Below are positions 1 through 25,127 of a DNA stretch of 25,127 nucleotides, piece by piece. The stretch is from the IMG/VR virus record IMGVR_UViG_3300047667_000901, positions 1 through 25,127 of that record; one strand, given 5' to 3'. The notes beneath the pieces are model-generated. The model did no database searches, was not told where the DNA came from, and worked only from the letters and a program-made list of their open reading frames with translations. The position numbers were made by a program, and so were the translations under genes. Numbering within the stretch: the stretch's first letter is position 1; the number at the start of each line of letters is the position of its first letter. This DNA is from a virus.

Positions 1-728
1 GCTACCCCGTCTATACTTATAGCGTCAAAATCGCCTTCCACTACAATTATTATATTTCTGTCAGGTTTTTGCCTATCAAGATTGAATACATAGTGTGGTG
101 GCTTTGACAACAGATATTTGGGTGTTTTGCTATTTGGCGGGTCGCCAATGTATCGTGCACTATGCCCTACAATTTTATCATTGTAGCGATAGGGTAATAT
201 CATTCGATTTCGGTATTTAATATCACCAGCCGTAAACGCCCAATCTGTCCAATGCAATAATTGCCTGTCATGCAGCATACTCACTCCTTTTTCAAAGTTT
301 TTATGTATTGCTGAAGGGTCAATATCCAACATTAACTTGGTGTGATTGGGCAGTGTAACTTCTGGCCAGTCTGGACTGAATGGTGGTTTTATTTCAGGTA
401 AAGGATTTAGTAGCTGGGCAGTCTCCTCTTCACGCATCAATCCAATATTAATACGTTGCATGTCGCTATTAGATACACCAAATTCACCCAGCAATAAACG
501 CACCCCTGCGCTCATGCGGTGGCCTTTGCTCCATCCTGTTTTTAATTTGCAGTTAAAGCAATGATATACCCATTCATTTTCTCCAAATTGGAATCCACCT
601 CTGCGCTTTTTATCAGCGCGGGGCTGTCCTATGCGAACACAAGCTGGGCAATTGCCTGTCAACCATCCACCACTGGCTGGACGCCATCCTGGAAGTAGTT
701 CACGAACATAATTGATAAAAAGGTGCAT
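1..728 (-). CDS. DNA primase, zinc-ribbon plus TOPRIM, partial (runs off left edge)
   Basis: The reading frame opens with ATG at 728 and stays open to base 1, giving 242 residues of an incomplete protein. A four-cysteine zinc ribbon is visible (C27, C30, C57, C60), typical of the N-terminal template-recognition domain of DnaG and phage primases. Near the truncated end, residues 229-238 read VVEGDFDAIS, the glutamate-containing first motif of a TOPRIM catalytic fold. A basic region (about 160-210) lies between. The expected role is RNA primer synthesis at the phage fork with a gp41-type helicase. It follows the 764-1225 gene on the same strand after 35 bases. No convincing ribosome-binding site precedes the start. 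T4 gp61-like function is inferred; the DnaG-type domain order is directly visible. Confidence 0.85.
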   Translation of the reverse strand, partial: MHLFINYVRELLPGWRPASGGWLTGNCPACVRIGQPRADKKRRGGFQFGENEWVYHCFNCKLKTGWSKGHRMSAGVRLLLGEFGVSNSDMQRINIGLMREEETAQLLNPLPEIKPPFSPDWPEVTLPNHTKLMLDIDPSAIHKNFEKGVSMLHDRQLLHWTDWAFTAGDIKYRNRMILPYRYNDKIVGHSARYIGDPPNSKTPKYLLSKPPHYVFNLDRQKPDRNIIIVVEGDFDAISIDGV

Positions 729-763
729 ATGAATATTATATTACATATTAGAGTGAAAGTCTA

Positions 764-1204
764 TCAGATGTTTAGAGAAATCGTTGTATTATCAATAACT
801 TCAAGTATAAATCGTGGTAGACTGCGGCCTGTTTTTGCAAGTAATATGCGGCCTTGGTCATCTGTATACTCTATTACAAGACTGTACAGACCAGCGCTCA
901 GCGCGCCTGTCGCTGCGCTATTCATTATTAGTGTAGCCGTGCCCTCCACTAATACGTCTGCAATCATCGGCCCGTTCCAAACCTCTACATTCTCTGTATT
1001 ATAGATCCGTGCTGTAACTGTGCGGCCAGCAATAAAACATGGCTGTTGGTTATAGTTACGGAATGCAAAATAAACAACAGCATCCCACCCCTTTGCAACC
1101 TGTATAGGGTTAGGGTTATCGCTAGAGACCCGATATGTACCAGCCCGACGATCATTGGTAGGGCTTGCAACGTGTGGGGTATGATAAACGTATATAACTG
1201 TCAT
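764..1204 (-). CDS. Hypothetical protein, possible Ig-like/baseplate-type virion protein
   Basis: An open frame of 146 aa from ATG 1204; an alternative non-ATG start at 1225 would add 7 residues. I chose 1204 because a late-promoter-like octamer, GATAAATA, lies at 1210-1217 and ends five bases before that ATG. The sequence is rich in beta-branched residues and alternating hydrophobics, with text such as WDAVVYFAFRN, RTVTARIYN and LYSLVIEYTDDQGRILL. This is the look of a beta-sandwich domain as in upper-baseplate or neck proteins of tailed phages. No catalytic motif is visible. It is divergent from the plus-strand gene at 1254. A structural role is inference from composition and the late-type promoter. 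Confidence 0.6.
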   Translation of the reverse strand: MTVIYVYHTPHVASPTNDRRAGTYRVSSDNPNPIQVAKGWDAVVYFAFRNYNQQPCFIAGRTVTARIYNTENVEVWNGPMIADVLVEGTATLIMNSAATGALSAGLYSLVIEYTDDQGRILLAKTGRSLPRFILEVIDNTTISLNI

Positions 1205-1209
1205 ATGTA

Positions 1210-1217
1210 TATTTATC
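1210..1217 (-). promoter_or_regulatory. Late-type promoter octamer GATAAATA
   Basis: On the minus strand the octamer GATAAATA differs at one base from the T4 late consensus TATAAATA. It ends five bases before the ATG at 1204. In T4, transcription starts about six bases after this box, so the message would begin at or beside the start codon. A mirror-image box serves the plus-strand gene 23 bases away. Confidence 0.5.
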
Positions 1218-1240
1218 CAATTCAATCAAGATTTGTTATG

Positions 1241-1248
1241 TATAAATA
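1241..1248 (+). promoter_or_regulatory. Late-type promoter octamer TATAAATA
   Basis: Exact match on the plus strand to the T4 late-promoter consensus. It ends five bases before the ATG at 1254, and no Shine-Dalgarno sequence lies between. It is the only promoter-like element directly ahead of the only plus-strand gene. An exact 8-mer is expected by chance about once in a window this size, so the support is its position and its partner at 1210-1217. Confidence 0.55.
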
Positions 1249-1253
1249 GATGC

Positions 1254-1634
1254 ATGGATGATAATAAAAAATTAGAAGAATTACTTGAACAATTCCCCTT
1301 CCTTACCGTAGCAACTTATGGAAAAAACGAATACCTTGGTATTATTCAAAATCAAGACGGAAACTTAATTAGTATGTACGTTCTTGAAGAAATAAAAACA
1401 CTAGAACTACGAACGCTATTCCTTGAATATGGGGCAGAGTGGTGGTGGGAAACAAATCGAATGATTCCAATCAATATTATATTGGGCCAACGGTTCAAGG
1501 TATTTAGAAATGCATTGCGTACATTTAATATAAAAGACTTTGAAATTAAATATGGACCCAGTGTATGTCTTAAAGACATCATGCAGAAACGAGTTAAGCG
1601 CAAAAATGTTCAATTAATCAAGAAGATATCATAG
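1254..1634 (+). CDS. Conserved T4-like phage hypothetical protein
   Basis: A 126-aa frame from ATG 1254 (MDDNKKLEELLEQFPFLTV...); a TTG at 1233 in the same frame would put the promoter box inside the gene, so it is rejected. The central signature has a WWW cluster followed by NRMIPINIIL, which I recall from small conserved proteins of marine T4-like phages, but I cannot name a function. The tail is basic (QKRVKRKNVQLIKK). It is the only plus-strand gene in the window and its last 17 bases overlap, tail to tail, the end of the oxygenase gene at 1618-2313. Expression is probably late, judging from the TATAAATA box. Confidence 0.75.
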   Translation: MDDNKKLEELLEQFPFLTVATYGKNEYLGIIQNQDGNLISMYVLEEIKTLELRTLFLEYGAEWWWETNRMIPINIILGQRFKVFRNALRTFNIKDFEIKYGPSVCLKDIMQKRVKRKNVQLIKKIS

Positions 1635-2313
1635 CTTCATAAGCCATTACATCTGCAACCACATCCTCATTCAGATAGTTTAGCATTAACATATAGCGAC
1701 TACTAAGTCCGTTATTTGGCATTTGTGAATGTAATACCCGTGTATCCCATATGACAACATCCCCGTATTTAAGTCTGGGCTGAGTAAATTTTGATAGAAA
1801 TTCTGATGTATAATCGCCACGGTAACATTTTTTGATATCCCAATATTTGTTTTGACTGCCTGATAAGAATGCTGTTGTACCACTATCAATAGCAAAATTA
1901 TGCAATGGTGCAGCCACTTGAATACCCAGTAGCCGTGAATCGTTATTCCAGGGCAGATGTCTGTGTGGAGTGTCAACATGGGGCCGTACCAACTTACAGC
2001 CTGTGGCAAGTACGCTAACAGATGATTGATAAAATATTGGACGATCTATAAGTTTGGCTACTATTGGGTCAATTGCTTGCCTGATAGCGGCCAAACCTAT
2101 ATTATCATTTAATGATGTAGTCCAGTAATTTGCCCATTGCACATTGGGTTGGAATTTATTATAGTATTTTCCATCTATATCATGGCCATGACTGGGATAA
2201 TCATAATCATTTTTAAAATATGCCAGTTCATATAACACCAATGGGTCAATCACATTCTTATAGGATACGAATCCATCCTCGACAAAGCATTTATAATGTG
2301 TTCTATTATCCAA
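1618..2313 (-). CDS. 2-oxoglutarate/Fe(II)-dependent dioxygenase, PhyH-like
   Basis: 231 aa. The non-haem iron triad is visible: H112-x-D114 in RPHVDTPH and distal H195 in TRVLHSQMPN, followed by R206, the usual 2-oxoglutarate carboxylate ligand. The spacing and a conserved KYGDVVIWDTRVLHS block fit the phytanoyl-CoA dioxygenase branch of the double-stranded beta-helix superfamily. Members hydroxylate small molecules, lipids or modified nucleobases; the phage substrate is unknown. The start appears to be TTG at 2313, because the upstream gene ends at 2306 and no ATG fits the N-terminus; AGAAG lies six bases upstream as a weak ribosome-binding site. It is translationally coupled to the DnaE-like gene by an 8-base overlap and converges with the plus-strand gene. 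Confidence 0.8.
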   Translation of the reverse strand: MDNRTHYKCFVEDGFVSYKNVIDPLVLYELAYFKNDYDYPSHGHDIDGKYYNKFQPNVQWANYWTTSLNDNIGLAAIRQAIDPIVAKLIDRPIFYQSSVSVLATGCKLVRPHVDTPHRHLPWNNDSRLLGIQVAAPLHNFAIDSGTTAFLSGSQNKYWDIKKCYRGDYTSEFLSKFTQPRLKYGDVVIWDTRVLHSQMPNNGLSSRYMLMLNYLNEDVVADVMAYEAMISS

Positions 2314-2872
2314 CGAGTTCTTCTATAATTAAATTCATGTGCAATTTAACTGCCAATGCATACGACACTGCATGACTTTTCTTAAAGGCATACCCTTCTT
2401 CAGTCTTGGACCAAACGTGCTGATTGACATAGTTCCAGTTCCTGCCAACTAAATTTCTCTTTGCTGGTCGGATCATAGCTAACACTGCGGCAAGCTGCAT
2501 CAAATCTTTGGGTTTCATTTTCTTACAAATGTCACTATGTCCACGCATGTGAAATACCATGTCACAGAATTCTTCTTCTTCAAGCAACTCCCATACTGGC
2601 TCACGATCAAGCAAGGCAAGCTGATGCTGTTCGTCACGTATTCCTTTGTATATGGATACATTAAGTACATCGATTTTAAAATACCCCAATGCCTCAGCCT
2701 CAGCATAGTCAATACTGCAACGACCGGTGAAAGGATTAACTGGGACTTCATGAAAATACACCCCTGTATTATGCTTTACCTTGCCATTATTCGCTACTAC
2801 ATGAGTGAACAATTCCAATACGCGATCTCGATCTGGAACGTCTATGTCAATATCAGTTACTGTTGGTTTCAT
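2306..2872 (-). CDS. Miniature stand-alone DnaE-like (DNA polymerase III alpha) protein
   Basis: 188 aa. The text aligns by eye, in order, to the catalytic core of bacterial DNA polymerase III alpha. Residues 6-12 TDIDIDV match the PDxDxDF palm motif; 64-69 YFKIDV match the KFDFLG motif; about 93-135 (WELL, FHMRGHSDICKKMKPKDL, then AAVLAMIRP) match the block around FQLESRGMKDLIKRL and ALFRPGP; 160-172 GYAFKKSHAVSYA match GYGFNKSHSAAYA. The three catalytic aspartates (E. coli D401, D403, D555) correspond to D7, D9 and D68, all retained. The PHP, thumb, beta-binding and tau-binding regions of the roughly 1,160-aa parent are absent, and the core is compressed. Activity is unknown; it could be a minimal nucleotidyl transferase or a regulatory derivative. 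It sits between two small genes with overlapping starts. Confidence 0.7.
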   Translation of the reverse strand: MKPTVTDIDIDVPDRDRVLELFTHVVANNGKVKHNTGVYFHEVPVNPFTGRCSIDYAEAEALGYFKIDVLNVSIYKGIRDEQHQLALLDREPVWELLEEEEFCDMVFHMRGHSDICKKMKPKDLMQLAAVLAMIRPAKRNLVGRNWNYVNQHVWSKTEEGYAFKKSHAVSYALAVKLHMNLIIEELVG

Positions 2873-2873
2873 T

Positions 2874-3092
2874 TTAGTCCCATGTCATTTTGAATAATAC
2901 AAATAGTTCTGCAGTAACTCCATGTACTTCAGGTTGCTTTCCCAGCCAAGTTATGTATCTTAGATCATTCTCGCTACACCATCCATAAAATTTAGTCAGA
3001 TCTGTTGGTGTGAAATGGCAGATGATCATTTCTGATTCTGGTATATATGTAAATTTGTCTGATATTTTAAATTCTTCAGAGTCCATTTCCAT
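2874..3092 (-). CDS. Hypothetical protein, 72 aa
   Basis: Start placed at ATG 3092, just inside the end of the upstream gene (stop 3095-3097), giving MEMDSEEFKISDKFTYIPES...; a second ATG at 3086 is equally possible. A longer in-frame reading to 3137 would only duplicate upstream coding sequence. The stop TAA is followed by AATG of the DnaE-like gene, so the two are probably co-translated. The protein looks alpha/beta with hydrophobic strands (MIICHFTPTDL, ELFVLFKMTW). No motif is recognised. Confidence 0.6.
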   Translation of the reverse strand: MEMDSEEFKISDKFTYIPESEMIICHFTPTDLTKFYGWCSENDLRYITWLGKQPEVHGVTAELFVLFKMTWD

Positions 3093-3094
3093 TT

Positions 3095-3352
3095 TTAAAA
3101 TGGTACAGGCTGGGCGGCTTGAACTGGGCAACCCCATTTATGGTTAAATCCAAGACAAGTACATGCATGCCATCCATTTTCTTCGTTTTCTTCTTCAGCT
3201 TGAATTTTTGCAATCCGAATACGTTTGGCATCCGCAAAGCTATCGGCCTTAACAAAAGTGCCGTCACGAAATCTGTAATATGGCTTTCCAATCTCTGCCA
3301 TTTTACGTTCGCATTCAGCCCATTCCTCGTCATCATTCCATTGATCATTCAT
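3095..3352 (-). CDS. Hypothetical protein, 85 aa, C-terminal Cys/His cluster
   Basis: The N-terminal half is charged and predicted helical (DEEWAECERKMAEIGKPYYR, then FADAKRIRIAKIQAEEENEE). It is followed by a HACTC...HKWGC cluster of three cysteines and two histidines that could bind zinc. The ATG follows directly on the TAA of the upstream gene. Function unknown. Confidence 0.6.
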   Translation of the reverse strand: MNDQWNDDEEWAECERKMAEIGKPYYRFRDGTFVKADSFADAKRIRIAKIQAEEENEENGWHACTCLGFNHKWGCPVQAAQPVPF

Positions 3353-3697
3353 TTATATATCCTTAGTCGATTTGGTGTTGTCCTGCCGTCTATTACCGTA
3401 GGGGTCAGGAGGAGGTGGGCGAGTTGTGATCTGCGAAGGAAAAGTATTTCGCCCTCCTTTATTAGTTTTCCCCTCAGTAATGGGTTGGTTCACTTTGGAT
3501 AGAGCTGGGCCGGTACCTCCGGCGTCAGGAAATCTGTTGGGTTGAAAATAGCCGTGGCCGAGATTGCCATTTTCATCCGGTGTAAGCCAGCCCTCATAAA
3601 TGGACATATTGTTTGTTGTTTGTTGTGCGCTTACTCTGCGGCCCAACCAATAAGCAAAGACTAGCCCAATTGCTAATCCAGATAAAAATTCAATCAT
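3353..3697 (-). CDS. Small membrane-anchored proline-rich protein
   Basis: 114 aa. Residues 4-19 (FLSGLAIGLVFAYWLG) form one transmembrane segment immediately followed by two arginines, the positive-inside signature of an N-out/C-in anchor, though orientation is not certain. The remainder is a low-complexity, Pro/Gly/Asn-rich tail including TTRPPPPDPYG. A good ribosome-binding site, AAAGGA, precedes the ATG by about six bases. No lysis or holin function can be argued because only one segment exists and the tail is long. Function unknown. Confidence 0.6.
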   Translation of the reverse strand: MIEFLSGLAIGLVFAYWLGRRVSAQQTTNNMSIYEGWLTPDENGNLGHGYFQPNRFPDAGGTGPALSKVNQPITEGKTNKGGRNTFPSQITTRPPPPDPYGNRRQDNTKSTKDI

Positions 3698-3721
3698 ATC
3701 ATTTCCTTTGGTGATGTTTGA

Positions 3722-4183
3722 TTAATACACATAAACTATCTCGCCATTTTCATATATCACATCAGGCTCGTCTGTGCAGTTGTATAATTGTTTCCATGCT
3801 GCTAGTTCTTTCTCCAGCTCACTATTATCTGGTTTCCACATTTTTGCATACTTGAGCACATTGGGGCGATCATCGTTAGCACACACCAGAGGAATTGCGC
3901 AACTGTCGCGTCCTTCTAGAGTTGTGTTTTCGTGGCCCAGGTACGTGTGTTCCAATGCAGCAATCTTGTCAAACTCTTTTTGGTTGACTCGCAGTGTAAC
4001 TTTGCTGAAATTGTTTTCGAGCCAGTCCATGTACATCGGATACATTGGATCAGCATTAAACAAATTCATCTGAGCAAACTTCATATGAGCGGCCAACACT
4101 GAGTGCGCAACAAGAGTTGGCACCATAAAGTCTGGTACCTGATCTAATACTGCAATATACATTTTCATTGTTCTATCTTTCAT
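3722..4183 (-). CDS. Possible peptidyl-tRNA hydrolase Pth2-like protein
   Basis: 153 aa. The opening MKMYIAVLDQVPDFMVPTLV followed by AHSVLAAHMKF resembles the first strand and helix of the Pth2 fold (K-x-V-x-V ... A-x-Q-x-A-H-A). KVTLRVNQKEFDKI is placed like its KIVLKV-x-xEEEL strand-helix, and a later T-x-LEG-x-x-SCAIPLV corresponds to the T-V-L-A-I-G-P core strand. Known Pth2 enzymes release tRNA from stalled peptides; phage relatives may be inactive or have another role. Starts at 4183, 4168 and 4162 are all possible; 4183 abuts the upstream TAG. Assignment is by visual pattern only. Confidence 0.45.
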   Translation of the reverse strand: MKDRTMKMYIAVLDQVPDFMVPTLVAHSVLAAHMKFAQMNLFNADPMYPMYMDWLENNFSKVTLRVNQKEFDKIAALEHTYLGHENTTLEGRDSCAIPLVCANDDRPNVLKYAKMWKPDNSELEKELAAWKQLYNCTDEPDVIYENGEIVYVY

Positions 4184-4510
4184 CTAATCCCAATAAGGGT
4201 CAATTTCAATATTGCCCATATCATGCCCTGCTATTTTTAACACGGCCCATATAGCTGAATGTACAATAATTGTTTCAGCGTTGCAAGTCATTATTTTAAA
4301 TTCTACTAACCAATCTGACATAGCACCTTCATTAGTTGCTATATTGGCCATAACATGTGGGTTGTATGGGTAAATATATGTCGTTGGGTTATTTTTAACT
4401 TCTTGCAATGTTTCGTAAGATATCTCTGCCTCGAGCAAGGATTTTGCTGCGTCGGTTTCGTCGATATCTAGAAGGTCTTTAATTGTTTTTAAAAATTTTA
4501 GGTTACTCAT
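4184..4510 (-). CDS. Hypothetical protein, 108 aa
   Basis: An acidic alpha-helical protein: the N-terminal 40 residues (MSNLKFLKTIKDLLDIDETD and following) look like a helical bundle; the middle (PTTYIYPYNPHVMANI) is mixed. No known motif. It is the first gene after a 76-base gap holding a promoter-like sequence, and its stop codon TAG abuts the ATG of the Pth2-like gene. Confidence 0.6.
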   Translation of the reverse strand: MSNLKFLKTIKDLLDIDETDAAKSLLEAEISYETLQEVKNNPTTYIYPYNPHVMANIATNEGAMSDWLVEFKIMTCNAETIIVHSAIWAVLKIAGHDMGNIEIDPYWD

Positions 4511-4527
4511 TGTGTTGTGTACTTTTC

Positions 4528-4557
4528 ATTATCTTCTCCAGTCATTGTTTGAGTCAA
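4528..4557 (-). promoter_or_regulatory. Possible sigma-70-type promoter ahead of the 108-aa gene
   Basis: On the minus strand TTGACT (4552-4557) is followed after 18 bases by GATAAT (4528-4533), five of six matches in each box. The spacing is one base over the optimum. It lies in the longest gap of the 1-6 kb gene run, about 18 bases before the ATG at 4510. A 12-codon open frame begins inside the promoter and ends with TGA overlapping that ATG. Confidence 0.35.
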
Positions 4558-4586
4558 TCGAACCCGCAGTATCTTTGGTAATTCAC

Positions 4587-4832
4587 TTATTCTGCTACAT
4601 GACCGCTGTCTGGGTCTTTCCGATATTCGTCGGCGCCCAGGTTAAGCAACTTTGTTAAATGTTCTTGGTCGAAATTACTGGCTGGTTCAACCATGTTGAT
4701 TAAATTGTGTCCATGCCTGTGCCTGCACCGCCCGTGGTATAACGCATATCCTTTGCCATGCGGCTCAATGCTGTATTTTGCTTCGCATGTGCAAGGGCCG
4801 CATATATCAGCAAACTTTTCTTCAGGTGTCAT
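4587..4832 (-). CDS. Hypothetical small Cys/His-rich protein
   Basis: 81 aa from ATG 4832, which lies one base after the TGA of the upstream gene; the longer in-frame reading to 4862 overlaps that gene. It contains CGPCTC near residue 11 and CRHRHGH in the middle, a possible zinc site of three cysteines followed by a Cys and three histidines. The rest has no recognised motif. Confidence 0.55.
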   Translation of the reverse strand: MTPEEKFADICGPCTCEAKYSIEPHGKGYALYHGRCRHRHGHNLINMVEPASNFDQEHLTKLLNLGADEYRKDPDSGHVAE

Positions 4833-4833
4833 A

Positions 4834-5058
4834 TCACTTGCTCTTAGATGCTGACGCCACACGGTCAGCTCGCGTCTGGCCCCGATTAAGAGCGTCTGGA
4901 TCTATGTTTAGCCGGTCGGCGATAGAACATGCTTCGGCTTCAGTTCTTGTTGACGTTACAAGAATTGATTTGGCAACTACAACGTCCCACAGTTCCTGTG
5001 ATTGGCGATGAGTTTGTGTGTTCGGGCGTACCGAATAGTCGTTGCTTGGGGCTGTCAT
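4834..5058 (-). CDS. Hypothetical protein, 74 aa
   Basis: Starts at ATG 5058 behind AGGA at seven bases. The polar N-terminus (SNDYSVRPNTQTHRQSQ) precedes a short strand (WDVVVAKSILVT) and a helical stretch with EAEACSIADRLNIDPDALNR. It lies between two small zinc-type proteins in a compact run. Function not recognised. Confidence 0.5.
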   Translation of the reverse strand: MTAPSNDYSVRPNTQTHRQSQELWDVVVAKSILVTSTRTEAEACSIADRLNIDPDALNRGQTRADRVASASKSK

Positions 5059-5066
5059 AATTTATC

Positions 5067-5300
5067 CTATGTAGGGCTGGGTTGGGCAGTATAGCCCAAA
5101 TTGGTTGCTAGTTTATGTAATTCAGTAATCTTGTCTTTGCGGGCTGTTAATTCATTACCGCAATGTGTGCACATCCAATTGGCATTGACAGCTTGATTGT
5201 AAGTCAGTCGATGCTTATCAGTTGCACTACATGTGTATAATGGTTTACCAGGCGGAGTAGTCAATTTGTGGTGGGGTAATTTGTAGTTTGAATAATTCAT
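5067..5300 (-). CDS. Hypothetical small zinc-ribbon-like protein
   Basis: 77 aa from ATG 5300, whose ATGA overlaps the TGA of the zinc-finger gene upstream; the longer reading to 5324 is inside that gene. YTCSATDKHRL and WMCTHCGNEL provide one cysteine, a histidine and a CxxC pair, which could form a small zinc site. The C-terminus is a basic helix (KDKITELHKLATNLG). Probably translationally coupled to its upstream neighbour. Confidence 0.6.
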   Translation of the reverse strand: MNYSNYKLPHHKLTTPPGKPLYTCSATDKHRLTYNQAVNANWMCTHCGNELTARKDKITELHKLATNLGYTAQPSPT

Positions 5301-5962
5301 GTTGTCAATACCTTCTCTATCCATATAACTGTGGGCTTGTTAAGGTCAAGTTTTCGTTGCCAAAATCCCAAGTCGATAGTATCTGCAATTTCTCCAAGTA
5401 ATTCTGTTGGCAATAAATCCAGCTTTTGTTTTGCTACGCTATGTCCCAGGAATACCCAGGGAGATATCTTACCCATCTTAATATCATGCACCAATGCAAA
5501 CGGCTGGATTTCATTCCAATACTCTGACCAATGGTATCCTGTGCGTTCTGACCATTTGTCAGCGTGTATAACAAACCGCTCCAAGGCACGTTCTGCTGTT
5601 TCTCGTTTACTGTGCTCTGCCAAGTAGACATTGTATACACTATCCTTGCACCACATGTCAACTGGTTTTTTCTTTTCAATTAACCAAACAAGATATCGCT
5701 CTGGAGCAAGAACGCGGGTTTCTAATATGTAAAGACCAAATCTAACAAATGCGCTATAATATTGGCTCTTCATAAAAGCCTTATAGTCTTTTTTGCTATT
5801 GTGCCCCATTGCAATGCGATACCAGTCATTAAAGTATGAGAGGCCCAGCATAATATGTCGCTCATCTTTTTGCAAATATCGCTTTTTGTCACGACACATG
5901 TGAGCAGCGATAGTACGCTCCTGCTTATAACTCTTACCGCAATATTCACATTTAAAGCTCAT
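5297..5962 (-). CDS. Conserved phage protein with N-terminal C2H2-type zinc finger
   Basis: 221 aa. It opens with FKCEYCGKSYKQERTIAAHM followed by C, a CxxC...H/C finger in which the last ligand is probably the cysteine after the histidine. This is followed by a basic stretch (RDKKRYLQKDER) and a long mostly helical body with many aromatics (YFNDWYRIAMG, YYSAFVRFGLYI, YHWSEYWNEIQPF). Such N-finger proteins are familiar from T4-like marine phages, without known function; nucleic-acid binding is the natural inference. The ATG overlaps the stop of the gp62-like gene (ATGA), so it belongs to that transcript. Confidence 0.7.
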   Translation of the reverse strand: MSFKCEYCGKSYKQERTIAAHMCRDKKRYLQKDERHIMLGLSYFNDWYRIAMGHNSKKDYKAFMKSQYYSAFVRFGLYILETRVLAPERYLVWLIEKKKPVDMWCKDSVYNVYLAEHSKRETAERALERFVIHADKWSERTGYHWSEYWNEIQPFALVHDIKMGKISPWVFLGHSVAKQKLDLLPTELLGEIADTIDLGFWQRKLDLNKPTVIWIEKVLTT

Positions 5963-6426
5963 TTTAGTAACGCTTTGATCTCTTTATCACCTAGGCCATG
6001 TTCTTTTAGCAATTCTCTTATATCATCCTTGTCCTGCATTTTAATCAATGTTTCAATTTCATCGTCATTAAAATGTGGGTACTTTGTTTCATAAAATGCA
6101 AACAATTTAGGATTCTTACTTTTATCTTTCTTCCTTTTCATAGGTGCAATCCATTGATGGAATTGCGTTGTCCCAATTGCTGCACACTGTAACAGGCGCC
6201 ATTGGAGTTCAGGGTGTTTTCGCATATCGTTAAAGTTAACATTAACAAGTTCGTTAACCATTGTCAAGTAGTGCTCGTTAATTTCAGTCACATTACTGTT
6301 GGTACTTGCTGCGTATCGCATCATCACATACATGCTCAGACTTTTTTGGTCTTCTTCACTTAGTTCAGAGTACCATGTAAAATTGCGGCGGTCAAGTGCT
6401 GTCATCTCTTCTTTAATTGTTGGCAT
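5959..6426 (-). CDS. Putative sliding-clamp loader small subunit (gp62-like)
   Basis: 155 aa, mostly helical. The pattern of an N-terminal aromatic helix (RRNFTWYSELSEEDQKSLSM), then YVMMRYAAS, a central NELVN block, HPELQWRLLQCAAIGTTQFH and the final WI resembles how I remember gp62 clamp-loader subunits of T4-like phages. In T4, gp62 joins four gp44 ATPases to load gp45. No gp44, regA or gp45 gene is in this window, so there is no neighbourhood support. T4 gp62 is somewhat longer (187 aa). The assignment is from memory of the pattern and could be wrong. Confidence 0.45.
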   Translation of the reverse strand: MPTIKEEMTALDRRNFTWYSELSEEDQKSLSMYVMMRYAASTNSNVTEINEHYLTMVNELVNVNFNDMRKHPELQWRLLQCAAIGTTQFHQWIAPMKRKKDKSKNPKLFAFYETKYPHFNDDEIETLIKMQDKDDIRELLKEHGLGDKEIKALLK

Positions 6427-6661
6427 TGTGTTTTCCTGTTATCTTGGTTGATGTCGGCAAATAATTTGTCTTTTTCAACATAACTACATCATTGTTGGAT
6501 TCCATAAGACCGTAACGTGTCATGAAGCTCACCACTGGGGCAGGGGTAACCACTGGTGCAGGGGAGGAAGTAGATGTAAGCATCAGGGGGACATAAGGGC
6601 AATAGTACGCTATGCCGCCGCCTTCCTCTGGCAGGGGCAACATCGATGTTATAATGATCAT
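6413..6661 (-). CDS. Doubtful small ORF, low-complexity
   Basis: 82 aa from ATG 6661 to a stop that overlaps the gp62-like gene by 14 bases. The sequence carries a Pro/Val repeat (PAPVVTPAPVV) and a glycine run (PEEGGGIAYY). No Shine-Dalgarno is visible. A 13-codon frame just upstream ends with TGA overlapping this ATG. It fills the only space between two convincing genes, so it may be real, but nothing in the protein supports a function. Confidence 0.35.
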   Translation of the reverse strand: MIIITSMLPLPEEGGGIAYYCPYVPLMLTSTSSPAPVVTPAPVVSFMTRYGLMESNNDVVMLKKTNYLPTSTKITGKHNANN

Positions 6662-6704
6662 GGCGTTACACAATATTTACCCAGGGCACTTGATTGCATG
6701 AATA

Positions 6705-7262
6705 TTACCATAGGTGTGCAATATCTAATACATCAGGCACCTTATTGGTTTCTTTTACAAAATAAGCACACATGGCGCCTGGCTCATCACTTAATGGCAC
6801 GGCCAATATGTGTCCCTGCTTGAGCTTGGGAAAGTGCCACTTGACTTCACTGTATACATTGACAATTTCAATTGGTTGATAGCTGGGCATAAAGCTGCTG
6901 ATTGGATTCAATGTAAATGCTGTAAATCCTCTATCATTTAATCCTGTAATCGGCATAACTTCAGGTTCGCCAATTTCTGAATCACAAATGATCAGACTCC
7001 AGTCAATTGGCATCTTGAATGTGTGCTCACCTATTTGCAAAATTGCTGCTGGAGCATTGAAAATCTCCAAAAACACAAGTGGCATAAAGTAGTAGTCTGG
7101 GTTACGTTTATCGCTATAGTCTAACACACAATACCGTATATCGTCAATCTCATCTGGGACAAAATCCAGTTCGTATGTTTCATTATCTGAGGTAAGGATG
7201 CGAATAGCAAATCCTCCTTTTGTTTGTTGACTCCTGAGAATAGATCTGTTTGGAGTTTTAAT
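6705..7262 (-). CDS. Conserved phage hypothetical protein with no conventional start codon
   Basis: The frame is open from 7283, directly after the UvsW stop, to the TAA at 6705. A GTG at 7127 would give only 140 aa, yet protein-like sequence continues upstream (RSQQTKGGFAIRI, then TYELDFVPDEIDDIRYCVLD) and seems to belong to the same family. The only plausible N-terminal codon is ATT at 7262, giving (M)KTPNRSIL and 185 aa. Alternatives are readthrough of the UvsW TGA, which is in the same frame, or a sequencing error. The protein is beta-rich with FMPLVFLEIFNAPAAILQIG and KWHFPKLKQGHILAVPL. I remember similar proteins in other T4-like phages without a function. Confidence 0.6.
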   Translation of the reverse strand: MKTPNRSILRSQQTKGGFAIRILTSDNETYELDFVPDEIDDIRYCVLDYSDKRNPDYYFMPLVFLEIFNAPAAILQIGEHTFKMPIDWSLIICDSEIGEPEVMPITGLNDRGFTAFTLNPISSFMPSYQPIEIVNVYSEVKWHFPKLKQGHILAVPLSDEPGAMCAYFVKETNKVPDVLDIAHLW

Positions 7263-7283
7263 ATTTGCGCAAGTAATTTTATG

Positions 7284-8846
7284 TCATTTTTTATTTCCTC
7301 TTCCCCCAAATAGCTTAGCTTTGGCAGGAAGATCCTGCCGCCAATTAATTTTATGTACAATAAAGTCATATTGTGCTTTTTTATAGTATTTCTTCCTCTC
7401 AGTGAGATGGCGCTTGCTAAATTTGGCACTTGACGTAATGTCATATATATTAACAAAGTCCTTGTCATTAGCTGTACGCAGGCCTCTACCAATACTTTGG
7501 ATAACACGGATGAAACTTTTACCAGGTTCCACTAGTACCATATTAAAGATCCTGGGAATATTAATTCCCACCGCTGCTACACCATATGTGGCAACGATGA
7601 TCTTATTGTCCTCCTTGGCAATCTCTTTATAGTGGTCGCGCCGTTCCGCATTCTTCATTTTGCCGCTGACAAATACTGTGCGGTCAGCAGGTAGTCGTTC
7701 CACCAAGCCCATGCCTGCTTTTACACGATCAACTAATACAAGTGTGTTGCCCTCATCTGCAATCTTAAGAATCATCGCTGCCATATAATCCAGGCGATCT
7801 GAATCTGTAGTGAGGTACGATAATTCTGACTGATAGTTGTCGTAAAATACATCATCTTGCATTTGTATAACGTCAATGTGACAGTTACTCAGCACACCAT
7901 CATCTTGCAATGTTTTTGCTGCCAAGTCACCCACCACTGGTCCCAGCCCCACAGTGAGTCCTATTGCAGCATGTTCTTCAGGTGGAATTGTTCCTGTCAA
8001 TCCCCATCTAATTGGAATGTTACGGAACGGTCCCACTAGCATTTTCAGCAAGACGTCAGCCTTTGCACCATGTGCTTCGTCCACAATAACTGCCATAACT
8101 CCTGCTGTAAAGTCCTCAAGGGACATGCTACTCTTACCTTCGCGGAAGTTTTTTTGTATAATTTCCAGACTCTGCCATGTGCAAATAGTGTGCATCTTTC
8201 CGTAATCCTTACGGTCACCAAAATACACGCCAACATCTAATCCTAGATTGACATAATCTTCTTCAGTTTGTGTTACCAAGCCTTTGTTGGGGACAATAAC
8301 AATTGTCCTGCCGCCGTCATACCCTGTTGCTAGTTTGTGCATCGTTAGCTGCTCACTAGTCAATCCCCGTTCCACCAGGTCGCTCAGGGCCGCTGTGATA
8401 AGCGTTTTACCTGCACCTGTTGCAACTTCCTGGCAACTTTTTTGATGGACCAAAAAATTATTGATAAGTTCAACCTGGTAATCGCGCAGTATTACTGGCT
8501 TACCTGCGGCGACATGGTCTACAGGCCATACACGATCTTTAAAGTGATCTGTTGTAATTGTGGCCATATCCATATTAAACGACTGGCGCTTGTCATCTAA
8601 AGTGATGTCATATCCTTCTTCAATAAGGATAGGCAGCATTTCTTCAAGTAAATTCAGATATGTTTTACCGCCGATTGCGAAGAAATTCTTTTTACCATCC
8701 CATCGTCCCATTTTGAAGGATGGGGTATAGTACGCAGAAGGTATCATAAACGCAAATTTATCATAAAGCTTCCGTCGAGTTGACGTTTCTAGTCCATGTA
8801 ATTTTGCATTGACCTCGTCTAATAGTTCAATTTTAGCTTGTTTCAT
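7284..8846 (-). CDS. uvsW: UvsW ATP-dependent DNA helicase (superfamily 2)
   Basis: 520 aa. Superfamily 2 motifs are clear: Q-like RDYQ near 121-124, Walker A ATGAGKT at 142-148, DEAH at 256-259, motif III LTGT at 283-286, motif V around VATYGVAAVGINIPR and motif VI QSIGRGLR at 450-457. The N-terminal domain with FKMGRWDG is typical of T4 UvsW, which unwinds branched DNA and R-loops and helps switch from origin- to recombination-dependent replication. Length matches the family (about 500 aa). A strong sigma-70 promoter lies 85 bases upstream. The ribosome-binding site is weak. In T4, uvsW is late; a sigma-70-type promoter here suggests earlier expression. Confidence 0.93.
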   Translation of the reverse strand: MKQAKIELLDEVNAKLHGLETSTRRKLYDKFAFMIPSAYYTPSFKMGRWDGKKNFFAIGGKTYLNLLEEMLPILIEEGYDITLDDKRQSFNMDMATITTDHFKDRVWPVDHVAAGKPVILRDYQVELINNFLVHQKSCQEVATGAGKTLITAALSDLVERGLTSEQLTMHKLATGYDGGRTIVIVPNKGLVTQTEEDYVNLGLDVGVYFGDRKDYGKMHTICTWQSLEIIQKNFREGKSSMSLEDFTAGVMAVIVDEAHGAKADVLLKMLVGPFRNIPIRWGLTGTIPPEEHAAIGLTVGLGPVVGDLAAKTLQDDGVLSNCHIDVIQMQDDVFYDNYQSELSYLTTDSDRLDYMAAMILKIADEGNTLVLVDRVKAGMGLVERLPADRTVFVSGKMKNAERRDHYKEIAKEDNKIIVATYGVAAVGINIPRIFNMVLVEPGKSFIRVIQSIGRGLRTANDKDFVNIYDITSSAKFSKRHLTERKKYYKKAQYDFIVHKINWRQDLPAKAKLFGGRGNKK

Positions 8847-8930
8847 ATAGTTTACAATTTTTTTATATATCGTCGCGGTTAAATACCACCATCTCCAATA
8901 TATCTATTGAATATATTGTACATAACGATT

Positions 8931-8959
8931 AATATACACTTTTTATGTATAGAAGTCAA
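8931..8959 (-). promoter_or_regulatory. Sigma-70-type early promoter for uvsW
   Basis: TTGACT (8954-8959), 17-base spacer, TATATT (8931-8936) on the minus strand: five of six matches in each box with ideal spacing. The predicted start near 8924 leaves an AT-rich leader of about 78 bases before the UvsW ATG. The 139-base gap 8847-8985 holds nothing else I can recognise. Confidence 0.7.
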
Positions 8960-8985
8960 TAGGTTAGTGCAACCATGCAGTTGCA

Positions 8986-9399
8986 CTAAAGATTTGTTGA
9001 GTTACCATCATTGACTTGCTCTGATACGATCAGGATTGACCGATCAAGAGATGCCGCCACGCCCAGGGCGCGGTCTTTATCTGCTTCAGCGATTTGGGCT
9101 CTTAGGCGTAGCTCTCGTTTACTGAGTAGGTTTAAGTACCAAACACGAATAAATCCACCACGAATAAACCTAAGCACAAATTTAGTTAGTTTGGAAGGAG
9201 GGGTGTAACTGTCTGAATCAATGAGAGTATTGTCGGGGCCTATTAAGGTTGCGACAATTTTTCCAGATCGCAGAATACTGGCACCACCACACCCATATCC
9301 GTTTTCATCATAAAGCTCAATACCAACTTCACCATCGTCGCAAACTTCAATGTCTATGCGTACTGGCCTTGACACGATTGGTGTGCTGTTAACTTTCAT
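8986..9399 (-). CDS. Hypothetical protein, 137 aa
   Basis: The start is placed at ATG 9399 (MKVNSTPIVSRPVRIDIEV), overlapping the end of the upstream gene by 11 bases; the longer reading to 9435 lies inside that gene. The N-terminal 90 residues look like beta strands (GEVGIELYDENGYGCGGASI), followed by a basic helix (LSKRELRLRAQIAEADKDRA). Last gene of an overlapping run of seven. No family recognised. Confidence 0.55.
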   Translation of the reverse strand: MKVNSTPIVSRPVRIDIEVCDDGEVGIELYDENGYGCGGASILRSGKIVATLIGPDNTLIDSDSYTPPSKLTKFVLRFIRGGFIRVWYLNLLSKRELRLRAQIAEADKDRALGVAASLDRSILIVSEQVNDGNSTNL

Positions 9400-9697
9400 C
9401 CAGTATATTGCCCGTTCTTGGCCTACCTGCTGCAATCCATGACGCTACTGCTTCTAACCAGTCTTCAGCCTCATTTAATTTATCTTGCGCGTCGTCGACT
9501 TCTGTTTGTATTTCAGCATCTGTCATGCTGTTGAAGGATCCGGCGTGTGCTGACCATATATCATTCATAGTAGTAATTTTTTCTGGTTTAACTTCGACTA
9601 AGGTATATCCTTCGCAGATAGGGCATTCTTCATGTCCTTCCCCATTCCATACTTCACCAGAGGAACAGCAATTCGTGCATAATTTATATTCAATCAT
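9389..9697 (-). CDS. Small zinc-ribbon protein with acidic helix
   Basis: 102 aa. The N-terminal LCTNCCSSGEVWNGEGHEE and CPICEG give two CxxC knuckles (C7/C10 or C11, and C25/C28), like a DnaJ-type or rubredoxin-like zinc ribbon. The C-terminal half is an acidic helix (EIQTEVDDAQDKLNEAEDWL). AAGGAT precedes the ATG by about seven bases, and the ATGA overlaps the upstream stop. Likely an early protein; function unknown. Confidence 0.6.
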   Translation of the reverse strand: MIEYKLCTNCCSSGEVWNGEGHEECPICEGYTLVEVKPEKITTMNDIWSAHAGSFNSMTDAEIQTEVDDAQDKLNEAEDWLEAVASWIAAGRPRTGNILDES

Positions 9698-10077
9698 GTT
9701 AGATCCTTATGGGCCGCTTCTAGCCACTCATCATAATCCCAGTCATCACTTAATGTATTGCAGATGAAATCAACAGTGGTCTCTGCGGACATCCTGTCTT
9801 TGCCGCGCCACAGTGTATCGTCAATCGGGCCTGTGCAAATATCTTCTCTAACACTCATCAAAGCTGCCTCAAGTTTAGCAACACGCTCTCGTTGTTGCCC
9901 TGCATCTTCTTCAAAGGCCAGCCCTATTTCGCTGGAAGTCACAAGTTGCGCCTCAAGATCCACGAGGAGATTAATTCCCTCTACAAGAAAATCAACATAA
10001 AATTGATTATGCGGTTCTTTGATCATACTGGCGGCGGTTCGTAGTGCGTTGGTTCGTAGTGCGTATATATCTGTCAT
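9694..10077 (-). CDS. Hypothetical phage protein, 127 aa
   Basis: Helical protein with a coiled-coil-like middle (FEEDAGQQRERVAKLEAAL) and an acidic tail (SDDWDYDEWLEAAHKD). It resembles numerous short early proteins of phages of Gram-negative bacteria, without known function. The ATGA start overlaps the stop of the upstream gene. The repeated coding text ALRTNALRTAA at residues 6-16 is a short internal duplication (about 15 bases repeated near 10030-10060). Confidence 0.55.
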   Translation of the reverse strand: MTDIYALRTNALRTAASMIKEPHNQFYVDFLVEGINLLVDLEAQLVTSSEIGLAFEEDAGQQRERVAKLEAALMSVREDICTGPIDDTLWRGKDRMSAETTVDFICNTLSDDWDYDEWLEAAHKDLT

Positions 10078-10373
10078 GTTGGTTCCTTTAGGGCTGCTCT
10101 GGCTATTTCACCAGCGTCACTTAATATAGGGAAAACGTTCGTCGGTTCTGAACAACAATCGTTGTCATAATCATAATTGCTTTCCACTGCGTATACCTCT
10201 AAAGCCGCCCGCAGCTTATCACGTTCGGCCTCGAGTCCAATAATGTCAGTCACAAGATCATTGAACTCGTCATCATGCAGGTATTTGGTACCGCTTGAGT
10301 TTGATCTATTAGGATCTTCCCAGCCTTCATCAGGACATGGTTGAAGATACAAGTATGGTGGCGGTTCTCTCAC
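10074..10373 (-). CDS. Hypothetical phage protein, 99 aa, GTG start
   Basis: Starts at GTG 10373, within GTGA overlapping the stop of the upstream gene. The N-terminal third is Pro/Tyr-rich (PPPYLYLQPCPDEGW); the rest contains a helix (DIIGLEAERDKLRAALEVYA) and a helical end (AGEIARAALKE) of a style common in small phage early proteins. No function recognised. Confidence 0.55.
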   Translation of the reverse strand: MREPPPYLYLQPCPDEGWEDPNRSNSSGTKYLHDDEFNDLVTDIIGLEAERDKLRAALEVYAVESNYDYDNDCCSEPTNVFPILSDAGEIARAALKEPT

Positions 10374-10630
10374 GATTCAGTCTCTTTCCCTGTTATTGCA
10401 ATCAAACGCATTTCAGCTTCATGGAATTTATTTCCTGACCCGTCTTTAAAGGTTTTGGCGTGCAGTCTTGCTGCGGCCCAATCGGAAATAGCGGTCTGAA
10501 TTTTAGAAATTGTTGCTTGCTGGGTTTCAATCATGTCAGCACCTTCATGGCAGGCTTGACGTGATACAATGCACATGACCCCGTCTTCGTCACACTGCTC
10601 GCCGTTTCGAAGCGCTTCAATTATAGTCAT
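10370..10630 (-). CDS. Hypothetical protein, 86 aa
   Basis: Mostly helical: IEALRNGEQCDEDGVMC, then ACHEGADMIETQQATISKIQ and HEAEMRLIAITGK. Its start overlaps the stop of the upstream gene by ATGA. No family recognised; part of the overlapping early-gene run. Confidence 0.5.
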   Translation of the reverse strand: MTIIEALRNGEQCDEDGVMCIVSRQACHEGADMIETQQATISKIQTAISDWAAARLHAKTFKDGSGNKFHEAEMRLIAITGKETES

Positions 10631-10935
10631 GGTGTTTTTGCTATGGGCTGGGCAGTAATTTTGTTACCATCTGCGTCATGCCTTAAAAGATAGCTATCTA
10701 ATGCAAGGTCTGTGATACATTTTAGAACTGCATCACCTGACGGTTTTTTTGGTTCAGACACAAACATTTTTTTCCACCATGGTAAAGATCGCCATTGGGT
10801 GCGCAGACATGCACACCCATCTGATTTGGACATAGGACAGGTTTTTGTTTGATTGTATCCGCCACATTTGCTTGCAAGATATTCCTCAAATCCTTGGTCC
10901 ACGCCTTCGGCAATGGCCTGCGAAATCATGCTCAT
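10627..10935 (-). CDS. Hypothetical protein, 102 aa, Cys-containing
   Basis: ATG overlaps the stop of the 269-aa gene (ATGA). Four cysteines in the first half (SKCGGYNQTKTCPMSKSDGC, then AC) could form a metal site or disulfides. A tryptophan-rich basic segment follows (RTQWRSLPWWKKMF). Function not recognised. Confidence 0.5.
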   Translation of the reverse strand: MSMISQAIAEGVDQGFEEYLASKCGGYNQTKTCPMSKSDGCACLRTQWRSLPWWKKMFVSEPKKPSGDAVLKCITDLALDSYLLRHDADGNKITAQPIAKTP

Positions 10936-11741
10936 GATGGCACTGTCTGCTCATCTGGTATTTCAATTATTTTTGCTCGGTTAAACAATGTTTCCTGGCA
11001 ACCTGTGAAGCTATTAACCTCTTGCTTTTTAACTGTGGCGACAAAAGTAATGTCACTATCAGCCTTGATGGTGGGCATGATTGATTTACGCTCAGCCATA
11101 AAGAATTTTGCAAATTTACTATCAGTTGTGAACACAGTAATAATATAAAGTTTTTGGGTAGGGATATACTTTACATCCAAAACTTTACCTGTGATTTTTG
11201 GACGTTCTTTGACATTGCCAATAAACCCCTGTGTACGGTGCGCATTATAAAATTTGCGCATTACTTCCCGTGCGTCGCTAACACGACGACTATTGGGCAA
11301 GCTGCAGGTTATGGCCAGATCTTTACCTGTATCAACCATACCATTATTGAATATTGCAAGCAATTCCAAATTAAATGATTTTGTCCTGTCGTTCATGTCC
11401 CTGGTATCAATACCTTGATATAGCTGCTCTACAACAAGAATGTCGTTAAAATGTGACAAAATGTCGGCGGCTTTTGCATAGTCAGATGGTGTGGGGATTA
11501 CAACATAGTCAACTGGTGCAATGTTTTTCGAATCATCTACTAGACCTGCTGCATTGCTGGCCATTGCGCGCAATGACGCCAGCGCCCGCTGTCTGTTGTC
11601 AAGGATACGAATATCGTTGGCATTATCATAAAATGATTTACCACTTTTAACGAAGCCCTGTGCTGCGTCAACAGCTACCGCGACTGCGATTGCTTCCATA
11701 AGTGGATATGTTTCCTGGCTTTTATTTTTTTTAGTCGACAT
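10932..11741 (-). CDS. Hypothetical protein, 269 aa, possible C-terminal OB-like domain
   Basis: First gene of the overlapping run. The N-terminal part has a small-residue helix (EAIAVAVAVDAAQGFVKSG) that is too polar around it to call a membrane segment. The middle is alpha/beta (DYVVIPTPSDYAKAADILSH). The C-terminal 85 residues alternate strands (ITGKVLDVKYIPTQKLYIIT, DITFVATVKKQEVN) in a way that could be an OB-like barrel; this is weak. AAGGG about eight bases upstream of ATG. It may be transcribed from the promoter at 11931-11959 together with the 42-aa membrane protein. Confidence 0.55.
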   Translation of the reverse strand: MSTKKNKSQETYPLMEAIAVAVAVDAAQGFVKSGKSFYDNANDIRILDNRQRALASLRAMASNAAGLVDDSKNIAPVDYVVIPTPSDYAKAADILSHFNDILVVEQLYQGIDTRDMNDRTKSFNLELLAIFNNGMVDTGKDLAITCSLPNSRRVSDAREVMRKFYNAHRTQGFIGNVKERPKITGKVLDVKYIPTQKLYIITVFTTDSKFAKFFMAERKSIMPTIKADSDITFVATVKKQEVNSFTGCQETLFNRAKIIEIPDEQTVPS

Positions 11742-11770
11742 AATTCAACCCTTACTTTCTAACATTTGTG

Positions 11771-11899
11771 CTATTCAGCGTTTTCTAACAATAGATATTT
11801 GTCGATCTTATCGTATTCTGGGCGATGTAGTGCATTACGACTAAACCACATACCACAGGCAACTGTTACGACAGGTATGGCAATAAATGCTACGATCAT
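11771..11899 (-). CDS. Tiny single-span membrane protein, 42 aa
   Basis: Two ATGs are in frame, at 11905 and 11899. The second has AAGGA seven bases upstream and is preferred; the first would have the ribosome site almost touching it. The N-terminus MIVAFIAIPVVTVACGMWF is one transmembrane helix, followed by a short hydrophilic tail with charged and aromatic residues (RPEYDKIDKYLLLENAE). It lies directly behind a strong sigma-70 promoter, which makes translation credible. Function unknown; small early membrane proteins of phages often act on the host envelope. Confidence 0.6.
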   Translation of the reverse strand: MIVAFIAIPVVTVACGMWFSRNALHRPEYDKIDKYLLLENAE

Positions 11900-11930
11900 C
11901 GTCATTTCCTTTGATTATTAATTACCACTT

Positions 11931-11959
11931 AGCATAGCAAATAGTATTATGCTTGTCAA
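11931..11959 (-). promoter_or_regulatory. Sigma-70-type early promoter
   Basis: TTGACA (11954-11959), 17-base spacer, TATGCT (11931-11936). The upstream flank GATACTTAG is shared with the promoter at 12261-12289. It faces the 42-aa membrane protein and probably the seven-gene run beyond. The interval 11960-12019 contains nothing else recognised. Confidence 0.7.
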
Positions 11960-12019
11960 CTAAGTATCTCACATTGCAGTCTGGTTAGGATCAACCCTCG
12001 GCTGACTGCTCTTCTTCGA

Positions 12020-12232
12020 CTACAAAAAATCTAGCATAAGGTATTGCATTTCCTGCTCAAGCTCTTCGGCCCGGGCATCATCATCTTCATGCAATTCAGA
12101 CTTTTGCTGGTCAGTCATAAAACACCAAACTATATCGAAGTCGTCAAGAATAAGACCTTCGTCGTTACGTGCCAACGAGGCAAACTCTTCTGCGGTGAAT
12201 TTGGTTTCGCGGGTTACAAGGTTCATGTTCAT
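12020..12232 (-). CDS. Small acidic early protein, 70 aa
   Basis: ATG 12232 has AAAGGA seven bases upstream and a strong promoter just before it. The protein is highly acidic (LHEDDDARAEELEQEMQYL) and helical, with an aromatic centre (DDFDIVWCFMTDQQ). Small acidic early proteins in phages can be DNA mimics or inhibitors of host proteins, but there is no specific evidence here. Stop at 12020. Confidence 0.65.
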   Translation of the reverse strand: MNMNLVTRETKFTAEEFASLARNDEGLILDDFDIVWCFMTDQQKSELHEDDDARAEELEQEMQYLMLDFL

Positions 12233-12260
12233 GTTGTATTCCTTTGTTGCTTACTCATAT

Positions 12261-12289
12261 GGTATAAGCGATACGTCTTACTTTGTCAA
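12261..12289 (-). promoter_or_regulatory. Sigma-70-type early promoter, family 1
   Basis: TTGACA (12284-12289), 17 bases, TATACC (12261-12266). The whole stretch through the leader GAGTAAGCAACAAAGGA is nearly identical to the promoters at 13257 and 13831, including spacer bases that have no reason to be kept by sigma factor alone. Drives the acidic 70-aa gene. Confidence 0.8.
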
Positions 12290-12310
12290 CTAAGTATCTT
12301 CATTATATCG

Positions 12311-12502
12311 TCAAAGATCGCGATCACCAACAGATGTCAAAAAATCACGAAACATTATATCCTGCAGGATCACATGCTCGACATTGCTTTCTGGATAGTC
12401 TTTGCGAAGCATTTCATATGCTTTATCAGGGCTAGAAGCTGTAACGTCGACGCGCCTCAAATGGCCACATTCATCTGTCAGTACTGCGTGGAATTCAATC
12501 AT
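12311..12502 (-). CDS. Hypothetical protein, 63 aa
   Basis: Three ATGs are in frame; 12523 overlaps the upstream stop as TAATG, while 12502 has GGAG six bases upstream and gives the natural N-terminus MIEFHAVLTDECGHLRRVDV. The product looks like a beta-beta-alpha mini-domain (strand, strand, then ASSPDKAYEMLRKDYPES). With the first start it would be 70 aa. Function unknown. It is cotranscribed with the zinc-ribbon gene. Confidence 0.6.
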   Translation of the reverse strand: MIEFHAVLTDECGHLRRVDVTASSPDKAYEMLRKDYPESNVEHVILQDIMFRDFLTSVGDRDL

Positions 12503-12522
12503 ACCAATCTCCATAATAGACA

Positions 12523-12996
12523 TTATGCCCGAACTTTACGAGGCTTGCCGGTTTTTGTCAGGCTTTCCTGATACGCGAGGGCTTCAGTCAAGAGGATTTC
12601 GTTTTCCTCGGCTGTAGGGATGCGGCGCACAGTCTCAGTGAGGGCAACGGCAAATGTCAGGCCGTTGTCGTTGGTGAAACTGATGTGCTCGTTTTTCGGC
12701 AATTCAACGCCGTTGGACCAAGCCCGGCCAGTTGGCATATAACGCTCAATCTTCGCAACGGTAAGTTGTTTGACATAGGGCAAAGAACGGAGTTTCTGTC
12801 CAACTACGATCAACGATGCTGGTACTTGAAGACAATCTTCGTAGTAAGCTTTGGCCGCTACCCCGCGCTTTGTATACGCGCGGCATCCGTTCTTTCCGTC
12901 ACATTTGTAGCAACGGCTGTGGTCGCCGTTATGCGAATAGTGGCCAGTTCCGCCACAGCGCGAGCAAGGTTCTGTTTCGAAATTCGTCATGTTCAT
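12523..12996 (-). CDS. DnaJ-like zinc-ribbon early protein
   Basis: 157 aa from ATG 12996, chosen because AAGGAG lies eight bases upstream and a strong promoter just before; the open frame runs on to 13110 but that part overlaps the promoter and a separate small gene. The N-terminus has CSRCGGTGHYSHN and CYKCDGKNGC, two CxxCxGxG-like knuckles as in the cysteine-rich domain of DnaJ. The rest is mixed alpha/beta (KQLTVAKIERYMPTGRAWSN, FAVALTETVRRIPTAEEN). No J domain is present, so chaperone function is not implied; the knuckles may simply be a zinc site. Confidence 0.7.
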   Translation of the reverse strand: MNMTNFETEPCSRCGGTGHYSHNGDHSRCYKCDGKNGCRAYTKRGVAAKAYYEDCLQVPASLIVVGQKLRSLPYVKQLTVAKIERYMPTGRAWSNGVELPKNEHISFTNDNGLTFAVALTETVRRIPTAEENEILLTEALAYQESLTKTGKPRKVRA

Positions 12997-13026
12997 ACTG
13001 TGCTCTCCTTGTTTGCTTACTTGTTC

Positions 13027-13055
13027 TTTATAGCACCAAGGCATTATAGTGTCAA
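13027..13055 (-). promoter_or_regulatory. Sigma-70-type early promoter, family 2
   Basis: TTGACA (13050-13055), 17 bases, TATAAA (13027-13032). The spacer and leader nearly copy the promoter at 14062-14090. The stop codon TGA of the upstream 58-aa gene lies inside the -35 hexamer. Drives the zinc-ribbon gene and the 63-aa gene. Confidence 0.8.
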
Positions 13056-13228
13056 TCTTTAACTTCCATAGGGTCGACCCAATATGTAGGAGAATATGAG
13101 CTGCGCACACCTGCCATAAGTTCCGTTACAATACCTTCGGCAACAGCCTCGTTGGCATATAAATTATCCACCGTCGTCACCATGACTTCGCCATTCCAAC
13201 TCTCGCACATTACAGCATATACATACAT
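13052..13228 (-). CDS. Small early protein, 58 aa (paralogue 1)
   Basis: ATG 13228 lies behind AAAGGA and a strong promoter. The product begins MYVYAVMCESWNGEVMVTTV and ends SYSPTYWVDPMEVKD. It is the same length as the protein at 13856-14032 and shares the pattern M-x-VYAVMC-x-x-W-x-GE, DNLYA/DLYA, EEF/EGI and EYSPRYWV/SYSPTYWV, so the two are paralogues. The fold is probably alpha/beta with a helical middle (ANEAVAEGIVTELMAG). The stop is nested in the next promoter's -35 box. Function unknown. Confidence 0.7.
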   Translation of the reverse strand: MYVYAVMCESWNGEVMVTTVDNLYANEAVAEGIVTELMAGVRSSYSPTYWVDPMEVKD

Positions 13229-13256
13229 CTTATGTTCCTTTGTTGCTTACTCATAT

Positions 13257-13285
13257 GATATAAGCGATGCGTCTTGCTTTGTCAA
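13257..13285 (-). promoter_or_regulatory. Sigma-70-type early promoter, family 1
   Basis: TTGACA (13280-13285), 17 bases, TATATC (13257-13262), then the leader GAGTAAGCAACAAAGGA. Drives the first 58-aa paralogue. Differs from the copies at 12261 and 13831 at only a few positions. Confidence 0.8.
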
Positions 13286-13292
13286 GCTTTGA

Positions 13293-13583
13293 CTAAGGCC
13301 GTTCGGCTTTAGCTATAGCTGCCTTGGCGTTGTGCCATGTGGCCTGAGTATGCCCATGGAGTTCTAATTGCTTTAGAGCAGCAAGTAGGTCTGGTGCCGC
13401 AGCCATCAACACTGCATTGGCCCGCGCTTCACTGCGATCAATTGTGCTGCCTTCGGGAGCACAATCCGCGATCCGTTGCCCTTCGCCGAGGTCGCAATAC
13501 ACGCCCATGGTGGAGCCGCCAATAGCACCGCCGCCTACGATCCATGGTGTTTGTGTTGGTTGTACTAGGTTCTTCATGTTCAT
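13293..13583 (-). CDS. Conserved small phage protein with ANA-LxAAAPDLLxAL motif
   Basis: 96 aa. The segment SEARANAVLMAAAPDLLAAL followed later by NAKAAIAKAE is a signature seen in many short hypothetical proteins of phages and prophages of Proteobacteria. The N-terminus (TPWIVGGGAIGGSTMGVYCD, then RIADC) fits the same family, in which the first half is a small beta domain. Function is unknown in the family. GAGGG lies seven bases before ATG 13583. It is the second gene of the unit starting at the promoter 13831-13859. Confidence 0.7.
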   Translation of the reverse strand: MNMKNLVQPTQTPWIVGGGAIGGSTMGVYCDLGEGQRIADCAPEGSTIDRSEARANAVLMAAAPDLLAALKQLELHGHTQATWHNAKAAIAKAERP

Positions 13584-13604
13584 AATGTGCCCTCTTTCTT
13601 TGTT

Positions 13605-13799
13605 TCAGGTCATACACGATTCAACAGCACCTGTTTCAGTCAGGTACACACATTCATCTTTTCTATACCAGTGACCGTCAGATAGTTTTAGCATATCACC
13701 GCCGCCTACATATGCACCAGTATCCCAATCTACGTCCTGGTCTTCACCGATTATAGAAAACCAATCGTTTGGTTGGTGTGTAATAGATCTAACTTTCAT
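13605..13799 (-). CDS. Small early protein, 64 aa
   Basis: ATG 13799 has AAGGA nine bases upstream and its own promoter. The sequence (MKVRSITHQPNDWFSIIGED, then DMLKLSDGHWYRKDECVYLT) looks like a small beta-barrel, rich in aromatics and acidic residues. No family recognised. It is followed after 21 bases by the 96-aa gene. Confidence 0.65.
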   Translation of the reverse strand: MKVRSITHQPNDWFSIIGEDQDVDWDTGAYVGGGDMLKLSDGHWYRKDECVYLTETGAVESCMT

Positions 13800-13830
13800 A
13801 ATTAGGTATCCTTTTTTTGCTTACTCATAT

Positions 13831-13859
13831 GATATAAGCGATACGTCTTACTTTGTCAA
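13831..13859 (-). promoter_or_regulatory. Sigma-70-type early promoter, family 1
   Basis: TTGACA (13854-13859), 17 bases, TATATC (13831-13836), then GAGTAAGCAA and a ribosome site. The TGA stop of the second 58-aa paralogue (13856-13858) lies inside the -35 hexamer. Drives the 64-aa and 96-aa genes. Confidence 0.8.
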
Positions 13860-14032
13860 GCTTTAACTACCATGCCGACAACCCAATACCTAGGCGAATA
13901 TTCGTCGATCAAGCCTAACATCGCTGTCTTCACGAATTCTTCAGCAACAGTCATGTCGGCATACAAATCTTCCACCGAAATAACGTCGCACTCTCCATCC
14001 CAGTTGTTGCACATTACAGCATATACTAACAT
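13856..14032 (-). CDS. Small early protein, 58 aa (paralogue 2)
   Basis: ATG 14032 with AAAGGA seven bases upstream and a family-2 promoter. The product begins MLVYAVMCNNWDGECDVISV and ends EYSPRYWVVGMVVKA. Length and residue pattern match the protein at 13052-13228; the two share a W at residue 11, a LYA block near 24 and a YSP-x-YWV block near 45-51. Like its paralogue it ends inside the -35 box of the next promoter. Not related to anything I recognise outside this window. Confidence 0.7.
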   Translation of the reverse strand: MLVYAVMCNNWDGECDVISVEDLYADMTVAEEFVKTAMLGLIDEYSPRYWVVGMVVKA

Positions 14033-14061
14033 CTCATATTCCTTTGTTTGCTTACTTGTTC

Positions 14062-14090
14062 TTTATAGCACCAAGGCATTATGGTGTCAA
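14062..14090 (-). promoter_or_regulatory. Sigma-70-type early promoter, family 2
   Basis: TTGACA (14085-14090), 17 bases, TATAAA (14062-14067), then the leader AAGTAAGCAAACAAAGGA. The spacer contains an inverted repeat CACCA-N8-TGGTG on the plus strand that straddles the region between the two boxes. Drives the second 58-aa paralogue. Confidence 0.8.
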
Positions 14091-14131
14091 CCATTTAATT
14101 TACAATTATTGATCCATACGGCGTTTCGTAG

Positions 14132-14590
14132 TTATAAGCTAACATCATCGAGTCCCGCTGCTTTGAGTTTTACAATATGTCCAATCTGATATTGTTTTGC
14201 ATCCAGACCCTTCATCAATGCCAAATATTTGTTACGAACTAATGCAAATTCGTTAATTAAATGTTCCATGTCAATATAGTCTTGGTCGCCCTCAGCAAAC
14301 TTATCAGCATCACGACTGCTGAGGACCTTATTATAATGTTCAAGATATTTGCGATACTTGGCGCGATGGATACGGCGAAGCTCGATGTTGAGATATTCCA
14401 GGATTGCGTCAACTTCCTGAAGCTGACCAAATCGATATGCGACAAAGCCTGGAATATCCCTACTACTGCTTTCAAGGTTACCACGTAAAGACGTTTCAAT
14501 ACGGGCAGAATCTAATTCCTTTTCAAAGTAACTAATGGCGTCGATAATGTTTGACACATCAGCCTTTACTTTGTTATACCATCCTGCCAT
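14132..14590 (-). CDS. uvsY: UvsY-like recombination mediator
   Basis: 152 aa, almost wholly helical and charged. The block ELRRIHRAKYRKYLEHYNKV, then LSSRDADKF and LINEFALVRNKYLALMKGLD, followed by QIGHIVKLKAAG, matches how I recall UvsY proteins of T4-like phages (T4 UvsY is 137 aa). UvsY loads UvsX onto gp32-covered single strands and binds DNA through basic helices, which this protein has. Its position two genes after uvsX and three after gp32 supports the call. The ribosome-binding site is weak. Low sequence conservation within the family keeps confidence moderate. Confidence 0.62.
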   Translation of the reverse strand: MAGWYNKVKADVSNIIDAISYFEKELDSARIETSLRGNLESSSRDIPGFVAYRFGQLQEVDAILEYLNIELRRIHRAKYRKYLEHYNKVLSSRDADKFAEGDQDYIDMEHLINEFALVRNKYLALMKGLDAKQYQIGHIVKLKAAGLDDVSL

Positions 14591-14629
14591 TGTTATACAC
14601 TTGTAATCAAATTGATACAGCGATTCATA

Positions 14630-14884
14630 TTATTCATCCCAATCATCATGTTCATTATCATCATTTAAGCCATTATTGGCAATAAAATCACGTAGTGCTT
14701 TATCAAATATATCACAAATCCCATACAGATCATGAACTGGTACGCTGAAGTCTACCAGCCCTGCTTCATCAATTTTAGCTATAAATTGATCTGCACAACT
14801 TCTTTGATCTTTAGCTGGAACATAGTTTTTAATACCTGCCCAAAGTTCAACAAGGGCAGGTGTGTCGGTTGCGTGTAATGTCAT
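14630..14884 (-). CDS. Conserved hypothetical protein between uvsX and uvsY
   Basis: 84 aa. PALVELWAGIKNYVPAKDQR and FIAKIDEAGLVDFSVPVHDL are followed by YGICDIFDKAL and an acidic tail (NDDNEHDDWDE). I remember similar short proteins beside uvsX in other T4-like phages, function unknown. The ATGA start overlaps the uvsX stop, so it is coupled to uvsX. The acidic C-terminus is reminiscent of partners of DNA-binding proteins, but this is only suggestive. Confidence 0.65.
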   Translation of the reverse strand: MTLHATDTPALVELWAGIKNYVPAKDQRSCADQFIAKIDEAGLVDFSVPVHDLYGICDIFDKALRDFIANNGLNDDNEHDDWDE

Positions 14885-16008
14885 TTAGAGTCACCGTCTG
14901 ATAGTTCAGTATCATCATTAGAGGTGTCAACATTAGAGGTATCAACATTATTATCTTCTGCAACGTTTGGCATATGCATGTCAAACTGTGCCATAATAAC
15001 ATCTAAATAACCATTGTCGTTACGCTCCCATGCTTTGCGGAACATTTTGTATATTTCGCCAGTCTCTTTGTCGATGTACTCTAAGCTATTTCCGCTTTTT
15101 GTCAATACAACATGTCCTTCAAAAAAGTCAACAAGTCCTGAATATGGATTCATACCAGTCTCATATGGAATCTTAATTTGTACAGATTCAAAAGGTTTGG
15201 CGTAACGTGATTTGACCACTTTACATGCTGCACGGATACCATGCACCTGTGAAGTTTTGTTGCCGTCTTCATCTTCTTTAAGTTTAAGCTTTTTAATTGC
15301 CACCACAATTGAACTGGCAAACACCATTCCTTGTCCGCCAGAAATCTTATCGTCTGGATCAAACATATCTTGACTTTGGTATGTGTGGTTTGTTGCTACA
15401 AGGCCAATATTCAAATCGCCAAACATATTAACACAGTTGGTTACAAGTGCCTTAAGCTGTCGTGGTTTGCGGCCCATGTCGCCCTTCATTTCTCCTGCTT
15501 CAAACTGCTTGAGATCAGTTGGGCTCATAAGCATACCCAAAGAGTCAACTACAAATAGCACTTCAGGACGGTCATCTGGAGCAGCATCGCCATAACCTGC
15601 ACGATATTCAGTTACAAAGTCACTGATAACTTTGGCAACATCGTCAATCATTGCCATGTTTAATTTTAGCAATTTGTCGTCAGCTGTATTCACGCCCAGG
15701 GCATGTAGCCACTTTTCGTCCAACGCATTTTCACTGTCAATCAATATAACAAAGATACCCAAGTCTTGGGCAGCTTTAACCAAGTTACCAGAGCAAATAA
15801 AGCTCTTTCCAGATCCTGATTCACCAGCAAACATTGTTACTTTGCCAAGTGGAACACCTTTGTGGAAGTCTCCTGATATTAGTCTGTTGAGTGTATAGTT
15901 TCCAGTTGAGATCCATGTTTTTGGGTCACGGAATCCAACTGATAGGCCTTTTACACTCTTGGTAATGCCTTTTCTAAATTTAGCTACATCGAATGTGCGT
16001 ATTCCCAT
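14881..16008 (-). CDS. uvsX: UvsX RecA-like recombinase
   Basis: 375 aa, close to the T4 UvsX length. Walker A GESGSGKS at 62-69, the DSENALDE block at 91-98, Walker B VLFVVDSLGM with D155, and the L2-side SGGQGM block of RecA-like strand-exchange proteins are all visible. The C-terminal tail is acidic and contains a tandem VDTSN repeat. It catalyses homologous pairing for recombination-dependent replication with gp32 and UvsY, both nearby. GGAG lies eight bases upstream of ATG. An 18-codon frame ends on the start codon (TAATG). A strong hairpin separates it from gp32. Confidence 0.95.
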   Translation of the reverse strand: MGIRTFDVAKFRKGITKSVKGLSVGFRDPKTWISTGNYTLNRLISGDFHKGVPLGKVTMFAGESGSGKSFICSGNLVKAAQDLGIFVILIDSENALDEKWLHALGVNTADDKLLKLNMAMIDDVAKVISDFVTEYRAGYGDAAPDDRPEVLFVVDSLGMLMSPTDLKQFEAGEMKGDMGRKPRQLKALVTNCVNMFGDLNIGLVATNHTYQSQDMFDPDDKISGGQGMVFASSIVVAIKKLKLKEDEDGNKTSQVHGIRAACKVVKSRYAKPFESVQIKIPYETGMNPYSGLVDFFEGHVVLTKSGNSLEYIDKETGEIYKMFRKAWERNDNGYLDVIMAQFDMHMPNVAEDNNVDTSNVDTSNDDTELSDGDSK

Positions 16009-16064
16009 TATCTTTTCTCCCCGAGGTTATTGATGGCGGTAATTTTAATTTTGTTTTTATTCAT
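16008..16064 (-). CDS. Possible uvsX leader peptide, 18 codons
   Basis: The frame MNKNKIKITAINNLGEKR starts at ATG 16064 and its TAA overlaps the uvsX ATG as TAATG. It has no clear ribosome-binding site, so it may be chance. If translated it would couple to uvsX, since it covers the uvsX ribosome site. Confidence 0.25.
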   Translation of the reverse strand: MNKNKIKITAINNLGEKR

Positions 16065-16088
16065 ACTTGTGCCCTATATAGATTAAGG

Positions 16089-16112
16089 AGGATGGGGCTC
16101 TAGCCCCATCCT
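16089..16112 (-). terminator. Strong hairpin between gp32 and uvsX
   Basis: An 11-bp perfect inverted repeat (AGGATGGGGCT / AGCCCCATCCT) with a 2-base centre, i.e. a stem of nine or more pairs with a small loop. It lies 16 bases after the gp32 stop. On the minus strand it is followed by CCTTAATC, a poor T-run, so termination may be partial or the hairpin may protect the gp32 message from decay; a strong gp32 transcript with attenuated readthrough into uvsX would fit. Confidence 0.6.
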
Positions 16113-16128
16113 TAGCTATTGTGTGAAT

Positions 16129-17142
16129 TTAGCCGTCTTTTCGTGCACGGATAGCAGCGAGGATATCCTTTGCATCCTTAGGGCCTGATGCAGGTGTAGA
16201 CACTGTGGATACAGTTTCATCTTTATCCTGATCCTGATCCTGATCTGTTGGTGAGGATTCAGGTGCACTGCTAACACTTGATGTCTTTGCAGGTTGTGCA
16301 GTAGGCGTCGTAGCATGTGACGCGCGGTTGCTGGCCCCACTGGTTGGAGATTCAAAGCCATAAGGACGGTAAAAGTCTGCAAAACGTTCTGGATCATACA
16401 ATTCACCATCTACGCTGGATTCAAACATGTTAAAAATAACCTGTAGTTCTTCCTGGTTTGGCATCTTAGGCATGGATTCGTTGAGATCAAAGTGACCATG
16501 CTCAGCAATTCCATCACGTTCTGCCTGATCCAAACTGCGGGATTTACGCGCCCAGCTTGAAGTGCTATAGTCTGCGTACTGACCTTTCTTGGTCTTTGTA
16601 ACACGGAAGTCAACACCCATATCATATTCAGTCGGCATGTGATCACCAAAGTCAGGATCCATAAGAGCAGACTTAATAACATTGTGAATTTGTGTACTGA
16701 TGATGAAGCGGCGCACAATATTTTCTGGTGCTTCTTCCTCAGTAAATGCAGAGTGAACTACTGTACCTTGATACAGGTAGCTTTTCTTTTTCCAGTATTT
16801 GCGGGCCATATCTTCCATGCTTGGATCTTTGAACCAAGGACGGATTTCTTGATGGATTGGGCATTTCTGACCATCCCACATTTCAACACATGGCACCTTA
16901 ACAGTGACAGGCTTACCCTCATCATGGCCTTTGATGCCACTGAATTGGATGTTGATCATCTGGCGCTCACGCCAGAAGAAATCGTTAGTCGTATCACCAT
17001 CTGAGATGAATCGAATTGTGGATGTCTCGTTTTCGGGGGTGTTCCAGTGTGGGTAAATTGCGTTGTCGTATCCGCCTTTTTTACCGTTTTGCTTCGATTC
17101 TTGCTGTTGAAGCTTCGCTCTGATTTCTGCTAATGATGTCAT
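16129..17142 (-). CDS. 32: gp32-like single-stranded DNA-binding protein
   Basis: 337 aa (T4 gp32 is 301). The N-terminus is a basic/polar helix (LAEIRAKLQQQESKQNGKKG). The core has aromatic OB-fold text (STIRFISDGDTTNDFFWRER) and a zinc site H73, C85, C94, H97 spaced like the T4 gp32 site H64, C77, C87, C90, with histidine in place of the last cysteine. The tail is Ser/Thr/Pro-rich and acidic with a DQDQDQDKDE run, as expected for the partner-binding C-terminus, ending in AKDILAAIRARK. It covers single strands at forks and recombination intermediates. Upstream are a sigma-70 promoter, a late-type box and two leader hairpins; in T4 gp32 represses its own translation through such a leader. Confidence 0.92.
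   Translation of the reverse strand: MTSLAEIRAKLQQQESKQNGKKGGYDNAIYPHWNTPENETSTIRFISDGDTTNDFFWRERQMINIQFSGIKGHDEGKPVTVKVPCVEMWDGQKCPIHQEIRPWFKDPSMEDMARKYWKKKSYLYQGTVVHSAFTEEEAPENIVRRFIISTQIHNVIKSALMDPDFGDHMPTEYDMGVDFRVTKTKKGQYADYSTSSWARKSRSLDQAERDGIAEHGHFDLNESMPKMPNQEELQVIFNMFESSVDGELYDPERFADFYRPYGFESPTSGASNRASHATTPTAQPAKTSSVSSAPESSPTDQDQDQDKDETVSTVSTPASGPKDAKDILAAIRARKDG
16225..16245. repeat. Six-base tandem repeat in gp32 acidic tail
   Basis: ATCCTG repeated three times plus a partial copy, encoding alternating Asp-Gln. Slippage in this tract would change the length of the acidic tail in multiples of two residues without altering the frame. Confidence 0.8.
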
Positions 17143-17165
17143 TTTTATATTTCCTATATTATATA

Positions 17166-17178
17166 CTAGATATTCTAG
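17166..17178 (-). promoter_or_regulatory. Leader hairpin 1 upstream of gp32
   Basis: Perfect 5-bp inverted repeat CTAGA/TCTAG around a 3-base loop, about 24 bases before the gp32 ATG. Near the ribosome-binding region, so it could take part in translational control. Confidence 0.4.
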
Positions 17179-17186
17179 CTCATGCT

Positions 17187-17200
17187 ACCGGTAATCCGGT
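17187..17200 (-). promoter_or_regulatory. Leader hairpin 2 upstream of gp32
   Basis: Perfect 5-bp inverted repeat ACCGG/CCGGT around a 4-base loop (ATTA on the transcript), eight bases upstream of hairpin 1. The GC-rich stem stands out in an AT-rich leader. Confidence 0.5.
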
Positions 17201-17247
17201 TCAAATTATGTTCTAATCAAACACATTACATATAAAGTAATGTCTTG

Positions 17248-17276
17248 AATCTACACTAAAAGCTACCTTCAGTCAA
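17248..17276 (-). promoter_or_regulatory. Sigma-70-type promoter for gp32
   Basis: TTGACT (17271-17276), 17 bases, TAGATT (17248-17253). Start predicted near 17241, leaving about 100 bases of structured leader before the gp32 ATG at 17142. Confidence 0.6.
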
Positions 17277-17312
17277 CTAACCTGTTGAATCCAATAGCTT
17301 TTACTGCACACT

Positions 17313-17320
17313 TATTTATC
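17313..17320 (-). promoter_or_regulatory. Late-type promoter octamer GATAAATA upstream of gp32
   Basis: Same octamer as at 1210 and 20809. It lies 170 bases from the gp32 start and immediately after the putative terminator of the mosaic gene, so gp32 may have both early and late transcripts, as in T4. Confidence 0.4.
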
Positions 17321-17344
17321 AAAAATATCCAATAAATTTTGGAT
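17321..17344 (-). terminator. Probable rho-independent terminator after the mosaic protein gene
   Basis: On the minus strand ATCCAA, a 6-base loop, TTGGAT, then ATTTTT. The stem is short (6 bp) but followed by the expected T-run, 53 bases after the stop codon at 17397. Confidence 0.45.
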
Positions 17345-17396
17345 GATCTGTGATGATTTCAATATTTTTTGCATTCAATGTTTTATGGTTTGCACC

Positions 17397-20300
17397 TCAT
17401 ACTCCAAATATTTTCCGTATATCATACTTGCTGAATGTTTCGTTAACCCGAGAAATTTCCTGCTCCTCAATGTCAATTTTTTTATGTCCAACGTCGTTGG
17501 CTTCAGCAACTGTTCCTTGCTGCTTAACCACATTGATAGCAGACATAGCCATATGAACGTGTTGGTTGCTAACAGCCGACAGGTTTTCTTCCAGCTGCGC
17601 TAATGAGTTTGATAGTGCTTCATTCTGTACTTTTGGTGCCAGATATGCCGCCCATGCCACAACTTCGGATATTTGATCTTTATATGCTTGTGCCCCTGGA
17701 CCGTCGGGATCATCATCATCACATGATTCTGACAACGCAAAGCCTGACGTACTGTTCATAACCTGGCGGGCAAATTCCACAATGTGTGATTCACTAGCCT
17801 GTCGCTTGCGCATTGATTCAATAACACGAGCTACATATGGAAGACTTGCGGCAATATCTTCGTCAAAGTATGACATGGTTGTTGCATCTTTTAACTCATC
17901 AATGCGCTCTTGTGAAATATCAGCACTTTCTTTGTTAAAGCCTTCCATTTGGGTATTATAACCGCGTGGGGTAGACATGCTCTTTAAGCTAGAGCGTAGG
18001 TTAACAATATGCGCGCCTATTTCTTCACCAATTGCCGCGTCCTCAAAGAAGTCATTGCGCTTGTTTTTACGGTGGAATATTTTAAGCTCGTTGAGCTCCT
18101 CCATGATACCGTAAATATGCTGCCCAAAGTCATCAAACGGCGCGCCACCTTCTTGTACGTGTCGTGCCATCGCCTTTGCTGCGGTGATATTTGAGCTAGG
18201 AAACTTAAAGCGTTCGCCTTCTGCGTTCTCAATAAAGATACTTTCAATCTGACGTGTGCGGGCGCCGCGCTTTTCTTCGTCTACACTACGTTTGTGCTTG
18301 ACAATGATGCGAGCGCTTTCTAGTTGATTTACACTTTTACGGGCAGATCCTGCCCAGCCGCTGAAACCTTCGTTTACGTCTTCATTCATACGATCTCTTA
18401 ACCAGTCGTTATACTCTATTCGTGCCTTTTCTTTTTCTTGTTTATTTTTTGGGAGTGGACCAGCTGGACCTCTTTGCGACCTGCCAATTGCCCGGTCGTC
18501 ACCATATTTGTCGGCGACTGAATTCTTCCAGTCTCGACTTTTCCCGCTGCGCATCGCTGATGGATCTCCTGTCGATGCGTAATTGCGTTCTTTTTGCCCG
18601 CCTGCTTTGAATGCAGCGTCAAACTCAGCGCCCGCAGATCCCTTTTTCTTGGTCTTACCAAGCATCCGTGCTGCTCTCTTCTGTGATGATGACTGCCAAT
18701 TTGGATTGCCACCATAATCTTTTTCTAGTTTTCTTATTCCACTAGGTGAAGGTGGTAAAGAATAATCCCCAGCGCCGGGGCGGCCGAAACCTGTAGTAGC
18801 ATCGGTAGTAGATGTTATAGCACCTTGCTTCATGGCTTTTTGCTTTGCAGTCAATTCATTAATCTGTGCTTCTTTCAATGACCTTGTATTTAAGCCACCA
18901 TCAAATTTGCCGCTGAAACCTTCATGTACGGCCCAGGAGATTTTGCCATTTCTCAAGGTGCCCTCTTTACCATCACGATTCATATTATCGTCTACACTAA
19001 AGAGTGGCATTCCCCCTGGGGCAATACCATTGCTAGTAGCAAGGTCTTCTATTGCTTTTACCAATGACCCGCCCATACCCAGGTAGTCATCAGCGGTGGC
19101 AACTGGATCGTCATTTATGAATAACTTCAGCATATAAAAGTCTTCACTGTAATCGTAAAATACTTCCATTGCAGCGCTGCTTTCGTTTACGCCTTCGTTC
19201 CGTAGTTTCTTATCAACCATTGATAATCCAAACTTCCGTTTACGTCTGTCGCGCAGTGCAGCACGGCGATCTGGATGAAGTCTATCCATATGCCCATGTC
19301 GTTCAAGGTCACGTATAGTGTCATTTGCGTCAGTCTTCGCTAACTTGGCTTTCCTTTTATATGAATTCATTGTGGCAGTTGAAAGTTCATCAATCTGTGC
19401 TTCTTTCAATGACCCTGTATTTGAGCCACCATCAAATTTACCTCTGATATTGCCATTCTTATCTTTAGCTGTTTTATAACTAGTCATTTCACCAGATGGG
19501 TGTACTGCATTTTTCACAGTATATCCCATTGTTCTTGCTTGAGTAGCCCATGTGTTTTCATTGCTGAATGAGAGCCCAACGCCTTCATTCATATCATTGC
19601 GCTTAAATCCAGCTGCTTCATAACCTGGCCAAGTTGCTCCTGGATTAGATGCTTTCCACTTATTTTTAAAATTACGCTGTACAATGTATTCACGATCAGA
19701 TTGTTCTACATCAGCAGCTCTGGCCGATGGTGACATTCCTGTTTTTGTTTCTTTTACGTCTGGTCGGCGATTTGCCATATCAAGGCCGCGGTCTCTTTTT
19801 GCTACTGTCTTTTCTTTTTCACGGGCATTGCGTTTTAGTGCATTTGATTTTTTTCTATACTTTTTGCCATATCCATACGGATCTGGTCCCACTGGATCGT
19901 TTGCAAACTGTCTATATTTCTCTGCGCCTCCGCGGTCATATTCTGCGCCGTCTTTAGCTTTGTTGCGTTCTTTGGTGGCTTTGTCTCTGTAAGAGTTAAC
20001 AGTGTCAGCTGAAATTTCATCAATCTGGTTAATTTCGTTCATTGCATCATTATATGGTGAACTGCTTGGTGTTTTTTTATTCATAGTATTGCCCTTGTTT
20101 GCGTCGTCTAAACTTTCTGGAACACAGTTGTTTACGCGCTTGTTTATATTCTTACCTGTACCTTGCTTGGTGCCTTGCTTTTTATAGCCATCCCAGCAAT
20201 TAATTTCATTTATTTCTTCGTCGCTGTCCATGTGATCATTGTATGCCTTTGATGTCGCGGCCAAAATCTTTGCGTGGTGTGCAACATTTCTGAAGTTGCC

Positions 20301-20783
20301 ATCCAGTGCTGCTTTTGCAATATTCTTTGCGCGGTCGATCATGTTCTTTTGCAAGGATCGCTCATTCCAGCTACCGAAGCCAGGCACACTTATTTCGGCT
20401 TGGTCTTCTACTTGATTATGGCGTGTCATGTTTGATTCTCCAATTGTTTTGGCTTGGTATGCAAAGTCTTTTGGTTGTATTGATTTACCAAATGTCTTTA
20501 CTGTAAATTCAATAATGTGACGGCTTGCAATATTGCGAATTGCAGAAAGCATTGGTTGTACAGATTTGATGTCAGTGCCCTTGGATAGGTTAACAACAAT
20601 TTCATTTGTCGTTTCATCTACCACAAAGTTAACCATCATTTGAATATCTTTGGCAAAAATTCGACGCGCTTCTGTTGGGTTAGCTGTCTTTTTACCATCA
20701 TCAGTAAATAGAATAATTTTGTGACCATATCCTTTGATAACTTTGAAAAGTTGGTCTGCTATTTGATCTACTGATTCTGTCAT
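17397..20783 (-). CDS. Large mosaic virion-associated protein with shared cassettes (1128 aa)
   Basis: Start ATG 20783 behind AAAGG and a late-type box. Residues 1-115 form an alpha/beta domain (GYGHKIILFTDDGKKTANPT, SIQPKDFAYQAK) and about 820-945 another (SARIIVKHKRSVDEEKRGAR); I associate both with large proteins of marine T4-like phages. Between them lie charged, low-complexity modules: a 92-residue cassette (254-346) also found twice or more in the protein at 22700, and two copies of a GKFDGG-LNT-SLKEAQI module at 448-466 and 625-643. Short Ile/Val/Leu-x-Glu motifs (for example at 191-193, 254-256, 464-466, 641-643, 961-963, 1113-1115) mark module joins and resemble the T4 prohead-protease consensus (Leu/Ile-x-Glu). 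It sits directly after TerL. A capsid-interior or scaffold-associated role is inference; no enzymatic motif is seen. Confidence 0.7.
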   Translation of the reverse strand: MTESVDQIADQLFKVIKGYGHKIILFTDDGKKTANPTEARRIFAKDIQMMVNFVVDETTNEIVVNLSKGTDIKSVQPMLSAIRNIASRHIIEFTVKTFGKSIQPKDFAYQAKTIGESNMTRHNQVEDQAEISVPGFGSWNERSLQKNMIDRAKNIAKAALDGNFRNVAHHAKILAATSKAYNDHMDSDEEINEINCWDGYKKQGTKQGTGKNINKRVNNCVPESLDDANKGNTMNKKTPSSSPYNDAMNEINQIDEISADTVNSYRDKATKERNKAKDGAEYDRGGAEKYRQFANDPVGPDPYGYGKKYRKKSNALKRNAREKEKTVAKRDRGLDMANRRPDVKETKTGMSPSARAADVEQSDREYIVQRNFKNKWKASNPGATWPGYEAAGFKRNDMNEGVGLSFSNENTWATQARTMGYTVKNAVHPSGEMTSYKTAKDKNGNIRGKFDGGSNTGSLKEAQIDELSTATMNSYKRKAKLAKTDANDTIRDLERHGHMDRLHPDRRAALRDRRKRKFGLSMVDKKLRNEGVNESSAAMEVFYDYSEDFYMLKLFINDDPVATADDYLGMGGSLVKAIEDLATSNGIAPGGMPLFSVDDNMNRDGKEGTLRNGKISWAVHEGFSGKFDGGLNTRSLKEAQINELTAKQKAMKQGAITSTTDATTGFGRPGAGDYSLPPSPSGIRKLEKDYGGNPNWQSSSQKRAARMLGKTKKKGSAGAEFDAAFKAGGQKERNYASTGDPSAMRSGKSRDWKNSVADKYGDDRAIGRSQRGPAGPLPKNKQEKEKARIEYNDWLRDRMNEDVNEGFSGWAGSARKSVNQLESARIIVKHKRSVDEEKRGARTRQIESIFIENAEGERFKFPSSNITAAKAMARHVQEGGAPFDDFGQHIYGIMEELNELKIFHRKNKRNDFFEDAAIGEEIGAHIVNLRSSLKSMSTPRGYNTQMEGFNKESADISQERIDELKDATTMSYFDEDIAASLPYVARVIESMRKRQASESHIVEFARQVMNSTSGFALSESCDDDDPDGPGAQAYKDQISEVVAWAAYLAPKVQNEALSNSLAQLEENLSAVSNQHVHMAMSAINVVKQQGTVAEANDVGHKKIDIEEQEISRVNETFSKYDIRKIFGV
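18851..18917. repeat. Cassette C copy 1 (KFDGG module)
   Basis: Encodes GKFDGGLNTRSLKEAQINEL in the 1128-aa protein; about 67 bases almost identical to 19383-19447. Both copies end in the Ile-x-Glu motif. Confidence 0.8.
19383..19447. repeat. Cassette C copy 2 (KFDGG module)
   Basis: Encodes GKFDGGSNTGSLKEAQIDEL. Only a few base differences from copy 1, about 470 bases away, so deletion or duplication by recombination between them is possible. Confidence 0.8.
19751..20026. repeat. Cassette A copy 1 (about 275 bases)
   Basis: Encodes IDEISADTVNSYRDKATKER through DMANRRPDVKE in the 1128-aa protein. Near-identical at the DNA level to copies at 23893-24167 and 24940-25127 in the neighbouring gene, with scattered substitutions only. 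Confidence 0.9.
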
Positions 20784-20808
20784 TTGAATACCTTTGTTAT
20801 TGCAATGT

Positions 20809-20816
20809 TATTTATC
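20809..20816 (-). promoter_or_regulatory. Late-type promoter octamer GATAAATA for the 1128-aa gene
   Basis: In the 64-base gap after terL. It ends 25 bases before the ATG, predicting a leader of about 19 bases that just includes the AAAGG ribosome site, the geometry of a T4 late gene. Confidence 0.6.
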
Positions 20817-20847
20817 GCAGGACTATAGATTTATAATGGTCAGTTAA

Positions 20848-22404
20848 TTAAAGAAATCCTACAGGCATTGGGCGGCGAAGTTCTGAGTCATCAAAACTAT
20901 CCTTTAGGTCTGCAAACACTTCTTGGTCATATTTTGCAACCTGCATCGCCATGCGTATCGCCAGAATGGTTGCCATAACAAGGTCATCTGTTTCACCGTC
21001 CTTTGCTGCATAAGTGTTGCCTTTTGCCACAAACGTCTTGAGTTCTCGTGTAAGATTCTTACTGCGAATCTTCATAGTATCTTCCTCAATCCAACGCTTT
21101 AGCTTGGCGCATGATGCTAGCTTTGATGAATGTGTTGTGTTGAACCCTTTTCTAAATGAACGGGCTTTGCCGCGCTTCTTTGGTTCACTAAGGAACGTGC
21201 CAGGAATGTTTTCTTCGCCCATTTCTTCAATTGAGATCAGCGCTGCTTCACCCAATGTATTGTTTTCCACACTATAGTATATTTCACTATTTGGTGCGGC
21301 TTCTTCTATTTCTTCCAATATGCTCTTCATAATTTTAATCTGCATTTGTATTGGTGTCTTGTTATGTTGCCATTCGCCGATTTGACGCATTCCTGGGATA
21401 GCAAATATTTGTATGGCTGACGGGTCACCACCAGTACCCAAGCTGGGATCTAAAGATACCAGATAAGTTTGTTCGTCACGGATTCGATCATACCAACGTA
21501 CTTGGCCGCATTTGCGTACTGGGTCCATTCCAAGATCCATTTCGCTAAGGAACAATGAACTCACCAATGTTTCGTCAAACGCAATGAATTCACATTCGTG
21601 CTCACGGCGGAAACGCTCTTCACCAATTTTAGCCCGCTCTTCATCAGCCCATGCTGCATCACGGTCTGGGTGTGCGTCCCATTTGGCAAGGTATGGTTTA
21701 AATCCATTTACTCCAACTTCAGTTTCATTACCAAACTCATCAGAACGTTTATTGGCTTGTTTCCAAATACGTGCAAATTGGTCGTCGTCCTGGTTGGGAG
21801 TAGATGTAATAATACATTTACCACCTGTTGATAATGTTGGTGATATAGATGTCCAAAATTCTTGTGCAACACGTGGCGGAACAAACGCAAATTCGTCCAA
21901 GTAAACCAGTGACAATGACAGACCACGTCCAGTATTTTCTGTGGTTGCTTGTGCAATAATTTTGCTGCCGTTATCGAACTCGATAGAGCCCTTGTTGTAC
22001 GCTGTCACGCCCGCTCTGACACTGTCTGGGCAAGACTCGTACATGTAGCGCAGACGTGACATGATCTCGCCTGCGCCTTCACGTTTATGTGCTGCTACTA
22101 ATATTGTTGCATCTGGAGTAAACATGGCAAACCATAATAGGTATGCAGCCGCGCATGTAGATTTACCAGTCTGGCGCGATAACAGACTGATGGAATATCT
22201 GTAATCATTGTATGAGTTAATTAGATCTTCTTGGTAATCAAACAAGTCAAAGGGCAAGCGTCCTTTTGTAGGATGCTGAATATAACAATAATTGCGAATA
22301 AAGTACATGGGGCTAATTGAACATAGCGCCAATTCTCTAAGCTTGTCTCGCTGTAATGTTTCTGTTTGATACGGTTTTTTAACAAGATCTGTATTAATTG
22401 ACAT
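20848..22404 (-). CDS. 17: Terminase large subunit (gp17-type packaging ATPase/nuclease)
   Basis: 518 aa. ATPase domain: Q-motif-like FDYQ near 55-58, Walker A SRQTGKST at 76-83, Walker B VYLDE at 167-171, coupling motif STPN at 201-204. Nuclease domain of RNase H fold: first acidic residue D319 in LVSLDPSLGTGG, later acid in the VENNTLGEA region, last acid in the ETDDLVMATIL block near 487-497. T4 gp17 is longer (610 aa), mainly through extra termini. It cuts concatemers and pumps DNA into proheads through the portal. Upstream by 11 bases is the 94-aa gene. Downstream is the 1128-aa mosaic gene. Confidence 0.95.
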   Translation of the reverse strand: MSINTDLVKKPYQTETLQRDKLRELALCSISPMYFIRNYCYIQHPTKGRLPFDLFDYQEDLINSYNDYRYSISLLSRQTGKSTCAAAYLLWFAMFTPDATILVAAHKREGAGEIMSRLRYMYESCPDSVRAGVTAYNKGSIEFDNGSKIIAQATTENTGRGLSLSLVYLDEFAFVPPRVAQEFWTSISPTLSTGGKCIITSTPNQDDDQFARIWKQANKRSDEFGNETEVGVNGFKPYLAKWDAHPDRDAAWADEERAKIGEERFRREHECEFIAFDETLVSSLFLSEMDLGMDPVRKCGQVRWYDRIRDEQTYLVSLDPSLGTGGDPSAIQIFAIPGMRQIGEWQHNKTPIQMQIKIMKSILEEIEEAAPNSEIYYSVENNTLGEAALISIEEMGEENIPGTFLSEPKKRGKARSFRKGFNTTHSSKLASCAKLKRWIEEDTMKIRSKNLTRELKTFVAKGNTYAAKDGETDDLVMATILAIRMAMQVAKYDQEVFADLKDSFDDSELRRPMPVGFL

Positions 22405-22415
22405 GCTGCTACTCG

Positions 22416-22700
22416 CTACTTCAAACCTGCGAGGCGCTTAACACTTTCAAGTACTGGATCTGCTTGTTCGTATGTGTTATCCAAATGTCGTAATGCGCCT
22501 TCTTCTACACCCTCAAGTGCAGAAAATAAATGGGTAAGTGCTGCGCGTACTTCGCCAAGCGGAGCAGTATCCCCACCGATCTCCATAATATGCCGATCCA
22601 AGAAGCCATCTACCCCATAGGTTTTTTCGATGCGCTCAACGTAGCTCATATCTCTGGATAATACTTTATCAATAGCACGTATTGAATGTTGTTCTGACAT
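22416..22700 (-). CDS. Small protein upstream of terL, possible small terminase by position
   Basis: 94 aa, helical and acidic (RAIDKVLSRDMSYVERIEKT, LGEVRAALTHLFSALEGVEE, then PVLESVKRLAGLK). In T4 the small terminase gp16 is immediately upstream of gp17, and small terminases are helical oligomers with a coiled-coil core, so position and composition fit. The usual length is 160 or more residues and no helix-turn-helix is obvious, so this may be unrelated. The TAATG start overlaps the stop of the upstream mosaic gene. Confidence 0.4.
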   Translation of the reverse strand: MSEQHSIRAIDKVLSRDMSYVERIEKTYGVDGFLDRHIMEIGGDTAPLGEVRAALTHLFSALEGVEEGALRHLDNTYEQADPVLESVKRLAGLK

Positions 22701-25127
22701 TATGCTTTTCCTCTGGATCTTTTAAATTTATTGTATGATTCAGTTAAGCTTTTGGCAGTTATATTATTTTCAGCAACAGTAACTTTTCCTGGGGTAGCAT
22801 TAATATATCGGCGCAGGCTTAAATCAACGGTTTCGCCTTCTGGCTGGGACATAACATGACCTTTATCGTCATATTGTTGATAAACACTGTTTGCCCATTC
22901 ACGCATTTGCTGAGACTCATTCTTTACCATGCTATCATATCCTGCCAACCATGCATCTAAGTATGGGCGTTGATCAAATGAATCTGCGCCACGCATGCCG
23001 TCTTTGTTCATTAAGTGCATTAGACGTGGGTCAGATGTAGGTGCACGTTTATGGTCCTTATGAGCAGACTTACCTAAGCTTTTTGCATCAGTAATGCCCT
23101 CACTGAGTTCAGTCTCGTCCTTGTCATCTGCCCAATCAGGTATACCATCACCATCAGCGTCTGGCTTTTTTGCTTCATTGACAGCTCTAAAGTTGTACTT
23201 GTCATAGAGAATGTCCAAAACGTCATCAATAAATTCTCTGTCAGTCGCAAGTATTTTTTGATCATCGGATGAACTCAGAATTCGTTTAATAGCTGTAATC
23301 TGATTATACCGGTGTGCATCAGGGTTAAGTTTGGCCGCTACTTTTTTAGCAATATTGTCTTGGGTCATCATTGCTTTGCCTGCTTCGTCAATTTCTTTGT
23401 CCCATGGTGCTTTTTTGACGGACACTTTTTTCTTGGGTGCGTTATTGAGACCAGCAAGGGCAGACATGCGGGCAATTTCGCTATCTTCGTCTGATGCTTC
23501 GTTGAATTCTTCTGATTCGGCAACGCCTCTTGTTGAATTGTTACACTTGGGGCAGAAATCGTTGTTCTTCTGCCATGCTTTGGCAGTTGATACTTCATCA
23601 CATTCCAAGCAAGCAATCTTGGCAACAGCTTCTGCCAATGAGGATTCTGGAATCTCTACAACTTGGCCGCCATGTTGATCCAAAAATTCAATTGCATCAG
23701 TGTTATCAATTGAAACAGCAATATGGAATTCTGAAAGTCCATAATCTTCAGGAGCAGGTCCTTGGCGACTATTACCAGGGACTGGATCATGACCTAATAG
23801 GTCATCTAATTCATCAAATAACGCATAATCATCAGGCAGTGACATAATGTCATACCAAATGTAAGCTTGGCTATTATCTGCTTCTGCAATTTCTTTTACG
23901 TCTGGTCGGCGATTTGCCATATCAAGGCCGCGGTCTCTTTTTGCTACTGTCTTTTCTTTTTCACGGGCGGCGCGTTTCAGCGCATTTGATTTTTTTCTAT
24001 ACTTATTGCCATATCCATATGGATCTGGTCCGACTGGATCTTTTGCAAACTGCCTATATTTCTCTGCGCCTTCGCGGTCATATTCTGCGCCGTCTTTAGC
24101 TTTGTTGCGTTCTTTGGCGGCCCTGTCTCTGTAAGAGTTAACAGTGTCAGCTGATATTTCATCAATTTTGTGTGTTGAATCTTCTGCAATTTCTTTGTCC
24201 CAGGGTGCCTTTTTAACTGACACTTTTTTCTTAGATCCGCGGTCTGCGTTGGCCAGAGCCCTGTGCTGCGACTGTTCATCTTCGTCCGAAGCTTCATAAA
24301 GGTGTGCTTCATCGCCGCCGCAATATTGACCGCTTGCCTCCATGTCGCTACAAAAGTCTTTCATTACGATGGAAATATCACTTGCACTAATTTCAGAACC
24401 TAGGTCAGAATTCCTATCAGCAACCCAGTGTGCAATTTCTTCTACTTCTGGGCTTGCGTTCCGATATTCGTTTGGGGTAATAATGCGATGCTGTAGAGCC
24501 ATACGCAATATATCGTAACCGTCTATGCGATCATCGCTATCTTCTGCAATTTCTTTGTCCCAGGGTGCACGTTTAACTGACACTTTTTTCTTAGGAGCAG
24601 TATCAAGTCCAGCAAGGGCGGACATGCGGGCAATTTCGCTATCTTCGTCTGAAGATTCCATTGTATCGTCTTGTCGCTGCTGCATTTTGTAATCACCGTA
24701 TTCGTCCATGGCGGACATGAGGTCGTCATTTATTTCTTGTTCAAAACGATATTGATCAGCACTGGAAATTTCAACTTCATTTCCATTAGCATCCTCAGCA
24801 TGTAGATAAATTTCGCCGCCGAAGTTAACATCTGGTTCTGCCATCGCAACATCATAATAAACCGTTACTGGAACATCACCAGCTTCTGGAGTATCAATAT
24901 AGCTTTCGATTGATCCAGTTGGTGCGCTCTGGTTAGTTTCGTTTACGTCTGGTCGGCGATTTGCCATATCAAGGCCGCGGTCTCTTTTTGCTACTGTCTT
25001 TTCTTTTTCACGGGCCTTGCGTTTCAGCGCATTTGATTTTTTTCTATACTTATTGCCATATCCATATGGATCTGGTCCCACTGGATCTTTTGCAAACTGC
25101 CTATATTTCTCTGCGCCTTCGCGGTCA
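22700..25127 (-). CDS. Large mosaic protein with cassette repeats, 5' end beyond right edge
   Basis: The frame is open to the right edge; the GTG at 25081 is an internal valine, and coding text continues through DREGAEKYRQFAKDP to the end, so at least 808 residues are present and the true start is outside. It alternates globular stretches with cassettes: A (24940-25127 and 23893-24167) shared with the 1128-aa protein, and B (KKKVSVK-x-APWDKEI, three copies). Between them are an acidic domain with PVTVYYDVAMAEPDVNFGG, a four-cysteine zinc ribbon (about 23538-23616), and a calcium-loop-like DADGDGIPDWADD (about 23128-23166). Glu-ending tripeptides such as IAE, IDE, VNE and VAE recur at joins. 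A virion interior or scaffold role is inferred from neighbours and architecture. Confidence 0.7.
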   Translation of the reverse strand, partial: DREGAEKYRQFAKDPVGPDPYGYGNKYRKKSNALKRKAREKEKTVAKRDRGLDMANRRPDVNETNQSAPTGSIESYIDTPEAGDVPVTVYYDVAMAEPDVNFGGEIYLHAEDANGNEVEISSADQYRFEQEINDDLMSAMDEYGDYKMQQRQDDTMESSDEDSEIARMSALAGLDTAPKKKVSVKRAPWDKEIAEDSDDRIDGYDILRMALQHRIITPNEYRNASPEVEEIAHWVADRNSDLGSEISASDISIVMKDFCSDMEASGQYCGGDEAHLYEASDEDEQSQHRALANADRGSKKKVSVKKAPWDKEIAEDSTHKIDEISADTVNSYRDRAAKERNKAKDGAEYDREGAEKYRQFAKDPVGPDPYGYGNKYRKKSNALKRAAREKEKTVAKRDRGLDMANRRPDVKEIAEADNSQAYIWYDIMSLPDDYALFDELDDLLGHDPVPGNSRQGPAPEDYGLSEFHIAVSIDNTDAIEFLDQHGGQVVEIPESSLAEAVAKIACLECDEVSTAKAWQKNNDFCPKCNNSTRGVAESEEFNEASDEDSEIARMSALAGLNNAPKKKVSVKKAPWDKEIDEAGKAMMTQDNIAKKVAAKLNPDAHRYNQITAIKRILSSSDDQKILATDREFIDDVLDILYDKYNFRAVNEAKKPDADGDGIPDWADDKDETELSEGITDAKSLGKSAHKDHKRAPTSDPRLMHLMNKDGMRGADSFDQRPYLDAWLAGYDSMVKNESQQMREWANSVYQQYDDKGHVMSQPEGETVDLSLRRYINATPGKVTVAENNITAKSLTESYNKFKRSRGKA
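23389..23500. repeat. Cassette B copy 1
   Basis: Encodes EASDEDSEIARMSALAGL, a variable four-residue joint, then KKKVSVKKAPWDKEI. DNA nearly matches 24541-24658. Confidence 0.85.
23893..24167. repeat. Cassette A copy 2
   Basis: Encodes IDEISADTVNSYRDRAAKER through DMANRRPDVKE. About 275 bases; joined directly to cassette B copy 2 through the IAEDSTHK linker. Confidence 0.9.
24181..24297. repeat. Cassette B copy 2
   Basis: Encodes EASDEDEQSQHRALANADRG then KKKVSVKKAPWDKEI. The second half is conserved, the first half has diverged from the other two copies. Confidence 0.8.
24541..24658. repeat. Cassette B copy 3
   Basis: Encodes ESSDEDSEIARMSALAGL then KKKVSVKRAPWDKEI. Closest to copy 1 across its whole length. 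Confidence 0.85.
24940..25127. repeat. Cassette A copy 3, cut by right edge
   Basis: Encodes the second half of cassette A (REGAEKYRQFAKDPVGPDPY through NRRPDVNE). The first half presumably continues beyond the window. Confidence 0.85.

Follow-up and report, generated by a model that had tools for sequence, protein, structure and literature searches.

Is a 188-aa protein encoded on the minus strand at positions 2306-2872 of IMG/VR record IMGVR_UViG_3300047667_000901 a complete miniature of the DnaE polymerase, or one part of something larger? The window analyzed here is the whole stretch of viral DNA, 25,127 nucleotides in length. A preliminary description of it had read the protein as a stand-alone palm derived from DnaE, with D7, D9 and D68 as the metal-binding aspartates, serving as a minimal nucleotidyl transferase, as a helper to the phage polymerase or as a decoy of the host replicase. 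The reading frame begins with ATG and is uninterrupted by stops, and the same frame on the plus strand contains stops. The protein was assigned to phrog_11778 ("DNA polymerase") with E=3.3e-59, residues 5-186 being aligned with profile positions 6-195 of 197, and this membership excludes a chance resemblance. Homologues were found in 63 records of the isolate-phage collection, in at least 598 stretches of IMG/VR, and at 13 loci of the genome collection, all of them on MAG or uncultured-bin contigs and with ORFs of 187-220 aa. The protein and its homologues are referred to below as the C-half, and the product of a second gene as the N-half.

Taken singly, the C-half sequence bears a weak resemblance to textbook DnaE. 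In single-sequence Pfam searches the finger family PF17657 scored 16.8 bits, below its cut-off of 22, and the palm family PF07733 gave no match in the 188-aa protein; TIGR00594 was matched with E=0.0019 (16.3 bits, where the cut-off is 434), and the best phmmer match in the PDB had E=0.35. A profile of 26 C-half rows (A2) was aligned with Mycobacterium tuberculosis (Mtb) DnaE1 (5lew) at residues 412-425, 567-664 and 774-788, in order, with E=9.6e-4 for the whole sequence and each stretch below threshold singly. Relative to Mtb DnaE1, about 100 and about 87 residues are missing between the three blocks. An AlphaFold2 model of the window's C-half (pLDDT 81.7) is confident in the fingers and poorly ordered in the palm (block pLDDT 49-76, residues 11-70). 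It was superposed on residues 396-781 of Escherichia coli 2hnh (Z 9.2, rmsd 4.9 over 183) and on 5lew (Z 9.2, rmsd 4.4 over 170), fits that are loose across the Pol III alpha rows (Z 6.4-9.2, rmsd 4.0-5.0). Eleven of the first 12 structure rows were Pol III alpha, the other being titled only "DNA polymerase with inhibitor", and the first row outside the DNA polymerases had Z 2.9. The best Foldseek match was weak (E=0.016, for C-half and N-half alike). A palm fold is predicted by the Z of 9.2, with low pLDDT in the palm itself. Descent from a C-family palm, as proposed in the preliminary description, is borne out by the PHROG match and by the profile and model alignments to DnaE, and the 188-aa protein is a palm/fingers piece of the C family (DnaE) in reduced form.

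Conservation was assessed in 73 distinct C-half homologues out of 87 hits, every one of which has D7, D9, D11, H34, G37, K66, D68, R135, P136, K138, H167 and Y171 (Table 1). D7, D9 and D68 are taken to be E. coli D401, D403 and D555, a register taken partly from the general numbering of E. coli DnaE, the profile match of the N-half stopping at E. coli 392; K66-x-D68 is likewise assumed to be K553 and D555, and K33-H34-N-T-G37 presumably resembles the KHAGG strand of DnaE. The DIDID motif and K66-x-D68 fall on the corresponding DnaE blocks when the 26-row profile is aligned with Mtb DnaE1. In the phmmer comparison with the PDB (the match itself having E=0.35), H167 and S166 were aligned with E. 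coli H760 and S759, and R135 and P136 with E. coli ...RPGP. Besides the three metal aspartates, the C-half thus has equivalents of D405 (D11) and of H760 in the O-helix (H167). According to excerpts of PMC3919608, D401, D403 and D555 coordinate magnesium and are absolutely conserved across the C family, and D405 is absolutely conserved in DnaE and specific to it; in excerpts of PMC8485763, E. coli H760 is a proposed steric gate against ribonucleotides. The metal-binding aspartates of the C-half are kept by selection, as had been supposed from the window, none of the 73 homologues lacking any of them, and the sugar-selecting residue H167 is retained alongside.

A C-family site also requires the GRGS turn, which lies upstream of D401 and holds the triphosphate. 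This segment is absent from the 188-aa chain, which is therefore not a complete minimal polymerase. PHP, thumb, (HhH)2 and clamp-binding motif were not found in the chain either, only E. coli 396-781 being aligned; given the boundaries of these domains in DnaE, the length of the chain leaves no room for them. The loss of PHP, thumb and clamp-binding sequence that had been described from the window therefore stands, although part of the fingers survives: in the phmmer match to the PDB (E=0.35) it extends over roughly 591-642 and 751-767 of the E. coli protein.

PF07733 gave no match in the window's own 25,127-base record. When the whole genomes of phages Phosso, GAP32 and PA5oct were searched with it, each gave one match, in a second small gene and at profile positions 20-97 only. 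The product of this gene, the N-half, is about 170 aa in size; GAP32_323 has 172 aa and belongs to phrog_11127 (E=1.1e-87). Its GxGRGS motif was invariant in 88 of 88 sequences, and relatives were found in at least several hundred stretches of IMG/VR.

In the profile matches and in the predicted structures, the two proteins abut on DnaE, the N-half stopping where the C-half starts. The N-half profile was matched to Mtb DnaE1 (5lew) 336-406 and E. coli 320-392, and the C-half starts at Mtb 412. An AlphaFold2 model of one N-half (locus L108; pLDDT 90.9) was superposed on Pol III alpha entries with Z 8.0-13.0; 13 of its first 14 structure rows were Pol III alpha or PolC, one was titled like "DNA polymerase with inhibitor", and the next row beyond these had Z 2.8. 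On E. coli 2hnh the N-half covered 279..395 (Z 10.4) and the C-half 396..781 (Z 9.2), on Taq 2hpi 293..457 (Z 8.0) and 458..838 (Z 8.4), and on Mtb 7pu7 306..415 (Z 11.3) and 416..808 (Z 6.4), respectively. In all 11 entries common to both lists the C-half started 0 to 6 positions from the end of the N-half. A fusion ORF matching both profiles was found neither among 87 loci with the C-half and 99 loci with the N-half, nor among the 13 C-half loci of the genome collection. A split by an intein was considered and rejected for want of room: the N-half ends 0-2 residues past EF[LF]x, the end of the first palm segment of DnaE (11/11 aligned), and between 0 and about 20 residues precede DxDxD in the C-half (rows of the 26-homologue profile).

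The halves occur together in isolate phages. The N-half query found 115 records in the isolate collection, 60 of the 115 being listed at a time, and the 60 isolate-phage records listed for the C-half were exactly the 60 best N-half records among the matches listed, a set that contains GenBank/RefSeq duplicates and near-identical phages. Matches of the N-half query below the best 60 had E of at least 6e-6 among those listed and, where annotated, fell under DNA polymerase/DnaE genes. Beyond the 60 listed, the C-half was found in PP728206 (109 kb), OQ508956 and OQ508957, and the partner is present in OQ508956; both halves are likewise present in Slicko01, a phage of 141 kb. Natural pairs include GAP32_282 with GAP32_323, PA5oct gp264 with gp196, and a pair in Escherichia phage Sharanji, whose host is E. 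coli K-12 MG1655. Two assemblies, G030 and G031, were searched with a broader N-half profile (A3) and a small N-half was found in both, that of G031 on contig C1, which was taken as the contig of its C-half locus (L220). The joint catalytic set was complete in 19 of 19 two-half records (18 by script and one by eye); for G031 the script printed S in the D11 column, but its own sequence reads DLDID, and this was counted as an alignment shift.

The IMG/VR contigs were more uneven. Among 11 found through the N-half, the C-half was present in six, including 5/5 of those of at least 259 kb. Among 18 found through the C-half (32-280 kb), none matched PF07733 and none matched the N-half profile A1, and the broader A3 matched none of nine of these 18, the 280-kb and 222-kb contigs included. 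A query with the gp44 clamp loader of GAP32 found no match in seven of seven contigs with the C-half only; as a positive control, gp44 lay within about 2 kb of the N-half in 4/4 contigs with both halves. A second gp44 query matched none of the other 11 C-only contigs (32-56 kb), with no positive control alongside. Since gp44, the neighbor of the N-half elsewhere, is missing as well, incompleteness is suggested as the likelier cause of the C-only contigs. In the opposite direction, the C-half was not found in five of the 11 N-derived contigs (110-202 kb). The primase-helicase of GAP32, present in 6/6 contigs with both halves, was absent from three of these five, but it was present in G022 (110 kb, E=3.7e-65) and G028 (202 kb, E=1.7e-25). 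For these two a missing block is no explanation, and our confidence is slightly lowered by them; some phages may have an N-half without a C-half, or the C-half may be too diverged or lie in the missing part. Three weak matches of the N-half query (L054-L056) were set aside as a separate compact DnaE and not N-halves.

Selection on the C-half is strongly purifying. Between GAP32 and its IMG/VR relative G019, dN/dS was 0.021 for the C-half and 0.069 for the N-half. Among the printed pairs more than 66% identical, dN/dS was 0.021-0.11 in those that allowed an estimate of dS and pN/pS was 0.14-0.27 in the rest, synonymous sites being saturated in most pairs other than GAP32/G019. The halves co-diverge in a mirror-tree comparison (r=0.91, reached in 0 of 2000 shuffles), which is no proof of contact because shared phage ancestry also leads to co-divergence.

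Both genes lie among replication genes. In the window the block runs from the gp32-like gene through UvsX, UvsY and UvsW to the C-half, as in the relatives, and stops before the primase (Table 1). In GAP32 the order is gp32-like gene, UvsX, DEAD/DEAH helicase, C-half, small convergent gene, primase and primase-helicase, and in Phosso RecA-like gene, helicase, C-half, convergent gene, primase and DnaB-like helicase; PA5oct shows the order of Phosso, except that the place of the helicase is taken by an unnamed gene. An annotated clamp loader is found within a few genes of the N-half in GAP32, Atu_ph07, SCTP-2, XacN1, RaK2 and 121Q. As calculated from coordinates, 11 to 224 kb separate the two genes: about 11 kb in Slicko01, 14-15 kb in RAS14 and XacN1, 33 kb in GAP32, 44 kb in PA5oct, 182 kb in Atu_ph07 and 224 kb in Phosso. 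A B-family polymerase was found in 3/3 phages tested. As a separate observation, for which only position and strand were compared, the gene immediately after the C-half is small and convergent in GAP32, Phosso, PA5oct and Slicko01, and in RAS14 and XacN1 such a gene is found one place further away.

Table 1. Features of the window, with the motifs of the putative C-half. Counts are of distinct homologues; E. coli numbers of the aspartates and of K66 follow the assumed register.
Feature	Positions	Strand	Evidence
Putative C-half of split C-family polymerase core, 188 aa	2306..2872	-	phrog_11778 match and homologues
DxDxD motif, D7, D9, D11 (E. coli D401, D403, D405)	2840..2854	-	invariant 73/73
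K33-H34-N-T-G37, palm strand	2762..2776	-	H34 and G37 73/73, K33 67/73
K66-x-D68 (E. coli K553, D555)	2669..2677	-	K66 and D68 73/73
R135-P136-A-K138, fingers motif	2459..2470	-	R, P and K 73/73
O-helix (model helix 165-187), putative steric gate H167 (E. coli H760) and Y171	2312..2380	-	H167 and Y171 73/73
Convergent small gene, phrog_11637	1233..1634	+	E=1.2e-33
UvsW-type helicase	7284..8846	-	context
UvsY-like mediator	14132..14590	-	phrog_231, E=1.3e-15
UvsX/RecA-like recombinase	14881..16008	-	PF00154, E=2e-14
gp32-like single-strand binding protein	16129..17142	-	phrog_1192, E=1.8e-63

Homology, complementarity and abutment of the halves, their co-occurrence in isolates, purifying selection, catalytic invariance and placement in replication blocks were all computed. 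The reading preferred here is that C-half and N-half probably form a heterodimeric, drastically reduced core of a C-family DNA polymerase. The N-half (about 170 aa) would supply the triphosphate-binding GxGRGS turn together with the first helices of the palm. The C-half would supply the three metal-binding aspartates, K66, shortened fingers and an O-helix with a steric-gate histidine selecting deoxyribose. Physically assembled, the two would rebuild jointly one nucleotidyl-transfer site that neither holds singly. Retention of the steric gate makes a dNTP the probable natural substrate of such a site. With thumb, PHP, HhH and clamp motif gone, catalysis would be expected to take the form of short distributive addition to a 3' end, and with thumb and mid-fingers, the usual duplex-holding parts, missing, templated synthesis by the pair is uncertain. 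The pair probably acts at short range in the phage replisome, the 3' end being held for it by other replisome proteins, and its simplest role would be to lengthen a primer or 3' end by a few dNTPs, after which the B-family polymerase of the phage would take over. Such a role in primer extension is the weakest step of the proposal. For the fuller version, in which triphosphate-binding and metal-binding halves of a divided C-family active site are made as separate proteins from unlinked genes and serve in jumbo phages as a dNTP-adding partner of the B-family replicase, our judgement tips only gently toward acceptance. Among the three functions suggested in the preliminary description, helper to the phage polymerase is accordingly the most plausible, with the amendment that the 188-aa protein is now one subunit of two.

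The main rival is that the halves form a heterodimeric module binding dNTP and metal without polymerase activity, a sensor or regulator in the replisome, for instance of the clamp loader or the B-family polymerase. The absence of thumb, mid-fingers, HhH and clamp motif would suit such a module, as would the B-family polymerase already present in 3/3 phages and the nearness of the N-half to the clamp-loader gene. Three metal aspartates and a steric gate kept in 73 of 73 homologues nevertheless seem more than binding needs, and we regard this reading as unlikely, though worth keeping in mind. A good deal less probable is a stand-alone minimal nucleotidyl transferase, in which the 188-aa protein works by itself. 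A single chain does hold all of the metal-binding aspartates, and contigs with the C-half and no N-half were found, but GxGRGS is carried by a co-occurring, unlinked gene (together in 60/60 listed records) and the palm of the lone model is poorly ordered; self-sufficiency, as first suggested for the 188-aa protein, was dropped with a GRGS partner gene in 3/3 phages tested. Mimicry of the host replicase, with the protein serving as a decoy or inhibitor that might, for instance, pair with DnaE of the host or with partners of DnaE, is an idea that draws on the host-type replicase ancestry of the protein and its small size. The regions through which Pol III is known to contact partners (PHP, clamp motif and C-terminal domain) are gone, yet the catalytic and sugar-selecting residues are invariant across the two halves, and a decoy is accordingly very improbable. 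A functionless, decaying remnant of a formerly complete phage DnaE, as the large deletions relative to DnaE might suggest, is scarcely credible in view of the selection data (low dN/dS and pN/pS), the wide spread and the invariant active site.

C-family polymerases are bacterial replicases of roughly 900-1500 residues. If the preferred reading of a heterodimeric core is true, two proteins of about 170 and 190 residues that retain just the catalytic center would reveal the smallest working C-family site (we know of no smaller C-family core) and would demonstrate that such a site can be built from two polypeptides. Two families that are common in jumbo phages, and whose members frequently carry the labels hypothetical, membrane or truncated protein, would gain a function. 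It could then be asked why a second C-family site, split in two, is retained in the replication blocks of phages that have a B-family replicase.

Parts of this picture were already known under other names. Both halves are full-length matches to PHROGs labelled "DNA polymerase" (phrog_11778 for the half in the window, phrog_11127 for the partner), entries that are silent on their being complementary halves of one active site. Both are labelled "DnaE-like DNA polymerase III alpha" in the Phosso record (PV764938) and "DNA polymerase" in some RefSeq records, and in others the C-half is a "hypothetical protein" or "putative membrane protein"; none of the record notes examined calls the two genes halves of one site. 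In excerpts of the published accounts, CBB_328 of phage vB_PcaM_CBB is a 172-aa "truncated" alpha subunit (PMC5259590) and a "DNA polymerase III alpha subunit" is listed for Atu_ph07 (PMC6102473). CBB_328 and Atu_ph07 gp316 are N-halves, and the C-half goes unmentioned in the excerpts of both papers. In the open-access literature searched, a scope outside which most subscription papers fall, the two halves were not found linked as one site, and the excerpts of PMC6892783, PMC5259590, PMC6102473, PMC5852040, PMC8504454, PMC8775771, PMC8485763 and PMC3919608 contained no link between N-half and C-half. Among the members described in that literature, none was found that matches so strong a reduction or an active site divided in this way.

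With Pol III alpha (DnaE1 of E. coli 2hnh, Taq 2hpi and Mtb 5lew) the phage pair shares the order of the palm/fingers blocks, and D401/D403/D405/D555 and H760 have equivalents in the C-half. It differs in that a break at E. coli 395/396 divides the core between two unlinked genes, in that PHP, thumb, mid-fingers, HhH, clamp motif and C-terminal domains are absent, and in size, about 360 aa in all against 1160 (5fku). Polymerases encoded in two pieces are described in excerpts on the intein-split DnaE of cyanobacteria (PMC3919608) and the split PolB of phage MIJ3 (PMC6892783), whereas the phage halves have no room for an intein and are encoded 11 to 224 kb from each other. A compact phage DnaE of about 548 aa (L054 and L056, L055 being cut by the contig end) is a reduced C-family core too; in L056 it matches PF07733 at 12-231, nearly end to end, and the finger family at 244-367, with no PHP match. 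Unlike the split pair, the compact DnaE is a single chain, and it shares contigs with the C-half, about 5 kb away.

A compact DnaE-type polymerase gene, matching nowhere to PHP, was found in three phage contigs (L054, L055 and L056) approximately 5 kb from the gene for the C-half, the 188-aa DnaE-derived palm/fingers protein. Some phages thus have a single-chain reduced C-family polymerase as well as the C-half. Coordinates are collected in the table.

Coordinates of polymerase-related genes in other contigs and of genes in the window
Feature	Location	Strand	Size	Remarks
Compact phage DnaE	L056:15651-17291		~548 aa	PF07733 + fingers
Compact phage DnaE	L054:10740-12383		~548 aa	
Compact phage DnaE	L055:15648-16865			gene cut by contig end
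N-half	L108:9980-10519			
PhyH-like (phytanoyl-CoA dioxygenase-like)	window 1618-2313	minus		PF05721
Long repeat-bearing protein	window 17397-20783	minus	1128 aa	matches virion structural family phrog_13484
Long repeat-bearing protein	window 22700-25081	minus	793 aa	

The N-half, the partner protein with the GxGRGS segment, carries an N-terminal region (residues 1 to ~75 in L108) that was modelled with confident quality. These first ~75 residues were covered by no C-family structure in the alignments, the aligned model ranges beginning at 72-88.

In the window, the PhyH-like gene begins where the C-half gene ends and separates that gene from the small convergent one; the annotations of phages GAP32, Phosso and PA5oct show no gene at the corresponding place. 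Elsewhere in the window the large terminase gene is flanked by the genes for the 1128-aa and 793-aa proteins, one on each side. The two proteins have in common a cassette, around PDPYGYG..KYRKKSNALKR, that occurs repeatedly. A second repeat, KKKVSVK.APWDKEI, is present in the 793-aa protein.

C-half genes were also located on contigs binned in metagenome-assembled genomes labelled archaeal, Elusimicrobia, Neomarinimicrobiota, Pelagibacter and others (L209-L221); these are probably mis-binned phage contigs. Two IMG/VR contigs, G022 (110 kb) and G028 (202 kb), reached via L110 and L178, encode the N-half and a primase-helicase-like gene. The C-half was not detected in either contig, being too diverged, outside the contig or truly absent. 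Both halves are present in Alishewanella phage Slicko01 (L104, OQ508956.1), which at 141 kb is below jumbo size; there they lie on the same strand, approximately 11 kb apart, and the intervening stretch includes a gene for a replication factor C small subunit.

Follow-up and report, generated by a model that had tools for sequence, protein, structure and literature searches.

Two cassette-built genes flank a phage terminase

The window (25,127 bases) comprises an entire IMG/VR record and is a linear piece of the genome of a T4-related phage. Its minus strand encodes, in order, P0002 (which runs off the contig end), an ORF of 94 aa, gp17, P0001, a gp32-like single-stranded DNA-binding protein, UvsX and, further on, UvsW. 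The terminase large subunit (518 aa; 20848..22404, minus strand) is of the T4 gp17 type (Pfam Terminase_6N, 2e-18; phrog_36964, 2.6e-123). As a preliminary description had stated, two large ORFs flank it: P0001, with 1128 aa (17397-20783, minus strand), and P0002, with at least 808 aa (22700-25126, minus strand). By terminase and by P0001, the nearest cultured genomes are those of jumbo phages: PA5oct-like phages, RaK2-like phages, Atu_ph07, and Phosso. We compared the window with 80 IMG/VR loci that have a related terminase.

P0001 contains a conserved core

Residues 1-112 and 806-1128 of P0001 match phrog_13484, which is annotated as "virion structural protein" (E = 1.4e-37). The N-terminal part (20448..20783, minus strand) is a conserved folded domain with homology to 69 relatives and to the cultured jumbo phages (AlphaFold2 pLDDT ~90). 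The C-terminal domain (17397..18368, minus strand), which is defined by homology and by the core model, begins directly after VNE↓ (here and below, the arrow marks a candidate protease cut). In an AlphaFold2 model of the core without its cassettes (mean pLDDT 79), there are two folded domains, and the linker at 109-125 has pLDDT below 50. We propose that P0001 is built from these two domains joined by a disordered linker that would carry a prohead-protease site, [V/I/L]-x-E↓[G/S/A].

With tblastn, 58 phage records yielded homologs of the core, each encoded immediately after the terminase. The homology of both core domains, the position after gp17, and the synteny all place P0001 in phrog_13484. 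Cultured members of this family (PA5oct gp278, RaK2 gp112, GAP32 gp270, and 121Q gp5) are likewise encoded after the terminase and upstream of the ssDNA-binding protein and UvsX. However, the cultured versions that we saw from phages of enterobacteria, Vibrio, Xanthomonas, and Pseudomonas have 426-496 aa, with little or no insert. Two other cultured homologs are expanded as well: Atu_ph07 gp108 from an Agrobacterium phage (863 aa; L107 8925-11516) and Phosso 412 from a Sinorhizobium phage (976 aa; L108 6001-8931). Both contain many [ILV]xE motifs.

PA5oct gp278 is annotated as detected in virions by ESI-MS/MS. So is PA5oct gp281, which is encoded immediately upstream of the terminase, begins with the same LxxLAG type of leader as the proteins described below, and is the counterpart of P0002 by position; the annotation places both proteins in the virion. 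Comparing the core to the PDB with Foldseek gave no significant match, only viral homologs; a homolog in BFVD is named "Large polyvalent protein-associated domain." The earlier proposal that these proteins belong to the prohead is supported by the comparison with relatives, whose homologs were detected by mass spectrometry as virion proteins, and P0001 is very likely to be located in the prohead or virion.

The cassettes of P0001 lie at a single site

About 690 aa of P0001 are cassettes at one site in the linker (residues 113-805; 18369..20447, minus strand), and this array is missing from, or different in, the relatives. Among the 80 loci, complete homologs of P0001 mostly have 429-494 aa and lack an insert. 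In the closest relatives, whose terminases are 77-86% identical, the homologs range from ~440 to 885 aa, and the expansion is always at the same point. The insert has 0 aa in L003 and L014, ~45 aa in L006, 180 aa in L007, 350 aa in L005, 445 aa in L008/L013, and 690 aa in the window. Even at 84-86% terminase identity, relatives have 0 to ~450 aa of differing cassettes. Cassette content varies widely at one site, from 0 to ~690 aa if the window is included, which answers the earlier suggestion to compare cassette number among relatives.

Could these arrays be repeats that were fused by misassembly? The contig does end within a copy of a repeated module (module A), as does the related contig L105. 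But the two ORFs stay open for 3.4 and 2.4 kb, and contigs assembled independently from other samples have different cassettes at this very site. The P0001 gene is also large in cultured genomes (863 aa in Atu_ph07 and 976 aa in Phosso). Because independent contigs and cultured genomes expand the same gene, we rejected an assembly artefact, which is extremely improbable.

All of the cassettes of P0001 are on the minus strand. The first (117-193; 20205..20435; ISVPGFGSWNE...) is found twice in L007, and the second (194-223; 20115..20204; CWDGYKK...NNCVPE) is also found in L006, in L007, and in another gene of L105. Sequence comparison also identified a basic copy of module A (257-345; 19749..20015; pI 9.9, 10.2 kDa), a segment that ends with the first copy of module C (346-466, with module C at 448-466; 19386..19748), and a segment that contains the second copy of module C (622-643, with module C at 625-643; 18855..18920). 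Between these segments are a strongly basic cassette (467-534; 19182..19385; computed pI 10.7), which is delimited by motif sites, and a small alpha/beta domain with pLDDT of 65-81 in its central part (535-621; 18921..19181), which has a homolog in L005/L009. The last cassette (644-805; 18369..18854; LTxKQKAMKQGAIT...) has homologs in L001, L005/L009, and L008/G003.

The candidate protease sites in P0001 follow E116, E193, E223, E256, E345, E461, E466, E534, E621, E638, E643, and E805, and the predicted segments between candidate sites are 2-18 kDa. The cassettes had been described as often rich in lysine and arginine. About half of the P0001 segments fit this (pI 9.5-10.7), but the segments of P0002 are mostly acidic.

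We searched Pfam, PHROGs, and the PDB for the function of the P0001 cassettes and found nothing above chance outside the core; these searches revealed neither an enzyme domain nor a known inhibitor domain in the cassettes. No Pfam domain exceeded its cut-off in P0001, in P0002, or in the cassette proteins of nine of ten relatives, and the tenth had one match to OCRE. Scans with degenerate patterns for single cassettes, which reach close relatives only, found module A at one locus, residues 131-193 at one locus, and residues 535-621 at none.

P0002 and other carriers of cassettes

P0002 (22700..25126, minus strand) is the second cassette-built protein, and its N-terminus lies beyond the contig. 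It begins, at the contig end, with a partial copy of module A (1-63; 24938..25126), and it contains a full copy as well (324-412; 23891..24157). Three copies of module B were identified by sequence comparison: at 157-195 (24542..24658; ...APWDKEIAE↓), at 279-315 (24182..24292), and within 538-581 (23384..23515; ...APWDKEIDE↓). The only conserved part of P0002 is 736-802 (22721..22921; ...DLSLRRYINATPGKVTVAE...), which is found upstream of the terminase in many relatives. All of these features are on the minus strand.

The preliminary description held that modules A, B, and C are common to both proteins. Module A, of 89 aa, is: residues 257-345 of P0001 and 324-412 of P0002 are 93% identical in amino acids and 94.4% identical in nucleotides, and copies of the module share 94-97% DNA identity. 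But the three copies of module B (...KKKVSVKKAPWDKEIAE) are all in P0002, and the two copies of module C (GKFDGGxNTxSLKEAQI[DN]E) are both in P0001.

The contig breaks inside module A both in the window (24938-25126) and in L105 (5851-6158). Repeated cassettes seem to halt metagenome assembly, so long versions of the cassette genes are probably under-represented in public data. The end of L105 provides a likely candidate for the missing start of P0002, MNNQELKRLRELAGT...THQIDE↓ISADTV. L105 also encodes a pair of adjacent paralogs (50-1399 and 2046-3422), with a common N-terminal domain of ~250 aa and, behind it, a run of ~24-aa repeats (IKNPSPEVQMAAV...) that differs in number. They are a further case of a repeat protein that changes fast close to the head genes.

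Between P0002 and the terminase lies P0004 (94 aa; 22416..22700, minus strand), whose C-terminus is ...ESVKRLAGLK. Given its position and this C-terminal tag, P0004 is probably the counterpart of the MAHSKIDNTF... cassette carriers of the relatives. The tag L-x-x-[LN]-A-G-[ILVMF] is present at the C-terminus of 43 of 1116 distinct ORFs (0.22 expected) and at the N-terminus of 25 (0.16 expected). Proteins with LxxLAG-type tags are cassette carriers, and they include P0002, P0004, and numerous ORFs that precede the terminase in L001-L080. The tag may be a second signal for targeting to the prohead core.

In PA5oct, gp281 (L082 3370-4866) contains a repeat of ~40 aa twice (0/1000 shuffles), and there is a weak match to it in the C-terminus of gp278 (7989-9479; p = 0.005). 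This is only suggestive of a cassette that is common to both proteins, across the terminase, in a cultured phage.

A protease-like motif at the joins

In 69 homologs of P0001, the junction with the C-terminal domain has the form [hydrophobic]-x-E↓[G/S/A], and the residue that precedes the domain is always glutamate. Among 47 distinct junctions, E is found in 47/47, V/I/L at P3 in 43/47, and G/S/A at P1' in 47/47, while P4-P8 are variable. The P3 residue is V in 38/47 of these core junctions; I and L are found at other joins, and the T4 consensus is L/I. The motif is also kept in homologs that lack cassettes, with linkers of variable length. Cultured phages have either a single site (VSE↓S in PA5oct, ITE↓S in RaK2 as positioned by hand, and LNE↓S in 121Q) or a doubled site (IQE↓SLME↓G in GAP32, VTE↓SLNE↓G in Munch, VTE↓SLTE↓G in XaC1, and LSE↓SYLAE↓G in a Vibrio phage). 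The conserved site corresponds to E117 in the model of the cassette-free core, inside the very-low-confidence linker at 109-125. In the model of full-length P0001, all 12 cassette sites are in blocks with mean pLDDT of 63 or less (45 or less for ten of them), and the [ILV]xE motifs of the core are mostly in folded parts.

The motif [ILV]xE occurs 12 times in the cassette region of P0001, versus 4.6 expected from composition (0/2000 shuffles), and 16 times in residues 1-730 of P0002, versus 8.9 expected (p ~0.01). In these cassette regions, [ILV]x followed by D, K, Q, R, A, or S is not enriched. However, the folded core of P0001 is enriched in [ILV]xE as well (16 versus 7.0 expected), so the raw count is not specific and is insufficient as proof of cut sites.

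A measure specific to the joins is where modules end. We took the ends of local alignments between 83 non-redundant cassette proteins and asked how often they fall within three residues of the glutamate of an [ILV]xE, relative to random placement. The N-terminal ends did so in 134/468 cases (28.6%, versus 19.4 +/- 1.6% at random) and the C-terminal ends in 171/427 (40.0%, versus 18.2 +/- 1.5%), and for neither did any of 500 randomisations reach as high; the alignments and intervals are not independent, so the standard deviations understate the error and the significance is approximate. Control motifs were near or below expectation at module ends, with little or no excess. The earlier observation of Ile/Val-x-Glu at module joins is supported both by this excess in 83 proteins and by the invariant junction glutamate in the homologs.

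The joins might instead be seams of recombination at the DNA level, with short common words such as GTAAACGAAGGTTTC, in which case the motif would be a by-product of cassette spread. Some joins do share the words GTAAACGAAGGTTTC / GTACATGAAGGTTTC, TTGAAAGAAGCACAG is found twice, and the copies of module A are 94-97% identical in DNA. But cassette-free homologs as distant as those of RaK2, GAP32, and PA5oct retain the same protein motif, and we consider it improbable that seams alone account for the motif. The two ideas are compatible: being a cut site may be what makes a seam tolerable. From the sequence comparisons, cleavage at the joins is likely.

The protease, the capsid protein, and targeting leaders of the relatives

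T4 gp21 cleaves after L/I-x-E (PMC9026906). A gp21-type protease (Peptidase_S77) is encoded by G001, whose terminase is 86% identical, and by G004, G007, PA5oct, and RaK2. The preliminary description had suggested looking for such a protease elsewhere in the genome: near relatives have it, but it is not within the window, and we infer from the relatives that the source phage encodes it outside these 25 kb. Where T4 gp23 has FLTE↓A, the major capsid protein of the relatives reads LTE↓S or LVE↓N at the corresponding position.

In T4, a 10-residue sequence targets proteins to the capsid, with residues 4 and 7 for targeting and residues 8 and 10 for processing (PMC9026906). The relatives have an island of further cassette proteins between a gp16-like gene and gp17, and many ORFs in this island begin with MKTFTEYLKE↓G, MKSFTDYLNE↓G, MKKFTEYLKE↓A, or MKSLKQYLAE↓S; the leader of T4 ipII/ipIII is MKTYQEFIAE↓A. 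In the sister-gene leaders, these targeting and processing positions are spaced as in T4. The leader pattern has 30 matches versus 0.45 expected from shuffled N-termini, where one or two are likely to be chance and many are orthologs of one conserved gene rather than 30 independent events. Several of the leader-bearing sister genes carry the same cassettes as P0002-type proteins. For instance, a protein of L044 begins with MKSFTDYLNE↓GDQ and continues with module B (...KKVSVKKAPWDESVTE↓), and L053 has the NCCGAPIMDVYQGHGRCSDC cassette, which is also in the upstream protein of L032. The island protein that is conserved and has such a leader matches phrog_14802, annotated as "virion structural protein."

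We did not find the T4-type leader (aromatic or similar residues at 4 and 7, aliphatic at 8, and E at 10) on P0001, which starts with its folded conserved domain, or on the start of the near relative of P0002 in L105 (MNNQELKRLRELAG). With no such leader on P0001 or on the relative of P0002, the route of P0001 and P0002 into the prohead is something that we infer. By this feature, P0001 and P0002 are not members of the internal-protein family, though they may work in a similar way.

Another possibility is that P0001 and P0002 are never cut and are long multi-domain virion or ejection proteins in the style of polyvalent proteins, with [ILV]xE as no more than a flexible linker or a seam that tolerates recombination. 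Polyvalent proteins have multiple domains and are injected (PMC5512222), a BFVD homolog of the core bears the name of a polyvalent protein-associated domain, and raw [ILV]xE counts are raised in the folded core too. However, the core-junction glutamate is invariant in homologs that lack cassettes and have linkers of variable length, the same motif closes the leaders for capsid targeting and agrees with the site in the major capsid protein, and Pfam searches gave no recognisable enzyme domains in the proteins. We consider a lack of cleavage to be unlikely.

Proposed fate of the cassettes

The best explanation, to which we assign a probability of roughly 0.7, is that P0001 and P0002 are polyproteins packaged in the prohead, where a gp21-type protease turns them into small internal head proteins. 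The window phage and its nearest relatives have gained small modules exactly at the linker site, each with its own [I/L/V]-x-E, which would make P0001 a polyprotein. P0002, just upstream of the terminase, is a second carrier of the same build. Both would be incorporated into the prohead core. The protease would then cut behind the glutamates in the linker and in each cassette join, as the sequences strongly suggest, which would free the two core domains together with segments of 2-18 kDa. Of these segments, at least those that are folded or basic would remain with the DNA and then be ejected. The last step is the most conjectural: the ejected segments would act on the host, probably as host-directed or counter-defence factors like the internal proteins of T4. 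(T4 Ip1-3 each block a different GmrSD restriction enzyme (PMC12373910).)

Alternatively, the proteins could be cut as we propose, but with the cassettes as scaffold or core filler like T4 gp22, gp67, and gp68: they would build or size the prohead, become small peptides, and exit the head. In T4, gp22 is very rich in [ILV]xE and is processed to many fragments, and many of the cassettes are predicted to be disordered and charged. But near-complete turnover of cassettes at 84-86% terminase identity is unlike a scaffold, and relatives manage without any insert in P0001. Furthermore, some cassettes are folded domains or belong to families that are present in many other phages, and, judging from position and sequence, the relatives have separate gp22- and gp67-like genes beside the protease. 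Filler is rather unlikely, though less so than a lack of cleavage. The preliminary description's scaffold or DNA-condensing role was not supported either: the cassettes' pI ranges from 4 to 10.7, and one relative's cassette is in a family of 424 records.

That cassette (L032 6160-7824, residues ~400-516) is in a small family, phrog_1915, found in 424 phage records; their hosts include Mycobacterium, Escherichia, Gordonia, Caulobacter, and others, and the annotation, where listed, is hypothetical protein.

The fast replacement of cassettes between close relatives, together with the 424-record family, fits a changing set of host-directed factors better than a scaffold. That the cassettes are retained and ejected as cargo has about even odds; most fragments of T4 core proteins exit the head after cleavage (PMC9026906), and by analogy the cassettes might be discarded in the same way. 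More tentatively, the system as a whole could be a magazine of payloads. The cut site of a head protein would be the landing place for interchangeable cassettes, and these would circulate among several carriers: the head-protein linker, the LxxLAG-tagged proteins, and the genes with a T4-type targeting leader. One protease would free a changeable set of small internal proteins, which would be ejected with the DNA as host-directed factors. We put this full picture at somewhat less than even odds.

Relation to known systems

The closest functional precedent is the internal proteins of T4 (IPI, IPII, IPIII, and Alt), which are packaged cargo that gp21 cuts after L/I-x-E, with variable cargo behind a conserved leader (PMC9026906, PMC12373910). 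The sister genes described here bear an almost identical 10-residue leader. However, T4 has one gene, one leader, and one protein, whereas here the modules are strung together as a putative polyprotein; they occupy the conserved head protein's own cut-like site, and P0001 has no leader. Also, T4 has no cassette gene between gp16, gp17, and gp18.

The head and ejection proteins of SPN3US and phiKZ that are cleaved in the prohead are similar in that proteolysis follows x-x-E, with long propeptides and multiple sites (PMC10052503). They differ in their motif (AXE or S/A-X-E) and their diverged protease family, and no exchangeable cassettes are described for them. Polyvalent proteins also have multiple modules and are thought to be packaged and injected (PMC5512222). 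But a polyvalent protein by definition combines at least two recognisable enzymatic domains in a single chain, and we found no such domains in P0001 or P0002 with Pfam; the modules here are small and bounded by protease-like sites.

In the open-access literature that we searched, we found no description of a head polyprotein with shared cassettes. As far as we found, then, the preliminary description was right that no such system had been described. The principle of packaged cargo and a prohead protease is already known from T4, and the polyprotein layout of cassettes is a new variant of it.

If our explanation is correct, it extends the internal-protein principle of T4 from single cargo genes to the loading of polyproteins, and payload modules could be gained or lost without new targeting signals. 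The sequence rule that it provides (modules bounded by [ILV]xE, the capsid-targeting leader, and the LxxLAG tag) could be used to find many small proteins, in marine and other jumbo phages, that are probably packaged in the head and directed at the host. It would also become possible to test directly, in cultured relatives, what these jumbo phages inject.
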